In this document: one piece after another, positions 1 through 64,000 of the stretch
How positions within the stretch are numbered: position 1 is the first letter of the stretch
Layout: every line of letters starts with the position of its first letter
DNA from: Puniceicoccaceae bacterium
GTDB lineage: Bacteria > Verrucomicrobiota > Verrucomicrobiia > Opitutales > Coraliomargaritaceae
Assembly (NCBI GenBank): GCA_018402305.1
Contig: JAGYJE010000008.1
Coordinates: 1 to 64,000 of the forward strand
Direction of reading: 5' to 3'
Length of the DNA: 64,000 nucleotides
Made by a program: the position numbers and the translations under genes
The notes under the pieces: model-generated
The model's database searches: none
What the model saw: only the letters and a program-made list of their open reading frames with translations
Told to the model about the DNA's origin: nothing

Positions 1-336
1 GAAAATCAAAAAAACGCTTGGGTCCTGCTGCAATCTCGCCCGGATCGCTGCGCCGTGCTCTCGCAGAGAGAGGTTGTCCGCCAAATCCAAATCCGCGCAA
101 ATCGCTCCGCTGTGATCCGACAAATTGGCCTTCGAGCGCTTCGAAAATTTTCCGCTCGCCGTGATCGCGGGCAGTCGTTTTTTCAAAAGAGCGCGCTCGT
201 CCGGGTCGTCGCTCGCCCGGATTTGATCGACGAGCGCTCGGTGAGAGTCCCCGCTGATCAATGCGACCAAATCTTCCAGCGAGATTTCGCCAGCAGGAAT
301 TTTTGCGAAGCACGAATCAAAAAGCGAAAATTTCAT
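1..336 (-). CDS. VirE_N (BT4734-like) domain protein, partial, runs off the window
   Basis: Reading down from the ATG at 336, the frame is open to the window edge (112 codons visible). The N-terminus (MKFSLFDSCFAK), the KKRLPAITASGKFSKRS block and the HSGAICADLDL block match the pattern of the VirE N-terminal / BT4734-like domain. That domain usually sits at the start of primase-helicase or replication-type proteins of integrative elements. The start overlaps the stop of the HTH gene by four bases (ATGA), suggesting translational coupling. Function in this element is inferred: an element replication or mobilisation protein. The C-terminal domain that would decide this is outside the window. 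Confidence 0.7.
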   Translation of the reverse strand, partial: MKFSLFDSCFAKIPAGEISLEDLVALISGDSHRALVDQIRASDDPDERALLKKRLPAITASGKFSKRSKANLSDHSGAICADLDLADNLSLREHGAAIRARLQQDPSVFLIF

Positions 337-536
337 CGCGCGGTCCTTTCGCCTTCGAGTGCCTCGACCGCAGCGTCGGCTTTTTCGAGGTTGATTCGAA
401 GGCAGCGCGGGCCAAATCTCGCAGCCGGGATAATTTTCGCCTCGATCAAATAGTCGAGTTTTCGAATCGAAATCCCAAAGCGGGCCGCCGCCTCCTTTCT
501 CGAAACGTATTTTTTCAAAAAGGTTTTGTCTGTCAT
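333..536 (-). CDS. Small helix-turn-helix (MerR/excisionase-like) protein
   Basis: A 67-residue protein with YVSRKEAAARFGISIRK near residues 10-26. This is the helix-turn-helix pattern of the MerR-type/excisionase (HTH_17) family. Such proteins normally bind element DNA and either direct excision by the integrase or regulate element genes. It is the third gene of a minus-strand run that begins with the integrase at 2575. Its stop overlaps the next start as ATGA. No DNA target can be assigned from sequence alone, and whether it is an excisionase or a transcription regulator is open. Confidence 0.65.
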   Translation of the reverse strand: MTDKTFLKKYVSRKEAAARFGISIRKLDYLIEAKIIPAARFGPRCLRINLEKADAAVEALEGERTAR

Positions 537-599
537 GCCCTCGACTCAAAACCTTTTTTCGCTGCGCGCCATCAAACCCGCATCACACTTTTCTGAACA

Positions 600-1376
600 C
601 TATCGCGGGGCCTTAAGATTGTGTTTACACGCAAAGTTCTGCAGCGTTTCGAGTTTCGGCGTTTCTCGAATCTTGAAAATCTTGAAAGCACCGAGAAGCT
701 CGCAGGCGACCCAAGGCCAAAAGGTCGCGTTAATCTTGTTTTCAATGTATCGAGATTTCAATGACACAAAGCGAGAGAGGAAAACGACCTGCCATCTATA
801 AGACGGGTCGCCGTCGCGGGACTCAAAATTGATTTTTTCGCGATACAATCGGTCGACTTCATGATCGAGAATTGTCCCATCGCCCCGCTTCCTACGAGCT
901 CTCGCTTCGTTGAAATGTTTTTTTCCGTCCGGCCCATAAACGAGCAACGCGGCGTTTGCCGTTTGAGCAAAACGTTCGCCGCCAATCGCTCGAACGACCT
1001 GCTTGATTCGGTTCGGCTCGATCTCGGTGCGACCGTCCGCGTAACTGGTAATGGTCGCTTGTTTCGAAATGAGCGCCTCGAGCGCGCCCTGAACAAGCCT
1101 CGTATCGTTTTGCTCGCCGGGATAGCGCTCGACCGATTTCCGGGTGAGCGCTTCGGCGAGCTCGGGCAAAAGTTCCAGCGCCTCGGCCTCTGTGCGCGCT
1201 CTGAATGAGCACAAATGCGCGCTGCCGTGTTTCACTCGAAAAACCCCTGCAGGGTCGGCTTCGTTTCGATACAAAGCGAAACTCGCAGGCCTCGATTCCG
1301 TCGCAACGACTGCCGCCCCGGTGAGCAAGCCGCCGGGACCTCGAAAGCTCGCAAATTTTCCCCTAAAATCGCTCAT
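600..1376 (-). CDS. Unknown protein of the integrative element
   Basis: A 258-residue protein when started at the ATG at 1376, whose first base lies inside the integrase stop (ATGA overlap). That overlap is why I prefer it to a start 45 bases further up. I do not recognise a family. It is a soluble, Arg/Lys-rich protein with no signal peptide or membrane segment. The central part contains YADGRTEIEPNRIKQVVRAI and the C-terminal third contains an aromatic stretch (YRWQVVFLSRFVS). The position between integrase and excisionase-like HTH gene suggests an element-specific accessory role, but this is only context. Confidence 0.5.
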   Translation of the reverse strand: MSDFRGKFASFRGPGGLLTGAAVVATESRPASFALYRNEADPAGVFRVKHGSAHLCSFRARTEAEALELLPELAEALTRKSVERYPGEQNDTRLVQGALEALISKQATITSYADGRTEIEPNRIKQVVRAIGGERFAQTANAALLVYGPDGKKHFNEARARRKRGDGTILDHEVDRLYREKINFESRDGDPSYRWQVVFLSRFVSLKSRYIENKINATFWPWVACELLGAFKIFKIRETPKLETLQNFACKHNLKAPR

Positions 1377-2575
1377 GCAAAAATCTTTTCGACTGATTCG
1401 CTCGGTGGTCGGATTTGCCAAAACTGCGCCGCGTCCCTGCGCCTAACCGCGGCCCGGTAATTCGTGAATAAAACCGCCGAGGTTTCGTGCCCCAAAATCG
1501 AGCGTGTGAGGTTTACGTCCCCAAATTCGCGCAAATGATACGACGCAAAGCTTTTTCGAAGCTGGTCCCTGCCCGTCGAGGCGATCCCCGCTTTCATGCG
1601 AACGACTTGCATTTTTCGCTTCCAATTCGCCGGGCAAACCGAGCCGGTGCGTGGCTCCGGCGGCGCTACGAATTCGAGCCAATCGCGCAGGGTGTCCGGC
1701 ATTTGAATTTCGCGCGACCTGTCGGTTTTCGCCTTTTGATTTGAGACGAAAATCGTCCCCTCACTTAAATCAAAATCTTCCCAAGAAAGCCGCTCGACCT
1801 CGGCAGGTCGGACCCCCGCAAAAAGCTGGACGCAAACCGCTGCGAGCGCGTCAGTCGCATCGACTCGCCAATTCCTATTGATCGAAAGGTCTGCGGTCCA
1901 ATCCCGGCAGGCGCTTATCACTGCGCGAGCCTCCGCGACGGATAGGGCTGTAATAGGTGCAGCGCGTCCGGTTTCGCGCTTTGGAATTCGCGAGCAAGGG
2001 TTTTCATCAATCCAATTTTTGCGCTTCGCTAACGCAAAGCAAGGGCTGATCGCGCGCAGGCTCAAATTGAAACTCGATGCAGCCAAAAATTGTTTTGAAA
2101 GCTCGCGCTCGATTCGCTCGGCGTCGAGGTCGCGCAAGTTCGATTTTTCGAAGGCGGGCAAAATTTTTCGCCCGATCCGGTCGAGCGTCCTTCTGTGCGA
2201 ATCGCTGAGGTGTTCTCGCGACTCGATAAAAATCGCCCAAGCCTCGGCAAATGAAACCGAAGCCTCGCGCTTTCGCTGCGCCTCGATGTGATCGCGAGCC
2301 AACCGCGCGAGGGTCACGTCGAGGCCTGCGCCTTCGAGCATCGCGGCGGCTTTCGCTGCGTCGGTGGCGAGGTCCGCTCGAATCTGCCGCCCTTCGGTGC
2401 CCCATCGCCGCGCTGCGCTGCGCAGTCGCTCTGCCTCGATCTCGGCGGCGGTTTTCGTTTTGAAAAATCGCTGCTCCCGGCGCCCGCTTGGTGCGATTGT
2501 CGCCGGGATACTCAGGCGCCAAGAATTGCGCTCGGCGACGAAAATCGGGGTGAGGGTTTTTGCTCTTTTTGTCAT
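1373..2575 (-). CDS. Tyrosine recombinase / phage-type integrase
   Basis: A 400-residue site-specific recombinase. The catalytic domain is visible near residues 205-385: the first arginine box (FAGVRPAEVERLSW), the second box (QLRKSFASYHL), the GHETS histidine box, and the tyrosine in FTNYRAAV. The usual HxxR histidine is replaced by Asp or Gln in the second box. An N-terminal core-binding SAM-like region precedes this. It would cut and join the att sites of the element. The gene starts about 115 bp from a split tRNA-Thr fragment, the normal position for an integrase. I chose the ATG at 2575; the TTG at 2599 is the alternative. Its stop is coupled to the next gene by ATGA. Confidence 0.88.
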   Translation of the reverse strand: MTKRAKTLTPIFVAERNSWRLSIPATIAPSGRREQRFFKTKTAAEIEAERLRSAARRWGTEGRQIRADLATDAAKAAAMLEGAGLDVTLARLARDHIEAQRKREASVSFAEAWAIFIESREHLSDSHRRTLDRIGRKILPAFEKSNLRDLDAERIERELSKQFLAASSFNLSLRAISPCFALAKRKNWIDENPCSRIPKRETGRAAPITALSVAEARAVISACRDWTADLSINRNWRVDATDALAAVCVQLFAGVRPAEVERLSWEDFDLSEGTIFVSNQKAKTDRSREIQMPDTLRDWLEFVAPPEPRTGSVCPANWKRKMQVVRMKAGIASTGRDQLRKSFASYHLREFGDVNLTRSILGHETSAVLFTNYRAAVRRRDAAQFWQIRPPSESVEKIFA

Positions 2576-2590
2576 ATGGTCGCGAAGTTT

Positions 2591-2613
2591 AGTAACCAAA
2601 GTAACTAAAGTAA
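2591..2613. repeat. Short direct repeats upstream of the integrase
   Basis: Three 9-bp units of the form AGTAACYAA (the last one degenerate) lie head to tail just ahead of the integrase start. They sit between the gene and the att site, where integrase arm-type sites or an autoregulatory operator would be expected. The repeat is seen directly; the function is inferred. Confidence 0.4.
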
Positions 2614-2691
2614 AGGCTAAAACGTGCGTTTCCGTGCAACTCCCTGCGTCATAAAACGTTGATAATCAACGAAAGGCCCTTTTAGATCGCT

Positions 2692-2739
2692 TGATTTGTA
2701 ATCATCAGGTCGTCGGTTCGATCCCGACAGGTGGCTCCA
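2692..2739 (+). repeat. Displaced 3' half of a tRNA-Thr(TGT) gene: attachment site
   Basis: The sequence from the anticodon stem through the T-arm (GTCGG TTCGATC CCGAC), the acceptor 3' strand (AGGTGGC), discriminator and CCA is intact. Upstream there is no matching 5' acceptor (GCCACCT) and no D-arm. The anticodon stem is only half paired because its 5' strand is replaced by foreign sequence. This is what remains of the original tRNA 3' end when an element integrates and restores the gene at its other end. The intact tRNA-Thr should lie to the left of the window. Confidence 0.75.
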
Positions 2740-2804
2740 TCTTTATGCAGCCCTTTGGGGCCATTGATTGGTTTTTAACTGATTTGAGCTCTGAACCGAC
2801 CGGA

Positions 2805-3749
2805 TCAATTAGCGGCTTTATCTTCGATTTCAGCGAGGGTCACGAGCGGTTCGAGCGACTCGAATGTTCGCGCGCCGATGCCGGAAACCTTTTTTAGATC
2901 TGCTTTGCTGCGAAAGGGCTGATTCGCGCGATACTCGACGATGCGGGCGGCGAGTGCGGGGCCGATACCGGGCAGCTGCTGGAGGGTCGCCGCATCAGCT
3001 TTGTTGAGGTTGACCGGGTTGGCCTCGGTCACTTGAGGCTCGGAGCGCATGGCCACGCGGAGTTCTTCGAGCTCCAAACGCTCGGCGAGGCGCTCATCGG
3101 GCAGAGCATCCCAATCGGTGAAGGCCCACACGCCGCGCCGCCCTGCGGCGGCCGCCAGCTCGAGATCCTGCATCCGCTCAATGGATTCGCTCTGCGAGAT
3201 GCTGCGGTGGGTTTGTCGATAGACACCGAAGGCGCGCGCCAGGCCCGCTTTGACGAGGAGATCGGCCAGCGCATGGCCCTCGCCCGTTTCGATAAAGACA
3301 TAAATCCGGTTGCCACCGCCCCGGGCGTCGGCGTGTGAGGTCCAAAGCGTAAAGGGCTCGGCGAGTTTTTCTCGGGTGAAGGCGGTTGCGGCCTCACCGA
3401 GCTCAATCGCTTTCTCGATGGAGTCGCGGGCGGTCTCGCCATAGTCGGATATGCCGAAATAGCGACGCTGCGCCCGAAGACGCCGCGCTGCGGTCGTGTC
3501 GTGTATGGATGTCTCGATGGTGTCGACTTGGTAGAGACGCGCGGCAACACGTTCTCCGGACGGCAGTTGGACTTGGAAGCTGTCGCCGTCGTTCCATGCG
3601 GCTTCAATATAGATGCAGCTGTCGTAGCGGTAGAGGCCTGTCTCTGGGTCGGCTTGCGGGGCCGGTGGCTCCGCTTCCGAAATATGAACTGAGAGGAGCC
3701 AACAAAGGACCGCTCTGAAGATACCAAAAGATGATTTAAAATGCGCCAT
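2805..3749 (-). CDS. Exported SNase-like nuclease domain fused to a ComEA-type helix-hairpin-helix domain
   Basis: A 314-residue protein with an N-terminal hydrophobic leader (FRAVLCWLLSVHISEA). A thermonuclease/SNase-like domain spans about residues 45-215, with the GDSFQVQLPSGERVAARLYQVDT strand region and a later GGNRIYVFIETGEG strand. The C-terminal ComEA-like tandem HhH unit is at about residues 245-305 (LNKADAATLQQLPGIGP and KKVSGIGARTFE). HhH modules of this type bind double-stranded DNA and are typical of competence receptors. I infer an envelope or secreted DNA-binding nuclease. Whether the SNase active site is intact was not settled. Confidence 0.75.
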   Translation of the reverse strand: MAHFKSSFGIFRAVLCWLLSVHISEAEPPAPQADPETGLYRYDSCIYIEAAWNDGDSFQVQLPSGERVAARLYQVDTIETSIHDTTAARRLRAQRRYFGISDYGETARDSIEKAIELGEAATAFTREKLAEPFTLWTSHADARGGGNRIYVFIETGEGHALADLLVKAGLARAFGVYRQTHRSISQSESIERMQDLELAAAAGRRGVWAFTDWDALPDERLAERLELEELRVAMRSEPQVTEANPVNLNKADAATLQQLPGIGPALAARIVEYRANQPFRSKADLKKVSGIGARTFESLEPLVTLAEIEDKAAN

Positions 3750-3776
3750 TGCCCGGTAGCTATTTCAACCCAGGTT

Positions 3777-4916
3777 TTACTCAACAAGGTACGCGTCGAC
3801 GATTTTTTGCGCTTCAACCGGCTTGTCCTGATCGCCGGTTTCGACAGCTTCGATTTTTTTCACGTTATCATAGCCATCTACAACCTTACCGAAGATGGTG
3901 TGTTTGTCGTTGAGCCACTCAGGCGCACTGGTGGTGATGAAGAACTGACTGCCGTTTGTCATTGGTCCGGAGTTCGCCATGGCCAACATGCCTTCGGTGT
4001 CGAAGCGCAGTTCGTCGCTGAACTCATCTGGAAAGTTTTTGCCCCAGATGGATTCGCCTCCGGTTCCAGTACCGAGGGGATCACCGCCTTGAATCATGAA
4101 ACCGTCGATCACCCGGTGAAAAATCAGCCCGTCGTAGTAGTCGTTCTCAATGTGTCCGACAAAATTCGCTACGGCCAACGGAGCCACGCTCGGGTAGAGT
4201 TCGATTTTGATATTTCCCTGGGTTGTTTCCAGGATCACGCTAAAGTCGTCTTTCGCTTTCCACTCATCGACGATGCCCTCAAACGCCGCCATGGCTGCCT
4301 GTTGTTCCGCCGCCTGAGCCGCCATCATCTCCGCCTGAGCCGCCTGCACGCGCTCTTGCATGTAGGCTTGGAATGCGGGCATCATCGGCTCCATCGCCGG
4401 ATCTGGTTCGCTATCATTAGCCCCCGCGACGAATCCTTTTTTAATCAGGTCCGCCTCCTTGGCACCGAAGCCAAGCGGCTCCAATCCGGACTGCGCCACG
4501 ATGACAGCGCCAATCTTATTCAGAGCATCGGCGCTGATCTCTGGCAGCTCATCAACGCCTCCCTGAACCGCTTCGGCTCTGGCCTGCGCCTGACCAAAGG
4601 CAGCCTGCAAAGCTTCCTCGGGAAATTCCATAAGGTCGATCTCTCCAGCAAGTGCCCCGCGCAATCCATCGGCCAGAGCGGCAATCGCTCCCTCGTCGAG
4701 TTGCAGTGATGCGACACCGCCGCCAAGAGCGGTCAGGTACCCGACCATTTCGATCAATTCATTTTCAGAAACCTCCATGGCCGCCTCCGAGGCAGGCGTT
4801 TCGGAACCCGCTGGAGGTGCCATCGGCGTCTCCGGTTGAGGGGCCTCTTCGTTGGCGAAGAGAGGAGCCAGGGCCAGCAGGCCAGCTAAAACGAATACGT
4901 GTTTTTTTTGATACAT
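3777..4916 (-). CDS. Exported cyclophilin-type peptidyl-prolyl cis-trans isomerase
   Basis: The start at 4916 gives a clear signal peptide (KKHVFVLAGLLALAPLFA), and a much longer upstream frame lacks one. The C-terminal 170 residues form a cyclophilin domain: FHRVIDGFMIQGGDP, GMLAMANSGPMTNGSQFFI and HTIFGKVVDGYD carry the catalytic Arg, Gln and Phe positions of the family. Residues about 45-190 resemble the helical N-terminal dimerisation domain usually found before FKBP-type isomerases, followed by an Ala/Gln-rich coiled segment. It should catalyse proline isomerisation during folding of exported proteins. Confidence 0.9.
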   Translation of the reverse strand: MYQKKHVFVLAGLLALAPLFANEEAPQPETPMAPPAGSETPASEAAMEVSENELIEMVGYLTALGGGVASLQLDEGAIAALADGLRGALAGEIDLMEFPEEALQAAFGQAQARAEAVQGGVDELPEISADALNKIGAVIVAQSGLEPLGFGAKEADLIKKGFVAGANDSEPDPAMEPMMPAFQAYMQERVQAAQAEMMAAQAAEQQAAMAAFEGIVDEWKAKDDFSVILETTQGNIKIELYPSVAPLAVANFVGHIENDYYDGLIFHRVIDGFMIQGGDPLGTGTGGESIWGKNFPDEFSDELRFDTEGMLAMANSGPMTNGSQFFITTSAPEWLNDKHTIFGKVVDGYDNVKKIEAVETGDQDKPVEAQKIVDAYLVE

Positions 4917-4980
4917 GACTTTTTTATGGGTTATTTTTAGGTTCAACTGGAACGTAGTGGAAACAGCTAGCCCTTCTTGT

Positions 4981-6531
4981 TCAAGAAAGATCGTATTGAT
5001 CCATGCGCTTGCGCAGCGTGGCCCGCGATATACCAAGCATTTCGGCGGCCTTAACCTGCTTGTCTTTGGTCGCTTCGAGCGCCCGGACGATCATGGCGCG
5101 CTCCGCGTGTTCAAGAATATTCGAGCCGTGTTTTTCGAGCAAAGCCTTAAACACAAGGTCAAAGGGGTCCTCGGCCAGGCCGCCCAGCAAATCGGAGGCT
5201 TGCTTCGACGATAACGATTCGGCCCCGAGTGACTCGGTTCCCGACGCAATGCCTTCAGCGAAGTCGCTCCCACAGGGACCCGCGGGAACCGATTCAGCCT
5301 TGCGAGCAGCTGCTGCATTCGGATCGGCACCGGCGGTCGCATTGACGACTTCCATGGGCAAGTCTTTGATTAGAATTTTCTCCCCCTGAGCGATGACCGC
5401 ACTGCGGTAGATAAGATTTTCCAGCTCCCGAACATTGCCCGGCCAGTTATAGCGGTTGAGGAGCGCCATTGCCTCGGGGGAAATGGTTTTACCCCCAACT
5501 TTACTGTCCCGCGCCAGCCGCTTGAGCACGAAGTCAATCAGCGAAGGCACGTCCTCCTTCCGCTCGCGCAAGGGCGGTAGTTGAATGCGAACCACGTTGA
5601 GGCGGTAGTACAGGTCCTCCCGAAAGGTTTTTTCCCGGACCATTTCCTCCAACGGCTTGTTCGTGGCGGCCAGCATACGAACATTGACCTTGAGCGTTTC
5701 ACTGCTGCCCACACGCTGGATCTCTCCCTCCTGCAGTGCGCGGAGAATTTTTGTCTGCGTTGTCAGGGCCATATCGCCGATCTCATCCAGGAAAATGGTG
5801 CCGCCATCGCACAGCTCAAACTTACCAATGCGCTGATTCGTTGCACCCGTGAACGAGCCTTTCTCATGACCGAAGAGTTCGCTCTCGATCAAATTCTCAG
5901 GAATCGCGGCGCAGTTGACTGCGATGTAGGGCTTCTGCGCACGAAGACTGTTCTGATAAATCGCCCGGGCGATGAGCTCCTTCCCGGTCCCACTTTCGCC
6001 CGTAATCATGACCGTTACATCACTGGCAGCCACTTGACCAATCATCTTGAAAACCTCCTGCATCGCCGCCGAACTGCCGATGATGCCACCTTCAATATCC
6101 TCCTTCGATAGGGAGGGCGCAGCATCGCTCTGCCCCGAGCTATCCAGGTCTTTCGAGGCCGCCATGGCCGACTCCGTCAATGCCAGAATCTTCTTCAGAT
6201 CAAAAGGCTTCATGATGTAGTCAAAGGCCCCGAATTTCATCGCCTCGATCGTCGTTTGCGTCGTCCCGTAAGCCGTCATCAAAATGATCATGGCGTTGGG
6301 GTTGATCCCACGCAGATGCTGAAGAGCCTCCATGCCGCTCATCCCGCCCATTCGGTTGTCCAGCAGAATGACATTAGGGCTGTGCTTCTCCGCCATCTTC
6401 AATCCCTCCTCACCACTGGCCGCCTCCAATACTTCATATTGACGCGTGGAAAGGACTCGCTTGAGCGAATACCGGAGATCGTTATCGTCGTCGATGACAA
6501 GGACGCTAGAGGTGTGATTGGCGGAACTCAT
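4981..6531 (-). CDS. Sigma-54-dependent response regulator (NtrC family)
   Basis: A 516-residue protein with three domains. The receiver domain (residues 8-125) has the VIDDDND acid pocket, phospho-acceptor Asp in LLDNRM, Thr in MTAYGT and Lys in MKPFD. The AAA+ domain (about 150-385) has Walker A GESGTGKE, the sigma-54 contact loop GSFTGA and Walker B FLDEIGD. A Fis-type HTH ([18 protein letters not shown]) ends the protein. It should activate transcription from -24/-12 promoters when phosphorylated by a histidine kinase. No kinase gene is adjacent. A long linker (about 400-460) before the HTH is unusual. Confidence 0.93.
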
Positions 6532-6673
6532 GGAGGTCGTCAGTTTGGAATGGGAAATCGGAAGTGGTCTGGGCTATCAAGGGTGGACTATGACTGCGAG
6601 AAAGACGGCTCGTCAAGTAAGGAGGCGAGCGCATGCCTGCGACCACACAAGGTCAATGAGCCGCCCCCCCCCA

Positions 6674-7330
6674 TCAGGGCTTGGTCATGGCATTGAGGCG
6701 TGTTTGCAGGCTCGCAGTGATCGCCTTCCCATCGGCTCCCAACTCAGTCGCTACCCCGACGAGCTCGATTCGCACCTCGACTTTACTGAAGGGGTGCGGA
6801 ATGATAAAACGATCCCAGCTCTTTAGTCGCCAGGCAGCAGTGTGGTTCAACGAAAGCAAAATAACCGGTGCCCCGGTCTTTAAGGCAACCGCGACTGCAC
6901 CCGCCTTCATCTCGTAAATCGGGCCGCGGGAGCCGTCGGGCGTGACTGCGACATCGATTCCGGATCGGTTCAATGCGATCAAATCTCGCACCGCCTGACT
7001 CCCTCTTTTGCTTTGCGAACCGCGCACGGGGATGAGGCCGAGACCTTTAACAAACTCCGCAAACCAGGCCCCGTCTTTACTGGCGCTAATCAAGCTGGCC
7101 AGCCGCCGCCGCCGGAAATAGCGCCGGTAAAACAACGGCGCGCTAAACAAACGGTTGTGCCAAAGAATCGTCACTGCCGGGGGCAGACCGGCATCCATTA
7201 CCGCCTGCACATCCGCCCCCCAGTGAAAACGCAAGGTCCGCCCCCAAAGCCGCATCACCCCGGCAAGCAAGCCAAGCAGGGCACGCTGGTGCCACTTCAG
7301 TTCGAGGGGTGCTTGCGGATTCTTAGACAT
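6674..7330 (-). CDS. DUF374-family lysophospholipid acyltransferase-like protein
   Basis: A 218-residue protein. It has the acyltransferase-type HNR motif (TILWHNRLFSAPL), a following basic segment, and the VTPDGSRGP motif typical of DUF374 proteins, which are related to PlsC/LpxL acyltransferases. It probably transfers an acyl chain to a lipid at the inner face of the membrane, perhaps in lipid A or sugar-lipid assembly. The precise substrate cannot be read from the sequence. It is transcribed away from glycyl-tRNA synthetase. Confidence 0.8.
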   Translation of the reverse strand: MSKNPQAPLELKWHQRALLGLLAGVMRLWGRTLRFHWGADVQAVMDAGLPPAVTILWHNRLFSAPLFYRRYFRRRRLASLISASKDGAWFAEFVKGLGLIPVRGSQSKRGSQAVRDLIALNRSGIDVAVTPDGSRGPIYEMKAGAVAVALKTGAPVILLSLNHTAAWRLKSWDRFIIPHPFSKVEVRIELVGVATELGADGKAITASLQTRLNAMTKP

Positions 7331-7440
7331 TTACCCGATGACTCAGGCAATTTTCGGTATAGAATGCAATGTCCTATCTGTGCTGGGGGGATGAACCAAG
7401 CCTTGACCCCATCCGCCCAAAGCCCATCGTTCTGCGCCTT

Positions 7441-8979
7441 ATGACAGTTCCAGCATCCAACAACGCCCTCATGGAAGACATCGTCGGTCTCTGCAAACGC
7501 CGCGGCTTCATCTTCGCCTCCTCAGAAATCTACGGAGGCTATAACGGCTTTTACGACTATGGCCCGCTCGGCGTGGAGCTGCGCAACAACATCAAACAAG
7601 CCTGGTGGCGCGACTTCGTGCACCGCCGCGACGATATCGAGGGCCTCGACTCCAGCATCATCATGCACCCGAAGATTTGGAAGGCCTCCGGCCATGTCGA
7701 TGGCTTTTCCGACCCGATGGTCGACTGCAGGGAGTCGAAAAAACGCTACCGCGCTGACCAGCTCTTCTTCGCCCCGGTCATCCTCGACGGTGAGAACCAA
7801 GGCTATGTTGCCTTCATGGAAGGCACCGATACAACCACCATTATCAAACGCGCCAAGAAGGTCCGTGACGGTCTGGATAAAAAGCAATCCGCCCTCGACG
7901 AGGCCGCGCTCGGTAGCGACCATACGGAGTTTACGGAGGCCAGCGAGACCCAGCGGGCCCAGACCCTCGGCCCGGACGCCTCCGCCGTCGGTACGCTCAC
8001 CGCGCCCCGCGAATTCAAGCTAATGTTTGAGACCAAAGTCGGCCCCCTCGCCGATGACTCGGCGGTTGCCTACCTTCGCCCGGAAACCGCGCAGGGCATC
8101 TTTGCCAACTACAAAAATATCGTCGACACGGGGCGCGTCAAAATCCCCTTCGGTATCGCGCAGATCGGTAAGGCCTTTCGCAACGAAATCACTCCCCGTA
8201 ACTTCATTTTCCGCTCACGCGAGTTCGAGCAAATGGAGATCGAGTACTTTATCGCCCCCGAGGCTGACTGGAAGGCCTTACACCGCGATTGGCTCGACAC
8301 CTGCATTGACTGGCTCGTCTCCATCGGCCTGCCCCGCGGGTCAATCACTGAAGACATCCACCCTACCGAAAAGCTCGCTTTTTACTCGCAGGCCACGACG
8401 GATCTCATGTTCCACTTTCCCCACGGGGAGCAAGAGCTTTGGGGCATCGCCTGCCGGAGCGACTACGACCTAAAACAACACCAGCAGCACTCGGGCAAGT
8501 CAATGGAGTTCTTCGACGAAGCCTCCAAGAGCAAGTATGTACCTCACGTCATTGAGCCCTCGCTCGGTGTCGATCGCACCCTGCTCGCCGTGCTCACTGC
8601 CGCCTACACGGAGGATGAGAAGCCTAACGACAAAGGCCAACTCGAAAAGCGGACGCTCCTTAGATTCAGCCCGCGCGTGGCCCCCTACAAGGCAGCCATC
8701 TTTCCTCTGCTCAAAAATAAGCCCGAACTAGTTGAGGTCGCGGATAAACTCCATAAGAAGCTCCAGCGCCGCTGGAATGTCTTCTACGACGCCTCGGGTG
8801 CCATCGGGCGCCGCTACCGACGCCAGGATGAGATCGGCACCCCCTTCGGCATCACCATCGACTTTGACACCATCGAAAAAGACGGCACCGTCACCCTGCG
8901 CGACCGCGACACCTGCGAACAGCGCCGCGTGACGGAAGCCGAACTCATCGACTTTCTTGAAGAGCAGATTGAGGGCTGA
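7441..8979 (+). CDS. glyQS: Glycyl-tRNA synthetase (alpha2, eukaryote/archaea-like type)
   Basis: A 512-residue class II synthetase that attaches glycine to tRNA-Gly. The N-terminal block ([22 protein letters not shown]) and [15 protein letters not shown] are signatures of the single-chain dimeric enzyme rather than the alpha2beta2 type. Further class II motifs are [25 protein letters not shown] and [12 protein letters not shown]. The C-terminal anticodon-binding domain starts near residue 410 ([11 protein letters not shown]). I chose the ATG at 7441 because the longer frame adds 24 residues not expected in the family. ruvB follows about 50 bases downstream, so the two may be cotranscribed. 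Confidence 0.96.
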
Positions 8980-9028
8980 AGGTTCTCACACCAAACGACC
9001 ACTTGCTAAAGGCAATCCTAACTTACCT

Positions 9029-10075
9029 ATGTCCTTTTCTCCTGAAGATCCACCCACGGGCACCGAATTTATTGAGCAAACTCTGGCCGCACCGGAAAAC
9101 GCCGAAGAGTCGGTCTTGCGCCCTCTGTCCTTTGATGACTTTGCCGGTCAGCCCAAAACTCTAGAGCGGCTCAAGGTCATGGTCGGTGCGGCCCGCGATC
9201 GGGGCGAACCACTTAATCACATCCTGCTAAGCGGCCCGCCGGGCCTCGGCAAGACCACCCTCTCCCTTATCCTCGGCAATGAAATGGGGACCAAGGTTAA
9301 CATCACCTCCGGTCCCGTTATTGATAAACCGGGCGATCTCGCCGGCCTGCTCACCAACCTGAACGAAGGCGACATCCTATTCATCGACGAAATCCACCGC
9401 ATCCCAAAAACTGTCGAAGAATATCTTTACTCCGCCATGGAGGACTTCCGTATCGACATTATGATCGATCAGGGTCCGAACGCCCGCAGCGTTCGGCTCA
9501 ACCTGCCCCGCTTCACTCTGCTCGGTGCCACCACACGCATGGGCCTGCTCACGGCTCCCCTGCGCAGCCGATTCACGCTGCAGTCGCGCCTCAACTACTA
9601 CGACCACGCCGTGCTCCAGGGCATCATCGAGCGCACTTGTGGTATCTTCGGCCTGCCATTTGAAAAGGAAGGCGCCGCCGAGATCGCCCGGCGCGCCAGG
9701 GGAACGCCACGCATTGCCAATAATTTGGTCAACTTCTGCCGCGACTACGCTCAGCAAAGGGGTAACGGCACCATCACCCAAGCCAGTGCGGCCGCCGCAC
9801 TGGAGCTGTTGGAGATCGACAAACGCGGTCTCGACGAGATGGACAAGCAAATCATGCGCGTCATGGCCGAAAACTACCGGGGCGGTCCCGTCGGCCTCGG
9901 CACCGTCGCAGTCGCTGTGGGCGAGGAATCCCATACCCTCGAAGAGGTCCACGAGCCCTTCTTGATTCAGGAAGGCTACCTGCAGCGCACCGCTCAGGGG
10001 CGCGTGCTCACTGAAAAAGGCTGGCGGATAATCGGCCTCGAGGCGCCTGGGGGCGCCCAGAGCGAATTACTCTGA
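9029..10075 (+). CDS. ruvB: Holliday junction branch migration helicase RuvB
   Basis: A 348-residue AAA+ motor that drives branch migration of Holliday junctions together with RuvA. Walker A is GPPGLGKTTL, Walker B is LFIDEIHR, and sensor 1 is LLGATTRMG. The C-terminal winged helix has the RNLV-like ARGTPRIANNLV and the family signature GLGTVAVAVGEE and EPFLIQEGYLQRTAQGR. The start at 9029 gives the normal length; the longer frame overlaps the glycyl-tRNA synthetase stop. No ruvA or ruvC is nearby. Confidence 0.96.
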   Translation: MSFSPEDPPTGTEFIEQTLAAPENAEESVLRPLSFDDFAGQPKTLERLKVMVGAARDRGEPLNHILLSGPPGLGKTTLSLILGNEMGTKVNITSGPVIDKPGDLAGLLTNLNEGDILFIDEIHRIPKTVEEYLYSAMEDFRIDIMIDQGPNARSVRLNLPRFTLLGATTRMGLLTAPLRSRFTLQSRLNYYDHAVLQGIIERTCGIFGLPFEKEGAAEIARRARGTPRIANNLVNFCRDYAQQRGNGTITQASAAAALELLEIDKRGLDEMDKQIMRVMAENYRGGPVGLGTVAVAVGEESHTLEEVHEPFLIQEGYLQRTAQGRVLTEKGWRIIGLEAPGGAQSELL

Positions 10076-10218
10076 CCACCTCCTCCAAACCATAAAGTAT
10101 TTACAAGCTTTGGGACTACTCAAATAACAGAACCAAAGAACACACTTCATTTTTATATTTTATAACATGGTAATAATTTTAGGATTGCACTGGGTGTTTT
10201 TCCTGAAAGATTAACTGG

Positions 10219-11355
10219 ATGAGAAGAATACTTAGAAGAAAAGATCCGGCGATTTACCATGCGATGAGCCGTATCGTGGGTGGGCAGATGCTTTTGGGTG
10301 ACCGTGAGAAGGAGGTGCTGCGGCGTCTGCTCTGGCGTGTGGCGGATTTTTCGGGGGTGGAGGTGCTGACCTACTCGATCATGTCGAACCACTTCCATGT
10401 GCTGGTACGGGTCCCGGAGAAGGACCGGCCGGTCTCGGATGCGGAGCTCCTGCGGCGCTTTAAGGTGCTCTACCCGAAGCCGACGCGGTATCAGACGGCG
10501 TCCTTTGCCCGATTGGAAACGGCTCTGCGGGAGGGGACGGAGGAAGCAGTAGCGGTGCGGGCGCAGCTATTGGCCCGGATGCATGATTTGTCTGAATTCA
10601 TGAAGACGCTGAAGCAGCGCTTTTCGATCTGGTATAACCGGAACCATGACAATCGGCTGGGGACCTTGTGGATGGACCGCTTTAAGAGCGTGTTGGTGGA
10701 GGGGAAGGGCAACCCTTTGCAGACGATGGCGGCCTATATCGACCTGAACCCGGTGCGGGCGGGGCTGGTGGAGGACCCAAAGGACTACCGCTGGTGCGGC
10801 TATGCGGAGGCGGTGGCGGGGCATCTGAAGGCCCAGCGGGGGTTGGAGGTGGTTTGGGCGACCTATGCGAGTGGCGGGATGCGGGATAGGGCTGGCGAGC
10901 TGCGGGATGCGGGATCCGGGATGCGTGATCAGGGAGGGGTGATACGGGGTGCGAGAGAGGGGATGCGGGGTGCGAGTCGCGGTGAGGCATCGACTCGGAT
11001 GAAGGCTGAGGCGGCAGCGCGTTTGAAGTCGGCTTTGGCGGCGCACCGGAGTTTGATCTTTGGGAAGGGAGCTTCGCCGTGGGATTGCCGGGGGAAGCGG
11101 ATTGACCGGGCGACGGCGGAGCGGGTCTTGAATGAGGAAGGGGGCGAGTTACCGATGTCGGTGGTCCTGCGCTGCCGGGTGCGTTATTTCACTGACGGTG
11201 CGGTGCTGGGCACGGCAGAGTTTGTGCGGGGCTACGCGGTGGCGTGGCAGGCGGGGCGTGGGCGACGGCATCCGATTGAGGTGCGATCGGCGCGGGGGGC
11301 GCCTTGGGGGGACATCGCGGTTATAAACGCTCTGCGGCGGGCGGTGTTTGGATAA
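10219..11355 (+). CDS. REP-associated tyrosine transposase (RAYT, Y1/IS200-like)
   Basis: A 378-residue protein of the TnpA_REP family. The HUH motif is in SIMSNHFHVLVRVP (His-hydrophobic-His), and the catalytic tyrosine region and RFSIWYNRNHDNRLGTLW plus DLNPVRAGLVEDPKDYRWCGY are diagnostic. Single-strand transposases of this group are linked to spread of REP palindromes. Between about residues 222 and 262 there is a low-complexity insertion rich in Gly, Arg and Met. It is encoded by GGGATGCG-type repeats that spread from 10870 to 10985 and is not part of the normal fold. REP-like hairpins occur at 43430-43458 and 44818-44923, but a link is only suggested. Confidence 0.87.
   Translation: MRRILRRKDPAIYHAMSRIVGGQMLLGDREKEVLRRLLWRVADFSGVEVLTYSIMSNHFHVLVRVPEKDRPVSDAELLRRFKVLYPKPTRYQTASFARLETALREGTEEAVAVRAQLLARMHDLSEFMKTLKQRFSIWYNRNHDNRLGTLWMDRFKSVLVEGKGNPLQTMAAYIDLNPVRAGLVEDPKDYRWCGYAEAVAGHLKAQRGLEVVWATYASGGMRDRAGELRDAGSGMRDQGGVIRGAREGMRGASRGEASTRMKAEAAARLKSALAAHRSLIFGKGASPWDCRGKRIDRATAERVLNEEGGELPMSVVLRCRVRYFTDGAVLGTAEFVRGYAVAWQAGRGRRHPIEVRSARGAPWGDIAVINALRRAVFG
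10870..10985. repeat. GGGATGCG-type degenerate repeat inside the RAYT gene
   Basis: The words GGGATGCGGGAT, GGGATGCG and GGGGTGCGAGAG recur irregularly on a strongly G-rich plus strand. The tract stays in frame and encodes Gly-Met-Arg and Gly-Ala-Arg words. It looks like a minisatellite expansion inserted within the coding sequence. Confidence 0.55.
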
Positions 11356-11416
11356 ATTGGTTTTGGTTAAAGGCTTCTTGGTTGACGAGCGGATGGGCTT
11401 AGTCACTTTCCGGGTC

Positions 11417-11893
11417 ATGGAATTATCGGATACTCAAAAAGCTACGATTACGCAATGGATACAGGAGGGACGCTCGCTCGCTGAGGTGCAGGGTCTTATT
11501 CGCGAAACGTTTGAACTTCCAATGACTTATATGGATGTTCGTTTTCTGGTTGATGACTTGGACATTGCGATGGCCGAAGCGGAACCGGAAGCTGAAGAAA
11601 AGCCAGCCAGCGATTCGACTGAGGGAGCGGCGGTAGAGGCTTCCGATCCGGAAATTGTCGACGACGGCGGGACGGGGTCGGTTTTAGTGGATGTGGATGC
11701 AATTATGCGACCGGGAGCTTTGGTCAGCGGAACGGTTCGGTTCAGCGATGGGGTGAGTCTTGGTTGGCAGTTGAGTGCTTCTGGTCAGCTAGGGTTGATC
11801 CCGGGGGATGATCCTGAGTATCGTCCGAATCCAGAGGATGTGCAGGCCTTCCAAGTGCAGTTGGAGGATGTGCTGCGCCAGAAAGGTTTCTGA
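11417..11893 (+). CDS. Hypothetical acidic protein
   Basis: A 158-residue protein when started at 11417; a start at 11348 would overlap the transposase end. I do not recognise a named domain. An N-terminal helical segment (SDTQKATITQWIQEGRSLAEVQGLIRE, residues about 3-29) resembles a small HTH-like region. A highly acidic linker (residues 50-90) follows, then a short beta-rich C-terminus (LVSGTVRFSDGVSLGWQLSASG). No signal peptide or membrane segment. Proteins of this shape are common as uncharacterised Verrucomicrobiota families, which is recall rather than a search result. Confidence 0.6.
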   Translation: MELSDTQKATITQWIQEGRSLAEVQGLIRETFELPMTYMDVRFLVDDLDIAMAEAEPEAEEKPASDSTEGAAVEASDPEIVDDGGTGSVLVDVDAIMRPGALVSGTVRFSDGVSLGWQLSASGQLGLIPGDDPEYRPNPEDVQAFQVQLEDVLRQKGF

Positions 11894-11936
11894 GCGGCCC
11901 AGGCGGCCCAGGCGACCCAGGCAACCTGATGCCGTG

Positions 11937-12815
11937 TCATGCCGAGTCTTTGGGGTCCAGCGCGTCGCGCAGGCCATCTCCGATGAAGTTTAGGGCGAAG
12001 ATGGTGAGCGAGAAAAAGATTGCCGGGAAAACGAGCATCCAGGGGTAGATGTCGAGTTTCACGGCACCTTCATTAATCAGAATGCCCCACGAGCTCATGG
12101 GAGGTTGCACGCCCAGGCCGAGAAAGCTGATAACTGACTCCAGCAGAATGACAGCCGGGATGGTGAGGGTTGAAAAAACAATGACCGGGCTGAGCAGATT
12201 GGGCAGGATGTGGCGAAGAAGGATGTGCGGTGTGGGTGCGCCAGCGGTGATGGATGCATCGACAAAGGTTTGTCGGCGCAAAGCTTTCGTTTGGCCCCGA
12301 ACAATCCGCGCCATGGTGAGCCATTCCACCGCTCCGATCGCAAGAAAGATAAGCAGGATGCTTCGGCCAAGAAGGACGGTTAGTAGAATCACGATAATTG
12401 TAAAGGGCAGCGCGTAGAGCATATCAACGAAACGCATCATAACGGCCTCGATGCGCCCGCCATGATAGCCGGCGACCATCCCGTAAATAACACCGATAAG
12501 CAGCGCCACCGCCGTAGCGGCAAAACCGACGCCGATGGAGATGCGCCCACCAGTGAGGGTTCTCACCAGCAGGTCGCGCCCAAGCTCATCGGTGCCGAAC
12601 CAATGTTGTGCGGAAGGCGCTTGAGCACCGTAGGCGAGTTGAGTGGTTTCGGGCGAGTAGGGGCTGAGGAATGGGCCGATAAGGCACAGCAGGGTGATTC
12701 CGACAAAGAGAACCCCACCGATTCGCGCCATCCGATTTGCGCGGAGGCGTTCCCAGGCATCGGCGCCGAGAGAGCGCGCTGTGCCAGTTAATGCTTCCCT
12801 TTCCAGCCTAGTCAT
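11937..12815 (-). CDS. Oligopeptide/dipeptide ABC transporter permease (OppC/DppC type)
   Basis: A 292-residue inner-membrane protein. It has an N-terminal OppC_N segment (RMARIGGVLFVGITLLCLIGP), a periplasmic HWFGTDELGRDLLVR motif diagnostic of OppC/DppC, and about six membrane spans. The EAA-type loop (VEWLTMARIVRGQTKALR) contacts the ATPase. It would form the import pore for peptides together with the OppB-type protein encoded upstream, which overlaps its start by eight bases. No ATPase or binding-protein gene is adjacent, so these must be encoded elsewhere. Confidence 0.93.
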   Translation of the reverse strand: MTRLEREALTGTARSLGADAWERLRANRMARIGGVLFVGITLLCLIGPFLSPYSPETTQLAYGAQAPSAQHWFGTDELGRDLLVRTLTGGRISIGVGFAATAVALLIGVIYGMVAGYHGGRIEAVMMRFVDMLYALPFTIIVILLTVLLGRSILLIFLAIGAVEWLTMARIVRGQTKALRRQTFVDASITAGAPTPHILLRHILPNLLSPVIVFSTLTIPAVILLESVISFLGLGVQPPMSSWGILINEGAVKLDIYPWMLVFPAIFFSLTIFALNFIGDGLRDALDPKDSA

Positions 12816-13725
12816 GACGGGTGCGCGGATTCATCCAGATTTGGATGAGGTCGACAAGGAGGTTAAAAAAGAGAATCAGCACTGCGTAGAAGAGCACGGT
12901 GCCCATGACCATGGTGTCATCCCGGTTGAAGGCCGAGTTGACGAAGAAGCTTCCCAGACCCGGAATAAAAAAGATGGTCTCAACCACAAATGAGCCGCTA
13001 ATTAATCCCGCCACAGCCGGACCCAAGTAAGCCACGACCGGGTTGAGGGCGGTGCGGAGGGAATGCCTTAGAACAACGATGCGTTCGCTTAGGCCTTTAG
13101 CTCGGGCTGTGCGAATGTAGTCCAGGCGCATAACATCGAGCATGCCGCTGCGGGCAAGGCGCGCGATGTAGGCGGCGTAAAAGAGCCCGAGGGTAATGGC
13201 GGGCAACACACGGTCGGTAGGATGGTTCCAGCCAAAGGGATTGAACCAGCCAAGCTGCATGCTAAAAACAAGAATAAGGATGGGACCAAGAACAAAGGAG
13301 GGGAGGCAAATGCCAAGCATCGCAAAACTCATGAGCGCACTTTCGCTCGGCCGCTTATGTCGTAGAGCCGCGAAGATTCCGATGGGTGTCCCAAGCGCAA
13401 TGGCGACCAACAAAGCGTAGAGCCCCAGCTCGAGGGAGACGGGGAAACTTTGGGCGATAATCTCGTCCACATCCCAGCCTGCGTATTTGTAAGAGGGTCC
13501 GAAGTCGCCCTGAAGACGTTGCCCGAGGAAGCGCAGGTATTGTTGGTGGACTGGCAAATCGAGGCCATAGTGGGCGTTAATTTGCGCCTCGACCTCTTCG
13601 CTGAGGTCTTTTTCCGTATCAAACGGCCCACCCGGGGTTAGCTGAAGGAGAATGAAGGTAGCCGTAGCGATGACCCAGAGAGTTGGAATAGCCTGAAGCA
13701 GGCGTCTGGCGATAAGCGTATACAT
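12808..13725 (-). CDS. Oligopeptide/dipeptide ABC transporter permease (OppB/DppB type)
   Basis: A 305-residue inner-membrane protein starting at the internal ATG (MYTLIARRLLQAIPTLWVI), which begins with the typical OppB first helix. The periplasmic GPSYKYAGWDVDEIIAQSFPVSLELG region and the EAA-like loop (LDYIRTARAKGLSE) fit the OppB/DppB family. It pairs with the downstream OppC-type gene. The 100-bp region up to the divergent protease gene probably carries promoters for both directions. Confidence 0.93.
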   Translation of the reverse strand: MYTLIARRLLQAIPTLWVIATATFILLQLTPGGPFDTEKDLSEEVEAQINAHYGLDLPVHQQYLRFLGQRLQGDFGPSYKYAGWDVDEIIAQSFPVSLELGLYALLVAIALGTPIGIFAALRHKRPSESALMSFAMLGICLPSFVLGPILILVFSMQLGWFNPFGWNHPTDRVLPAITLGLFYAAYIARLARSGMLDVMRLDYIRTARAKGLSERIVVLRHSLRTALNPVVAYLGPAVAGLISGSFVVETIFFIPGLGSFFVNSAFNRDDTMVMGTVLFYAVLILFFNLLVDLIQIWMNPRTRHD

Positions 13726-13825
13726 TCGGTTGAGCTCGTAAGTGAACAACTTCTGCAGGGAATCAAATCAATATTCTGCGAGTTTGGGTTGGCATTGAGT
13801 TCTATTTCGGGTTTGTTTGTAAAGT

Positions 13826-14764
13826 ATGCAACAAATTGTCGGAATTCTCCTCATTTGGCTCGTTTCAGGGGTGGCGGTACAGGCCATCCACTCGATTGAG
13901 TTGCAGAACGGCTCTATGTTGCGGGGTGAGATTGTTTTGGAGCGTCCCGACTTGATTTACGTGGATCTTGGCTTCGATTTGCTGGCCGTGCCGAGTGCAG
14001 CGGTTCTTGAGGTTGAGGCACTCGATCCTGTTGCTGACGGGTCGCGGAACCCCGCTGTCCGTGGCGGAGGCGATCAGAGACTCTATGACCTTGCCAGCGG
14101 ACAGGGTGTTCAAAGCATCCGTGACTGGGTCGACGAATTGGGGGAGGCCGTGGCGCTTATCCAGACCCCGACGGGGTTGGGTTCCGGCTTCGTAATTCAC
14201 AGAGACGGTTACGTCATAACCAATGATCATGTGATCGCCGGTGAAAACCGCATTTCGATCACAATTTTCAAAGAGGGTGCGAACGAGCTCTCGAAAGTGA
14301 CCTACGACAATGTGCGGATCATCGCGACCAGTTCGGAGCTTGATTTGGCACTGCTCAAAATTGAGACGGAAGCCGGACCCTTCACCACAGCCCCCCTGGC
14401 AGCTGCGGGAGGTGGTTTGCGTGAGGGGCAGAGCGTCTTTGCCATTGGCAGTCCGCTGGGGCTCGATCGGACCGTTTCGGAGGGCATCATCAGCGTGGCC
14501 AACCGGGTGATCAACGGGCGACTCTATCTGCAAACAACGACCCAGATCAATCCCGGCAACTCCGGCGGGCCACTGTTCAATCTTAAAGGTGAGGTTGTGG
14601 GCGTGAACAACATGAAAATCGCGGCGGTCGGTGCGGAGGGGCTGGGTTTTTCAATTTCTTCCGATACATTACGTTCCTTTATTGATAATCGCGACGCGTA
14701 CGCCTTCGATCCGCGGAATCCAAATGCCGGCTTCCGGTACATGAGTCCTCCGAAGACCAAATAA
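13826..14764 (+). CDS. Exported trypsin-like serine protease (S1C, DegP-like, no PDZ domain)
   Basis: A 312-residue protein with a signal peptide (GILLIWLVSGVAVQA). The chymotrypsin-fold triad is visible: His in TNDHVIAG, Asp in SELDLALLK and Ser in NPGNSGGPLF. An N-terminal 80-residue beta-rich segment replaces the usual DegP start. The protein ends soon after the protease domain, so no PDZ modules are present. It should act in the periplasm on misfolded or specific exported proteins. The next two genes are close behind (31 bp, then a 4-bp overlap), suggesting one operon. Confidence 0.87.
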   Translation: MQQIVGILLIWLVSGVAVQAIHSIELQNGSMLRGEIVLERPDLIYVDLGFDLLAVPSAAVLEVEALDPVADGSRNPAVRGGGDQRLYDLASGQGVQSIRDWVDELGEAVALIQTPTGLGSGFVIHRDGYVITNDHVIAGENRISITIFKEGANELSKVTYDNVRIIATSSELDLALLKIETEAGPFTTAPLAAAGGGLREGQSVFAIGSPLGLDRTVSEGIISVANRVINGRLYLQTTTQINPGNSGGPLFNLKGEVVGVNNMKIAAVGAEGLGFSISSDTLRSFIDNRDAYAFDPRNPNAGFRYMSPPKTK

Positions 14765-14795
14765 GCAGGCCACCCGCAGCCGGCATACCGTAATT

Positions 14796-16580
14796 ATGAC
14801 AAAAACACGAATCGCAATCTTTGCCGCAACGGGCCTGCTCGCTGCTACGGGTTGGTCCGCTCCCCTCAATTCCTACGTGGATGCATCCGTCGATCTGCAC
14901 CTTTCTTTTCGCAGCTTGGCAGAGACTCGCAGCGACTGGGCGGCGCATCCTCTGGCTGAATTGGTGGCCGACCCGGCATTGCAGAAATTCTTTGCACCAC
15001 TGCTGGAGGATGCCGACGCGTCAGAAGAAGAAGGCTTCACGGCCGTCATGGAAAACGAGTTCGGTTTAACATGGGAGGAACTTTTTGAGCTACTGCCTGG
15101 GCAGATCACGCTCTCCTTTTTTAATATGCCGGATTTGATTCTGCAGCGAGATGAGCGTCCGGAGCTTGTTATCATGGCCGAGTATGCGGGCGATGCCGAG
15201 CAGCTCGCTGAGCTCATGCAGGTGCAATTTGAGCGTAATGCGCTTGCACAAAAGGAAATCAATCCCGCGGTTGAGCACGTCATGGTCGAAGAGAGCTTCA
15301 TGGGAGAGACCCTGCACCTCGACGAAACCTTCGACGGTGAGCAGACCTACATCGAAGACGGCTACGCTCTGGTCGACGGGATCTTTATACTGGCGACTCC
15401 GGAGACGCGCCTGCGCTCGGCGGTCGAGGCCATCAAGGCCGATCCAGAGAGCCCGCTGGTTGATACAATTACCTATCAGCGCGCACGCGAAGAAGGCGGG
15501 CGTGGCGATCTATCGGTCTATCTGAATCTAGCATCGTTCCTACCGCCGCTCAATGAAGCATTGATGGAGCAAGCGATGGCTGGTGGGGCGGCCATGTTTG
15601 GGCTGAGTGGAAAGAGCCTGGACGCAGCGCTTTCACTGGAATCCATGCAGGCGCTCTTTTTTGATGTGGACTTGGTGGAAGCCGGGCTGAGCGCACACAG
15701 CGGTCTACTGTATCGGGAGAAGGCGGGACTCTTGAGTCTGATGGCTTACAAAGATGGGCCGCTGCCGCAGGCCGGGTATGTCCCGGCGGACATTTATTCA
15801 AGCTCGGTCTCGACAATAGATTTTGGGTCCATGCTGCGCCGACTGGAGGCTTTACTGGCCGGAGCCAGCCCCACCTTATCACCGATGCTTGACATGCAGT
15901 TGCAAAACCTGCGCTCGCAAACCGGGGTTGATCTGCGCAGCTCGATTCTGGAGAACTTAGGGAATTCGATGGTAAGTGTGGCTGTCTTGCCAGATGATCA
16001 GCGAGGTGTGGCAGCACTGGTTCAACCGGAACAGGTAATCGTGGTCGGCGTGCGGGATACGGAGGCGCTTTCCGGGGCGATTGAGGCCCTTATTGATCTG
16101 GTGCCGGGTGCGCGGGATCTGATTGAGGTGCAGCGTTTTGCCGGGCAAACCATCCACACGATACGCGGGCGCCCCGACCCGAATATGCCGGACGTGCAGG
16201 CCGGTGACCTGAGCTACGTGGTCACTCGATCGCAGTTCATTTTCAGTACCGGAACCCCCTCCCTGCTCAAAGAGGTTTTGACGCGGATGGAAACGGGTGC
16301 TACCGGGTTTTGGCAACAAGCGTCGACGGAGTTATTGTTTGAGCCAATCGCCCGAAATCGGGCGGTGTCGCGCTCCTACCTGGATTTGGAGAAAGTGGTG
16401 AAACCGCTCTTCCAGATGATCGTGCAAACCAGCCAGTTCGCGATGGGGGATAAGTCATTCAAGGCGAGTGATATCCCGGCAGGACTGCGGGTGCCTTTCG
16501 TTGGAGTGTCTGAGATGAATGAGGCGACAGACGGTTTCTTTCTACGTTCGCTCCTAATCAACCGGGAGGCAGTCAAGTGA
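14796..16580 (+). CDS. Large exported protein of unknown function
   Basis: A 594-residue protein with a signal peptide (AIFAATGLLAATGWSA) and no other membrane segment. The composition is Leu/Glu-rich with repeated alpha-beta units. It resembles the DUF3352-like class of exported proteins that contain phrases such as EDGYALVDGIFILATPE and GDLSYVVTRSQFIFSTG. I cannot assign a function. It is the middle gene of the protease/FG-GAP cluster, and its stop overlaps the following start by four bases, so joint expression is likely. Confidence 0.65.
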   Translation: MTKTRIAIFAATGLLAATGWSAPLNSYVDASVDLHLSFRSLAETRSDWAAHPLAELVADPALQKFFAPLLEDADASEEEGFTAVMENEFGLTWEELFELLPGQITLSFFNMPDLILQRDERPELVIMAEYAGDAEQLAELMQVQFERNALAQKEINPAVEHVMVEESFMGETLHLDETFDGEQTYIEDGYALVDGIFILATPETRLRSAVEAIKADPESPLVDTITYQRAREEGGRGDLSVYLNLASFLPPLNEALMEQAMAGGAAMFGLSGKSLDAALSLESMQALFFDVDLVEAGLSAHSGLLYREKAGLLSLMAYKDGPLPQAGYVPADIYSSSVSTIDFGSMLRRLEALLAGASPTLSPMLDMQLQNLRSQTGVDLRSSILENLGNSMVSVAVLPDDQRGVAALVQPEQVIVVGVRDTEALSGAIEALIDLVPGARDLIEVQRFAGQTIHTIRGRPDPNMPDVQAGDLSYVVTRSQFIFSTGTPSLLKEVLTRMETGATGFWQQASTELLFEPIARNRAVSRSYLDLEKVVKPLFQMIVQTSQFAMGDKSFKASDIPAGLRVPFVGVSEMNEATDGFFLRSLLINREAVK

Positions 16581-18901
16581 GTCGGCTTAGTTTATTTTCA
16601 GGTGCATTTTTTTTCTTTTCTATCCAGCTTGGTACTTTGCAGGCGGTGGCCGATATCGGATTCGGTGAGCCTGAGGTCATTAAACTGGATTGGTCCACCC
16701 GGTCCTTGCAGGTGCATGATCTGGACGGGGATGGGCTCAAAGACCTGGCAGTGATCAACAACGATACGGCACAAATCGAGTTACTGTACCAAAGGGCCAG
16801 CGGTGCGGAATCGGAAACCGGGCAACAGCGCCTCCAGAGGAACCGCTGGGATCCGGTTTTAAGTGATGCGGCTTACAAATCAACGAAGATCACGATCGGC
16901 GTGCCCATGTTTGACCTGGGGGTCGGCGATTTGAATAATGACGGCCGTCCGGATCTCGCTTACTCTTCGCGGAGCACCCCACTGACAGTTCGTTATCAGG
17001 ATAGCGAGGGCCAGTGGCTGGAGACTCAGGAATTTGATGGCTTTGAAGCGCTTGGCTGGCAGGGGACCTTGAAAGTCTCGGATTTGAATGGCGACGGGCT
17101 CAACCAGATTGTCTTGCTATCCGACGATGCCTTGCGAGTTTTTTCGCAGGATGAAAAAGGCCGTATGGGTGAACCGGACGTCTACTTCGTAACGGGGGAG
17201 AATCCGTTCAACCTGCACATCGTCGATAGCACAGGTGACGGCTTAGCGGAGATTTGCTATTTAACGACGGAGGGAAAGCAGGCTTTCGTGATGCGGGAGC
17301 AATTGGCGGATGGCGGCTTCGGCGGCGAGCGGCGTTTCATTCTGGATCGGCCTGTGCGCATGGTCACGCCGATGATCGAAGCAGACGCGGATAGCGTCCA
17401 ATTCGCCGCAGTAGAATCCCGCAGTGGCAGTCTGGAATTTTTTAAAATAGAACCCGCTCCGGATTCAGGGGACAAGCGGGGGCTGGAGGGAGTCTCGCCA
17501 ATTCGTTATCCGCTCTACAAGGGAACGACCGCTGGCGTGCGCTATGGCTTCGCCGATTTGAATGGTGATGGCGAACCCGATTTGCAGGTAGCCAATCCGT
17601 CTGCTTCTGAGCTGACCGTGTTTCTCAAGAAACAAGGCCGCTACGAAGCCTCTCGAAGTTTTCCGACCTTTTCGGCGATTTCCTCGCTGGCAGGCGGGCG
17701 CTTTTTTGAAGCGAAGTCGGAAGGTGTCGTGGCGCTGAGCCGCGAAGAAGGGACTTTAGGCTACAGCGACTTCGCTGCGCGCGGGCGCCTGTCCTTTCCG
17801 CGGTTGCTGAAGATTGGTGAGGGCGACCCCCTGGTCTGTGAGGCCGTCGATTTGGATGGGGATGACTTCGATGAGCTGGCGCTACTTCTGGAGGAGTCGG
17901 GTGAGCGGCGCTTGGTTTTTGCGCGGCCCGAGGATCGAAGCGATCCGGCCTCCGCGTGGGAGATTATCCATGAGATGACGGTAGAATCGCCCCGGCGGCA
18001 ACCGGAAGCCATGCGGGTGGTGGATATTTTCGGCGAGCTTGGGCCCGGGCTGATGCTCTTTGTGCCCAGAGAGCCACCGGTTTTTCTGGCTCCCGTGGCT
18101 GAGGGCAGTGCCTACGAACTGGAGGCCGTCGGCGAGGATTCGAGCGTGCGGAAGAGTCTGCTTCAGGGGATAACGTCTGCGCAAGTTTCGGAGATCGACG
18201 TCGATAGCGATGGCTCTCCCGAGTTAGTCACCGCGCGGACCGGTTTTGCCCGTGCCATTCGTTTTGTCGACGGGCAGCTTGAAATGGTCGACCAATTCAA
18301 TGCACGCCGGAGTGGCGATGAGGTTTCTGCGGTGATTCCTTACGTTGTAGATGGGCTTTTGGAAGGACTGGCTCTCTACGTCGCTCAAGAGGGCGAATTG
18401 CAGTTCCTGTCGCGGGATGCGGATGGGGTTTTGCGCTACCGCCGGAGCGAGACAGTCGGACCGATCGCTCTGACTGGATGGAGGGAATTCGCAGGAGACG
18501 GTCCCGAGGATGCCGCGCACGTACTTCATGGAGAAGACCGCTTCTGGTATTTCGCTCCCGGGGTTTCCAGTTGGCAACGCACGGTCGGTGACAGCTACGA
18601 GACTGAGCTGGAAGATGTTTTTTTCAGCCACGTTGAGCCAGCCGATTTTGATGATGACGGAAGATTAGAGCTCATTGCCGTCGACGGCACGGAAAACGTG
18701 GTCGAGATCCTAACCAACGGTACCGAGGGATGGAAGCAGCTCATGTATTGGGAGCTATTTGAGCAAAACATGCATTACCGAGGTCGAACGGGTGCCAAGC
18801 TGGAGCCCCGAGAGACGATACGGGCCGATTTGAATGGAGATGATAAGCTGGACTTCGGGTTCCTCATTCACGACCGGATCCTCATCTACCCGCAGGAGTG
18901 A
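16577..18901 (+). CDS. Exported FG-GAP/VCBS-repeat protein
   Basis: A 774-residue protein with a GTG-initiated hydrophobic leader (LSLFSGAFFFFSIQLG). At least eight calcium-binding-like repeats of the DxDGDGxxDL type are visible, for example DLDGDGLKDLAV, DLNNDGRPDLAY, DLNGDGEPDLQV and DFDDDGRLELIA. Spaced every 50-90 residues, they fit an integrin-like beta-propeller (FG-GAP). Such proteins bind carbohydrate or protein ligands outside the cell. Translation is coupled to the preceding gene. The specific ligand is unknown. Confidence 0.85.
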   Translation: MSRLSLFSGAFFFFSIQLGTLQAVADIGFGEPEVIKLDWSTRSLQVHDLDGDGLKDLAVINNDTAQIELLYQRASGAESETGQQRLQRNRWDPVLSDAAYKSTKITIGVPMFDLGVGDLNNDGRPDLAYSSRSTPLTVRYQDSEGQWLETQEFDGFEALGWQGTLKVSDLNGDGLNQIVLLSDDALRVFSQDEKGRMGEPDVYFVTGENPFNLHIVDSTGDGLAEICYLTTEGKQAFVMREQLADGGFGGERRFILDRPVRMVTPMIEADADSVQFAAVESRSGSLEFFKIEPAPDSGDKRGLEGVSPIRYPLYKGTTAGVRYGFADLNGDGEPDLQVANPSASELTVFLKKQGRYEASRSFPTFSAISSLAGGRFFEAKSEGVVALSREEGTLGYSDFAARGRLSFPRLLKIGEGDPLVCEAVDLDGDDFDELALLLEESGERRLVFARPEDRSDPASAWEIIHEMTVESPRRQPEAMRVVDIFGELGPGLMLFVPREPPVFLAPVAEGSAYELEAVGEDSSVRKSLLQGITSAQVSEIDVDSDGSPELVTARTGFARAIRFVDGQLEMVDQFNARRSGDEVSAVIPYVVDGLLEGLALYVAQEGELQFLSRDADGVLRYRRSETVGPIALTGWREFAGDGPEDAAHVLHGEDRFWYFAPGVSSWQRTVGDSYETELEDVFFSHVEPADFDDDGRLELIAVDGTENVVEILTNGTEGWKQLMYWELFEQNMHYRGRTGAKLEPRETIRADLNGDDKLDFGFLIHDRILIYPQE

Positions 18902-18910
18902 GGGGCGGGG

Positions 18911-19495
18911 CTAAGCTCTGCGGTCTTTTAAAAAATCCCGGCTGGCCCGTTTCAATTTCTTGATTTTCGCTTCGTTCTTTTTGAGGTCGCGTTTGTCCAT
19001 ACGGTCGATGAAAAGCGTGCCATTCAGATGATCGACTTCGTGGAGGATACAGCGACCGAGAAGGCCGTCCGCTTCGATCACGTGGGGATTTCCTTCGGTG
19101 TCCTGAAACTCGCAACGGACGCCGACCGGGCGCGCCACATTACCGTTGACTCCAGGGAAGGAAAGGCAGCCCTCATCGTAGCCATCCTCCGCTGGATCGG
19201 TGATTGTTACCTTCGGGTTGGCCATCGCGATTGGCATAATCAAGTCCAGCGGCGGCTGTTTCCCGTCGACGCTGTAGTTAAACGGAACGTCCGCACCCTC
19301 CGGGGGGCGCACATCAATGACGCAAAGCTGCAGGGCCCGATCGACCTGTTGTGCGGCCAAGCCAATGCCCTCCTCGTCATACATCGTTTCCACCATGTCG
19401 TTGGCCAACTCCGCGAGGGACTCGTCGAAGTCGCTGATCGGTTTGCCGACCTTACGCAGGATGGGTTCGCCGTATTGGGTGACGCGGAGGATCAT
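18911..19495 (-). CDS. def: Peptide deformylase
   Basis: A 194-residue metalloenzyme that removes the formyl group from the N-terminal methionine of new proteins. All three family motifs are present: GIGLAAQQV, EGCLSFPG (metal-binding Cys) and HEVDHLNG (metal-binding His pair plus catalytic Glu). The C-terminus is a Lys/Arg-rich tail. It is encoded downstream of pdhC on the same strand, 86 bp away, and converges on the FG-GAP gene. Confidence 0.96.
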   Translation of the reverse strand: MILRVTQYGEPILRKVGKPISDFDESLAELANDMVETMYDEEGIGLAAQQVDRALQLCVIDVRPPEGADVPFNYSVDGKQPPLDLIMPIAMANPKVTITDPAEDGYDEGCLSFPGVNGNVARPVGVRCEFQDTEGNPHVIEADGLLGRCILHEVDHLNGTLFIDRMDKRDLKKNEAKIKKLKRASRDFLKDRRA

Positions 19496-19581
19496 GGATT
19501 TAGAGGCGGAGGGCGTAGACGGAGATTTGAACTGAAATCAGAGGGTCTGTCTTATCCATCGGTATCTCTTACACGAATCTC

Positions 19582-20946
19582 TCAGACCAGCATAAGCGCC
19601 GGTGTTTCGATGATTTCTTTGAGCGCCTGCAGGTATTGAGCACCGACCGCACCGTCGATTGTGCGGTGGTCACCGGAGAGGCCGATCTTCATGACCTGCC
19701 CAACCACGATCTCATCGTTTTCGTTAACAACCGGTTTCTTAATTGTTGCACCAATACTCAGGATAGCGGCATTGTTGGGGTTGATAATTCCGTAGAAATC
19801 GGAGATCCCGAACATACCCAGATTCGTCACGGTCAGAGTGGAGCCGCTCATTTCGTTGGGCGCGAGCTTCTTGTCACGGGCCTTCTTGATTAGAACTTTC
19901 GCCTCGGCACCGATCTCGCGCAGGCCCTTCGTTTCCGCAGCGCGAATGACCGGAGTGACCAAGCCGTCGTCAATGGCCACGCCAAAGGCAAGGTGCACAT
20001 TTGCGTGCTGAACGATTGTATTGCCCTCCCATGAGCGGTTGATTGCGGGGACGCGCCGAACCGCTTCGGCAGCGGCTTTGAGCGTGAGGTCATTCACCGT
20101 GAACTTGGTGCCACCGTGCTCTTTCGGCAGGTCGGCGAGCTTCGCATTCAACTCGGCGCGAAGTTTGGCCAAGGGTGCGCCGTCGACTTCAATTTGCAGG
20201 TAGAAATGGGGCGCCTGTGTTTTCGAGGCAACGAGTGCCTTTGCGATGCTCTTCCGCATGTTCGAAACCGGAAGTTCAAGTGCTTCCAGCGTTGCCGCCG
20301 GTACGGGCGGTTTCGAAGCCATGGCCTCCGGAGTGCCCTTCAATTCCCCGGCAGGCGCTGTGCCCGGTTTAAAGCTTTCCACGTCGGCCTTTACGATACG
20401 GCCATTTGGGCCGGTGCCCTTCACTTCCTTGAGATCGATGCCCCTATCCGCCGCAATTTTCCGAGCCAGTGGCGAGGCTTTTATACGGCCGCCCTCTGAA
20501 CCTGAAGAATGGGAAGCGACCGGTTCGCTGGCGTTCGCTTTGCCCGATTCGTCCGTAGTATCGTTGGCCTCACCGGCGGTCTCTGGTGCTTCCGAGCCGG
20601 TTGAGGATTCCTCTGGCTTATCGCGGCCCGCTTCGGCTGCATGTGCCGAACGGTCGAAAGCGGCGCTTTCCTTTGCGGAACCGCCACCGACCACCGGAGC
20701 GGCTTCTCCCTTTTCGCCGATGGCCGCTATCGGGCCACCGACCTCGACCTCGTCACCCACCGCGCAATACTGCTTGATAAGGGTCCCGTCATCAAAGCAC
20801 TCGACCTCCATGGTTGCTTTGTCGGTCTCGACTTCGGCAATCATGTCACCACTGGCAACCGGGTCGCCTTCATTTTTTAACCATTTGACCAGCGTACCCA
20901 CCGTCATGGTGTCGCTGAGTTTGGGCATGTCGATAAGTGTAGCCAT
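19582..20946 (-). CDS. pdhC: Pyruvate dehydrogenase E2, dihydrolipoamide acetyltransferase
   Basis: A 454-residue E2 core protein. The lipoyl domain is at residues 1-80 with the lipoyl lysine in ETDKATMEVE. An Ala/Ser/Glu-rich linker (85-150) follows, then the peripheral-subunit-binding domain (ASPLARKIAADRGIDLKEVKG region, 153-190) and the catalytic acetyltransferase domain with the active-site SGDHRTIDGAVGAQ near the C-terminus. It moves the acetyl group from E1 to coenzyme A. It lies directly after pdhB in one operon. No E3 (lipoamide dehydrogenase) gene is in this cluster. Confidence 0.95.
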   Translation of the reverse strand: MATLIDMPKLSDTMTVGTLVKWLKNEGDPVASGDMIAEVETDKATMEVECFDDGTLIKQYCAVGDEVEVGGPIAAIGEKGEAAPVVGGGSAKESAAFDRSAHAAEAGRDKPEESSTGSEAPETAGEANDTTDESGKANASEPVASHSSGSEGGRIKASPLARKIAADRGIDLKEVKGTGPNGRIVKADVESFKPGTAPAGELKGTPEAMASKPPVPAATLEALELPVSNMRKSIAKALVASKTQAPHFYLQIEVDGAPLAKLRAELNAKLADLPKEHGGTKFTVNDLTLKAAAEAVRRVPAINRSWEGNTIVQHANVHLAFGVAIDDGLVTPVIRAAETKGLREIGAEAKVLIKKARDKKLAPNEMSGSTLTVTNLGMFGISDFYGIINPNNAAILSIGATIKKPVVNENDEIVVGQVMKIGLSGDHRTIDGAVGAQYLQALKEIIETPALMLV

Positions 20947-21003
20947 TGAATGAGAGGGTGAGAATGAAACCGCTGTGCGGTGTGAGAGTGAGCGTGAAAA
21001 AAC

Positions 21004-21981
21004 TTACTTCATCGCCTTGAGAACGGCTTCGATGATGCGTTCTTCGTTGGGAATCTGCCAGTTTTCGAGATCTTTAGCGTAAATTTGCGGCGCGTCGATA
21101 GCAGAAACGCGGTGCACGGGTGCGTCGAGGTAGTCGAAGGCCCTGAACTGAATCAAATGGGAGATCTGGGCATCGACGCCGCAGAATGGCTTGTTTTCCT
21201 CAACAAGCACAGCGCGGTGGGTTTTTTTGACGGAATTAAGAATCGTCTCCTCATCCAACGGACGGATGGAGCGAAGGTCGACCACTTCGACATTGATGCC
21301 GTGTTTTTCCTGAAGAATTTCAGCTGCTTGCAGCGAAATGATCGCGCAGCGACCGTGGGACACAATCGTCAAATCAGTGCCCTCCTTGAGAATGTTGGCA
21401 ACACCCAGTTCAACAATATATTCCTCTTCAGGAACCTCCCACTTTTGACCGTAGAGCAGAGTGTTTTCCATGACAAAGACGGGGTCATTGTCGCGGATGG
21501 CTGCCTTCATGAGCCCCTTGGCATCGTAAGCGTTGGAGGGGCAGACAACTTTCAAGCCAGGATGATTCGCCACCATGTTTTCCGGCGTGTGTGAGTGGGT
21601 GGCCCCGACGTTGGTTCCACCGTTGGCGGGGCCACGAATCACGATCGGTACGTTCATCAAGCCGCCGGACATGTAGCGGCAAAACGAAGCGTTGTTAAAA
21701 AGCTGGTCGAAGGCCACGTAGCTGAACGACATGAACATGAGCTCGACAACGGGCCGAACACCCAGGCATGCCGCGCCAATGGCAAGTCCCGAGAAGGCCG
21801 CCTCGGAGATCGGCGTATCGATAACGCGCTTATCGCCATGCTTTTCCCAGAGGCCTTCGGTTACCTTATAGGCACCGTTGTATTGAGCGACTTCCTCGCC
21901 CATGATGCAGACGTTTTCGTCGCGTTGGATTTCTTCGTCGAGTGCTTGCTTGACGGCTTCGCGGTAAGTGATGAGTGGCAT
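21004..21981 (-). CDS. pdhB: Pyruvate dehydrogenase E1 component, beta subunit
   Basis: A 325-residue transketolase-fold subunit. The pyrimidine-binding half includes the MGEEVAQYNGAYKVTEGL block, with the catalytic Glu, and the TPISEAAFSGLAIGAA segment. The C-terminal transketolase domain starts near residue 200 (DLTIVSHGR). It combines with PdhA to decarboxylate pyruvate using thiamine diphosphate. Six bases separate it from pdhA, so the genes are surely cotranscribed. Confidence 0.96.
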   Translation of the reverse strand: MPLITYREAVKQALDEEIQRDENVCIMGEEVAQYNGAYKVTEGLWEKHGDKRVIDTPISEAAFSGLAIGAACLGVRPVVELMFMSFSYVAFDQLFNNASFCRYMSGGLMNVPIVIRGPANGGTNVGATHSHTPENMVANHPGLKVVCPSNAYDAKGLMKAAIRDNDPVFVMENTLLYGQKWEVPEEEYIVELGVANILKEGTDLTIVSHGRCAIISLQAAEILQEKHGINVEVVDLRSIRPLDEETILNSVKKTHRAVLVEENKPFCGVDAQISHLIQFRAFDYLDAPVHRVSAIDAPQIYAKDLENWQIPNEERIIEAVLKAMK

Positions 21982-21987
21982 AGTGCT

Positions 21988-23232
21988 TTAGTCGTTGAAG
22001 AAGTAGGTGCCCTTGAGCTTGTTGTCGGTGTCGTTATCGACTTCCCAGTAGACATCAGTCTGGATCTCGCTGCGGGGAGCGACGGGGCTCTCGTCCGCAA
22101 ATTTGGCGGCGGCTTCGGCTTCGTCTTTTTTCTCCTGGTCGATTTTCTTGGCGGCCCCGTCCGTGAGGGTGCCATCGGCAATCAGCTGCTCCCGGATCAA
22201 ATTGACAGGATCTTTCGTCCGCTTATACTCTTCGATCTCCTCCTTAGTCCGGTATTTTTCGTGGTTGGCATCCGCCACGGAGTGCCCACGGTAGCGATAG
22301 GTGCGGATCTCAAGGAGAAAGGGCTTGTGCGCGTCCCGGGCGCGCACCATGGCCCGGTTGGCGACTTCGCGGACTTCAAAGACATCGTGCCCATTACAGA
22401 CCTCCCACTCCATATCAAAACCCTCGGCGCGGTGGGCGAGGTTTTCCTCAGCAGAGGAGCGTTTTAGACTGGTCCCCATTGAGTAGCCATTGTTTTCGAT
22501 GACAAAAACAACCGGAATATTCCAGAGGGAAGCGAGGTTCAGCGTCTCCATGAAGGCGCCCTGGTTGACGGCTCCGTCACCTAAAAAGCAGACGGCGCAG
22601 CCCTTGAGCCCCTTATATTTCAAGGCGAAAGCAAGCCCGGCACCGAGCGGCGTCTGCCCCGCAACGATACCGTGGCCGCCCCAGTAGTTCTTATCCGGGG
22701 CAAAGAAATGCATTGAGCCGCCCTTACCTTTGGAGCAACCCGTGTGTTTGCCGAACATCTCGGCCATGCACTCATTCATCGACATGCCCACGGCCAGAGC
22801 GTGCCCGTGATCCCGGTAGGCTGTGATGATATGGTCGTTTTCCTCCATGAGAGAAACGATGCCCGCTGCGACGGCCTCCTGACCAATGTAGAGGTGGAGG
22901 AAGCCGCCAATCTTCCCCTGGTTGTAGGCGCGTAATGAGCGCTCCTCAAAGCGGCGGATTCCGATAATCGTCCGGTAGAGATCAATCTTCGCCTCTTTGG
23001 AGAGACCCTTGTTGATCGGAGCCGACATAAAGTCCTTCGGCAGGCCGGATTTCTTCGCCGTCTGGGCCGAAGATTTGGCCGAGGCTCTAGCCGGAGATTT
23101 GGCCGGAGATTTGGCCGGAGATTTAGCCGGAGATTTAGCCGGAGATTTAGCCGGCTTTTTCGAGGGTGACGTTTTCGAAGCTGATTTTTTTGTGGCAGTC
23201 TTCGCGGCGGTTTTCTTTTTCGTAGTTGCCAT
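21988..23232 (-). CDS. pdhA: Pyruvate dehydrogenase E1 component, alpha subunit, with histone-H1-like N-terminal tail
   Basis: A 414-residue subunit. The catalytic part (from about residue 75) has the thiamine diphosphate motif GDGAVNQGAFMETLNLA, GHGIVAGQTPLGAGLAFA and the phosphorylation-loop-like YRYRGHSVAD. The first 70 residues are an added, strongly basic Lys/Ala/Ser/Pro tail made of repeated AKSP units, resembling histone H1/HC1-like tails. The tail is encoded by a 12-bp tandem repeat. A role for the tail is unknown; it might tether the complex or be removed. It is the first gene of pdhABC. Confidence 0.94.
   Translation of the reverse strand: MATTKKKTAAKTATKKSASKTSPSKKPAKSPAKSPAKSPAKSPAKSPARASAKSSAQTAKKSGLPKDFMSAPINKGLSKEAKIDLYRTIIGIRRFEERSLRAYNQGKIGGFLHLYIGQEAVAAGIVSLMEENDHIITAYRDHGHALAVGMSMNECMAEMFGKHTGCSKGKGGSMHFFAPDKNYWGGHGIVAGQTPLGAGLAFALKYKGLKGCAVCFLGDGAVNQGAFMETLNLASLWNIPVVFVIENNGYSMGTSLKRSSAEENLAHRAEGFDMEWEVCNGHDVFEVREVANRAMVRARDAHKPFLLEIRTYRYRGHSVADANHEKYRTKEEIEEYKRTKDPVNLIREQLIADGTLTDGAAKKIDQEKKDEAEAAAKFADESPVAPRSEIQTDVYWEVDNDTDNKLKGTYFFND
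23091..23155. repeat. 12-bp tandem repeat in the pdhA 5' coding region
   Basis: The unit GGAGATTTRGCC recurs about five times without interruption, and copy number changes would keep the frame because each unit adds four residues (Ala-Lys-Ser-Pro on the minus strand). Near-identical copies suggest recent expansion by slippage. This is seen directly. Confidence 0.85.
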
Positions 23233-23450
23233 AAGTTATCCCAGTAGATTCTCACAGCTTGCTGCAAACTCAAGGAAAAAAGGAAAAAAGCTTCCCAAGT
23301 AGGCGATTTAAATTACCAAACAAATAACACGAAAAAAAGCACGTAAATTAAAATACGTTTTTGCGATGATTTAAAAAAAAACGGTGGGTTGGGCAATTGG
23401 CACGCTTCCGCCTTGCACTTTGTTCTGCGGAGCTATGAGAATCAAGGGGT

Positions 23451-24548
23451 ATGGCGGATCGACCATTTACATTCATATGCGGGGACGACGACTATCTGGT
23501 TTCGGAGCGAGGGCACGCCTGGTTTAACGAGGCGACAGCGTCCCTTGCGGACGCGCTTTCCAAGGAGGTGGTGGACGGGCGCGCAGCGAATGTATCGGAG
23601 GTGGAGGAGGCATTGAATCGTTTCACCAGCGCGGTCCAGACCCTCTCTTTGTTCGGGGATCGCAAGGTGGTTTGGCTTAAGGACGTGAATTTCATGGCTG
23701 ACAGCCCAACTGGTCGTGCGCAGGGCACTCTGGACTTATTGGATGGGCTCAAAGCGGTTTTGGCGGACCTGGACCCGAAGGGGGTGGGGGTGTTGATCAC
23801 GGCACAGCCGGTGGATAAGCGGCGCGGGTTTTTCAAATGGTGTCAAAAAACGGCTAACTTCACGGCTTTGGCCGCTGGCAAAGACGCCGCCGAGGTATGT
23901 GTGGGATTGATACGGAAGGAGTGCGAAGCGGCGGGAGTCGGCATGACGCCCGGAGCGATGGAGTTACTCATTGGCAAGGTAAACGGGCACACCCGGCTGA
24001 TCGTGGAGGAGACGCGTAAACTGGCGACCTTTGCCGGTCCAGGGGCCGAGCCCATCGACGAGCGTCTGGTGGCGGACCTTGTGCCCAATTTTGGTGAGGC
24101 GGATTTTTTCGAAGCGGCGGATGCGTTTTACTCGCTCAAGCTTGGCTGGACACTTGAAGCTTTGCGGCGGCACTTTTTCACAAATAGCGAATCGCGGCCG
24201 CTCTTAGGCAGTTTGCAGTCCCGCAACCGATTGCTCATTCAGATTCGTGTATTGCTCGATGCGGGCGCCATCCGCTTGGGTGGCCGGGGCATTTCAAAAA
24301 CGGATTTGGAGGCAGCTGCGCGGACCTTCGGGCGGCATTTCAGCGGGAGCAGCGACAAAAGCCCGCTCAATGTATTCACGCAAAATCCCTGGTATCTGGG
24401 TCGACTGGGAGCGACTGCGAAGCAGGTGCCTCTCAAAAAGTTGATTCGCTTTCAGGTTGCCTTCGCAGAGGCTTTTGAGGCGATCATCGAGCGGCCGAAT
24501 GAGCAGGAAGAGGTTTGTCGCGAATTGGCCATTCAATGCCTGGGTTAA
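23451..24548 (+). CDS. holA: DNA polymerase III delta subunit
   Basis: A 365-residue clamp-loader subunit that opens the beta clamp. The N-terminal FTFICGDDDYLVSERG and the LFGDRKVVWLKDVNF block are typical of the HolA family. Further down come the AAA-like linker helices (TRLIVEETRKLATFAG) and the C-terminal collar domain. It lies upstream of and divergent from the leuA block. DnaX, its clamp-loader partner, is encoded about 4 kb away in this window. Confidence 0.9.
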   Translation: MADRPFTFICGDDDYLVSERGHAWFNEATASLADALSKEVVDGRAANVSEVEEALNRFTSAVQTLSLFGDRKVVWLKDVNFMADSPTGRAQGTLDLLDGLKAVLADLDPKGVGVLITAQPVDKRRGFFKWCQKTANFTALAAGKDAAEVCVGLIRKECEAAGVGMTPGAMELLIGKVNGHTRLIVEETRKLATFAGPGAEPIDERLVADLVPNFGEADFFEAADAFYSLKLGWTLEALRRHFFTNSESRPLLGSLQSRNRLLIQIRVLLDAGAIRLGGRGISKTDLEAAARTFGRHFSGSSDKSPLNVFTQNPWYLGRLGATAKQVPLKKLIRFQVAFAEAFEAIIERPNEQEEVCRELAIQCLG

Positions 24549-24613
24549 TCGCCAGGTGGACCTGTGCTGACGCATTGTACCGGCGCACTGTGCCGAGCCT
24601 TGCCATTTTGATT

Positions 24614-26308
24614 TCAGGGCATTGGTTCGGCATATGCCGGGTGTGCGCGATTAAAAGCACTGACAAGGGCCTGTAAGCCGGCCATCTCAATGCTTGCATC
24701 GATCCCACAGCCAAAGTAGGAGGTGGCACCTTCCTTTTCGATTTGAATATAGGCTGCTGCCTTTGTTTTCGAACCACCACCAATTGAGTGCTGCCGGTAG
24801 TCGAGCAGGCTAAAGTCTTTCCAGCCCTTTGCCTGGAGCGCATCCACGAAGGCGCTGATCGGGCCGTTGCCCGTGCCAGCGACTTTCATGGTTTCTCCAT
24901 TGAAACGAACTTCAGCCTCAACCTTGACCTCATCCCGCTTGGAGAAGTCCTCCCGCTCGATAGCGATCAACTCGAGCGGCGAACTCAAGTTCACATATTC
25001 TTTTTGAAAAACTGCGAAGACCTCATCCGGCGTCAGCTCTCGGCTGCCTTTGTCGGCGGCCGCGTTGACCACCATGCCGACCTCCGGATGGAGTGCCTTT
25101 GGTAGCTCCAGGCCAAAATCATGCTGTAGAATATAGGCCACGCCGCCCTTGCCGCTCTGGCTGTTGATCCGGATAATTGCCTCGTAGTCGCGCCCGATGT
25201 CTTCCGGATCGATTGCCAGGTAGGGGACCTCCCAGCGTCCGGTGTCGCCGGAGTTTTTGGCACGGGCATCCATGCCCTTCTTGATGGCATCCTGGTGGGA
25301 GCCGGAGAAGGCGGTGAAGACAAGATCGCCGGCATAGGGATGACGGTCATGCACGGTCATGCGGGTGACCCGTTCGTAGACCGAGCGGATCGCATTTAAA
25401 TTGCTGAAGTCGAGGCGCGGGTCGACGCCCTGGGTATAGAGGTTGAGGGCGACGGTCATCAGGTCCAGATTCCCGGTGCGTTCGCCATTGCCAAAGAGGG
25501 TGCCCTCGACGCGGTCTGCACCGGCCAACAAGCCCAACTCCGTCGCGGCGATTCCGGTGCCCCGGTCGTTGTGGGTGTGCAGGCTGATGATGGCCTTGCT
25601 GCGCTCTTTAAGGTGACGGCAAAACCACTCGATCTGATCCGCATGGATATTGGGCGTCGCCACCTCGACCGTTGCGGGCAAGTTTAAGATGATTGGGTCG
25701 GACTCGGAGGGCTGCCACTCGGCCATGACGGCCTCGCAGATCTCGAGTGCGTAGTCGACTTCGGTATCCGAGAAACTCTCCGGGGAGTATTCAAAGCGGA
25801 TTCGGGTATCGGGTAGGGTGGCAACGAGGCTTTTCACCAAGCGTGTACCTTCCACGGCGATCGCTTTAATTGCCTCTTTCGACTTATTGAAGGTGACGCG
25901 TCGCTGCACCGGAGAGGTGGAGTTATACAGGTGCACGATCGCCTGTGGCACGCCCTGAAGGCTCTCAAAGGTTCGGCGGATAAGGTGTTCCCGGGCCTGG
26001 ACGAGGACCTGAAGGGTCACATCCTCGGGGATACGCCCTTCGTCCACGAGGCGCCGGATAAAGTTGAATTCGGTATCGCTAGCGGAGGGAAAGCCGACCT
26101 CGATTTCTTTGAAGCCGATACCTACGAGCAGCTCGAACAGCTCGATTTTTTCTTCGATGTTCATGGGAATGGCCAGTGCCTGGTTCCCGTCGCGCAGGTC
26201 CACACTCGCCCAGACAGGTGCTTGGGTGATCGTCTTCGACGGCCACTGGCGGTCCGGCAATGGGATCGGTTGGAAAGGCGTGTACTTTGTGATGTTGCCC
26301 CGTTGCAT
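24614..26308 (-). CDS. leuA: 2-isopropylmalate synthase (LeuA, yeast/actinobacterial type)
   Basis: A 564-residue enzyme that condenses acetyl-CoA with 2-oxoisovalerate, the first committed step of leucine synthesis. The catalytic barrel is signalled by VDLRDGNQALAIPMN and ISLHTHNDRGTGIAATELG (metal-binding histidines). The linker and the C-terminal regulatory LeuA_dimer domain, the site of leucine feedback, follow from about residue 430 (VNLSSPLELIAIERED). The length and first motif fit the longer LeuA2 type. No other leu genes are adjacent. Confidence 0.95.
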   Translation of the reverse strand: MQRGNITKYTPFQPIPLPDRQWPSKTITQAPVWASVDLRDGNQALAIPMNIEEKIELFELLVGIGFKEIEVGFPSASDTEFNFIRRLVDEGRIPEDVTLQVLVQAREHLIRRTFESLQGVPQAIVHLYNSTSPVQRRVTFNKSKEAIKAIAVEGTRLVKSLVATLPDTRIRFEYSPESFSDTEVDYALEICEAVMAEWQPSESDPIILNLPATVEVATPNIHADQIEWFCRHLKERSKAIISLHTHNDRGTGIAATELGLLAGADRVEGTLFGNGERTGNLDLMTVALNLYTQGVDPRLDFSNLNAIRSVYERVTRMTVHDRHPYAGDLVFTAFSGSHQDAIKKGMDARAKNSGDTGRWEVPYLAIDPEDIGRDYEAIIRINSQSGKGGVAYILQHDFGLELPKALHPEVGMVVNAAADKGSRELTPDEVFAVFQKEYVNLSSPLELIAIEREDFSKRDEVKVEAEVRFNGETMKVAGTGNGPISAFVDALQAKGWKDFSLLDYRQHSIGGGSKTKAAAYIQIEKEGATSYFGCGIDASIEMAGLQALVSAFNRAHPAYAEPMP

Positions 26309-26431
26309 AGCGGTAAAGCATTCGCTATGGGCAAATAGCTGTCAAGCGTGGGCTTTGCGGGCGAGTCATCCGGGAAGCCGGTCTTGACTTCGTCCTTGTT
26401 TGTCATCCGATCTTTCACATCCTTTTATTTT

Positions 26432-26998
26432 GTGACTGCTGAAAAATCATTTTTGAAAGACCGGACCATCCTCCTCGGGGTGACGGGATCCATCGCAGCC
26501 TATAAGGCGGCCGACATTATCGGTCGTCTCTCCGAGGCGGGGGCCAGCGTCTATCCGATCATGAGTGCGGGCGCCCACAATTTTATTGGTGCACTGACCC
26601 TGCAGACCTTATCGAAAAACCCCGTGGCCTCGGATATCTGGGAGGAGGGGGCTGGCTCTCAACCGGGGCACATCGAGCTCGCCGACAGCGCGGACCTTCT
26701 GCTCGTGGCCCCGGCCACGGCGCATTGCCTCGCCCAGTTTGCGCACGGGCTGGCACCGGATTTGTTGACATCAGTGCATTTGGCGACGCCCGCACCGGTG
26801 ATGCTGGCACCTGCGATGAACGGAAAAATGCTGATGCATCCTGCGACTCAGGCAAACATCCGCTGCTTGCGCGAGCGTGGCTATCACTTCATCGAGCCGG
26901 ACTCGGGGATGCTCGCCTGCGGCTATGAAGGCCCCGGTAAACTGGCCTCGGTCGAGTCTATCGTGGCTGCGGTGAGTGCGTTTTTTGAGATGAAATAA
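26432..26998 (+). CDS. coaC: Phosphopantothenoylcysteine decarboxylase-type flavoprotein
   Basis: A 188-residue HFCD-family flavoprotein when started at the GTG at 26432. The longer frame, which begins inside the leuA upstream region, lacks family similarity there. Visible motifs: TGSIAAYKAADIIGRL at the N-terminus, SADLLLVAPATAHCLAQFAHGLAPDLL, the APAMNGKML (PAMN) motif, and GMLACGYEG with the catalytic Cys. This protein carries only the decarboxylase half of Dfp. The CoaB half must be separate. It belongs to coenzyme A synthesis. Confidence 0.88.
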   Translation: MTAEKSFLKDRTILLGVTGSIAAYKAADIIGRLSEAGASVYPIMSAGAHNFIGALTLQTLSKNPVASDIWEEGAGSQPGHIELADSADLLLVAPATAHCLAQFAHGLAPDLLTSVHLATPAPVMLAPAMNGKMLMHPATQANIRCLRERGYHFIEPDSGMLACGYEGPGKLASVESIVAAVSAFFEMK

Positions 26999-27074
26999 GC
27001 CTCCCGAATGGATTCCAGAAAGTAGCCTGAGAGTATGGCTTTGACGCGGCGTCAATAATCATTCGGATAGCGCC

Positions 27075-28211
27075 ATGGAAATCAATTTCACAAAACTCGC
27101 CGCCGTTTTGACCGGCTTCTCCACGCAATTGCAGAAGGGTGAGCGGGTGCTCATTGATGCCTTCGACATCCCCGAGGGGATGGTCATTGCCTTGGTGCGG
27201 GCCGCCCGCGAGCGGGGGGCCGTCCCCTTCGTCAACCTGCAGCAGGCTCGAATCAACCGCGAGCTGATCAATGGCCTGGATGCCGAGCAGTTTGAGACGC
27301 AGGCCACCTGGGAGCTGGCGCGTATGCAAAAAATGGATGCCTATATCGCGGTGCGCGGCTCCGATAATATTTTTGAGATGTCGGACGTGGCCCCCGACAA
27401 GATAAGCCGCGTCATGCGCGCCATGAAGGGTGTGCTCGACTATCGCGTGGGCAAGACGAAGTGGGTCATCCTGCGCTGGCCGACCCCAGCCATGGCGCAG
27501 CAGGCCATGATGAGCACGGAAAGTTTTGAAGAATTCTTTTTTCGGGTTTGTACGCAGGATTACAGTCGAATGGAGGCAGGCATGGCGGCTCTGGAGGTGC
27601 TTATGGCGGCAACTGACCGGGTTGAACTCAAGGGCCCCGGCACCGACCTGCGTTTCTCTATCAAGGGCATCGGGGCGGTCTCCTGCGGCGGTCGCCACAA
27701 CATCCCGGACGGCGAGGTCTTCTCCTGCCCAGTCAAAGACTCGGTGGAGGGCGAGATCACCTACAACGCGCCCACGGTCTATCAGGGCACCTCCTTCGAC
27801 CGGATTCACCTAAAATTTGAAAAGGGTAAGATCGTCCACGCCGAAGGCACCAACACCCAGCGCCTCAACGACATCCTGGATTCCGATGCAGGTGCCCGCT
27901 ATATTGGTGAGTTCGCTATCGGATTCAATCCGCACATCCTTGAACCCATGCGTGACATCCTCTTCGACGAGAAGATCGCCGGCTCCTTCCACTTCACCCC
28001 CGGCCAAGCCTACGAGGAGGCGGACAATGGCAACCGCTCCCAAGTCCATTGGGATATGGTGCAGATCCAGCGGCCCGAATACGGCGGCGGTGAGATCTGG
28101 TTTGATGGCGAGTTGATTCGTAAGGATGGGCTCTTTGTTAAAGAAGAACTGAAGTCGTTGAACCCGGAGTGTTTATTGGATCCCGATCCCTTATTTGACA
28201 AAAGCCACTAA
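27075..28211 (+). CDS. M29-family metallo-aminopeptidase
   Basis: A 378-residue cytosolic aminopeptidase of the thermophilic AmpS/PepS family. Sequence features fit: an N-terminal helical domain, an active-site Glu-containing [21 protein letters not shown], and a later GEFAIGFNP and QVHWDMVQ metal-binding histidine region. It would trim N-terminal residues from short peptides in the cytosol. It stands alone. The region after it up to dnaX holds only the toxin-antitoxin remnant. Confidence 0.87.
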
Positions 28212-28270
28212 CTAGTCAGGCTAGTCAGCAATTGCTGGCAAAAATTATACACAGGCGGATTCAGGCGGGG

Positions 28271-28518
28271 ATGGCGTCTGGCAACTTCAAGAGGCAAAGG
28301 CTTGTTTTAGCGAGTTGGTCAGGCGAGCGGAGGTGCGGCCTCAGCGCGTCACTGTCCGTGGGAAGGATGCGGTGGCGGTCCTTTCCGAACGGGACTATGA
28401 GCGACTCTGTCCCGAGTCGAAAACCAGCCTCACTGGCCTGATGGGATCCTCGCCGCTGGCGGATGTCCCATTTGGGGAGCAGGGTGATCGAATGCCGGTC
28501 CGGGAGGTTGACCTGTGA
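28271..28518 (+). pseudogene. Degenerate VapB/Phd-type antitoxin
   Basis: The frame reads WQLQEAKACFSELVRRAE, then TVRGKDAVAVLSERDYERL, a clear Phd/YefM antitoxin sequence. No ATG is in frame ahead of the conserved part. The nearest ATG, at 28271, is out of frame with the conserved reading by one base, so a small deletion near the start is likely. The stop overlaps the toxin start (GTGA). It once neutralised the VapC-type toxin encoded next. Confidence 0.75.
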
Positions 28519-28625
28519 GCGCCTGGCTGCTCGATACGAATGTCCCCTCATGCTTAGCGACCCGCAATGCCGCCGACTTCATCGGCGCAGGTGTGGCGCT
28601 CGTGAATCCTTGGGAAGCAGGGTGA
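28515..28625 (+). pseudogene. VapC-type PIN-domain toxin remnant with large internal deletion
   Basis: Only 36 residues remain. The N-terminus (SAWLLDTNV) carries the first catalytic Asp of PIN domains. It is followed abruptly by ATRNAADFIGAGVALVNPW, the C-terminal signature of VapC toxins. The middle roughly 90 residues are missing in frame. A functional nuclease is therefore not possible. The start overlaps the antitoxin stop, the normal vapBC arrangement. Confidence 0.8.
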
Positions 28626-28767
28626 GCGTAGCTCATTCCGCGATTCGGGGCGGTCGGGCTGCTCGCAAAGTGAGACCTGCCGTATGCGTGGAAGGGTTCA
28701 GTCGCAAATTACCGAAAAAGTCCCTTGCCAGCGCGTCAACAAGGTCGCTTCTTTGCAGTGAATCAAG

Positions 28768-29934
28768 ATGGAAAAAGCCTATCAAGTAATCGCCCGCCGT
28801 TGGCGCCCCAAGCAGTTCAGTGAACTGGTTGGGCAAGACCACATCGTGCGCACCTTGAGCAATGCGATCGAGACAAAACGCATCGCGCACGCCTACCTCT
28901 TCGTGGGCCCGCGTGGCACAGGTAAGACGAGTACGGCCCGACTTTTCGCCAAGGCGCTCAACGCCGAGGGCGGCCCCAGCGCGACGCCCGATAATGAGTC
29001 CGATACCAGTCGGGCCATCATGGATGGCTCCTGCATGGATGTGATTGAGATTGACGGCGCCTCCAACAACAGCGTCGAGCAGGTCCGTAGCCTCCGGGAG
29101 GAGTGCCAGTTCGCTCCCGCGCAGTGCACCTACAAAATCTACATCATCGACGAGGTGCACATGCTGTCCACCGCCGCGTTTAATGCGCTCCTTAAAACGC
29201 TGGAAGAGCCGCCCGAGCATGTTAAATTCTTCTTCGCCACGACGGAGGCGCACAAGGTGCTGGCGACCATCGTCTCGCGCTGCCAGCGCTTCGAGTTTCG
29301 GCCCATTTCCGATGAGGTGATCACGGAAAAGCTCACTGAGATCTGTCAGGCAGAAGCCATCCAAGTAGAGCCCCCCGCGCTGGCCTCCATTGCGCGCCTC
29401 GCGAATGGTGGCATGCGGGATGCCCAGTCGATCCTCGATCAAATGATCTCCTTTTGCGGGAGCGACATTAAGGAGAGCGACGTCTTGGATGTCTACGGCC
29501 TCGTTTCCGACGAGCGGATCGCCCAACTGGCCCAAGCCATCGCCGGGCTCGACTTTGCCAAAATCATCGAAGCGGTGGACGCTTTTGCCAGCGAGGGCCG
29601 CGATCTCTACCGCATCCTCGTCGATCTCCAGGCGCATGCCCGCAAGGCGCTCCTCGATGCCATTGCCAAAGGCGGAAACACGGAGCAACTCGGCTGCGCG
29701 ATGACCACCGAGTCCATCATGCGGATGCTCGATGCGTTGCACCGTGGAGAGGCCTCGGTGCAACGCGGCCTCTCCGAGAAAGTGAATTTCGAAGTGGTTC
29801 TGCTCAAAGCCGCTGAGGAATCGCGCTCGCGGGCGATTGATACGCTAATTAAGCAAGTGGCTGCGGCCGGTGACGCGGTGCAAACCTCCGCTGCAAGCGC
29901 TCCGGAGGACGACGCCGAGGTAAAAAAAAACTAA
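28768..29934 (+). CDS. dnaX: DNA polymerase III gamma subunit (short dnaX product)
   Basis: A 388-residue clamp-loader ATPase. The AAA+ domain has Walker [11 protein letters not shown], Walker [11 protein letters not shown], and the SRC arginine-finger region ([11 protein letters not shown]). The usual zinc-binding cysteines are not obvious in the short loop between them. Domain III follows to about residue 360. The frame ends in a stop immediately after a run of nine adenines, which makes the shorter gamma product. A longer tau form is produced by a -1 shift at that run (separate entry). It partners HolA, encoded at 23451-24548. Confidence 0.94.
29922..29934 (+). promoter_or_regulatory. dnaX slippery A9 run with downstream stop (programmed -1 shift or transcript slippage)
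   Basis: The zero frame reads GTA AAA AAA AAC TAA. The heptamer A AAA AAC allows a -1 shift, and nine adenines also allow RNA polymerase slippage. A GGAGG sits at 29904-29908, 13 bases ahead of the run, close to the spacing of the stimulatory Shine-Dalgarno element known from E. coli dnaX. After the shift the frame is open for about 130 codons. A weak 4-bp hairpin (CTCC GCGC GGAG) follows. Confidence 0.8.
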
Positions 29935-30323
29935 TTATCCCCAAAGCGAAGCCGGCTCCGCGCGGAGAGGACCCTGAGCCCTCGACGGAGCCTGATCTCG
30001 AAGCAACAGCGCTTGAGGAAGATCCCGAAACCGAGCCGCGTCCGGCATCGTCTGCCGATACACCGCTGGAAGCACCCTCCGAATTTTTGGCGGCGGCCCT
30101 GGACGGGCAAATCAGCGACGCCGAGCTGGAAGGGAGCGATCCCTCTCTGGATGCCATCGGGCTTGTCGACGCCTTGCCCACACGCGGGCAGAAAGCACCC
30201 CTGATTACCCTCGAAGCGGCTCAGGCAAAGCTGCCCCCCGAGGTATTGAAGGCCCTCGAAGAGAAATTCATGGGCAGCCTCACCCAAGTCCGCCACCGCG
30301 ACGAGCGGGACCAAATGTTATGA
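29931..30323 (+). CDS. dnaX: Tau-specific C-terminal extension of dnaX (reached by -1 frameshift)
   Basis: Open frame one base back from the gamma frame, with no start codon of its own at its beginning. It encodes about 130 residues, first a Pro/Glu-rich linker ([19 protein letters not shown] region), then a small helical domain ([44 protein letters not shown]). Shifted translation gives a tau of about 518 residues. The composition fits the flexible tau linker and a polymerase/helicase contact domain, as inferred from the family. Confidence 0.8.
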
Positions 30324-30348
30324 TGCCAGACTCCTCTCCCTTCACCCA

Positions 30349-30906
30349 TCAGCTCCCACACGGAATTTTTCGGTTATGCGGTTGAGCGGAGTCGTTCATC
30401 GCACACGCAAGCAAATCAACTTCCGTTGATGGATTCGCCGGAGGAACCGTCCCTGCGGACTCGTGCCCCAGCCGTATCTCCTGAGCATGCATAACTGCGG
30501 TAGGCCAGTCAGGCAATATGTTGGCCATGGCCTTCTCCGCGACTTCCCTATTCGTTGAGTAATCCATGCGCAACTCATTCTTGAAAGCCTTTTTAGCGGA
30601 ATCGCCATCTACGAGGTCAGAGCGAGTCGTTTTCTTAAGATGCAGCAGCAGCAGCCAGTATTCAAAACACGGTGTGGAGTGAGCCAACCTGACGCCCTTA
30701 CCATCCACTTTCTGCATCACATCATTCCAGAATCCCCCGCGCGTCGCCACATCTGTATCGATAACCGCCCAAACATGGTCGTAATGCTTAACCTCATCGA
30801 CAGCCAACTGCCCCTTCTTCACTCCTGCAGCTGCTGCCTTACGCTTCAAGCTCTCATCCTTGCGCTGCTTCCACCATGGTTTCGGATCTGAATCCCCTCG
30901 AGTCAT
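30349..30906 (-). CDS. RloB-like nuclease, apparently internally shortened
   Basis: A 185-residue protein with the RloB core: VWAVIDTDVATRGGF and STPCFEYWLLLLHLKK match the family's D-x-D and P-C-F-E-x-W-L motifs. The usual N-terminal ILIVCEGxKTE-type block (toprim-like Glu) is not found; the region between residues 22 and 40 looks shortened. It follows the truncated RloA ATPase with an ATGA overlap. RloAB pairs are found in restriction and defence loci. Here both members look damaged, so function is doubtful. Confidence 0.72.
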   Translation of the reverse strand: MTRGDSDPKPWWKQRKDESLKRKAAAAGVKKGQLAVDEVKHYDHVWAVIDTDVATRGGFWNDVMQKVDGKGVRLAHSTPCFEYWLLLLHLKKTTRSDLVDGDSAKKAFKNELRMDYSTNREVAEKAMANILPDWPTAVMHAQEIRLGHESAGTVPPANPSTEVDLLACAMNDSAQPHNRKIPCGS

Positions 30907-31919
30907 CTGGAAGCGCTCTCCGTTTCGATCATTCCATCTTTGGCAAAGTTTCCCAACAACCCCCTCGGAACAAAGGGGACTGCACCATATCGTCCGGCCA
31001 TGTAGCCACGTATGAGCGATTCGCCACCCCGTGGCTTATAGTCAGTCAGCGGGTAAAGATGAACCGCCCCCTCATCATCTTTGTCGGTGAACCACACTTG
31101 GTCTCGACGCATGAGGGTGCTATCCAGTAATAAAGGGTTGTGCGTCGTGAAAATGATCTGAGCACCTGCTGTGTTCTCTTTGTCGCTGAAAAATAGTTTG
31201 AGGAGTTCGCGAACCATGATCGGGTGCATGCTCGTCTCGATCTCATCAATACAAACCGTGTAGCCCTCGCTTAGAATATCCAACCAAGGACCGATCAAAG
31301 AGAAAAGCCGATGCGTTCCGGCTGATTCACGATCCCAATCGAGCGCGACCTTTGCATTCTTAGGTCCTTTATGAAAAAGCTGAGGTTCCATCCGTTTCGG
31401 CTGGCTGTCTTCGCTGCTGAAATCCTTGAATTTCTCTGGATCGACTACCTTGAGAACCTCAAAAAAGCTCTGATCCAAGGGTGCCCCCTCGACAGCCAGC
31501 GCATCGACGATTCCGATGTCGGCATGACGGAGGGCTTTTACTATCTTCGACTTAAGTTCTTCATTATTCCCATCAAGCTGCGTTAGAGTAAAACTCCTTC
31601 CAAGATTTGATCGCGTGCTCAAGTCCAGGAATTTGAAGCGATGCACCAACCATCGAAATGCGGGTTTAACCGGCTCCCGTGCTTCCGCAACAGCCTTCGA
31701 CAGATAGAGCATGTTAGGCAACGTCCGCTCCTCGATATCACGGCTCCTAGGCAACCCGGTAGGACTTTCGGGAGAGTAGTCATGTTTTCCGGCCTCAGGA
31801 TCCCAGTCCCGTTCAAACCAAATTTGCTCTTTGCCCACAGGCCAAGCTCGCAACGACTCGTGAAGGATCAAACGCTTTGTCGCAGCAACCCTATATTCAT
31901 AACGAACCCCGTCTTCCAT
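30903..31919 (-). CDS. RloA-like ATPase lacking its N-terminal Walker A part
   Basis: A 338-residue ABC-type AAA ATPase. The C-terminal half is intact, with a Walker B-like VCIDEIETSMHP, a signature-like region and IIFTTHNPLLLDS. The Walker A (GxNGSGKS) is missing. Homologous reading continues upstream of the ATG to 32051 (AAKEPTAFAIVYMEDGVRYEY) and then breaks into unrelated DNA. That unrelated DNA is a 26-bp tandem repeat and a recombinase fragment. It is best read as a decayed 5' end. It is coupled to the RloB-like gene. Confidence 0.75.
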   Translation of the reverse strand: MEDGVRYEYRVAATKRLILHESLRAWPVGKEQIWFERDWDPEAGKHDYSPESPTGLPRSRDIEERTLPNMLYLSKAVAEAREPVKPAFRWLVHRFKFLDLSTRSNLGRSFTLTQLDGNNEELKSKIVKALRHADIGIVDALAVEGAPLDQSFFEVLKVVDPEKFKDFSSEDSQPKRMEPQLFHKGPKNAKVALDWDRESAGTHRLFSLIGPWLDILSEGYTVCIDEIETSMHPIMVRELLKLFFSDKENTAGAQIIFTTHNPLLLDSTLMRRDQVWFTDKDDEGAVHLYPLTDYKPRGGESLIRGYMAGRYGAVPFVPRGLLGNFAKDGMIETESASR

Positions 31920-32078
31920 ATAGACAATGGCGAACGCTGTCGGCTCTTTCGCAGCGGATGAATCGAGCGAATATCCTGACGAGTTCTTCCCCGGTTCACT
32001 TGTTCGAGATACAGGTCGTTGGAGGTGTTCTCTATTTCGGTCGCGAGCGCCTCATGCGTGCACCAAAATTTATGTTTT

Positions 32079-32130
32079 TACGAAACGACCCCTTTTTCAG
32101 CTCTTACGAAACGACCCCTTTTTCAGCTCT
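32079..32130. repeat. 26-bp perfect tandem duplication
   Basis: A 26-bp unit (TACGAAACGACCCCTTTTTC followed by AGCTCT) occurs exactly twice, head to tail. It lies between the truncated rloA end and the recombinase fragment, which suggests a recombination or slippage scar at the junction. Confidence 0.9.
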
Positions 32131-32133
32131 ACC

Positions 32134-32307
32134 GGCCACGATGTCCTGCGCCATTCCTATATCTCCTACCACTGCGCCAAGTTCCAGAGCGTCGGAGCCA
32201 CCTCACTGCAGGCAGGCAATTCCGAGTCCATCGTCCGCAAGCATTACCTCAAGATGGTTGCAAAGGCCGAGGCGGAAAAGTTCAGGGGGGTCGTCCCGGG
32301 GAAGTAA
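32134..32307 (+). pseudogene. C-terminal fragment of a tyrosine recombinase
   Basis: The frame gives GHDVLRHSYISYHCAKF, LQAGNSESIVRKHYLKMV and then a stop. This corresponds to boxes II and III and the catalytic Tyr of integrases found in this phylum, but only about 58 residues remain. The upstream catalytic region is absent. The HYL tyrosine and GNSES signature are clear. It lies between the damaged rloAB locus and recQ, and marks a lost mobile element. Confidence 0.8.
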
Positions 32308-32326
32308 GTTTAATTGAAACTACGCG

Positions 32327-34435
32327 CTACTTGTAACCCTTCGCCTCTTCCACGGTTATCAAATCGTTCTGCGCGAGCTTGTAGGCTATCGAATAAGCGG
32401 AGCGCTTATGCTCACCCGCGATCTCCGATACTGGCTTGCCACTTTTGAATTTCTCAAAGACCCCTTCTTTCTCAGCAGCGGGAAACGGCAGCCCATGGCG
32501 ATCCGGTCGCCCATTAGCACGATTCATTTCGATCCTCATTTCCTCAGTGAGTTTTTCCTTCTTGGGCTTTTCGATATTCCCCTCCGATGGCTCTTCTTCT
32601 GCCTCAGTGACTTCGCCCCCGTTTGTACGTATCCACTGCCGGATGATCTCCATAAATGCCTCACCGTAGTCAGACAGCTTGCGCTTACCGACCCCTGAAA
32701 TCGCCAGAAAAGCCGAATCACTTGTTGGTAATTCTGCTGCCATGCAACGCAGAGACACATCCCCAAAAATCACATACGGAGGCACACCCGCAGCATCCGC
32801 CAGTTCCTTTCTAAGTTCCCGAAGCTTCTGGAAAAGCCCCTCGTCGCATTCCACCATGCCACCCTTGCTGACGACCTTCGGCTCCTTCACCGGCTTCAAC
32901 GCAGGTAAAATCAACAAGATACGCTCCTTGTCATTCACTGCTTGTATCGCCTTCCGCGTGACCGTCAGTGTGCTATAGCCATCATCCGACAGCTGGAAAT
33001 ACCCGTGCTGCGTCATCTGCTTGCCGAGCGCCAACCAATACGAGGCAGACTGGTCTATCCCCTTACCATAGGCCCTCAGCCGATCATGCCTTTTCTGGAT
33101 GACCTTCGCCGCCTTCGAGCCGCGCAACACATCCACAGCATGCTTCAGCCCCATCGCATAACCCCCGTCAGCGATCATATTCACGCAGTAGATCAGCTTC
33201 ACCGCCCACTCCGTCACATCCTCCTCACTTCGATCCGAGAGGCAGCTATCACAGCTGCCACAGCTGCCTCCCTCGAGCTCCTCTCCGAAATAGCGCACCA
33301 GCGCAGCCCACCGACAGCCCGTGTTCTCTGAAAAATCAGCCATCTGCCGCAGCTGCTGCCGGGAAATTCGCTTCGCGTTCTCATCCTCCATTTCGTCGAT
33401 GAAGAAATTCAGCGTCCGCAGATCACCCGCACTATAGAGCAGCGTGCATTCCGAGGGTAGGCCGTCCCGCCCGGCACGCCCCGTCTCCTGGTAGAAGCTC
33501 TCGATATTCTTTGGCAGGTCCGCGTGCAGCACATAGCGCACATTCGGCTTATTGATACCCATTCCGAAAGCGATCGTCGCACAGATCACCGGCACATCAT
33601 CCCGGATAAAAGCCTCCTGATTCGCCGCACGCACCTCATCACTCAGTCCCGCATGGTAGGGCAGCGCTTTGATGCCGATCTCCTGCAGCGCAGTCGCATA
33701 CTCATCCGTCGTCTTCCGCGCCAGGCAATACACGATGCCCGACTCATCCGCGCGTTCCTTCACGAGCCCACAGACCTGTTGAAGCACCTTCTTCTTGGGC
33801 AAGATCCGGTAGCGTAAATTCGGCCGATAAAAACTCGCCACGAAGATTTCCGCATCCCGCATCCTTAGTTGCGTGACGATGTCCCGCCGCACCCGTTCCG
33901 TCGCCGTCGCGGTCAGAGCAATTACCGGCACCCCCTCAAAATGCGTCCTCAGCTCCGCCAGTTGTCGATACACCGGTTTGAAAGTATGCCCCCACTCACT
34001 GATGCAGTGCGCCTCATCGATCGCGATCGCAGCCACCTTCCACCGCTTCATGCGCTCCATACTTCCCTCAGCAAAAATCGACTCCGGCGCCATATACAGC
34101 AGCTTGTATTTCCCCTCATCCAGCCCCGCCATCCGGCGCTGCCTTTCATTGTAGCCGAGCGACGAGTTTAGAAAAGTCGCCGCCACACCTGCCGCTTCCA
34201 TCTGGTCCACTTGGTCCTTCATCAGCGCAATCAGCGGCGACACAACCACCGTCAGCCCATCACGCAAAAGCGCAGGTAGCTGGTAGCAAAGACTCTTCCC
34301 ACCACCCGTCGGCAGGATCGCCAGCACATCACGCCCCGCCACATGCGCCTCGATGATCGCCTCTTGCTCCGGCCGGAAACTGTCGTAGCCGAAAACTGCC
34401 TTTAGAGTATTTGCTATATCTTGTGCCGTCTCCAT
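32327..34435 (-). CDS. recQ: ATP-dependent DNA helicase RecQ
   Basis: A 702-residue superfamily 2 helicase that unwinds 3'-overhang DNA in recombination and repair. Visible domains: helicase core with ILPTGGGKSLCYQLPA (Walker A), IAIDEAHCISEWG (DEAH), and QETGRAGRDGLPSECTLLYSAGD; the zinc-binding subdomain CGSCDSC; and an HRDC domain (residues about 535-610, LREL RKEL AD and ISGVGKRKL). The C-terminal 90 residues add a low-complexity Glu/Lys linker and a helical tail. The start at 34435 fits the family, though an ATG 36 bases upstream is possible. It is divergent from ssb. Confidence 0.94.
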   Translation of the reverse strand: METAQDIANTLKAVFGYDSFRPEQEAIIEAHVAGRDVLAILPTGGGKSLCYQLPALLRDGLTVVVSPLIALMKDQVDQMEAAGVAATFLNSSLGYNERQRRMAGLDEGKYKLLYMAPESIFAEGSMERMKRWKVAAIAIDEAHCISEWGHTFKPVYRQLAELRTHFEGVPVIALTATATERVRRDIVTQLRMRDAEIFVASFYRPNLRYRILPKKKVLQQVCGLVKERADESGIVYCLARKTTDEYATALQEIGIKALPYHAGLSDEVRAANQEAFIRDDVPVICATIAFGMGINKPNVRYVLHADLPKNIESFYQETGRAGRDGLPSECTLLYSAGDLRTLNFFIDEMEDENAKRISRQQLRQMADFSENTGCRWAALVRYFGEELEGGSCGSCDSCLSDRSEEDVTEWAVKLIYCVNMIADGGYAMGLKHAVDVLRGSKAAKVIQKRHDRLRAYGKGIDQSASYWLALGKQMTQHGYFQLSDDGYSTLTVTRKAIQAVNDKERILLILPALKPVKEPKVVSKGGMVECDEGLFQKLRELRKELADAAGVPPYVIFGDVSLRCMAAELPTSDSAFLAISGVGKRKLSDYGEAFMEIIRQWIRTNGGEVTEAEEEPSEGNIEKPKKEKLTEEMRIEMNRANGRPDRHGLPFPAAEKEGVFEKFKSGKPVSEIAGEHKRSAYSIAYKLAQNDLITVEEAKGYK

Positions 34436-34529
34436 CTTCGCCGAGTCTGTTTCTCGGAGTATATCGGGCAAGTCTGAACACCCTAAGTTATTTTGTTGCC
34501 CCGTCTTTCATTTTTCCAACTGTTGAAGC

Positions 34530-34958
34530 ATGGCCAACATGAACAAAGTCATCCTCATGGGTAACCTCACCCGCGACCCCGAGCTCAAGGAGCTACCATC
34601 CGGTAACAAAGTCTGCGACTTCGGTCTCGCCGTAAACCGCACCTACACCAGCCAGTCCGGTGAGCAACGCGATGAAACCACATTCGTCGAGCTCTCCTGC
34701 TTTGCCCGTGGAGGCGAAGTTATCCATCAATATACCCGCAAGGGCAGCCCTCTCTTCGTCGAGGGCCGTCTCCGCTACGATTCCTGGACAAATGACCAGG
34801 GCGAAAAACGCAACAAGCTCAACGTCATCGTCGAGACTTTTCAGCTTCTGCCCGACAACCAACACGGCGCCGACGCTCCCTCGGAGCCTAAAACAACGCC
34901 CACCTCTGACGATAGTAAACTTCCTGACAAAGACCCATTCGGAGACGACCCTTTTTAG
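34530..34958 (+). CDS. ssb: Single-stranded DNA-binding protein
   Basis: A 142-residue OB-fold protein. The core has MNKVILMGNLTRDPELKEL, VCDFGLAVNRTY and DETTFVELSCFARGG. The C-terminus ends in the acidic DPFGDDPF tip that recruits repair and replication proteins such as RecQ, which is encoded divergently next door. It coats single-stranded DNA in replication and repair. Length and motifs are normal for bacterial SSB. Confidence 0.96.
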   Translation: MANMNKVILMGNLTRDPELKELPSGNKVCDFGLAVNRTYTSQSGEQRDETTFVELSCFARGGEVIHQYTRKGSPLFVEGRLRYDSWTNDQGEKRNKLNVIVETFQLLPDNQHGADAPSEPKTTPTSDDSKLPDKDPFGDDPF

Positions 34959-34973
34959 CAACCCGCAGCATGG

Positions 34974-35126
34974 CTATTCCTCCATTTCCACATAAGTTTC
35001 TTTATCGTCTTTAAAGAAACCAAGCTTGCGATAAAACTCGAGCACCGTCTCGTCCACTTTTACATCGCTAGGCTGGAGCGGCTTCTTCAGATAGACACCT
35101 TCCAGAGTCGTCCAGCTTGTTCTCGA
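34974..35126 (-). pseudogene. Unrecognised coding remnant next to the restriction island
   Basis: Fifty codons are open on the minus strand with no start and a clean stop. They read SWTTLEGVYLKKPLQPSDV and ETVLEFYRKLGFFKDDKETYVEMEE, a plausible C-terminus of a protein family I cannot name. A stretch at 35136-35160 is almost identical to the 3' end of the XRE controller gene at 41231-41257 (one mismatch in about 26). It looks like a fragment of a once larger restriction-associated locus. Confidence 0.45.
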
Positions 35127-35253
35127 TCAGCACCCCCCGGCATAGCCGAAACAAAATCATGAAAACGTGGGCTGACCCCTTCTTTACACCATAAAAGAGG
35201 CATAACTAGGCAAAAAATCAAGGTTAATAGCATACATCAGGTAGTCACGTTAA

Positions 35254-37935
35254 CTATTCCTTATACTCACAAAAGTTATCCAATAGTTCTACAAAGTTCT
35301 TTGGCGTATACTTCTTAAAGGCATCCTCTCCGACATAAACATAGTTAAAAAAGTCGCCTGCTTGAATACGGTTTACGTCATCGCACCACTGTGCCAGTCG
35401 CTTCATCTTCAAGGGCACGTCTAGGTCATCCTTCCCCTTAGTTTCAACAATGACTATTCGCGAATCTGTTAACCGAACTATGAAGTCCGGGTAATAATTC
35501 GAAATGTCGCCTTCGGCGTTCACATAATCCAGTTTATAGCGGACCGCTAAGTAGTTCTTCGCATACGAAGCAACATCTCCGCATTGCTCTAGGAACGATG
35601 CAAATTCCAGCTCAAAACCACTGTCCCCGATGACTCGGTTAAACACAGATTTCTTCGAAATCATGTAGGCTTGATCTTTAACAACAAAGGGCCGGGTCTC
35701 GCGTAATTTGATGGTGTCTCTTATCTCTGCGTCACCTTTGTCGCGCACGGTCAGTTCGTTGATTGCCTGCTTGAAGCCTTCTATCACCGTTTTCGTTACC
35801 GATAGTTCAGACAGATTCCTGAGCGTGTTAGGAGTCTCCATATCGACAGTTTTCCCAAACAATGAGTCCTGGACGAAACCCTTCACTTTGCCGTAGAGGA
35901 CATCATACCCGCTCACGAGCCGAAGCTCTTTCATGATGGTCTGCGTGAAATAACCGATCACGCTGCGATAGTCCGCGACCCCCGCGCTATCGAGAACGGT
36001 CGTATGCGAAACCTCACCCGAGGTGATGTCCTTAAATACGATCTCCCGCTGTTCTTCTTCGCTGAATTCGCTGTAGGTAACTGTTTGGAAGCTGAACTTA
36101 TCAGGAGCCAGATCCGATAAATTTTTGTATTCTCTAAAGATTCGCGGCGTCAGAATCGGAAGCTCAATATCAAGGTTATCAATGTCCTTATTTGTGTTCT
36201 CGTCATCGACTTCGACGATGAGGGGAGTCTTCGGTTTAGAACCTTCGCCCATCTCACGACGTTCAAGCTCTACGCCCTCAGCTTGGATTGATTCAACGAA
36301 CTCCATAAAAGCATCCGTTCCGACGATACTAACATATTCTTCAGTATTTCCCGGATACATTTTCCTCAGGCCGCGCCCTAGGGTCTGCTCAGGAAGGATG
36401 TTACTCTTAGCCGAATAGGCACGCAGCCCAACAATCGTCGTTACATTACGCACATCCCAGCCTTCTTTAAGCATGAGAACCGATACGATAACTTTAAAGG
36501 GGCTATCGTTTGAGTCGATTTCGTTCGATTGCTTGCGCAGCACTTCTAATTCCTCCTTCGCCTTACCCGAGGCCGCCTCTGAAATCTCACCATTACTCTT
36601 CGTATGGATAGTTAATACCGCGCCCTTCAATTCCGAATAGCGATTCTCCAGATACTCGGCCACCTCATCGCAATTACGCGTGTCGTCCGTCATTACGAAG
36701 AGAATCGCCTTCTTTCCCATTTTCTGATGCTCGTCGTAGGCTTTGCGCCACTCGATCACCCCAAGGTCCAGATAGTCCGCATACTTCTCCGTAAACTTGG
36801 CACTTTGCTTTTCCGTGAGTTTCGCCCGGCTCGCCGCATCCGGTAGCACAGGATGTTTTACGACGTTCTGTGAAATCGCTTCCACCAACGGATAATCCGA
36901 AACCGTCTGCACGAAAATCGCCCCATTGTTATGTTTAGGCGTCGCCGTCACATCCAGTTGCAGGCTGAGGCTCCCGCCTTTCTGCAAGAGGCGATTATGG
37001 ATGTCTTCAATCGACTTATACCAGGCCAGCCGCGCATCGTGGATGTGGTGCGCCTCATCGTTCAGCACCATCAGCTCGTCAATATCCCGCACGATCATTC
37101 CCAGATCAACTTTGGAATCATTCGTTTTGCCCGTGGGCCGCTTACCGAGAAAATAATCCATCGTGTTTTCGTCGTCTGCGGTGGGCAGTATCTCATCGCC
37201 CGAATAGACCCGGTGGATGTTAGTCAGAAAAACATTCCCCGTCGCCCGCGTCACGTTCACCTCGTCCTGCTTATGCAAGGTTAGCTGAAAGTCGTCCCGC
37301 CAGTTGCGCCCGTCGAAGCCATTGTCAGGCAGCACCGGGTCCTCAAAGAATATTCTTAGTCCTTGAAAATCATGATAGATCCGATCCAGCACGATGATGT
37401 TGGGAGCGATCACCAGGAAGTTACGCGACAGATCCGAGTCAACCTCATAAATTTTGTGGAAGTAGCTCCACGCGAGCGCCAGGCTCATCACCTTGGTTTT
37501 CCCGCTGCCGGTCGCCATCTTGACGACGTAGCGCCGCCAGGTCTCATCAAACATGCCGGAGGAAACCAATCCACTGCCATCGAAGCGCATCAAATCATAC
37601 TTGTCCTTCGCACCCACCACATCGTGCAGGTAGATGAGGGTCTCGACCGCCTCCCGCTGCGCGAAATAGTATTGAAAGCTGCCCATGATCGCATCCCGCC
37701 CAGGCAGCAGGTGCGGTTCCTTGAACCACCAGTTCAGTAGGCTCCGGCTGGTTTCGCTCGCGGCCACGTAGCCGCCGTCCCGAAACTCCTTCACCCTGCG
37801 GCGTAGTTGTGCCACCAGCGGCGGCATCAGCTTATCCATGGTCGTCTCACGCAAGGCCTCGTCGGCAGGGAACCAGCGCACCTCGGGATCAAGGATCGCG
37901 TGCGGGGAATTGGGGAAATCGGGGTGCAGTGCCAT
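35254..37935 (-). CDS. Type III restriction enzyme Res subunit
   Basis: An 893-residue helicase-nuclease. The SF2 helicase part has Walker A MATGSGKTKVMSLA, DEAH-like VLNDEAHHIHD and a downstream TLGRGLRKMYPG motif. The C-terminal nuclease has the PD-(D/E)XK form: YYPDFIVRLTDSRIVIVETKGKDD near residue 820-845. With Mod it cuts at a distance from a site after ATP-driven translocation. It starts one base within the RhuM stop (TAATG). It is the last gene of the island. Confidence 0.92.
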   Translation of the reverse strand: MALHPDFPNSPHAILDPEVRWFPADEALRETTMDKLMPPLVAQLRRRVKEFRDGGYVAASETSRSLLNWWFKEPHLLPGRDAIMGSFQYYFAQREAVETLIYLHDVVGAKDKYDLMRFDGSGLVSSGMFDETWRRYVVKMATGSGKTKVMSLALAWSYFHKIYEVDSDLSRNFLVIAPNIIVLDRIYHDFQGLRIFFEDPVLPDNGFDGRNWRDDFQLTLHKQDEVNVTRATGNVFLTNIHRVYSGDEILPTADDENTMDYFLGKRPTGKTNDSKVDLGMIVRDIDELMVLNDEAHHIHDARLAWYKSIEDIHNRLLQKGGSLSLQLDVTATPKHNNGAIFVQTVSDYPLVEAISQNVVKHPVLPDAASRAKLTEKQSAKFTEKYADYLDLGVIEWRKAYDEHQKMGKKAILFVMTDDTRNCDEVAEYLENRYSELKGAVLTIHTKSNGEISEAASGKAKEELEVLRKQSNEIDSNDSPFKVIVSVLMLKEGWDVRNVTTIVGLRAYSAKSNILPEQTLGRGLRKMYPGNTEEYVSIVGTDAFMEFVESIQAEGVELERREMGEGSKPKTPLIVEVDDENTNKDIDNLDIELPILTPRIFREYKNLSDLAPDKFSFQTVTYSEFSEEEQREIVFKDITSGEVSHTTVLDSAGVADYRSVIGYFTQTIMKELRLVSGYDVLYGKVKGFVQDSLFGKTVDMETPNTLRNLSELSVTKTVIEGFKQAINELTVRDKGDAEIRDTIKLRETRPFVVKDQAYMISKKSVFNRVIGDSGFELEFASFLEQCGDVASYAKNYLAVRYKLDYVNAEGDISNYYPDFIVRLTDSRIVIVETKGKDDLDVPLKMKRLAQWCDDVNRIQAGDFFNYVYVGEDAFKKYTPKNFVELLDNFCEYKE

Positions 37936-38948
37936 TAGTGTTTTTCTCCTTCAAGTCGTTTGATCTCATGGTCGAAATCGGATAGATAGTCGCGGTCCTG
38001 CCGTTGCCGAAACACCTCATATTCCTGTTCGGCTTTCAATTTGGCCTCCAGCGCACTGATGCGCCCCTTGTCCTTGAGCAGGGGGTAGCGCGACAGTTCC
38101 AGAAACTGATCCAGAAATGCCGCCCACTCCGCCATGCGCATCAGGATACCGCGCCGGGCGTTATTCTCCGCCAGATCCAGGTAGGCGGAGACGATTCGGT
38201 TCAGCTCCTGGATGTGTGCCTGATTCAAGTAGTTTTTGGCCACCGCCACATCGGACTTCAGCACCTTGCCGTCAGGAGCCTGCTTCCATGTGGTCAACCC
38301 CATGTGCGGGAGTTGGGCATCCGCAGAATCGTAGATCATCTCAGCCGCTGTTTTCCCGGTGATCGCCCAGTGCAGCTTATTTTGCACAGAGGCAAAGAAC
38401 TCGCGGGTGATCGGCGCGTTCTTGTCGTAATCGGCCGCCAGCGCATACAGATCGGTGATCTTTTGGTAGAAGCGGCGCTCGCTCGCCCGGATTTCCCGGA
38501 TGCGCTCCAGCAGCTCCTCGAAATAATCTTTGCCAAAGGCCTCATTGCCCTGTTTCAGGCGTTCATCATCCAGCACGAAGCCCTTGGTGATAAATTCCTT
38601 CAAGGTCTTCGTTGCCCAGATCCGGAACTGCGTCGCCTCATAGCTGTTCACCCGGTAGCCCACGGCGATGATGGCATCCAGATTATAGTGCTTGGTCGTG
38701 TATTTTTTCCCGTCGGCGGCAGTATGTGCAAATTTTGCACATACTGATGCCTCGGCCAGCTCGCCTTCCTTAAAAATGTTGCCCAAATGCTTCGTCACCA
38801 CGGATCGCTCCGCCCCGAACAGTGCCGCGATGCCCTTCTGCGGCATCCAAAAGGTCTCGTCGCGAAAGACGCACTCCACCCGCACCTCGCCCCCCGCAGT
38901 CGCATATAGGAGGATCTCGCCGCCCGGTTTTCCGGCTCCTTCACTCAT
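37935..38948 (-). CDS. RhuM-family protein within the type III R-M operon
   Basis: A 337-residue protein of the RhuM family (virulence/pathogenicity island protein). The N-terminus ILLYATAGGEVRVECVFRD, the ETFWMPQKGIAALFG block and the HYNLDAIIAVGYRVNSYEATQFR block are diagnostic. A C-terminal helical region with coiled-coil character follows. Its molecular role is unknown; RhuM genes often sit inside restriction or toxin-antitoxin loci. Here it overlaps mod by four bases (ATGA) and res by one base, so it is coexpressed with both. Confidence 0.88.
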   Translation of the reverse strand: MSEGAGKPGGEILLYATAGGEVRVECVFRDETFWMPQKGIAALFGAERSVVTKHLGNIFKEGELAEASVCAKFAHTAADGKKYTTKHYNLDAIIAVGYRVNSYEATQFRIWATKTLKEFITKGFVLDDERLKQGNEAFGKDYFEELLERIREIRASERRFYQKITDLYALAADYDKNAPITREFFASVQNKLHWAITGKTAAEMIYDSADAQLPHMGLTTWKQAPDGKVLKSDVAVAKNYLNQAHIQELNRIVSAYLDLAENNARRGILMRMAEWAAFLDQFLELSRYPLLKDKGRISALEAKLKAEQEYEVFRQRQDRDYLSDFDHEIKRLEGEKH

Positions 38949-41158
38949 ACCGACACCTCCACAATGTTCATGGTGTCGTTCCCGAAGATGTCCACCACCT
39001 TCACCGCGATCTTGCGCCGCCCCGGAGTCACCTCATGGGCCACGCTGGTCAACTCCAGCGAGCGGTCTTTCTTCGTGCGGAAGCTCTGCCATTCATTCTC
39101 AAAGATGTAGTCACCCGTCCAGCGCTCTTCCCACTCATCGAGATCCGGCTGTGTGCCTTCCAGGCCTTTGATCACGCCTTGATCTTCCCATTGCTTGGGC
39201 ACCCGCACGATCTCACGCTTATTCTCGTAGTCGAAGTCCACGCTCCAGTAGTCGATCCAGTCCGTCCAGTGTTGGGTAAGCTGCTCGCGCTGCATCACCC
39301 CCTTCTTGTCCTTGACCAGCTTTACGATCTGGCCTTTCTCCACCACGATCTTGCTGCCCGCCTTCGCCGTCTTACCCAGTGCCTCCTCCGCCTGGGCGAT
39401 GCTGTCCTGCGAGTAAAAGACCGAGAAATCCGTCAGCTCCACCGCCACCGTGCTCGGCTGGCCTTTCTTGCCCTTGGCGACGTGGGGCTTGACCTCGATG
39501 TAGCTCACATCGTGGAACACCACCTGGTTTTTCTCCACCGCCCGCTTGTCAAAGACTTCCGCCGGGATGTATTTCGGGGCGATGTCGATCCCCTTAGCCC
39601 GCGCCTCGTCGAGCACGTTGGGGAAGAGCCCCATCTCAAACTCAAAGCCAAGGATGTCCACCTTGGTCAGCTGCTTCTTGCGGCATTCCAGGATGATCTC
39701 CTCCACGAAGAGGCGCGTCACGGGCAGGTTGACCGGCCCGATCGCTACCAGCCGTCCGGAGCGCTTGCCGTGGAAGTGCTCGAATTGCGAAACCTTTTCC
39801 GCCCGGTAGGCCCGCAGGATCAATTCCAAAAAGGCCGCCTCCTTCGCCGCTAGCTGTTTTGCCTGCTCCTCCTCGCGCAGGTTCGGATTGACCCCCACGA
39901 AATGCTGCCGCTCGTATTTGCCGAGGTTGAGGATTTCAAAGGCGCGGTAGTCCTGCCCATCAGCCTTGAGCTGCCGCTGCACCCCGATCATCCGCTTGCG
40001 CGTGGTGTGGATGGCAAACTTGCCGAGGTCCGTGCAAATCCACTTGCGCCCCAGCTTCTCCGCCACCGCGGCTGTGGTGCCGGAGCCGCAGAAGAAGTCG
40101 GCCACGAGATCGCCTTCGTTGCTGGAGGCTTTGATGATGCGTTCGAGCAGGGCTTCGGGTTTTTGGGTGGGATAGCCTACTGATGCCTTCGCTGAATTGT
40201 TGAGCTTATCAAGATTCCATACAGAATCTACAACTTTTCCACGCGCTAATGAATCTTCTAAGTATATCTTTGTTTTTCGATTCCCTCCATCGCGTGTATC
40301 TAAGGTATACTCACGACCATCGTCTTCTGTGTATACTCTCTGCTTCCTCGTCTTGAGATACTCTTCTCTTGAGCTATAAGACTCAAAATAAGAATTAAAG
40401 GTCGGGGATTCATTTTTAGAAAAGAAATAAATTGTATCATTTCTCTTTTCAAAAGATGAAGAAAGCTGCTTATTCCACCCGCTGTAATGCCAACATATTT
40501 CATTTTGAAGCAGTTTTGTTCCGAAAACCTCATCCAAAACTAAACGAATGTGTGAATTCACCCGCCAATCACAATGCACATAAATGCTCCCGTCCTCGGC
40601 TAACAAATCACGCATGAGGATCAGCCGTTCATAGATCATGGCGATGAAGGAGTCCGCGCCCTTGCCCCAGGTGTCGCGGTAGGCGATTTCTTCGAGGATG
40701 TTGGGCTTCTTGGTGAAGGTGTCGCTGCCGATCTCGATATCCATGGAAAAGTCGGCCCCCACGTCGAAGGGCGGGTCGATGTAGATCAGCTTCAGCCCGC
40801 CCTGCGCCTCAATTTCTTCCCGCAACGGCCCGTTCTTGAGTGAGGACAGGATCAGTTTGTTGTCGCCCCAGATCAGCTTGTTCGTCCAGCCCTTGAGCTG
40901 CCGTCCCCGTTCATCGGTCGAGAACAAGTCCATTTGCGCCGAGGTATCATCCGGCTTCTCTGCCCGAGGCTCATCAACCTGCTCGATGGTTTGAAACGGC
41001 AGCACCAGATTACAAACTTCGTTGGTCTTCCCATTCCAGACCAGCTCCACCTCCCGCTTGTCTTCGAACAGCAAAAACCGATACTTCTCCGGCAACTCCC
41101 TGCCCGCCTCAATGAAGCGCACAATCTCCTGTTTTTCCTGATCCGATAATTTCAGCAT
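38945..41158 (-). CDS. Type III DNA methyltransferase (Mod), beta class
   Basis: A 737-residue methyltransferase and site-recognition subunit. The catalytic DPPF motif (LIYIDPPFDVGA) comes before the S-adenosylmethionine-binding FCGSGTTAAVAEKLG motif, the order found in beta-class N6-adenine or N4-cytosine enzymes such as type III Mod. A central target-recognition region lies between them. It methylates the site that the Res subunit also recognises. The start at 41158 follows the XRE gene by 28 bases. An upstream in-frame ATG at 41287 lies inside that gene and is less likely. Confidence 0.92.
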   Translation of the reverse strand: MLKLSDQEKQEIVRFIEAGRELPEKYRFLLFEDKREVELVWNGKTNEVCNLVLPFQTIEQVDEPRAEKPDDTSAQMDLFSTDERGRQLKGWTNKLIWGDNKLILSSLKNGPLREEIEAQGGLKLIYIDPPFDVGADFSMDIEIGSDTFTKKPNILEEIAYRDTWGKGADSFIAMIYERLILMRDLLAEDGSIYVHCDWRVNSHIRLVLDEVFGTKLLQNEICWHYSGWNKQLSSSFEKRNDTIYFFSKNESPTFNSYFESYSSREEYLKTRKQRVYTEDDGREYTLDTRDGGNRKTKIYLEDSLARGKVVDSVWNLDKLNNSAKASVGYPTQKPEALLERIIKASSNEGDLVADFFCGSGTTAAVAEKLGRKWICTDLGKFAIHTTRKRMIGVQRQLKADGQDYRAFEILNLGKYERQHFVGVNPNLREEEQAKQLAAKEAAFLELILRAYRAEKVSQFEHFHGKRSGRLVAIGPVNLPVTRLFVEEIILECRKKQLTKVDILGFEFEMGLFPNVLDEARAKGIDIAPKYIPAEVFDKRAVEKNQVVFHDVSYIEVKPHVAKGKKGQPSTVAVELTDFSVFYSQDSIAQAEEALGKTAKAGSKIVVEKGQIVKLVKDKKGVMQREQLTQHWTDWIDYWSVDFDYENKREIVRVPKQWEDQGVIKGLEGTQPDLDEWEERWTGDYIFENEWQSFRTKKDRSLELTSVAHEVTPGRRKIAVKVVDIFGNDTMNIVEVSV

Positions 41159-41186
41159 ATTCGTTCCCTTGTAAAATCCGTTCGTA

Positions 41187-41828
41187 TCAACGCAAGCACC
41201 CAAAAGCCTTCCGCAAAAGCTCCACCGCTTCCCCCGGCGTAGCCGAAACAAAATCACTCCCCGCCGGAACCGTATCCGAAACGTCAAAGGGCGTCACCGT
41301 AATGACCGAGTCGCAACCCAGTGCCTCTCGGAGCACTTTCGCGGTCAGCACCGCACGCTCAAAATCCCGCTGCACATTAAACCGGCACTCCAGCGCAATC
41401 CGCTGACCGCCGCGCTCGATCAAAAAATCTGTCGAAACCGCCCCTTTGCAATAATCCTGGTCATAGGCGATCCCCGCCTTGTCCAACTCCCGCGCCACCG
41501 ACCGCTTGAAGAGAATCGACTGCGTCTTCACTTCCAGGAAGCGCTTCACGCGCTCTTCCTCGGCTTGGGCATTGCGCTCGTCGTTGACGGCTTGTTCTTC
41601 CGGCAGGGTGTCGAGTCCGGAGTAGGCCCGGAGCAAGGCCTGCTCCTCGCTGCGGTCCTGGCAAAGCGCTTTTATGATGCGGGAAAGCGTCACCTGCCGG
41701 GGCCGGCTCTGGCCGTTGAGGATGCGGCTCACCGAAGTGGGCGAAATCCCAACGTCTTCCGCCAGTTTCAGCCCGGAGACCTTCTTCGACTCCATGAGGG
41801 CACGTAAAGAATCACCGAAAGAGCTCAT
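41187..41828 (-). CDS. XRE-type controller protein fused to a nuclease-like domain
   Basis: A 213-residue protein. Residues 5-60 form a lambda/434-type HTH (SGLKLAEDVGISPTSVSRIL). A linker is followed by a C-terminal domain with STDFLIERGGQRIALECRF near residue 130-148, resembling a PD-(D/E)XK fold (Asp then Glu-x-Arg) but with Arg in place of the usual Lys. It lies just upstream of mod. I infer it controls timing of restriction gene expression; the tail may bind or cut DNA, and this is untested. Confidence 0.72.
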   Translation of the reverse strand: MSSFGDSLRALMESKKVSGLKLAEDVGISPTSVSRILNGQSRPRQVTLSRIIKALCQDRSEEQALLRAYSGLDTLPEEQAVNDERNAQAEEERVKRFLEVKTQSILFKRSVARELDKAGIAYDQDYCKGAVSTDFLIERGGQRIALECRFNVQRDFERAVLTAKVLREALGCDSVITVTPFDVSDTVPAGSDFVSATPGEAVELLRKAFGCLR

Positions 41829-41943
41829 TTGTGAATAAAAAGTGATTGTATAAGCATTGACATGAATTTAAGGGAAACTTTGATTTTTGGACATAAACGT
41901 CAATCAAAATGTAAATCAATGGCCAAAATCAAACACCTTAAGT

Positions 41944-42150
41944 TCAAAGCAGGTAGATTTCTGGATGTTTTTGCAGAGCATCCCCACCTTTTTCGCGGTC
42001 TTTGAAAGCATGGGCGGAATCGATTTCCCATGGTCGATATTTTGACGTGTGCAGAACGTCATCTCGATTGTGTTTTCCTAAGCGGATTTTAAGATTATCC
42101 GTTAAACCGACGTAGCGCCGTCCAGGGTGACTTAAGCTTTTTGGAACGAT
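41944..42150 (-). pseudogene. Degenerate GIY-YIG nuclease-like fragment
   Basis: The frame reads GRRYVGLTDNLKIRLGKHNR, then HTSKYRPWEIDSAHAF and DREK, the core of a small GIY-YIG domain protein. The N-terminal start and hydrophobic strand are missing, and the C-terminus ends out of the normal pattern. It lies immediately after, and in the same direction as, an intact relative. It is a broken third member of the local GIY-YIG group. Confidence 0.7.
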
Positions 42151-42437
42151 TTCAAATTCAAGTCTCTCGCGATTTGCTGAGAGATTTTAGGGTTTCAAAG
42201 TCACCGCGGAGTAGTGCCATCTTTTTTGCCCGCGACCATTTTTTGAGCTGCCGCTCTCGCTTCACAGCCGCGTCGGGTGCTTTGGGGCCTTCAACGTAAA
42301 CTAAGACAAATTCCTTCAACTGCTTCGCTTGCCTTGAGCCACTCCCATCGGCATGGCGCCTGACGCGTTTGGCCACATCATGGGATTGCCCGACGTAAAG
42401 CATGCCGTTGCACATTAAAAACATGTAAATCCATACG

Positions 42438-42599
<162 letters not shown>

Positions 42600-42951
42600 A
42601 GAGTTTCCTTAAGTCCTTGTAATCAATGGAATAACGATTTATCGAAAAAAAGTTAAGGCATAATTAAGGCACTGGAGTCGCATCGGGTGGATTCTGGTTG
42701 TGTGGCGTTCTCGGAAATTCGGGCGATTGTGGCGTGTCGAGTGCGTACATTTTAACCGGGACATTTTATCAAAAAAATCCCCGGCCATGTCGTTCGGCGT
42801 TTCGCCTACTTGCCATGGCCGGGGGCGGGTTCTTTGCCCGGAGGGATGGAGACCTCCGCGCGGGAGTGCCGGGTGCCTTCCCGAAGCGGCGCGGCGGTCG
42901 GGGCGGTGCACCTCGACCGTTCTGGCCGATCAGGCTGGAGGGCCTGTCCGA
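42600..42951. other. Junction region without a gene, left of the DGR template repeat
   Basis: I see no credible gene here. A short AT-rich stretch (42600-42675) contains two copies of TTAAGGCA 11 bp apart at 42653-42671. Minus-strand frames here are either continuation of the template-repeat frame or a 50-codon frame beginning MAGDFFDKM with no recognisable family. In a complete DGR a reverse transcriptase gene might be expected on this side, but none is present. Confidence 0.5.
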
Positions 42952-43077
42952 AGGCTGGAGACGCGAAATCCGATGTTGTTGTTCTCGTTGGTCGGATTGT
43001 TGTTGTTGCGGTTCGAGGACTGCAGGTTGTTGTCGTTGTTGTTGAACGAGCCGCCCCGCCGCCCGCGGTTACTGGTG
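42952..43077 (-). repeat. Diversity-generating retroelement template repeat (TR)
   Basis: A 126-bp stretch dominated on the minus strand by AAC codons. In translation it reads GGSFNNNDNNLQSS, then NRNNNNPTNENNNIGFRVSS, the form typical of DGR templates. It aligns to the variable repeat at 43596-43727. The 24 bp at its minus-strand 3' end (42952-42975) and the GC-rich part near 43044-43077 are conserved. 21 of 23 differences in the hand alignment fall at adenines of the sense strand; the variable repeat also carries a 6-bp insertion. Confidence 0.9.
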
Positions 43078-43315
43078 TCCCGGCACCCGAAAGCTCGATG
43101 TCGCGAAAGATGTTCCGCCGCAGGCGGTAGCTCTGCGCGTGGCTGGCATGGGCGATCCAGCTGCGGGTGCGCTGCATCAGGTCCGGCAACGCCATGCGCC
43201 CGGTGCCGAAGATGAAGCGTTGGTTCTTGGGAAAACTGTCCACCCGCTCCAGCAACCATTTGGTGTGATCATACCAGCGCACCAGCAGCACCGGTGCCTC
43301 CGGTTTTCGGGCCAT
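43076..43315 (-). pseudogene. Avd-reverse transcriptase fusion remnant (DGR)
   Basis: The first 47 residues (MARKPEAPVLLVRWYDHTKW, RWYDHTKWLLERVDSFPK, NQRFIFG) match the four-helix accessory protein Avd of DGRs. The sequence then switches in frame to RTRSWIAHASHAQSYRLRR, which resembles the C-terminal end of DGR-type reverse transcriptases. The rest of Avd and all RT catalytic motifs, including YxDD, are absent. The frame then runs on into the template repeat. I read this as a deletion joining the two genes. The RT assignment of the tail rests on recall of the family pattern. Confidence 0.72.
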
Positions 43316-43339
43316 GCTCGGGTTTCAAAAAAATTTCGA

Positions 43340-43458
43340 CCGCCTACGGCGGAAAGAGTGCGGGGGCCTCGCGGCCCCCGCAGAAAAGAAAAAAGGAAAG
43401 CGGCGCTACCGCGCCGCGATAAAGCGCAGCCCGCCATAGCTCGAAGAGCGACGGCGGG
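43340..43458. repeat. Cluster of four hairpins between DGR target gene and Avd/RT remnant
   Basis: Four perfect or near-perfect palindromes: CCGCC-TAC-GGCGG (43340-43352), GCGGGGGCC-TCGC-GGCCCCCGC (43360-43381), GCGGCGC-TACC-GCGCCGC (43400-43417), and the REP-like CCCGCCATAGC...GCGACGGCGGG (43430-43458). The second is a strong stem that may terminate or pause transcription. The last belongs to a family repeated at 44818-44844 and 44894-44923. Confidence 0.7.
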
Positions 43459-43504
43459 GGTAAAAGGGCTAAAGGCTAAAGGGTGCGCCTTCGACCAGCT
43501 CAGG

Positions 43505-44530
43505 CTAAACGCGCCTTTTGCGACGCATCAGTGCCAGCGCAAGTCCAAGGCAACCTAAGATCGCAGCGTAAGCCGACGGCTCAGGAATGGGCGCGAGGCT
43601 GGAGACGCGAAATCCGATGCCGTCGCCCTCGAAGGTCGGACTGCCGACATTGCGGAGCGAGGACTGCAGGGGGATGTTGAAGCCGAAGTCGTTGAACGAG
43701 CCGCCCCGCAGCCCGCGGCTACTGGTGAACAAATATTCATCATTCCACTCCCACACATTGCCCGCCTGATCGAAGGTGCCGTAGGCGCTGCCGGCTATTG
43801 TGTAGGCCCCGACCGGCGTGACGGTATTCGAAGCCGGCGAGAGAGACCCACTCCGATTCACGCTATTGGCATCCGTGCTGTTGGGCACGGTGGCCGTCGG
43901 TGCGGTGTCGCTACCGGTCGCGTAGAGCGCGTAGGTCGAGGTGCCCGGATTGTAGTAGGCCGCCTTGAACCACTCGTTTTCGCTGGCAATCGCCACCCCA
44001 CCGTTCGCATACTCCGTCGCGTCGCGAGTGATCGTGTTGTTGTCGATGCCAAGTGGGGTTAAAACATAGACCCCCGTCTCGGTATTCCCCGTCGTCAGCC
44101 AGTTCGTAAAACGCGCCGCATCCCAGAACGAAACATAGTTCACCGGCATGTTCCCCATGCTCTGGCCGTTGTTAAAACCCGAGCTGGCCGTTCGTACGCT
44201 GTAGGTGTAGCTGCCGTCGCTGCCGCTTCGGCTGATCCCGCCGTGAACATTGCTACCCATATTGATGTTCCAGAGCCCGCGTGGATCGCTTGCCGCCACT
44301 GCATTCAGGAAGGCCGTGTACTGCGCGTTCGTTACCGCATACGTGCCGATGTGGTAGCCGTAGGACACCGCTCCAAAGCCGTCGCCCCCGGACTGGCTGT
44401 GGTTTCGGTTAGCAGACGATTGCGCGGCGTTACCGGGATTGCCAACAAATACGGTGTCGATGGTGATCGCCGCCGAAGCTGCAGAAGCCGCCAGCAGGCC
44501 AGCCGCGAGGAGGGACATGTGTTTTTTCAT
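43505..44530 (-). CDS. Exported formylglycine-enzyme-fold protein with DGR variable repeat and PEP-CTERM tail
   Basis: A 341-residue protein with a signal peptide (SLLAAGLLAASAASA). An FGE/SUMF1-like C-type-lectin fold spans about residues 25-315 (YHIGTYAVTNAQYTAFLNA, ASENEWFKAAYYNPG, AGNVWEWNDEY). The fold's end, RGGSFN to GIGFRVSS, is the variable repeat. The C-terminus IPEPSAYAAILGCLGLALAL plus MRRKRR is a PEP-CTERM sorting tail. It should be exported, processed by exosortase and exposed outside. It is the diversified target of the retroelement. Lectin-fold use by DGR targets is established; the ligand is unknown. Confidence 0.9.
   Translation of the reverse strand: MKKHMSLLAAGLLAASAASAAITIDTVFVGNPGNAAQSSANRNHSQSGGDGFGAVSYGYHIGTYAVTNAQYTAFLNAVAASDPRGLWNINMGSNVHGGISRSGSDGSYTYSVRTASSGFNNGQSMGNMPVNYVSFWDAARFTNWLTTGNTETGVYVLTPLGIDNNTITRDATEYANGGVAIASENEWFKAAYYNPGTSTYALYATGSDTAPTATVPNSTDANSVNRSGSLSPASNTVTPVGAYTIAGSAYGTFDQAGNVWEWNDEYLFTSSRGLRGGSFNDFGFNIPLQSSLRNVGSPTFEGDGIGFRVSSLAPIPEPSAYAAILGCLGLALALMRRKRRV
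43596..43727 (-). repeat. Diversity-generating retroelement variable repeat (VR)
   Basis: The 132-bp end of the target gene, encoding about residues 268-312. It aligns with the template repeat at 42952-43077. Adenine positions of the template sense strand are replaced by other bases, while the rest is conserved apart from two substitutions and a 6-bp insertion. The invariant block at 43596-43619 is where an initiation-of-homing site would be. A small inverted repeat (AGCCGACGGCT) lies at 43571-43581 downstream in the gene direction. Confidence 0.9.
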
Positions 44531-45202
44531 GGTGATGTGTTTTTGATGGTTATGGCTTTATGCCTTGAGTTTTGTCGATGCCGAGGGAGGGGGGGGCAAG
44601 CGTAAAAAACACGGGGATTGTTACAATTTCGTTACGCGGCGAGACGCCTCCGGGATGCCATCGGCTGCCCCTGGAAAAGGCTGATGGATTAAGCGGCCTT
44701 CCCTTCCTCCGGCACCGGGCTAAAGTGCCCTTTCTCATAAAGCCAGTAGCCTGCGCCAAGAATAGCGAAGACTCCCAGGGCGATGGCGAAATATCCCCCG
44801 TAGGACGGCGCGCCTGTCCTCCATAGCCCGGAGGGCGACGGGGGAAGGTGGGCCCAGGTGCCGAGAGCGACAGCCAGAGCAAGCAGACCCGTGTCCGCCA
44901 TAGCCTGGTAAGGCGACGGCGGAAGATTCCCCACCGGTTGGGCAGGAAGCCCGTTCCGATGATGAGCACGCCGACAATGGCGCATCCAATCGCGGCCCGC
45001 CTTCGCTCTGCGAGTTTCTCTAATATTGCTAGGATGTCGCAGTAGTTCTATCCTTTCCAAACCGGAGAGCGGAAGATATTGCTACGGCGTGGCAAGCAAG
45101 ATGGTAAATGCGAAAGGCACCGAACATTTCGGAAACTCGGGCGACGGTATTCTCAAAGGTTTCTCTGCATACCTTGAAATCTTGCGAATCGGCGCTTGAC
45201 CT
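44531..45202. other. REP-like palindromes and degraded coding sequence between DGR target and HigBA pair
   Basis: No convincing intact gene. Minus-strand frames give short hydrophobic pieces (YFAIALGVFAILGAGYWLY at 44700-44780; IVGVLIIGTGFLPNRWGIF further up) in different frames, as if one small membrane protein were broken up. Two palindromes of the CCATAGC...GGCGAC type, at 44818-44844 and 44894-44923, interrupt them. They match the hairpin at 43430-43458. Confidence 0.5.
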
Positions 45203-45238
45203 TGTTCGCATATATGCTAACTTTAGAACATGCGAACA
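45203..45238 (+). promoter_or_regulatory. Inverted-repeat operator over the start of the HigB-like gene
   Basis: TGTTCGCAT at 45203-45211 and its exact reverse complement ATGCGAACA at 45230-45238, separated by 18 bp. The right arm includes the toxin start codon. A -35-like TTGACC lies at 45196-45201. This geometry fits autorepression by the HTH antitoxin encoded downstream. The palindrome is seen; its use is inferred. Confidence 0.6.
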
Positions 45239-45595
45239 ATTCAGTTCTACAGGCAGCAATCAGGCTCATGCCCCGTTGAGGAGTTTCTTGACTCCCTTGA
45301 TGGCAAACAGGCCCAAAAAGTTGCCTGGGTGCTCGATCTTGTTCGCACTCTACCAAGGCCACCAACCCAGTATTTCAAGAAGTTAGTGGGCACGGAGCTT
45401 TGGGAGATTCGGGCCGAGTTTGGAGGCAACGCTTTCCGACTCCTCGGCTTCATGGACGGCGAAAATCTTGTCATTCTGGCCAGCGGTTTCGCCAAGAAAA
45501 CGCAGAAAACCCCGAAACAGGAAATCGAAACGGCTGAACGTCGCCGAAAAGACTATTTCTCTAAAAAAAGGATGAATCATGGACGATCTCGATAA
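45230..45595 (+). CDS. RelE/HigB-type toxin (phage-derived Gp49-like)
   Basis: A 121-residue basic protein with IQFYRQQSGSCPVEEFLDSL, then GTELWEIRAEFGGNAFRLLG and ILASGFAKKTQKTPKQEIE. These match the phage Gp49-like/HigB toxin family, ribosome-dependent mRNA interferases. The FxKKxxxTPxxEIxxAxxR tail is diagnostic. The antitoxin gene overlaps its 3' end by 17 bases. The toxin comes first, the usual order for HigBA. Confidence 0.88.
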   Translation: MRTIQFYRQQSGSCPVEEFLDSLDGKQAQKVAWVLDLVRTLPRPPTQYFKKLVGTELWEIRAEFGGNAFRLLGFMDGENLVILASGFAKKTQKTPKQEIETAERRRKDYFSKKRMNHGRSR

Positions 45596-45911
45596 ATATA
45601 TACAGAAGCGCAAGGCTCGCGACCCTCTCTTTGCCGAAGGCTACGATTCCGGCTATCAGGAATTTCTCATAGGGGTTCTCCTCAAGGAAGCCCGCGAAAG
45701 TGCTGGTGTCACTCAAGAGGAGCTGGCGACCGCCATTCACACGAAGAAGTCGGTCATTTCCCGGTTGGAGAATCAGGCCAGCGATGCGCGTGTCTCGACG
45801 CTACGCAAAGTTGCTCAGGCTCTGGGAAAAGAACTTGTGATCGAACTGCGGCAACCGGGATCCAAGTCAAAACGCCGGAAAGCGACTCGAAAGCGGATGG
45901 CTCCCGCCTGA
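45579..45911 (+). CDS. HigA-type XRE-family antitoxin
   Basis: A 110-residue protein. An N-terminal partner-binding segment (DLDKYIQKRKARDPLFAEGY) is followed by an HTH (SAGVTQEELATAIHTKKSVISRLEN) and a basic tail (KRRKATRKR). It should neutralise the toxin encoded just upstream and repress their shared promoter, where a palindrome overlaps the toxin start. The genes overlap, so they are cotranslated. Confidence 0.88.
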   Translation: MDDLDKYIQKRKARDPLFAEGYDSGYQEFLIGVLLKEARESAGVTQEELATAIHTKKSVISRLENQASDARVSTLRKVAQALGKELVIELRQPGSKSKRRKATRKRMAPA

Positions 45912-46001
45912 TCCGGACTTGAGCCGGAGTTCCTGATGATCGGTCACTCGCATCGATTTTATTTCATGCCGGACAGGTGGAGGGAAATAAAGACACCCCA
46001 A

Positions 46002-46020
46002 TTAAGGCACAGTTAAGGCA
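46002..46020. repeat. Pair of TTAAGGCA repeats, right-hand side
   Basis: TTAAGGCA at 46002-46009 and 46013-46020, 11 bp apart, which puts them on one face of the helix. The same word occurs as a pair at 42653-42660 and 42664-42671, with the same spacing, near the left GIY-YIG cassette. They could be integrase or nuclease arm sites. Confidence 0.5.
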
Positions 46021-46420
46021 AAAACCTTAATTCTGATTGAATTGAGTGAACTTCAGTTGCCTGAGGGGGGCTGGATTTGCTGAGGCCTCGCAGCTTCTCA
46101 GTGTCTCCCATTATTAATGCTGATTTCTTGGCGTGCGACCATTTCTTGATCTGACGTTCACGCTTGATGGCTAGTTCTTTGGTCATTGGGCCTTCAACAT
46201 AGACGAGTCGGAAGTCTTTCAACTGAAGAGTATGGCGGGCTCCAGCACCTTCTGAATGGCGCTTGAGCCGCAATTGAACGTCCACACTTTGCCCCGTGTA
46301 ATAAGTCCCATTGCGACAAAAGAGGATATAAACCCACGCAAGCCCTTCGACACCTTCGACATGCTCAGCGCGGGCAGGCTCAGGGCATTCGACGCGCTGT
46401 AATCCATCTGGAAGTTTCAT
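46013..46420 (-). CDS. Small GIY-YIG domain protein with repeat-encoded leader
   Basis: The core WVYILFCRNGTYYTGQSVDVQLRLKRH carries the GIY-YIG strand pair, with the catalytic-region helix IKRERQIKKWSHAK. I give the start that parallels the 42158-42517 relative. The frame is open upstream through two in-frame 46-residue repeat copies as far as the tRNA-Ser gene, so the true start is uncertain. The core itself begins at about 46342. It probably has the same endonuclease-like activity as its relative. Confidence 0.7.
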   Translation of the reverse strand: MKLPDGLQRVECPEPARAEHVEGVEGLAWVYILFCRNGTYYTGQSVDVQLRLKRHSEGAGARHTLQLKDFRLVYVEGPMTKELAIKRERQIKKWSHAKKSALIMGDTEKLRGLSKSSPPQATEVHSIQSELRFLP

Positions 46421-46478
46421 AATCGAATTGTGGTTCCGACCCCGAATGGCCTGCCATGAGCAAGCGGAGCGCGTCGAA
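46341..46478. repeat. 138-bp repeat, copy 2
   Basis: First of two tandem copies between the GIY-YIG core and tRNA-Ser. 138 is divisible by three, so the repeat reads through as an open 46-residue block in the gene direction. It matches the copy at 42438-42575. Confidence 0.92.
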
Positions 46479-46706
<228 letters not shown>

Positions 46707-46762
46707 ATCATGAGCTCCGGAGACAAGGAGCGGCGCTGCCTTGGGTCAATCTATAATTTACC

Positions 46763-46792
46763 AAAAAAAACGCGCTCCATTTCTGGAGCGCG
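46763..46792 (-). terminator. Rho-independent terminator of the cold-shock gene
   Basis: On the minus strand, an 8-bp GC-rich stem (CGCGCTCC / GGAGCGCG) with a six-base loop is followed directly by eight T residues. It lies 27 bp beyond the cold-shock stop and before the tRNA-Ser gene. Confidence 0.9.
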
Positions 46793-46819
46793 CGTGAAAA
46801 GGATGGAACCGGGGAGTGC

Positions 46820-47023
46820 TTAGCTAGCAGAAACCTGGGTTGCGCAGGGACCCTTGGGGCCGCTGCCTACTTCAAAGGAAACGTTTTGTCCGTCTTCAAG
46901 GGTGGCGTAACCGTCCATTTGAATTTCGGAGTGATGAACGAATAGATCCTTGCCGCCGTCTTCTGGGGTGATGAAACCATAGCCTTTTTCGGCGTCGAAC
47001 CATTTTACTGTACCTGTACTCAT
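46820..47023 (-). CDS. Cold-shock domain protein (CspA family)
   Basis: A 67-residue single-domain nucleic-acid-binding protein. The RNP1 motif ([12 protein letters not shown]) and RNP2 motif (DLFVHHSEI) are both present, with the normal length for the family. It acts as an RNA chaperone or cold-inducible regulator in the cytosol. A strong terminator lies downstream and a roughly 110-bp leader upstream. Confidence 0.95.
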
Positions 47024-47136
47024 ATTACTTGTCTGTCTGTATTTAATTGCACGGCTCGCCGTTTGCGATCCGTTGCAAGCGCAAATGGTTATATGAGTAA
47101 TTATGCTTTGTCGCTAACTAATTTGCAGAAAATGCC

Positions 47137-47676
47137 TTATTTCGGTGCATTGTAGCGAAGAATCGCGGGGACACCGTCAATTTGCGGGCTGATGGGCTCG
47201 CTGCCGGGCCGGGCTTGGAAGCGCTCGGCGGTGGGGAACTCACTGAGCAGGCGGCGGGCGTCTTCGCTGTGCTGGCTGCGGGTTTTTTTGAAGCTGAGGA
47301 AGCCCTCGACGAGGGGAATGGGCGCGATGGCTTTGGGCAGTTTCTGGTCGAGCACCGTAAGGAACCGAAGGGCGCCTGCATAGGTGGATACGCCGGGGCC
47401 GTAATACCAGCCGCGCCCTTTTTCGAAGTCGCCGCGGATGTCGGGGTTTCCGGAGGGGCTGTGGTAGGTGGAGAGAACTGCCTCGAGGATGAGAGTGTGC
47501 GGTCCGTTCTCGATTAAAAGCGCGGCTGCGGCCTCGATGGCGGCGCCAAAATGGAGGGAGCGCAGGGCGGGGTCGCCGCTACAGGTGAAGCCGCAGGAGG
47601 GCAACTTTGCGCTGTAACCGAGATCGATGGCGAGAATGGGTAGGCCCGGCTGGAGGGTCGCGGTGTAGCGCTTCAT
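47137..47676 (-). CDS. Unknown protein, possibly RNase H-fold (DUF429-like)
   Basis: A 179-residue protein. ILAIDLGYSAKLPSCGF near the N-terminus and HTLILEAVLSTYHSP (Glu) and IPLVEGFLSFKK further on are arranged like acidic strands of RNase H-like domains such as DUF429. This is a weak resemblance. No signal peptide. Its start overlaps the preceding small gene by four bases, so it is the third gene of a translationally coupled set with an ADP-ribosylglycohydrolase. Confidence 0.6.
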   Translation of the reverse strand: MKRYTATLQPGLPILAIDLGYSAKLPSCGFTCSGDPALRSLHFGAAIEAAAALLIENGPHTLILEAVLSTYHSPSGNPDIRGDFEKGRGWYYGPGVSTYAGALRFLTVLDQKLPKAIAPIPLVEGFLSFKKTRSQHSEDARRLLSEFPTAERFQARPGSEPISPQIDGVPAILRYNAPK

Positions 47677-47912
47677 GGGAGGGGCGGGCTTTCTCTAAGC
47701 TGCTTTCGCTCGCTGCGGAAGCGCTTCCGGTGTTTGGTGACGCGGCCACTGACGCGGGCCCGCCAGTTGTTGAAGCTTTTCCGCTTCAGCTCGGCGCGCA
47801 TGATTTTGATGACCTCGGCTTCGGACAGGCCGGTCTTTTCCTCGATCGTCTCAAAGCTGGTGCGATCACACCAGGCCATACGGATGATGTTGTCGGTTTG
47901 TTCTGGGCTCAT
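47673..47912 (-). CDS. DUF2805 / TIGR03643-family small protein
   Basis: A 79-residue protein with RMAWCDRTSFETIEEKTGLSEAEVIKIMRAELK and SFNNWRARVSGRVTKH. This matches the small family of uncharacterised HTH-like proteins known as DUF2805. Such proteins are widespread in marine bacteria and often sit next to photolyase-type genes, which agrees with the truncated photolyase-like gene nearby. It overlaps both neighbours as ATGA. Confidence 0.85.
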   Translation of the reverse strand: MSPEQTDNIIRMAWCDRTSFETIEEKTGLSEAEVIKIMRAELKRKSFNNWRARVSGRVTKHRKRFRSERKQLRESPPLP

Positions 47913-48910
47913 GATGGAGCACCCTCTACTTTGAGTTTGGAGTGTGCACTGAGACCGTTTAGCCAGGTCTGGGGAACTCCGTTGGCCGCACCGAGGATGG
48001 CGCCGACGACGGCGCCTCGGTGGCAGTTATCGCCGCCGCAGTGTGCGTTGGCGAGGACCCCGGCGCTGAAATCGTCGGCATAGCGCCAGGCTAGATAGAG
48101 ACTGGCTTGGAAAGACTCGGGGAGGTAGCAGGCGGGGCTCAGGTGACGCCCGACGACGGTGCGATCGGGGAAGGAGGCCCAAGTTGTGAAGGGCTTCGTC
48201 ATACGATCCAAGGTTTGCGTCGATTCAAGAATGGCGCACAGCTCGCGACCAGCCGCGAGACTGTGAAGGATCTCGGTAAGCGTAGCAGCGGCTTGGCTGA
48301 CGTGGCGGTTTCTATGGGTGAGCCGGACGTGGGCTTCGACGTATTCGCGCTGGGCATCGAGCTCGCTGACGCCGATCCGGGAAAGGGCGGCGAGGAGGGC
48401 GGGGACTTGGCTAAGCCCTCCGATATGGATATCGTCGATGCCGCAGTCGGTCGGCTTCAGGCCGCGGGCGTAGTTATCAAAAAACGCGCGGTGATACTCC
48501 TCGACGTAGGTGTCGCGGTGCCAGCCATCGGTGAGCATCCGGTCCACGTAGCAGTCGGCCCAGGCAGCCGTGTCGTAGGCCCCCTGCTGGAGAACGAAGT
48601 GGTAGAGTTCTGCGGCGAGTTTGAAATTGATCGTGTTCTCGCCAGCAGCGAGGAACTGATGGTAGTGCACGCCGCGCTGGCCCCAGTAGTTTGCCTGCTC
48701 GCGGAGGATGTCGCCACGCTCATTCCGGGCCGTGTAGCGGGAGCGCCAGAGTATGCTGTCCGGGTGCGGGTTTTTGGGAGCGGCATAGCCTTGGAGTCTC
48801 CCATAGTCGCGGTCGAGGGCGGCGGTGTCGTAATACCAGTGCACGGGCATGGCCACGGCATCGGCCACGAGGGCGCCGAGCAGGGCGTTTTGATAGCTGT
48901 CAGTTGGCAT
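47909..48910 (-). CDS. ADP-ribosylglycohydrolase family protein
   Basis: A 333-residue protein from the ATG at 48910, the start that overlaps the stop of the upstream gene (ATGCCAACTGA). It has the family's metal-binding pattern: GALVADAVAMPVHWYYD at the N-terminus, CGIDDIHIGGLSQV in the middle and ANAHCGGDNCHRGAVVGAILG near the C-terminus. It is likely to remove ADP-ribose from protein, nucleic acid or small-molecule targets. The substrate cannot be told from sequence. Confidence 0.88.
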   Translation of the reverse strand: MPTDSYQNALLGALVADAVAMPVHWYYDTAALDRDYGRLQGYAAPKNPHPDSILWRSRYTARNERGDILREQANYWGQRGVHYHQFLAAGENTINFKLAAELYHFVLQQGAYDTAAWADCYVDRMLTDGWHRDTYVEEYHRAFFDNYARGLKPTDCGIDDIHIGGLSQVPALLAALSRIGVSELDAQREYVEAHVRLTHRNRHVSQAAATLTEILHSLAAGRELCAILESTQTLDRMTKPFTTWASFPDRTVVGRHLSPACYLPESFQASLYLAWRYADDFSAGVLANAHCGGDNCHRGAVVGAILGAANGVPQTWLNGLSAHSKLKVEGAPS

Positions 48911-49310
48911 GGGAGTTGGTTTCGCCCCGGATAGCTCCAAGGTAGGAGGCGTCCTGTCCGTGGGCGGCTTGGTCGGCACCCAGTTCCTTCAGGTAGTTCG
49001 ACCAGACGGACGGACGGCCCTCGAGCCAGGCCTTCCAGTAGGTGCGCCAGCAAACCTCGTCGATGTATTTGGAGGCCGCGCCGTAGCGGTGCCGCGCCAG
49101 GACCCTCTCGCAGATGAACCACTCCGGCAGCAGGCGGAGCCGGACCCAGGGTGAGAGCATGGAAACGTTTTTGCGGCGCCCCGGCCCCTCGTCATGGTTT
49201 CGGGTGGTCGCGTAATCGCGTCCCGCTCTGGGTAGAAAGGCCTCCAGAGCGTCGATCGCGGATGATGAGTTAGTAGCGAACACACCGAATGAACGGTGGA
49301 ACGTCCGCAA
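48900..49310 (-). CDS. Truncated photolyase/cryptochrome FAD-domain protein
   Basis: A 136-residue protein. GRDYATTRNHDEGPGRRKNVSMLSPWVRLRLL and WRTYWKAWLEGRPSVW match the first part of the FAD-binding domain of photolyase/cryptochrome-like proteins (residues about 30-115 here). The family's C-terminal half, which completes the flavin site, is missing. The reading ends in unrelated sequence at the ADP-ribosylglycohydrolase start. Probably a deletion derivative with no repair activity. Confidence 0.65.
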   Translation of the reverse strand: MRTFHRSFGVFATNSSSAIDALEAFLPRAGRDYATTRNHDEGPGRRKNVSMLSPWVRLRLLPEWFICERVLARHRYGAASKYIDEVCWRTYWKAWLEGRPSVWSNYLKELGADQAAHGQDASYLGAIRGETNSHAN

Positions 49311-49350
49311 ACTTAGTCGATTTCCTGAAAAGGCGACTAATCAAACGCTA

Positions 49351-49542
49351 CTAGCGAAACTGCACTTGCTGCGGTTGGTAGACGTAGCCGACAGACTCCA
49401 ACCGTGTGCAGAGGGTATCGGCGTCGATATCGTGGGTGCGACAGAGGTCTTCGAGGGATTCAGCCTCGTTGCGCAGCTCCGTGTTGACCAGCCCGACCAG
49501 GAGGTGGGGGTCCATTTGCTCGAACCGGCTCCAATCCGTCAT
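49351..49542 (-). CDS. DUF4250 domain protein
   Basis: A 63-residue protein when begun at 49542, just 10 bp after the stop of the gene upstream. The MDPHLLVGLVNTELRNEAESLEDLC block and YVYQPQQVQF match the small DUF4250 family. Its role is unknown. A longer frame that starts within the upstream gene is a shadow. Confidence 0.8.
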   Translation of the reverse strand: MTDWSRFEQMDPHLLVGLVNTELRNEAESLEDLCRTHDIDADTLCTRLESVGYVYQPQQVQFR

Positions 49543-49552
49543 AGCGGAGGGC

Positions 49553-51214
49553 TTATTCGGCCATGCCAGCTTCGGGGAGGCCGCGGACGACGAGCTCGTT
49601 GAGATAGGCATTGCTGCTGGAAAAGGCGGAAAACCGAGCGAGGAAGGCCTCTGCCTGCGCGAGGTCGGCATCATCTTCCGGGATTTCGGGCACGACCTTA
49701 TCGATCAAATTCACGAAAATACCGGATTGCCCAGCGGTGATCATGGGCGAGATTTCACCTGCCTGCATGCGCTGGGCGCGTTGCAGTGCGCTGCGGTTCA
49801 GTTCCGGTGGTGCTTCGCGGAGCGTGAAAGGCTCAAAAGGCTGCACAGAGAGCCCAAGCGACTCTGCGACCTCGGCGAAGGACGCTCCCTCAGCGACCTT
49901 GCTTTCGATCTCAGCTTGGAGGCTTTCGCCTTTCTCATTAAAGAGGCGGCGCTTTTCCTCGGCCAGGTAGTTGGCGCGGACTTCACTCTCGACAGCGGCA
50001 AACTCGGGGATCTCGGGTGCGATACGACCCTCGTAGATAAGCACGCCGAATCCACCGTCCACCTCGAAGGCATCCGTATAGTAACGGTTACCCCCAAGTG
50101 CGAAGGCAGCTTCAAGCAACTTCGCCGGAAGTGCGCGCTGGCGTGCGCCCTCCAGGGTGTAGGGCTCGATCTTCGTGAGGCTCACACCGGTTTGGTTGAG
50201 CAGGGTGTTGAAGGCGGCGGAGTCGCGCTTAATTTCATCGCGGTAGAGTTTGAAGGCGAAGTTTTGAGCCGCCTCGTTTGCCTGCCGGCGGGCGCGTTCG
50301 GCACGGTAGCTCTCAACAACAGCATCGCGGACATCCTCGAAGGTGACGCTTGGTGTTTCCGCTTCCTCCTCATTCGCTTCATTGGACTCAGCCTTGGCCG
50401 CCTCGAAATCGGCTACAAAGCTGGCACGGTTGGCGATAAAGTGTTCGCGTAGTTCCGAATCGCCGAATTCGGTGGTTTGGTTAGCGTAATCCGCCTCTTC
50501 AAAGCGAACATAGCTGGCCCGGATACGCTCAGGGATCTCGTAGCTCAATTGGTTGGCCTCGTAGTAGGCTTGCAAGGCTTCCTCGCTTGCATCGAATTCC
50601 GGTGAAAAGTCGGCATAGCTGAGCTGGGCGGTCTCCAGTGCGTATTCCGTGCGGTTGCTTTGAGCCTGAGCCAGCACCTCCGAGGGCAAAAGGTAGCCCG
50701 GCCCGGAAAAGGCGGTGCCGATTTGCTCGATCCGGTAGTTCTCCATGAGCACTTCCAGCACGAGGCCCTGCGGCGTGCGGGGGTTGGACTCGATCTGATC
50801 CACAAATCGTGTGTATTCATCAACGCTGAATTGACCATCCGGACCGCGGAAGGCGTTTTTTGTTTGGATGTATTCAGCCAGAGTCGGCTGGTCCGGGGCA
50901 GGAACGCCGATCTCATCGGCCAGATGGAGACGGGCGATACGCCCGCTCAGCATGGACTGGAACTCCTGGTCGCTGCGGATCTGCTGCCCGTCGAGGAAGG
51001 CGCTGAGCTGCACTTTCTCGATGACGGCCTCGCGCTCGCGGGGCGAATTCAGGTCGATCCCGTAGAAAAGGTTGGGCTCGTAGCCGCTACGATCGGTCGT
51101 GCAGCCGGGTGTGTTCCCGATCGTAAAGACGAAGGCGACGATGATAAGGGCCAGCAGAGATAGAAATATCCAGCGGCCGTGGCGGATGAGGTGATGTTGA
51201 ATCCAGGAAATCAT
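49553..51214 (-). CDS. Membrane-anchored SurA/PpiD-like folding factor
   Basis: A 553-residue protein with one N-terminal membrane helix (WIFLSLLALIIVAFVFTIG) that leaves the rest outside. A SurA_N-like helical segment (residues 65-160, AEYIQTKNAFRGPDGQFSVDEY) is followed by a helical linker. No clear parvulin active-site motif is seen. The layout resembles PpiD/SurA chaperones of outer membrane proteins. It precedes the DUF4250 gene by 10 bp. Confidence 0.75.
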   Translation of the reverse strand: MISWIQHHLIRHGRWIFLSLLALIIVAFVFTIGNTPGCTTDRSGYEPNLFYGIDLNSPREREAVIEKVQLSAFLDGQQIRSDQEFQSMLSGRIARLHLADEIGVPAPDQPTLAEYIQTKNAFRGPDGQFSVDEYTRFVDQIESNPRTPQGLVLEVLMENYRIEQIGTAFSGPGYLLPSEVLAQAQSNRTEYALETAQLSYADFSPEFDASEEALQAYYEANQLSYEIPERIRASYVRFEEADYANQTTEFGDSELREHFIANRASFVADFEAAKAESNEANEEEAETPSVTFEDVRDAVVESYRAERARRQANEAAQNFAFKLYRDEIKRDSAAFNTLLNQTGVSLTKIEPYTLEGARQRALPAKLLEAAFALGGNRYYTDAFEVDGGFGVLIYEGRIAPEIPEFAAVESEVRANYLAEEKRRLFNEKGESLQAEIESKVAEGASFAEVAESLGLSVQPFEPFTLREAPPELNRSALQRAQRMQAGEISPMITAGQSGIFVNLIDKVVPEIPEDDADLAQAEAFLARFSAFSSSNAYLNELVVRGLPEAGMAE

Positions 51215-51262
51215 GACAAATGAAAAAGCGGGGAGGTTAGATGCGCACTCCGCGCTGTCAAC

Positions 51263-52726
51263 CTATTGGTTTTGCTCTATCAACTGAGCCAAACTCATAT
51301 TGGCATCGGGGTAGTCTTTGAGTGACAGGATACCGTCGACGTATTTACGAATCGCCGGATCGTGGCTGGATACGATGTCCGCGCCCTCGTCATTGCCGTA
51401 GGTTTCCATGCTTTGCTTGAACCCCGCGAGGGTGATTTTTTCGGCCGGGCAGCCTGGGCGGTAGGCGTGGTCCCGCTCCTCAGCGGGCTCCCGGCTTTCG
51501 ATCCGGTCGAGGTAGCCAATCGCGCAGAGCCGTTCGATGCTCGTGTTGAGTATGTGACTGGGGATGCGGATCATCTTTAGGAGTTCGCTTGTCCGGATCG
51601 GGGGTGCGCCCGACTCAAAGCGCTTGAGGGCGATGAGAAGCACACTCAGCGAGATGAGCTCTCGGGAGCGCTCGCTTACCTTTTGCCAGGCGTTTTCATT
51701 GGTCAGAAAATCCGCATTCTGAACGGCGTAGGTCAACTGCCCGCCAAGCAGGATTAACAGCCAGAAAATATACAGACCGAGCATGAGAATGACGATGATA
51801 CCGACGGAGCCATAGAGACTTTTATTACTGACCACCTGTTGAACGTAGAGAAAGGAGAGCATCTGGTAGCCTTTGAGCAAAGTAACCACCAATACGGCAC
51901 CGATCAGGGCGGGTCGCCATTCCACCCGTGTATTTGGAATAAAGCGAAGAAAGGCGGCGATGAGTAGCACGATGAGAACGAATGCAATCAGTGGGAGGAA
52001 GAACTGAAAGATGCCCGTCAGGGCGCTACCAAAGGGGAGTCTTTCGGCAAAACGCAAAAATGTATTGAAAATCTGAAGTGAGATGGCGGCAGTGCCTATG
52101 ACCGCCCCTAAGCTGATAAAGGTCCAGTAGGTGACAACCCGCTCGGTGAAATTACGCCCGTGACTAACGCCCCAAAGCGTATTGAACGAAGTTTCGATGG
52201 AGGTCAGCACCCGCAAACAAATGAAGAGGAGGACAAAGATGCCGACCACACCGACGGTTCCTGACTTGGCGACCTCGCTGAAGTTGTTAATCAACTGGAG
52301 GAGTTCCGGGGCCAGCTCAGTCCGGGGTGCCAAGGAGCCTTCTTCGCTTTCTAGGCTGACGGCAACCTGGGGAGCGGCAAAGGTGATGACTTCGGTAATT
52401 TTCTCAACCACCACGCTGTTTTGTGCGTTTGCCCCATTTTCGGAGATGTCGCGATCGAGGAGGAAGCCCGATATCATGATGCCGAAAGCGATGAGCGGGC
52501 CGATCCCGATTGAAGAGTAGAAGGTGAGCGCCGCTGACTGCATGGGCAGCTGGTTTCGCCGCGTCCCCTGCCAGGTGAGGGTTAGAATTCGCAATAGATG
52601 ATACAGCCGTGCCTGAACTGTGCGACGCCCCAAGTGCTCCAGTTCCCAGATCTCTTTGTCCATGAGCCGTCTGGCTCGGGTGCTGGAGGCTTTTAAGGAC
52701 TCAAATTTTTTTTGAAAAAATGACAC
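51263..52726 (-). CDS. YihY/BrkB-family inner membrane protein
   Basis: A 487-residue protein with about six membrane helices between residues 65 and 330 (for example IGPLIAFGIMISGFLL, LIAFVLIVLLIAAFLRF). The YihY/UPF0761 pattern NTLWGVSHGRNFTERVVTYW is present. A roughly 100-residue HTH-like cytosolic tail (TSELLKMIRIPSHILNTSIERL) is attached at the C-terminus, which is common in this phylum. Its transport or virulence function is not known; the older name ribonuclease BN is misleading. Confidence 0.9.
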   Translation of the reverse strand: MSFFQKKFESLKASSTRARRLMDKEIWELEHLGRRTVQARLYHLLRILTLTWQGTRRNQLPMQSAALTFYSSIGIGPLIAFGIMISGFLLDRDISENGANAQNSVVVEKITEVITFAAPQVAVSLESEEGSLAPRTELAPELLQLINNFSEVAKSGTVGVVGIFVLLFICLRVLTSIETSFNTLWGVSHGRNFTERVVTYWTFISLGAVIGTAAISLQIFNTFLRFAERLPFGSALTGIFQFFLPLIAFVLIVLLIAAFLRFIPNTRVEWRPALIGAVLVVTLLKGYQMLSFLYVQQVVSNKSLYGSVGIIVILMLGLYIFWLLILLGGQLTYAVQNADFLTNENAWQKVSERSRELISLSVLLIALKRFESGAPPIRTSELLKMIRIPSHILNTSIERLCAIGYLDRIESREPAEERDHAYRPGCPAEKITLAGFKQSMETYGNDEGADIVSSHDPAIRKYVDGILSLKDYPDANMSLAQLIEQNQ

Positions 52727-52896
52727 AAATTATATTGGGAGAATCATGTAAACCGCCAAACCTTTAAAAAGGCAGCAACAGTTTGAAGACCGGTTACTGG
52801 TTCATCGAATCCTTGCTTAATCTAAAAGCCTAAAATAATCGGGAAGCGATCTTTTTTTACTGGTCTATGACTCCGTCAAATGCCCTATCTTAAGCG

Positions 52897-54174
52897 GTGC
52901 GTATATTATTTCTAACATCGGTTTTTCCTCCGCTGGGCTACAGCGGTCATGATGAGCGTTGCCGCCGGATGCTTTGTGCCTTGGTGGAATGCGGCCACAA
53001 CATTCAGCTGCTCACCTCCGATTATCGGCTGCCCCCGATGGGTGTGGAGGGGGATCGGGGCATTTACCGGGAGTTGAGACTCTACGCAACGCCGCTCGAG
53101 GCCGGTGGACTTCTCGGCAGCTCTTTTGCCGCGACCTATGAGCATGAGCGCTTTAATGCGGGCGTTTTGAATGAGCGGCTAGCGCGCTTCCTGCCGGATG
53201 TTGTGTACGTGTGGAATATGCGCGGCCTGTCTAAGTCGCTTTTGTTTTGGATGCAAGCAAGGGAGATTCCCCTGGTTTTTGATCTGCACGCAGATTGGTT
53301 ATTGCCGGAAAATTTCAAACAGGACCCCTGGATCCGCTGGTGGCAGGACAACCCGAGCCTGCGCTCAAAACTCTATCAGGAAGGCAGTCGCCTGCTTGGG
53401 CGGGCGCGCCGTCTTCGCAAAGCCTTGCCCGTCGGTGAGGTTTCCAAACTAGATATCCGGGGCAGCTACGTCGTGTCGCATTGGCTGCGGGACGAACTGC
53501 GGCGTGGTGGATTGGCTCAGGCTGCGGATCTGCCAGTGATCTATCCCGGCTTGGACCTTTCGGGGACCGTGCCTAAAAATGACTATAAGCAGACCCATCA
53601 CTTCCTCTGGGCGGGTCGTCTGAAGGCGGGAAAGGGCGCCGATCTCGCGGTGGATGCAGTTGGCCTCTTGAAAGCGCGCGGCATCGATGTGAAGCTGGAC
53701 GTGTTCGGGTTGGGGGATCCCCGTGAGCGTAAAGCAAAGCGGGCGCGTATCGAAGCAAAGGGCTTAATTGACCGCATCCGCATGCGCGGCATACGACTGG
53801 GTGAGATGGCCGGGCACTACGCGCACTACGATGCGATTCTCTACACGAACCGGAAGGGGGAGACGTTTTCGATGACCGTGCTGGAGGCGATGCTCTCCAA
53901 ACTGCCGCTCATTGCCGCAAAAATCGGCGGAAATGCGGAACTCATCGAACCCGGTCGTAATGCACTGGTCTTTGAACCCGGGAGCGCAGCGGATCTGGCC
54001 GAGGCGATGATTGCCTTCATGGCGCTGCCCGACGGAGGTCAAGCGATGGCCTGCGCGCACTACGATGCGCTTTGTGAACGCCATTCGCAAAAAGAGGTCT
54101 GCGCGCAAATTGAATCGATCCTCGCTAGGGCGGCAGGGCTGCAAACAAAGGATGGTGTGGGCAAAACCGGCTAA
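52897..54174 (+). CDS. Family 4-type glycosyltransferase
   Basis: A 425-residue GT-B fold enzyme starting at a GTG. The N-terminal domain has SVFPPLGYSGHDERCRRML, typical for donors and acceptors in cell-surface sugar assembly. The C-terminal domain has the donor-binding LWAGRLKAGKGADLAVDA, VFGLGDP and FSMTVLEAMLSKLPLIAAKIGGNAELI blocks of GT4. It likely adds a sugar to exopolysaccharide or lipopolysaccharide. The donor is unknown. No other sugar genes are adjacent. Confidence 0.88.
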   Translation: MRILFLTSVFPPLGYSGHDERCRRMLCALVECGHNIQLLTSDYRLPPMGVEGDRGIYRELRLYATPLEAGGLLGSSFAATYEHERFNAGVLNERLARFLPDVVYVWNMRGLSKSLLFWMQAREIPLVFDLHADWLLPENFKQDPWIRWWQDNPSLRSKLYQEGSRLLGRARRLRKALPVGEVSKLDIRGSYVVSHWLRDELRRGGLAQAADLPVIYPGLDLSGTVPKNDYKQTHHFLWAGRLKAGKGADLAVDAVGLLKARGIDVKLDVFGLGDPRERKAKRARIEAKGLIDRIRMRGIRLGEMAGHYAHYDAILYTNRKGETFSMTVLEAMLSKLPLIAAKIGGNAELIEPGRNALVFEPGSAADLAEAMIAFMALPDGGQAMACAHYDALCERHSQKEVCAQIESILARAAGLQTKDGVGKTG

Positions 54175-54216
54175 TTATCCTAAAGCTTGGGTCGGCGACC
54201 GATCCGGCCCCCTTAG

Positions 54217-54378
54217 CTAGTCGGCAGCTTCTTGATTCACGTCGGGCGTCTTCCGTTCGAAACCGTGGATGTGCTCGGTCTCGTTTGGGATAACGACGAT
54301 TTTGTAGATGCACCAAGCCAAAAGTGCGCAGACACCTCCGACCGAGAGTAACATGATGAACCATCCGGCGACCGTCAT
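54217..54378 (-). CDS. Tiny membrane subunit (MetS-like) beside the SLC6-type transporter
   Basis: A 53-residue protein with one hydrophobic helix (AGWFIMLLSVGGVCALLAWC) and a polar tail ending DVNQEAAD. Sodium-dependent SLC6/NSS transporters of the MetP type work with such a single-helix partner, MetS. The gene starts 3 bp after the transporter stop in the same operon. The link to MetS is by position and shape, not by strong sequence identity. Confidence 0.75.
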   Translation of the reverse strand: MTVAGWFIMLLSVGGVCALLAWCIYKIVVIPNETEHIHGFERKTPDVNQEAAD

Positions 54379-54381
54379 TGT

Positions 54382-56100
54382 TTAAGGCTCCCTCCTGACT
54401 TTTTTATACTCTGGATTCAGTCCGGTGATGACTATGAAAAGGGCGGCGACGGACAAGATCAGGCCCACGCTGAGAAGCGCGACCGTGTTAGGCTCGATGA
54501 ATAAATCGACAATGTAGCGGCTATAGCTGCCTTCCCCGGTGCGAAGGTTGATTCCAAAGACATTGGCGATGACCCAAAGCGCAAACACGGTCAACAAAAA
54601 GAGCGGACTCACGTATTTCATAATGAACCTGAAAAAACGTGGTATGCGGATTGCAGCTCCCTCGTCGGCGAGTTCGAGCCCCTTGTCGACGCCCAGAATC
54701 CAGCCGAAAATGATGATCTGTATCGTGGCCAGGATAAATATGAGAAAGGTGCCCACCCAGAAGTCCAGTGTGTCGAGGGCCTTCACGCCTTCGCTGAAGA
54801 AAACGACAAATCCGCAGCCAAGCGCGGTGAGCACGCTGAGAAAAGTCACGGATCGTTTCCGGCCGATTGACAAGGCCTCCTCCAAAAAAGCAATGCCCGG
54901 CTGCAGCATTGATATGGAACTGGTGACGGCCGCGAGAAAGAGAAGCGAAAAAAAGAGAAATCCAAAGAACTCGCCGAAGGGCATTTTGGCAAACACCATG
55001 GGGAGCACGTTAAATCCGAGGCCAAAGGTGCCCATGCCCGCAACACCCGCCACACCCAGGAAGCTAACGGCTGCGGGGATCGTGATCAGCCCGCCCAGGG
55101 CGACCTCACAAAACTCGTTTGCACTCGTCGCCGCCAAACCACTGAGCACGACATCATCGTCCTTCGACATGTAGCTGGCGTAAGTAATGATCACCCCGAA
55201 CCCGACCGATAGAGAAAAGAATATCTGCCCCGCCGCCGCCAGCCAGAGCTGGGGGTTGGCGAGTTGCTCAAACATTGAAATAGAGCGCACTCGCGTCGCT
55301 GGATCAACGCCCGACTGCGCCACAGCAGAGGCCAGTGCTTCGGTATCCACCACTTCCCGGTCGAGGATCCATTGTCCTTGAGCATCCTGAATCTCCACCA
55401 CGTTCTTGGACGGGTTCCACATGAAGCCCAGGCCGTTGTTCACGTTGCGAGAGGGCTCATCCGGATCGGGAGTGCCCAGGGTTAAAACGCGCAGCAGAAT
55501 AATCAGCGCTATGACGACTAGGGCCGGCATGGCATATTTGCAAAAGAGCTCGATTCCACGGGCGATGCCGCGGTAGATGAGGAAAAAATTCAGTGCAAAG
55601 ACCAGCAGTAGATAAATGCCCACTTGGTCGATGCCAAAGCCGAGCGCACTGCCGTTTTCGCCAATGCCGATGAAGCCTCCCCAGAAATCGCTCGACGCCT
55701 CCATTGTCGAAAAATCCATGTTGCCCGCAAGGAAGTTCACCGCATAGCCGAGACACCAAGCCTCGATGTAGACGTAATACATGTAGATAATCACCGGGAC
55801 GAGCACACCGATGATCCCCAGATACTTAAAGCCGGGCTTGCGCGTAATGTAGTTGAATATGCCCGGAGACGAACTAAACCCGGCCTGACCACCATGACGC
55901 CCCATGATCCACTCGGCCCAACAAACCGGCAGGCCAATCAAAAGAAAGGAAATGAAGTAGGCGACCATGAAAGCCCCGCCTCCATATTCGGCCGCCTGCC
56001 CTGGGAAGCGGAGGAAGTTCCCGAGGCCAACGGCGCTGCCCGCGACGGCCAAAATGACGCCAAGGCGGGTGTTCCAGGATTCTTTGATTCGTCGCACCAT
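54382..56100 (-). CDS. Sodium-dependent neurotransmitter-type (SNF/NSS) symporter
   Basis: A 572-residue transporter from the ATG at 56100. TM1 has [23 protein letters not shown] with the sodium-binding GSAVGLGN motif. TM6 to 8 segments include [18 protein letters not shown] and ASSISML. It imports an amino acid or related compound with sodium across the inner membrane. The tiny gene downstream probably encodes a partner subunit. Confidence 0.92.
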
Positions 56101-56195
56101 CGAACCGTGGATTAAGGCTCCGGAGCGTAAAGTGTGCCAGAAAAAAATCCGCAATCGGAGTGACTTTGACCCAGCAGCCCGTTTAGATCGCCACC

Positions 56196-57308
56196 ATGTC
56201 TTTGATGGATCGCTACGTTTTCAAGGAATGGCTGATCGGCTTTGCCCTCACGCTTGGGGTCATTGTCGGCATCCTCATCCTGCAAAACATGTATGACTCC
56301 TTGCCCGATTTGCTGAGAGCAAATGCCGGTGTGCGGGAAATCCTCTTTTTTTATTCACTGGCTCTGCCGACTTATTTGCCGGCGATCTTACCGATCGCGT
56401 TATTGGTCTCACTGCTCTTCACCTTGGGCACACTCCATCGAAATAATGAAATCGTGGCCATGCGGGCCTCCGGCGTGAGCCTTCTTCGAATGAGTCGCTC
56501 GCTCTGGTTCGGTGGGCTCATTCTGTCCGGGGTGCTTTTTTATCTAACGGCCTCGGTGATTCCACAGGCCGTCGAGCAGTCCCGCACCTTTTTTGATAAT
56601 CTTGAGTTTGCTGCTGAGAAAGAAGGGCGTGACGAACGCCAGGTGGGGCTGCTCTACAACCTTGGTTTTGACAACCGGAAGGACGGGCGGCTTTGGTTTA
56701 TGAACCGTTTCAGCGAGTTGGCTTGGCTCGGCTTGGGCGTCAATGTGCACACCCGTGATGCCGCCGGTCAGGAGGTTAGCCGTATATCGGCGCGGGAGGC
56801 GTATTTTGACGATACGCAAAACCATTGGGTCTTTATCGATGGGCGCGAGCTCGTTATCGATCCGGAAACCGGGGATCCACTTCGGGCACTGCCCTTTGAG
56901 CGGCAGGTTTACGAAGTGTTTGATGAGGATCCGAGCCTCATGCTGGCTCTCCATAAAAAGCCCAACGAACTTTCGCTTTTTGAGCTCCGGCGGATCATTG
57001 ACACGCTGCCACCCGAGGAAAACCCCGCGGTGCATGCCTACCTGGTGCGCTACTTTTCGCTGTTGGCGGCGCCCTTCAGCTGCCTGGTCGTGGTGGGGAT
57101 CGCGGTGCCCTTTGCCGTGGCCGGTGTGCGCACCAGTCCCATGATTGGCGTCTCCAAAGCGCTCGGGTTTTTTGCCTTCTTTTACGTCCTGATAAGTGTG
57201 GCGACGATTCTCGGGGAGCGCCAGATTCTGCCCGCCATTGCCGCAGCATGGATTCCCAATGCCGTCATGCTCCTCATGTCGATCTGGTTATTCGCCCGGG
57301 CACGCTAG
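56196..57308 (+). CDS. LptF/LptG-family lipopolysaccharide export permease
   Basis: A 370-residue inner-membrane protein with the YjgP/YjgQ architecture: three N-terminal membrane helices (residues 8-115; [20 protein letters not shown]), a periplasmic beta-jellyroll domain (120-265), then three C-terminal helices. The family motif [12 protein letters not shown] is present. It forms part of the LptBFG complex that extracts LPS from the inner membrane. Only one of the pair is here. Confidence 0.92.
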
Positions 57309-57343
57309 GCTTGGGTGGCTGCAAGGGGGTGTTCGCCGAAATC

Positions 57344-57360
57344 AAGGCCCTCCGGGCCTT
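57344..57360 (+). other. Hairpin between lptF/G and the next gene
   Basis: AAGGCCC-TCC-GGGCCTT is a 7-bp stem with a three-base loop, with no T tract behind it. It may act as a weak transcript attenuator. Confidence 0.35.
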
Positions 57361-57404
57361 CAGCGCCGTGGCTGTGCAACAAAAAATTAAAACTAATCAA
57401 CTTC

Positions 57405-58505
57405 ATGACCTCAATCGCGACCATCCAGCGTCTATCTACGACGAGCCAACCGGGGCACCCCTGGGTCCACCGCGCTGATCTCAGCGGCAATCTGCCGGGC
57501 CAGCCCTGCGTGGCGACTCTGCTGGGCAGCGACGGCGAACCGCTGGGAAGCGGACTCTTTGATCCCAGGGACCTGATTGCCGCCTGGCGGCGCTTCAGCC
57601 TGGCGGCCGACAGCGATTTCGATGCCGCCTACCTGACGACCGCCATCCACGATGCGCTGAGCCGCCGCAGTGATGACCATTGCCAGCGCCTCGTTGCCGC
57701 CGAGGCAGACTATCTGCCCGGCCTCGAAGTGGAGCTCTACGAAGACGTGCTCACCATTCGCGCCGGACATCCCGTGGTGGAGGCTGTGCTGGACGACATC
57801 GTCGCCTGCCTGCAAGAGGCTTGTCAGCCGCGGGAAATCGTCTTTCTGAGTAAGGGGCCCCGCCGCACCCTAAGCGGGCAAAACCTCAAAGCGCGCTGGA
57901 TCGAAGTCGATGGGATCGCCTACCGGCTCGATCTTTTGAATGCCGAAAAGCCCTGCATCTATTTGGATCAACGCGAGCAGCATGCGCTGGTGGGGAGTTT
58001 GTGCGAGGGGCGCAGCGTCCTCGACGGCTTTGCGCACAGTGGCGCTTTTGCGCTGCAAGCGGCGAGGGCGGGGGCCGCCCATGTCGTGGCGGTGGACAGC
58101 GACGCGACCTGTGTCAAATCCATCGGCGCACAGGCGGAGAAAAACCATTGTTTCGTCGAAACCATCGAGGCCGATGTGGGAGCCTTTCTGGGCGAGCGCT
58201 CCGCCGGCGAGCTCGACGCCATCATCCTCGACCCGCCATCGGTCGGAAGAATAGACACGGCCGCCGTGGAAGCGCTCCACGTTCGTGCCTTCAGCTGTCT
58301 GCCAGAGGGCGGCCTGCTTGCGACTTATTGCCGGTCGACGGAAACCCCGGTTGCGGAATTTGAGAACTGTGTAGCCCGGGCGGCCGCCGCCGCCGGTCGC
58401 GAGGCCCGCATCTTCACCCGCACCGCCCAGCCCTTTGACTTCCCCGTACTCCTTAATTTTCCAGAGAGTCACTATTTGAAAGGGCTGATCCTGCAGGTGG
58501 AGTAG
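57405..58505 (+). CDS. RlmI-like class I rRNA methyltransferase
   Basis: A 366-residue methyltransferase of the RlmI/RlmK/YccW type. The N-terminus (STTSQPGHPWVHRADL) resembles the PUA-like domain, and the SAM-binding Rossmann part has VLDGFAHSGAFALQAARAGAAHVVAVD followed by AIILDPPSVGR. It likely forms 5-methylcytosine or another mark on 23S rRNA, with substrate inferred from the family. It converges on the tlyA gene, with an inverted repeat between them. Confidence 0.83.
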   Translation: MTSIATIQRLSTTSQPGHPWVHRADLSGNLPGQPCVATLLGSDGEPLGSGLFDPRDLIAAWRRFSLAADSDFDAAYLTTAIHDALSRRSDDHCQRLVAAEADYLPGLEVELYEDVLTIRAGHPVVEAVLDDIVACLQEACQPREIVFLSKGPRRTLSGQNLKARWIEVDGIAYRLDLLNAEKPCIYLDQREQHALVGSLCEGRSVLDGFAHSGAFALQAARAGAAHVVAVDSDATCVKSIGAQAEKNHCFVETIEADVGAFLGERSAGELDAIILDPPSVGRIDTAAVEALHVRAFSCLPEGGLLATYCRSTETPVAEFENCVARAAAAAGREARIFTRTAQPFDFPVLLNFPESHYLKGLILQVE

Positions 58506-58557
58506 CTGGTGAGGGGCTAAGCCGGTAGCCGCTGAGCGTTGGTCCCTGGCACCAGCT
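58504..58557. terminator. Inverted repeat between convergent genes (possible bidirectional terminator)
   Basis: AGCTGGTG at 58504-58511 and CACCAGCT at 58550-58557 are reverse complements, with a second short arm (AGGG / CCCT) inside. It sits exactly between the two converging stops. There is no strong T tract, so the terminator call is tentative. Confidence 0.4.
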
Positions 58558-59312
58558 TAAACCGCCCGCGTCAGGCCGAGCAGGAATTCGCGGTTGCCGT
58601 CGGTTCCTTTGATCGGCGAGTCCATCGTGCCGATGAGAGCCGCCCCGGGTAACTGGGTCAGCGCAAAGCTCTGAATGTGTTCCAGCACCCGTTCGTGAAT
58701 TGCCTCGTCGCGGATGATGCCTCGGCCGGCGTCGACCTCCTGCTTTTCCGCTTCAAACTGCGGTTTGACCAGTGCGATAAGAATGCCGCCGGTTTCGAGA
58801 AATTGCCAGACGGCCGGGAGCACTTTTGTCAGGGAAATGAAGGAGAGGTCCATGACGATACGCGGATAGCTGTCGCGCGGAAGGTCGCCGCTTTTTAAGT
58901 GGCGGGCGTTGGTTTTTTCCAAATTGATCACGCGTTCGTCCTGGATCAATTTGTTGTGCATCTGCGCGCGGCCGACGTCGACGCAGGTCGCACTGATGGC
59001 ACCGCGTTGCAGGGAACAGTCGGTAAAGCCTCCCGTCGATGCACCGATGTCGAGCAGGTGCAGTCCGTCCATGCTTATCTCAAAATGATCGAGGAAGCCC
59101 TCCAGTTTTTCGCCGCCACGGCTGACGAAGCGGGGCGGCGTTTCCACTGTGAGTTGACTATCTTCGGGCAGGCTCCGCCCAGGCTTGTCCAGCCGCTCGG
59201 TTCCAAGCAGGACTTTGCCTGCCAGTATGAGCGCTTTGGCCTGCGAGCGGGAGTCGGCAAGACCCTGGGCGACGAGCAGCTCATCGAGCCGGCTTTTGGA
59301 TACTTTGGCCAT
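58557..59312 (-). CDS. tlyA: TlyA-family ribosomal RNA 2'-O-methyltransferase
   Basis: A 251-residue protein. An S4 RNA-binding domain ([25 protein letters not shown]) opens the chain. The FtsJ-like methyltransferase domain follows ([45 protein letters not shown]). TlyA methylates ribosomal cytidines, affecting ribosome assembly and drug sensitivity in species where it was studied. Confidence 0.93.
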
Positions 59313-59547
59313 GGCTCACTTGGGCGCCGGGTGTTTCCCTTGCACAAAGTCGACATCGCGGGAACGTAGGTTTGGTTCGTGCTGGAGACTGCGGAATTCA
59401 TTGCACAGATCCGCCACAATAAAGCGTGGTGTTCGTAAAGGCAGGTCATTCCATATATCAAAAAAATCCATCCATGAAGAAAAACAATATTTTTGAATCC
59501 GGGCAATTTATTTTGCAAATCGGCTGAATGGAACGTAGCCCTCTTGC

Positions 59548-60960
59548 ATGAAGGTTTTTTTTAGCTGCCTCATCTTTCTGTCCGCACTCACAGCTTACGG
59601 CCAAAATCGCATTGGCACGGGCGCCGTCGAAAAACTTTATCAACAGAACTGTATGAGCTGCCACGGTCCGGCCTTAGGTGGTGGACTCGGTGGATCCCTT
59701 TTGGATAAGTCGGCATGGGAGGAGGTTGGTCAAACCGTGAGTTTTCTTGAGTATGTGCGGGAGGGAAACGCCGATACGGGAATGCCCAGCTTTAAGGATG
59801 CACTCTCCAACAAGGAAATTCGCTCGCTGGAAATCTACATTGACGAGATGATTCAGAAGGCGGACCGGGAGGAAACACCGGTGGTCCAAAAGACCGGCAC
59901 TGTTTATGAGGCGGGCGGCTATCGATTTGAGGTCGAAACGATGATCGAAGGGTTGGACACGCCGTGGTCGGTTTACTTTTTATCGCCCAGACATGCCTTG
60001 ATTGCTGAGAAACCTGGCGATTTGCGCATCTGGCAAGAGGGTCGGTTGAGCCCGCCGATTCGTGGTACGCCAAAAGTCCTGGCCAAGGGACAGGGAGGGC
60101 TTCTGGAGGTAGCGGCACACCCAAATTACGAGGAGAACGGCTGGATCTACCTTGGATTTTCCGCCGCTCCGGAGGCCGCGCAGGACCCCGATTCCTACAT
60201 GACAAAAGTGGTCCGCGGGCGCTTGGACGGTGATCGATGGGTCGATGAGGAAGTGATTTTTGAGGTCCCGGAGTCGTTTCATTCCCCGAGAGGGGTGCAT
60301 TTCGGCACGCGTTTCGTGTTTCAAGACGGTTACCTCTTTTTCAGCATTGGTGATCGCGGGGTTCAGAATGAGGCGCAGGAACTCTCGAGTCCCAATGGTA
60401 AAATCCACCGTATCCACGACGACGGGCGAATCCCCAGGGACAATCCATTCGCTGACAAAAAAGGTGCCTACAAAAGCATCTGGACCTATGGGAACCGCAA
60501 CCCTCAGGGCATGGATGCCCACCCGGTGACGGGTGCCATCTATTCAACCGAACACGGGCCGCGCGGGGGCGATGAAACCAATCTGATCGAGAAAGGCCTC
60601 AACTACGGCTGGCCGGTCATCACGCATGGGATGAACTACAGTGGGACGCCCATAACGGATAAAACCGCCGCACCTGGCATGGAACAGCCGCTCCTGCACT
60701 GGACGCCGTCCATCGCGGTCTGTGGTATCGATTTCTATGAGGGCGATGTGTTCCCGGATTGGAAGCACGATCTTTTCGTTGGCGGACTCGCTTCGCAGGA
60801 GTTGCATCGCTTGCAGATCGATGGCGACGAAGTCACTGCGCACGAAATAATTCTGAAAGGTGAGGGGCGGGTGCGTGATGTCGCCTCGGGTCCCGATGGC
60901 TACCTCTACCTCGTGCTCAATCGACCGGATAAAATCGTTCGCCTGGTTCCTGCCCCATGA
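59548..60960 (+). CDS. Cytochrome c fused to PQQ-type sugar (glucose/sorbosone) dehydrogenase
   Basis: A 470-residue exported enzyme with a signal peptide (FFSCLIFLSALTAYG). Residues 20-105 form a cytochrome c domain, with the heme site CMSCH and axial Met in GMPSF. The remaining 350 residues form a beta-propeller of the glucose/sorbosone dehydrogenase family (TPWSVYFLSPRHALIAE; YSTEHGPRGGDETNLIEKGLNYGWP; HDLFVGGLASQELHRL). The fusion would pass electrons directly from sugar oxidation to the chain. It overlaps the next gene by four bases. Confidence 0.9.
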   Translation: MKVFFSCLIFLSALTAYGQNRIGTGAVEKLYQQNCMSCHGPALGGGLGGSLLDKSAWEEVGQTVSFLEYVREGNADTGMPSFKDALSNKEIRSLEIYIDEMIQKADREETPVVQKTGTVYEAGGYRFEVETMIEGLDTPWSVYFLSPRHALIAEKPGDLRIWQEGRLSPPIRGTPKVLAKGQGGLLEVAAHPNYEENGWIYLGFSAAPEAAQDPDSYMTKVVRGRLDGDRWVDEEVIFEVPESFHSPRGVHFGTRFVFQDGYLFFSIGDRGVQNEAQELSSPNGKIHRIHDDGRIPRDNPFADKKGAYKSIWTYGNRNPQGMDAHPVTGAIYSTEHGPRGGDETNLIEKGLNYGWPVITHGMNYSGTPITDKTAAPGMEQPLLHWTPSIAVCGIDFYEGDVFPDWKHDLFVGGLASQELHRLQIDGDEVTAHEIILKGEGRVRDVASGPDGYLYLVLNRPDKIVRLVPAP

Positions 60961-61802
60961 GTCGAGTCCGGGGGGTTTTTGTACTGGGCGAGTCCGCCGA
61001 CTCCGAAGGCCCGGATTTGGCCGCCGATTTTGCGGTGCCATTTTATGATGCGAGCCACCTCGAGTCCCAGAAACCAAAGCAGCTGGAAGGGTTTATCCGC
61101 AGCCAAACCAAGCTGCCAAAGGATGCAACAGCCTACGTCTTCTTGGCCTCCGCGGGTCCGCTCTCGCTGCTCCAGTTGAGCCGGAATGGGCTGCTGAAAT
61201 TGAGTGCTGATTTGGCCAACACCACGCTCAACTATCGCCGTCTAAAAGGCGGCGGTAAGCAGCAGATGCTGGCCAAGGCAGTCGGTCTGCACGCGACGAG
61301 CCACCCCCGTGTACTCGATGCCACGGCCGGGTTGGGGCGGGACGCCTTTATTCTGGCCAGCCTCGGCGCCTCCGTGCACATGGTGGAGCGCGTCCCGGAG
61401 ATCCGTGCCCTTTTGAAAAGTGCGCTGGAGCACGCTCGGGCACCTGAGGCGCTTCCGTCCGATGACTTTGGGCAAACGATTGGTCGCTTATCCCTTGAAG
61501 CAGGGGATGCCATCGATTGTCTCGCCCGGATCGCTCACGAGGAGCGGCCCGATGTGATCTACCTCGACCCGATGTTTCCCCCGCGACAGAAGAGTGCGCT
61601 GGTCAAGAAGGAGATGCGCATCTTGCACGATTTGGTGGGCTTCGATCCCGATGCCGATCAACTGCTTGAGGCAGCGCGGGCCACTGGCGTTCGGCGCATC
61701 GTTGTGAAACGTCCGCGCATCGCTCCGGCTTTGTCAGGAGCAAAGCCGAGTCACGTTCTTTCCGGGAAGACGAACCGGTTTGATGTTTATCTTAACCTCT
61801 AA
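60957..61802 (+). CDS. rsmJ: RsmJ-like 16S rRNA guanine-N2 methyltransferase
   Basis: A 281-residue class I methyltransferase. The RsmJ pattern is clear: VLDATAGLGRDAFILASLGASVHMVERVP, then IYLDPMFPPRQKSALVKKEMRIL and a short C-terminal end. RsmJ methylates G1516 of 16S rRNA in E. coli numbering. It shares a 4-bp overlap with the dehydrogenase upstream. Confidence 0.9.
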   Translation: MSRVRGVFVLGESADSEGPDLAADFAVPFYDASHLESQKPKQLEGFIRSQTKLPKDATAYVFLASAGPLSLLQLSRNGLLKLSADLANTTLNYRRLKGGGKQQMLAKAVGLHATSHPRVLDATAGLGRDAFILASLGASVHMVERVPEIRALLKSALEHARAPEALPSDDFGQTIGRLSLEAGDAIDCLARIAHEERPDVIYLDPMFPPRQKSALVKKEMRILHDLVGFDPDADQLLEAARATGVRRIVVKRPRIAPALSGAKPSHVLSGKTNRFDVYLNL

Positions 61803-61814
61803 TGGTATTTAGGT

Positions 61815-63230
61815 TCACTCTTTGATAAGCGGGGGCTTTGAAAAATTTAACAGCGCACCAATGGCGAAAGTCGCCAGGCCCGCTAAAATGCCCGGCATGC
61901 CTTCGTAAACCGCTGTTTGCCAGCCGAGGTAGCGCCAGAGCAGGGCAACTGCCAGCCCGGTGAAAATTGCCAGGATGGCTACGCCCCGCTGCGGTCGGAG
62001 GCCAAGGCACAGGACAATCAGCAATGGAGCGAAGGCGCTCGCTAAGCCGGACCAGGCCATAATCACGAGGTTAAAGACAGATTGCTTGTTCAGCAGCGCC
62101 CAAGCTAGTGCGAGCAGGGTGATGATGCCCGTGGTAATTTTTAGAATACTAGGCTTTTCAATGTTTTGGGGCAAGAGGTCATGAGTGACTGCCGAGGAGC
62201 AGCTCAGAACCAGTGAGTCCGCTGTCGAAATCGTTGCCGCGAAGATACCGGCGAGAACGATACCCGCACCAAATGGACTCAGTAATTCTTGAGCCATGGT
62301 CGGTAAAGCCAGCTCCGCGTCGAAGGTTCCAGGGTCGCTCAGGTAAATGCGGGAGAGCAGGCCCACTCCCGTCGCCATGGCATAAAAAGCTGTGAACCAA
62401 ACATAATACCAAAGGCGCGCACGCCACATTTGCCTAGAATCACTGAGCGTCATGAATCGGACCATGACATGGGGCTGCCCGATCACAGAGAGCCCGGCAA
62501 AGGACCAAGCCACCGCAAAAAGAAGACCGCCGAGCAGCCCCGGTATGACCAGATCGTTCGGAAACCAATTCATGAAACCGTCGATCGCCTGCATCTCAAC
62601 GACCGCTGCACCAGGTCCACCAAACGACTGCGCGCCGAAGAAAAGAAGCGTTCCCATGGCGATGATCATCACCACCGACTGGGCCGCGTCCGTCCAAATG
62701 GAGGCGCGAATGCCGCCCGCCATGCAATACGTCATGACCAGCAAGGCCCCAATCACCGCTCCTGACCAAAGTGGCCAGTCGAGCAGCACATGGAGCGCCT
62801 TACTCCCTGCCACAAGTTGAGCACCCGCATAGGCTAATAAGAAGATGAGTGAAATGACCCCCACGATGATCTGCAAAATACGGTCTTTATTGCCACCCCA
62901 TTCACTGAGCACGCCTGAGAAACTGACTTGCTCGGTCGCTTCAGTGGCCACCCGCAGTCGCTGGTGTATGAAGGTCGAGGCCAAAAAATCGCCAACGATC
63001 CAGCCCACCATTAACCAGATGGATGCCAGACCGGTCGCGTAGGTGTAGCCAATCACACCGATAAACATGTAGCCGCTGTTATTGGTGGCTACCGCCGAGA
63101 GCCCAACAAGGGAGGGCGGCACAGAGGAACTGGCCAGATAGTAATCCTGCTTGGTCCCACGACTCAGTAGAACAGAACTGATTCCGATGATAACGAAGAC
63201 ACCCAGAAACAAAATGAAACTCGTAACCAT
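61815..63230 (-). CDS. Sodium/solute symporter (PutP-like, SSS family)
   Basis: A 471-residue protein with about 13 membrane helices. Hallmarks of the family: GTKQDYYLASSSVPPSLVGLSAVATNNSGYMFIGVIG, GWIVGDFLASTFIHQRLR and AGIFAATISTADSLVLSCSSAVTHDL. These are the sodium site and LeuT-fold region of PutP-like carriers. Substrate may be proline, another amino acid or a small carboxylate. It is three bases downstream of the alcohol dehydrogenase gene. Confidence 0.9.
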   Translation of the reverse strand: MVTSFILFLGVFVIIGISSVLLSRGTKQDYYLASSSVPPSLVGLSAVATNNSGYMFIGVIGYTYATGLASIWLMVGWIVGDFLASTFIHQRLRVATEATEQVSFSGVLSEWGGNKDRILQIIVGVISLIFLLAYAGAQLVAGSKALHVLLDWPLWSGAVIGALLVMTYCMAGGIRASIWTDAAQSVVMIIAMGTLLFFGAQSFGGPGAAVVEMQAIDGFMNWFPNDLVIPGLLGGLLFAVAWSFAGLSVIGQPHVMVRFMTLSDSRQMWRARLWYYVWFTAFYAMATGVGLLSRIYLSDPGTFDAELALPTMAQELLSPFGAGIVLAGIFAATISTADSLVLSCSSAVTHDLLPQNIEKPSILKITTGIITLLALAWALLNKQSVFNLVIMAWSGLASAFAPLLIVLCLGLRPQRGVAILAIFTGLAVALLWRYLGWQTAVYEGMPGILAGLATFAIGALLNFSKPPLIKE

Positions 63231-63233
63231 GCC

Positions 63234-64000
63234 CTAGAAATCGTTTTTCAGAACAATTCGGTAGCGGGGCCGTCCCTGCTCAAGCCGCTCAAAGGCTTTG
63301 TTGATCTGACTCATCGGCATTTCCTCCACGACGGGCGCTATTTTGTGCCTCGCGCAGAATTCCAACATCTTCGCCATCGTCGCCGGACTTCCCAGCGGCG
63401 ATGCGCTGATCGATTTTTGACCGGCGAGGAGTGGGAAAAATGGGGCCGATAATTCGGGCTGTGCCCCCACGAAATGCAAGCGGCCTTTAGCTCGGAGCCC
63501 GGAAAGGAAGGGCTCCCAGTCGAGCGGCACGTTAATCGTCACCAAAATGAAGTCGAGCGTGTTGGCGATCGCCTCAATGGCCTTGGCATCGCGGCTCGCC
63601 ACGAATTGGTGGGCACCCAATTCCAGCGCTTCCGATTCCTTGTTTGCCGAGCTGGAAAACGCCGTCACTTCGCAGCCCCAGGCACGCGCAAATTGCAGGG
63701 CGAGGTGACCCAAGCCACCGATGCCAACGACCCCTATGCGGTCGGTCGGTCTGATTCCATTGATCACGAAAGGATTGAAAACCGTGATCCCGCCACAGAA
63801 AAGTGGACCCGCTTTGGCAAAGTCCAATGAGTCGGGTAGCGGAATAACCCACTCCGCTTTCGCACGAACACGATCGGCAAAGCCTCCCTGACGGCCAATA
63901 ATGGTCTGATTCGCCTCTGGGCAGAGATTGTGCTCCCCACTCATGCAATTGGGACAGGTCATGCACGAGCCAGAAAACCAGCCTAATCCGACTTTCTGCC
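63234..64000 (-). CDS. Zinc-dependent alcohol dehydrogenase, partial (start outside the window)
   Basis: The visible 255 codons include the structural zinc cysteines (SCMTCPNCMSGEHNLC), GRQGGFADRVRAKAEWVIPLPD and the nucleotide-binding GVVGIGGLGHLALQFARAWG. The last 80 residues are the closing lobe. It resembles the YahK/cinnamyl alcohol dehydrogenase branch. The catalytic zinc ligands and start lie beyond position 64000. It reads towards the symporter gene. Confidence 0.92.
   Translation of the reverse strand, partial: QKVGLGWFSGSCMTCPNCMSGEHNLCPEANQTIIGRQGGFADRVRAKAEWVIPLPDSLDFAKAGPLFCGGITVFNPFVINGIRPTDRIGVVGIGGLGHLALQFARAWGCEVTAFSSSANKESEALELGAHQFVASRDAKAIEAIANTLDFILVTINVPLDWEPFLSGLRAKGRLHFVGAQPELSAPFFPLLAGQKSISASPLGSPATMAKMLEFCARHKIAPVVEEMPMSQINKAFERLEQGRPRYRIVLKNDF

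Follow-up and report, generated by a model that had tools for sequence, protein, structure and literature searches.

A diversity-generating retroelement cassette lacking its own reverse transcriptase, with targets bearing PEP-CTERM-type tails, in a Puniceicoccaceae genome

A stretch of 64,000 nucleotides from a Puniceicoccaceae bacterium, hereafter the window, contains a short repeat and a diverged copy of it within the gene for a putative surface protein. This pair was described in an earlier note, made from the letters of the DNA, as a diversity-generating retroelement (DGR), in which a reverse transcriptase (RT) rewrites a variable repeat (VR) from a template repeat (TR). The locus raises the question of which enzyme, if any, could rewrite the VR, and where the altered protein would act. 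We consider it likely that the window holds a non-autonomous DGR derivative, most probably reliant on an RT and an Avd protein encoded on another contig (C76), and that its target belongs to a family of putatively surface-sorted binding proteins.

Coordinates of features in the window and of related remnants in other genomes
Feature	Position	Strand	Basis or remark
Hairpin followed by seven T, likely intrinsic terminator	42771..42824	minus	stem pairs covary, four loci
Stem-loop in spacer after TR	42895..42919	minus	two-sided pair changes, four loci
TR, 126 bp, 39 sense-strand adenines	42952..43077	minus	repeat search
Fusion ORF, 169 aa	42806..43315	minus	avd start joined to RT end, continues through TR
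RT remnant, C-terminal end	43078..43206	minus	protein match and DNA alignment to C76
Deletion junction	43203..43206	minus	4-bp GCAC at both parent ends of C76 copy (by eye)
avd remnant, about first 37 codons	43203..43315	minus	protein match and DNA alignment to C76
Target gene, 341 aa	43505..44530	minus	signal-like N-terminus (by eye), FGE-sulfatase domain, VR, PEP-CTERM-type tail
PEP-CTERM-type sorting tail	43511..43591	minus	PEP, hydrophobic stretch, Arg-rich end
VR, 132 bp	43596..43727	minus	repeat search; stop about 30 codons beyond VR end
Extra 6 bp of VR relative to TR	43676..43681	minus	one of nine neighbouring placements
Two GIY-YIG genes flanking the region	42158-42517 and 46013-46684		
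Gp49/DUF891-type protein (PF05973, RelE/HigB-like) and HTH antitoxin-like gene, overlapping	45230-45595 and 45579-45911		
RT-start remnants before RsmE-like gene	L062 4608-4772, L063 5195-5419, L061 4866-5078		three genomes

An adenine-biased repeat pair and an avd/RT deletion scar

A repeat search recovered both repeats where the earlier note had placed them, and the computational alignment that it had called for confirms that the adenine-directed pair is real and the DGR signature genuine. With the 6-bp gap set at VR positions 47-52, the window VR differs from the window TR at 22 of the 39 template adenines and at 2 of the 87 other sites (Fisher p=4.9e-12). Moving the gap two bases earlier gives 23 differences, 2 of them at non-adenines, which reproduces the count of 21 adenine substitutions in 23 made previously by hand. 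The conserved blocks reported at both ends of the repeats are likewise seen in the alignment. As regards an initiation-of-mutagenic-homing site, which sets a VR apart from its TR, the 3′ ends diverge after CCAGCCT.

The same bias is found in other VRs when each is scored against the C76 TR or its own TR. Differences fall at 20 of 39 adenines and 0 of 87 other sites in the VR of C76, at 22/39 and 1/87 in that of C6, at 26/39 and 4/87 in that of C2, and at 16/39 and 0/87 in that of a relative, G005. VR diversity was assessed by comparing paralogues and this relative; pairwise, the four VRs of the source genome and the G005 VR differ at 19-26 of the 39 adenine sites and at 0-6 of the 87 others, with a doubtful VR on C10 (see below) left out of all adenine-bias tests.

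The greater length of the VR had been listed among the unusual parts of the system. There are nine neighbouring positions possible for the extra 6 bp, each giving 2 non-adenine differences and 23-25 differences in all, and they fall at the template sequence AAC GAC AAC AAC; the added codons are NNC, the form given by a mutated AAC. That AAC repeats slip by multiples of three has already been posited for DGRs, in a passage of PMC12875486. The length difference is compatible with such slippage and, because it falls on an AAC-derived run for which a mechanism of this kind had been proposed, it need not be regarded as strange.

An open frame between the repeats carries the remains of the enzymatic genes. 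This ORF aligns over residues 1-50 with C76 avd (82%) and over residues 30-85 with the C-terminal part of the C76 RT (80%). In DNA alignment the window and C76 cassettes are collinear, with ∼1.18 kb, reaching from inside avd to near the RT end, absent from the window. Judged by these alignments, the ORF is, in this assembly, a scar left by an in-frame deletion between avd and RT. No stop interrupts the fused frame, which crosses the TR in a frame other than that of the VR, and the C76 RT frame likewise continues through its TR. Against NF033474 (cut-off 80) the avd remnant scores only 16.1 bits. The target proteins of the window and C76 are ∼70% identical upstream of the VR, and the tract from VR to terminator is much closer.

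No RT was found among the ORFs listed for positions 38000-50000, nor did a genome search find a full RT on the contig. Because the window cassette lacks both an RT and a complete avd, and the full-length RT lies on another contig, it is not a self-sufficient DGR. The original reading stands for the adenine-biased TR/VR pair, the FGE-domain target and the PEP-CTERM-type tail; what it missed is that, in place of the RT and Avd of a complete element, the window holds the scar ORF.

One reverse transcriptase, two templates and several tailed targets

The proposed hunt for further VRs, carried out with the TR across the whole source genome, returned two TRs and five VRs, four of the VRs secure and the one on C10 doubtful. 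The sole RVT_1 match in the genome is on C76 (77.7 bits, an open frame of 446 codons with no stops) and is the only full-length RT of its clade found there; its best NCBIfam match, to a group II intron model, reaches 134 bits, far under the cut-off of 300. Adjoining this RT is the single full Avd found (bAvd 64.7 bits, NF033474 112 bits, both over their cut-offs). The C76 TR, at 110678-110803, differs from the window TR at 2 of 126 sites. Taken as a whole, the genome contains the parts of a DGR, with an RT that groups with DGR RTs, an Avd and a TR. Counting against the explanation favored here, the 20 kb around the C76 cassette have a lower GC content than the window, 48.7% versus 56.4%, in an assembly of 76 contigs with a listed contamination of 0.1%.

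All VRs sit in paralogous genes. Those on C75, C76, C6 and C2 have uninterrupted frames with a PEP-CTERM-type tail at the end, and the C10 target copy has stops and frameshifts. Because C10 shows five single-base indels but not one substitution relative to C76 in the 3′ block, we call its VR doubtful rather than counting a fifth secure one. Between mid-gene and the beginning of avd, only single-base indels distinguish the C10 copy (L045 6642-7729) from C76, and upstream of mid-gene it is clearly more divergent; it is either a recent block copy or an assembly error. Two additional FGE paralogues, at C2:25938 and C45:3276, gave no match to the TR query in the genome-wide search.

The window target is of FGE type, as proposed earlier, with an FGE-sulfatase domain (PF03781) at 75.6 bits. 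The 24 solved relatives of its profile include FGE and the DGR variable protein TvpA of Treponema denticola (PDB 2y3c, E=6.2e-8), and a C-lectin/FGE-type fold is predicted from these matches; the structure prediction of the target itself has a pLDDT of 34.1. TvpA is a lipoprotein and is not known to be an exosortase substrate.

The PEP-CTERM-type tail on the diversified protein was also recovered, although as a borderline motif by profile score. It reaches 23.0 bits in the genome search (PF07589 cut-off 20.7), yet 18.1 bits, under that cut-off, in the whole-protein scan, and 14.3 bits against TIGR02595 (cut-off 16). The corresponding motifs of the C76 and C6 targets score 17.9 bits and that of C2 19.5, all under the PF07589 cut-off. 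A genome search shows that the source genome (G000) encodes two exosortases; 22 of the 39 PEP-CTERM matches listed for it are over the cut-off. Among 14 control genomes, an exosortase match was found in one, and PEP-CTERM matches over the cut-off in none, with weak matches at a loose limit in 13. The targets are probably exported; the signal-like N-terminus of the window target was recognized by eye only.

Function or decay of the window cassette

In this assembly, deletion of the ∼1.18 kb segment has fused the avd start to the RT end, and the TR, spacer and terminator hairpin are retained. In the mechanism that we favor, the C76 RT-Avd would, most likely, make adenine-mutated cDNA from the C76 TR, with the window TR possibly serving as a template as well, and this cDNA would rewrite VRs both in cis and in trans. 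With the VR located just before the PEP-CTERM-type tail, exosortase processing would leave the diversified face exposed on the cell or within the matrix, and the targets may together form a family of changeable binding proteins for putative ligands. If this is right, the window and C76 offer a natural separation of function, and because template and target without enzyme stand beside a complete sister cassette, trans-templating is directly testable.

We give less credence to, but take seriously, the possibility that the window cassette is a nonfunctional relic. In this view, diversification of its VR in cis preceded the loss of RT and avd, and its likeness to C76 reflects only a recent copying event. 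Beyond the deletion of RT and avd itself, decay is a live alternative because remnant RTs occur frequently in this family. Among 43 family genomes, 10 have an RT match at E<=1e-10, but long matches of this clade were found only in the source genome and G005, the others being short relics or RTs of ∼27-35% identity. TR or VR sequence occurs in five of the 43 (G000, G005, G062, G031 and G024). Partial RT sequences, not accompanied by a full RT at their locus, are seen in G031 (an RT end with TR and spacer), G062 (a partial RT with TR), G008 (where a contig end holds the RT start and a portion of avd) and, as RT starts of ∼36 residues, in G057, G061 and again G062. The repeats themselves also offer points in favor of a relic, in that the window TR has its two changes whereas the TRs of G005 and C76 do not differ at all over 126 bp, and the window VR and its own TR share a T at site 112.

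Other observations speak against decay. The target gene and its reading frame are intact, and TR changes between the window and C76 are rarer than those in the flanks (2/126 versus 20/298 in the RT end and spacer; p=0.03). The RNA hairpins downstream of the TR also still pair. Across the window, C76, G005 and the RT-less G031, 97.7% of cells in the spacer stem and terminator hairpin are paired, and 4 of 22 pairs are changed on both sides, a value reached by 11 of 500 shuffles, with every slid control at 0 or 1; this covariation rests on four loci, the same from which the structure was drawn. Finally, site 18 falls within the diversified tract, and there the window VR has the base of the C76 TR rather than that of its own TR.

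As markers of template use the two sites disagree, with site 18 ambiguous and site 112 pointing the opposite way. The G of the window TR at site 18 is common to the C6 VR and to an orphan target in G024, which belongs to another genus. This G suggested the window TR as the source of the C6 VR, a proposal weakened by the presence of the same base in the G024 gene.

A far less probable explanation is that the deletion is an assembly error and that the DGR of the window is truly intact. Collapse is conceivable in a 76-contig assembly with a near-copy present, and the doubtful C10 copy, with its five single-base indels in the 3′ block, does resemble an assembly or read error. However, substitutions particular to the window relative to C76 are found on either side of the junction, and the fused reading frame is maintained without interruption. 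That the repeats are an ordinary duplication of an FGE gene end, diverged by selection without any retroelement, would accord with the duplicated target family and with a C76/C10 block that looks copied without mutagenesis, but this is rejected by the clustering of changes at template adenines in all five VRs tested (window, C76, C6, C2 and G005) and by the occurrence of RT, Avd and TR in the same genome.

Further scans concern putative transcription of the TR and the RNA structures around it. The terminator hairpin was missed by a simple terminator scan, its loop probably being longer than the scan allows. Another terminator-like hairpin lies at 43400-43417, between target and scar, one of 3 such sites where 3.0 are expected by chance. 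No promoter-like site was found by a promoter scan (0.9 expected), and Rfam gave no match at gathering score in 42000-45500. The fold energy of the spacer alone is not significant for the window (z -1.04, 30 of 200 shuffles as good) or for C76 (z -1.78, 11 of 200).

Some features of the relatives merit separate mention. The RT starts listed in the table are conserved at ∼80% and lie just before an RsmE-like gene (identified by eye), without the remaining RT at the same place. The RT-less TR of G031 (L064 348-658) is missing several adenine codons, which gives the appearance of decay or overwriting. The orphan target of G024, a genome listed as 99% complete with no RT match at E<=1e-10, is a VR-like PEP-CTERM FGE gene (L248 788-1717). 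The G005 locus, which by its match is L067 of Verrucomicrobia bacterium GSL.Bin9, has an RT match that begins at residue 30 and no match found to avd; a GIY-YIG-like gene (by eye) at L012 1923-2186 occupies the expected place of avd and the RT start.

A lineage of reverse transcriptases with tailed targets

Relatives were sought with four aligned RTs, and the clade may be larger than described here because the analysis took the best 80 genomic and the best 80 viral loci of a larger number. Among these, 61 genomic and 71 viral loci have an adenine-biased TR/VR pair with an ORF; the 19 genomic and 9 viral loci without such a pair were dropped from the tail survey. At most 9 codons separate the VR from the ORF end in all 73 viral cases and in 72 of the 83 genomic ones (72 of 78 when loci L067-L071 are set aside). 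Nine genomic VRs are followed by 10-60 codons and two by more, and in these two longest cases (L144 and L145) what was counted as the VR seems to be the TR.

Included in the nine are L067-L071, the five nearest RTs found, one from Verrucomicrobiota and four from Planctomycetota. The C76 RT groups with them at 100/100 in a tree of 38 hand-chosen rows (this RT, 34 of the 80 genomic and 3 of the 80 viral loci), of which the L069 row was flagged as unlike the rest in letter make-up. Like the window, these five loci combine an FGE target, 16-34 residues after the VR and an exosortase in the host (5/5); unlike the source genome, each has one VR found per locus. Their tails read PEP-CTERM, that of L071 as PGPG, by eye only. 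In PF07589 scans of three of these targets, that of L070 scores 24.9 bits, over the cut-off, and those of L068 and L071 gave no match. By eye the tails of the other four of the nine, L102, L110, L137 and L143, do not resemble PEP-CTERM, and some appear incomplete or out of frame.

In a draw of 288 Verrucomicrobiota genomes, among which G005 is not listed, 16 match the clade profile at E<=1e-60. Because the source genome scores 660 bits and the next 327, it is the only one in the draw taken to hold the clade.

The new part of these findings is that a PEP-CTERM-like target tail past the VR marks one RT lineage. The tail is indeed unusual, as the earlier note had it, but it is not a one-off, being common to this clade. 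Our search of the open-access PubMed Central literature found no paper that joins DGRs with PEP-CTERM or exosortase. If the favored reading is right, it links DGR hypermutation to exosortase sorting, two processes unlinked in the literature searched, and provides a natural case of a diversified domain before a surface-sorting tail in one RT clade of two phyla. More speculatively, and with a stronger claim that we hold to be unlikely as it stands, there may be a distinct Planctomycetota-Verrucomicrobiota DGR lineage coupled to exosortase, represented here by one RT, two templates, dispersed targets and an RT-less cassette that would donate its template in trans. Were this true, the outer face of sorted surface proteins would be subject to retroelement-driven rewriting.

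The DGR of Bordetella phage BPP-1 has TR, VR, Avd, RT and a structured spacer after the TR, complete in cis. The same parts, including the structured spacer, are found here; the C76 RT is 32.2% identical to that of BPP-1, and the BPP-1 target differs. On plasmid pREC1 of Acaryochloris, whose RT is 43.6% identical to the C76 RT, there are FGE-type targets and more than one VR per RT, but in its three targets the VR lies 1 codon from the ORF end with no tail, unlike the window target. The BPP-1 system is described in the introduction of PMC12875486.

FGE-sulfatase targets and more than one VR per RT are also features of DGRs in the portion of the DiGReF survey that concerns them (PMC3521204). 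RT-less DGR loci served in trans are not new, as they are described for Thiohalocapsa PB-PSB1 in passages of PMC10907252. The losses reported in those passages are linked to transposons and MITEs, whereas the window shows an in-frame deletion; several of the Thiohalocapsa targets are predicted there to be cytoplasmic and one is likely secreted, whereas the targets here have a PEP-CTERM-type tail. The metagenome approach of PMC8144416, as outlined in part of that paper, would not detect remote targets.

The surroundings of the window cassette contain repeats and small genes of their own. A 190-bp sequence occurs three times (42386-42575, 46289-46478 and 46427-46616) and overlaps the coding ends of the flanking GIY-YIG genes. 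The Gp49/DUF891-type gene and its HTH antitoxin-like partner lie upstream of the target gene and point away from it.
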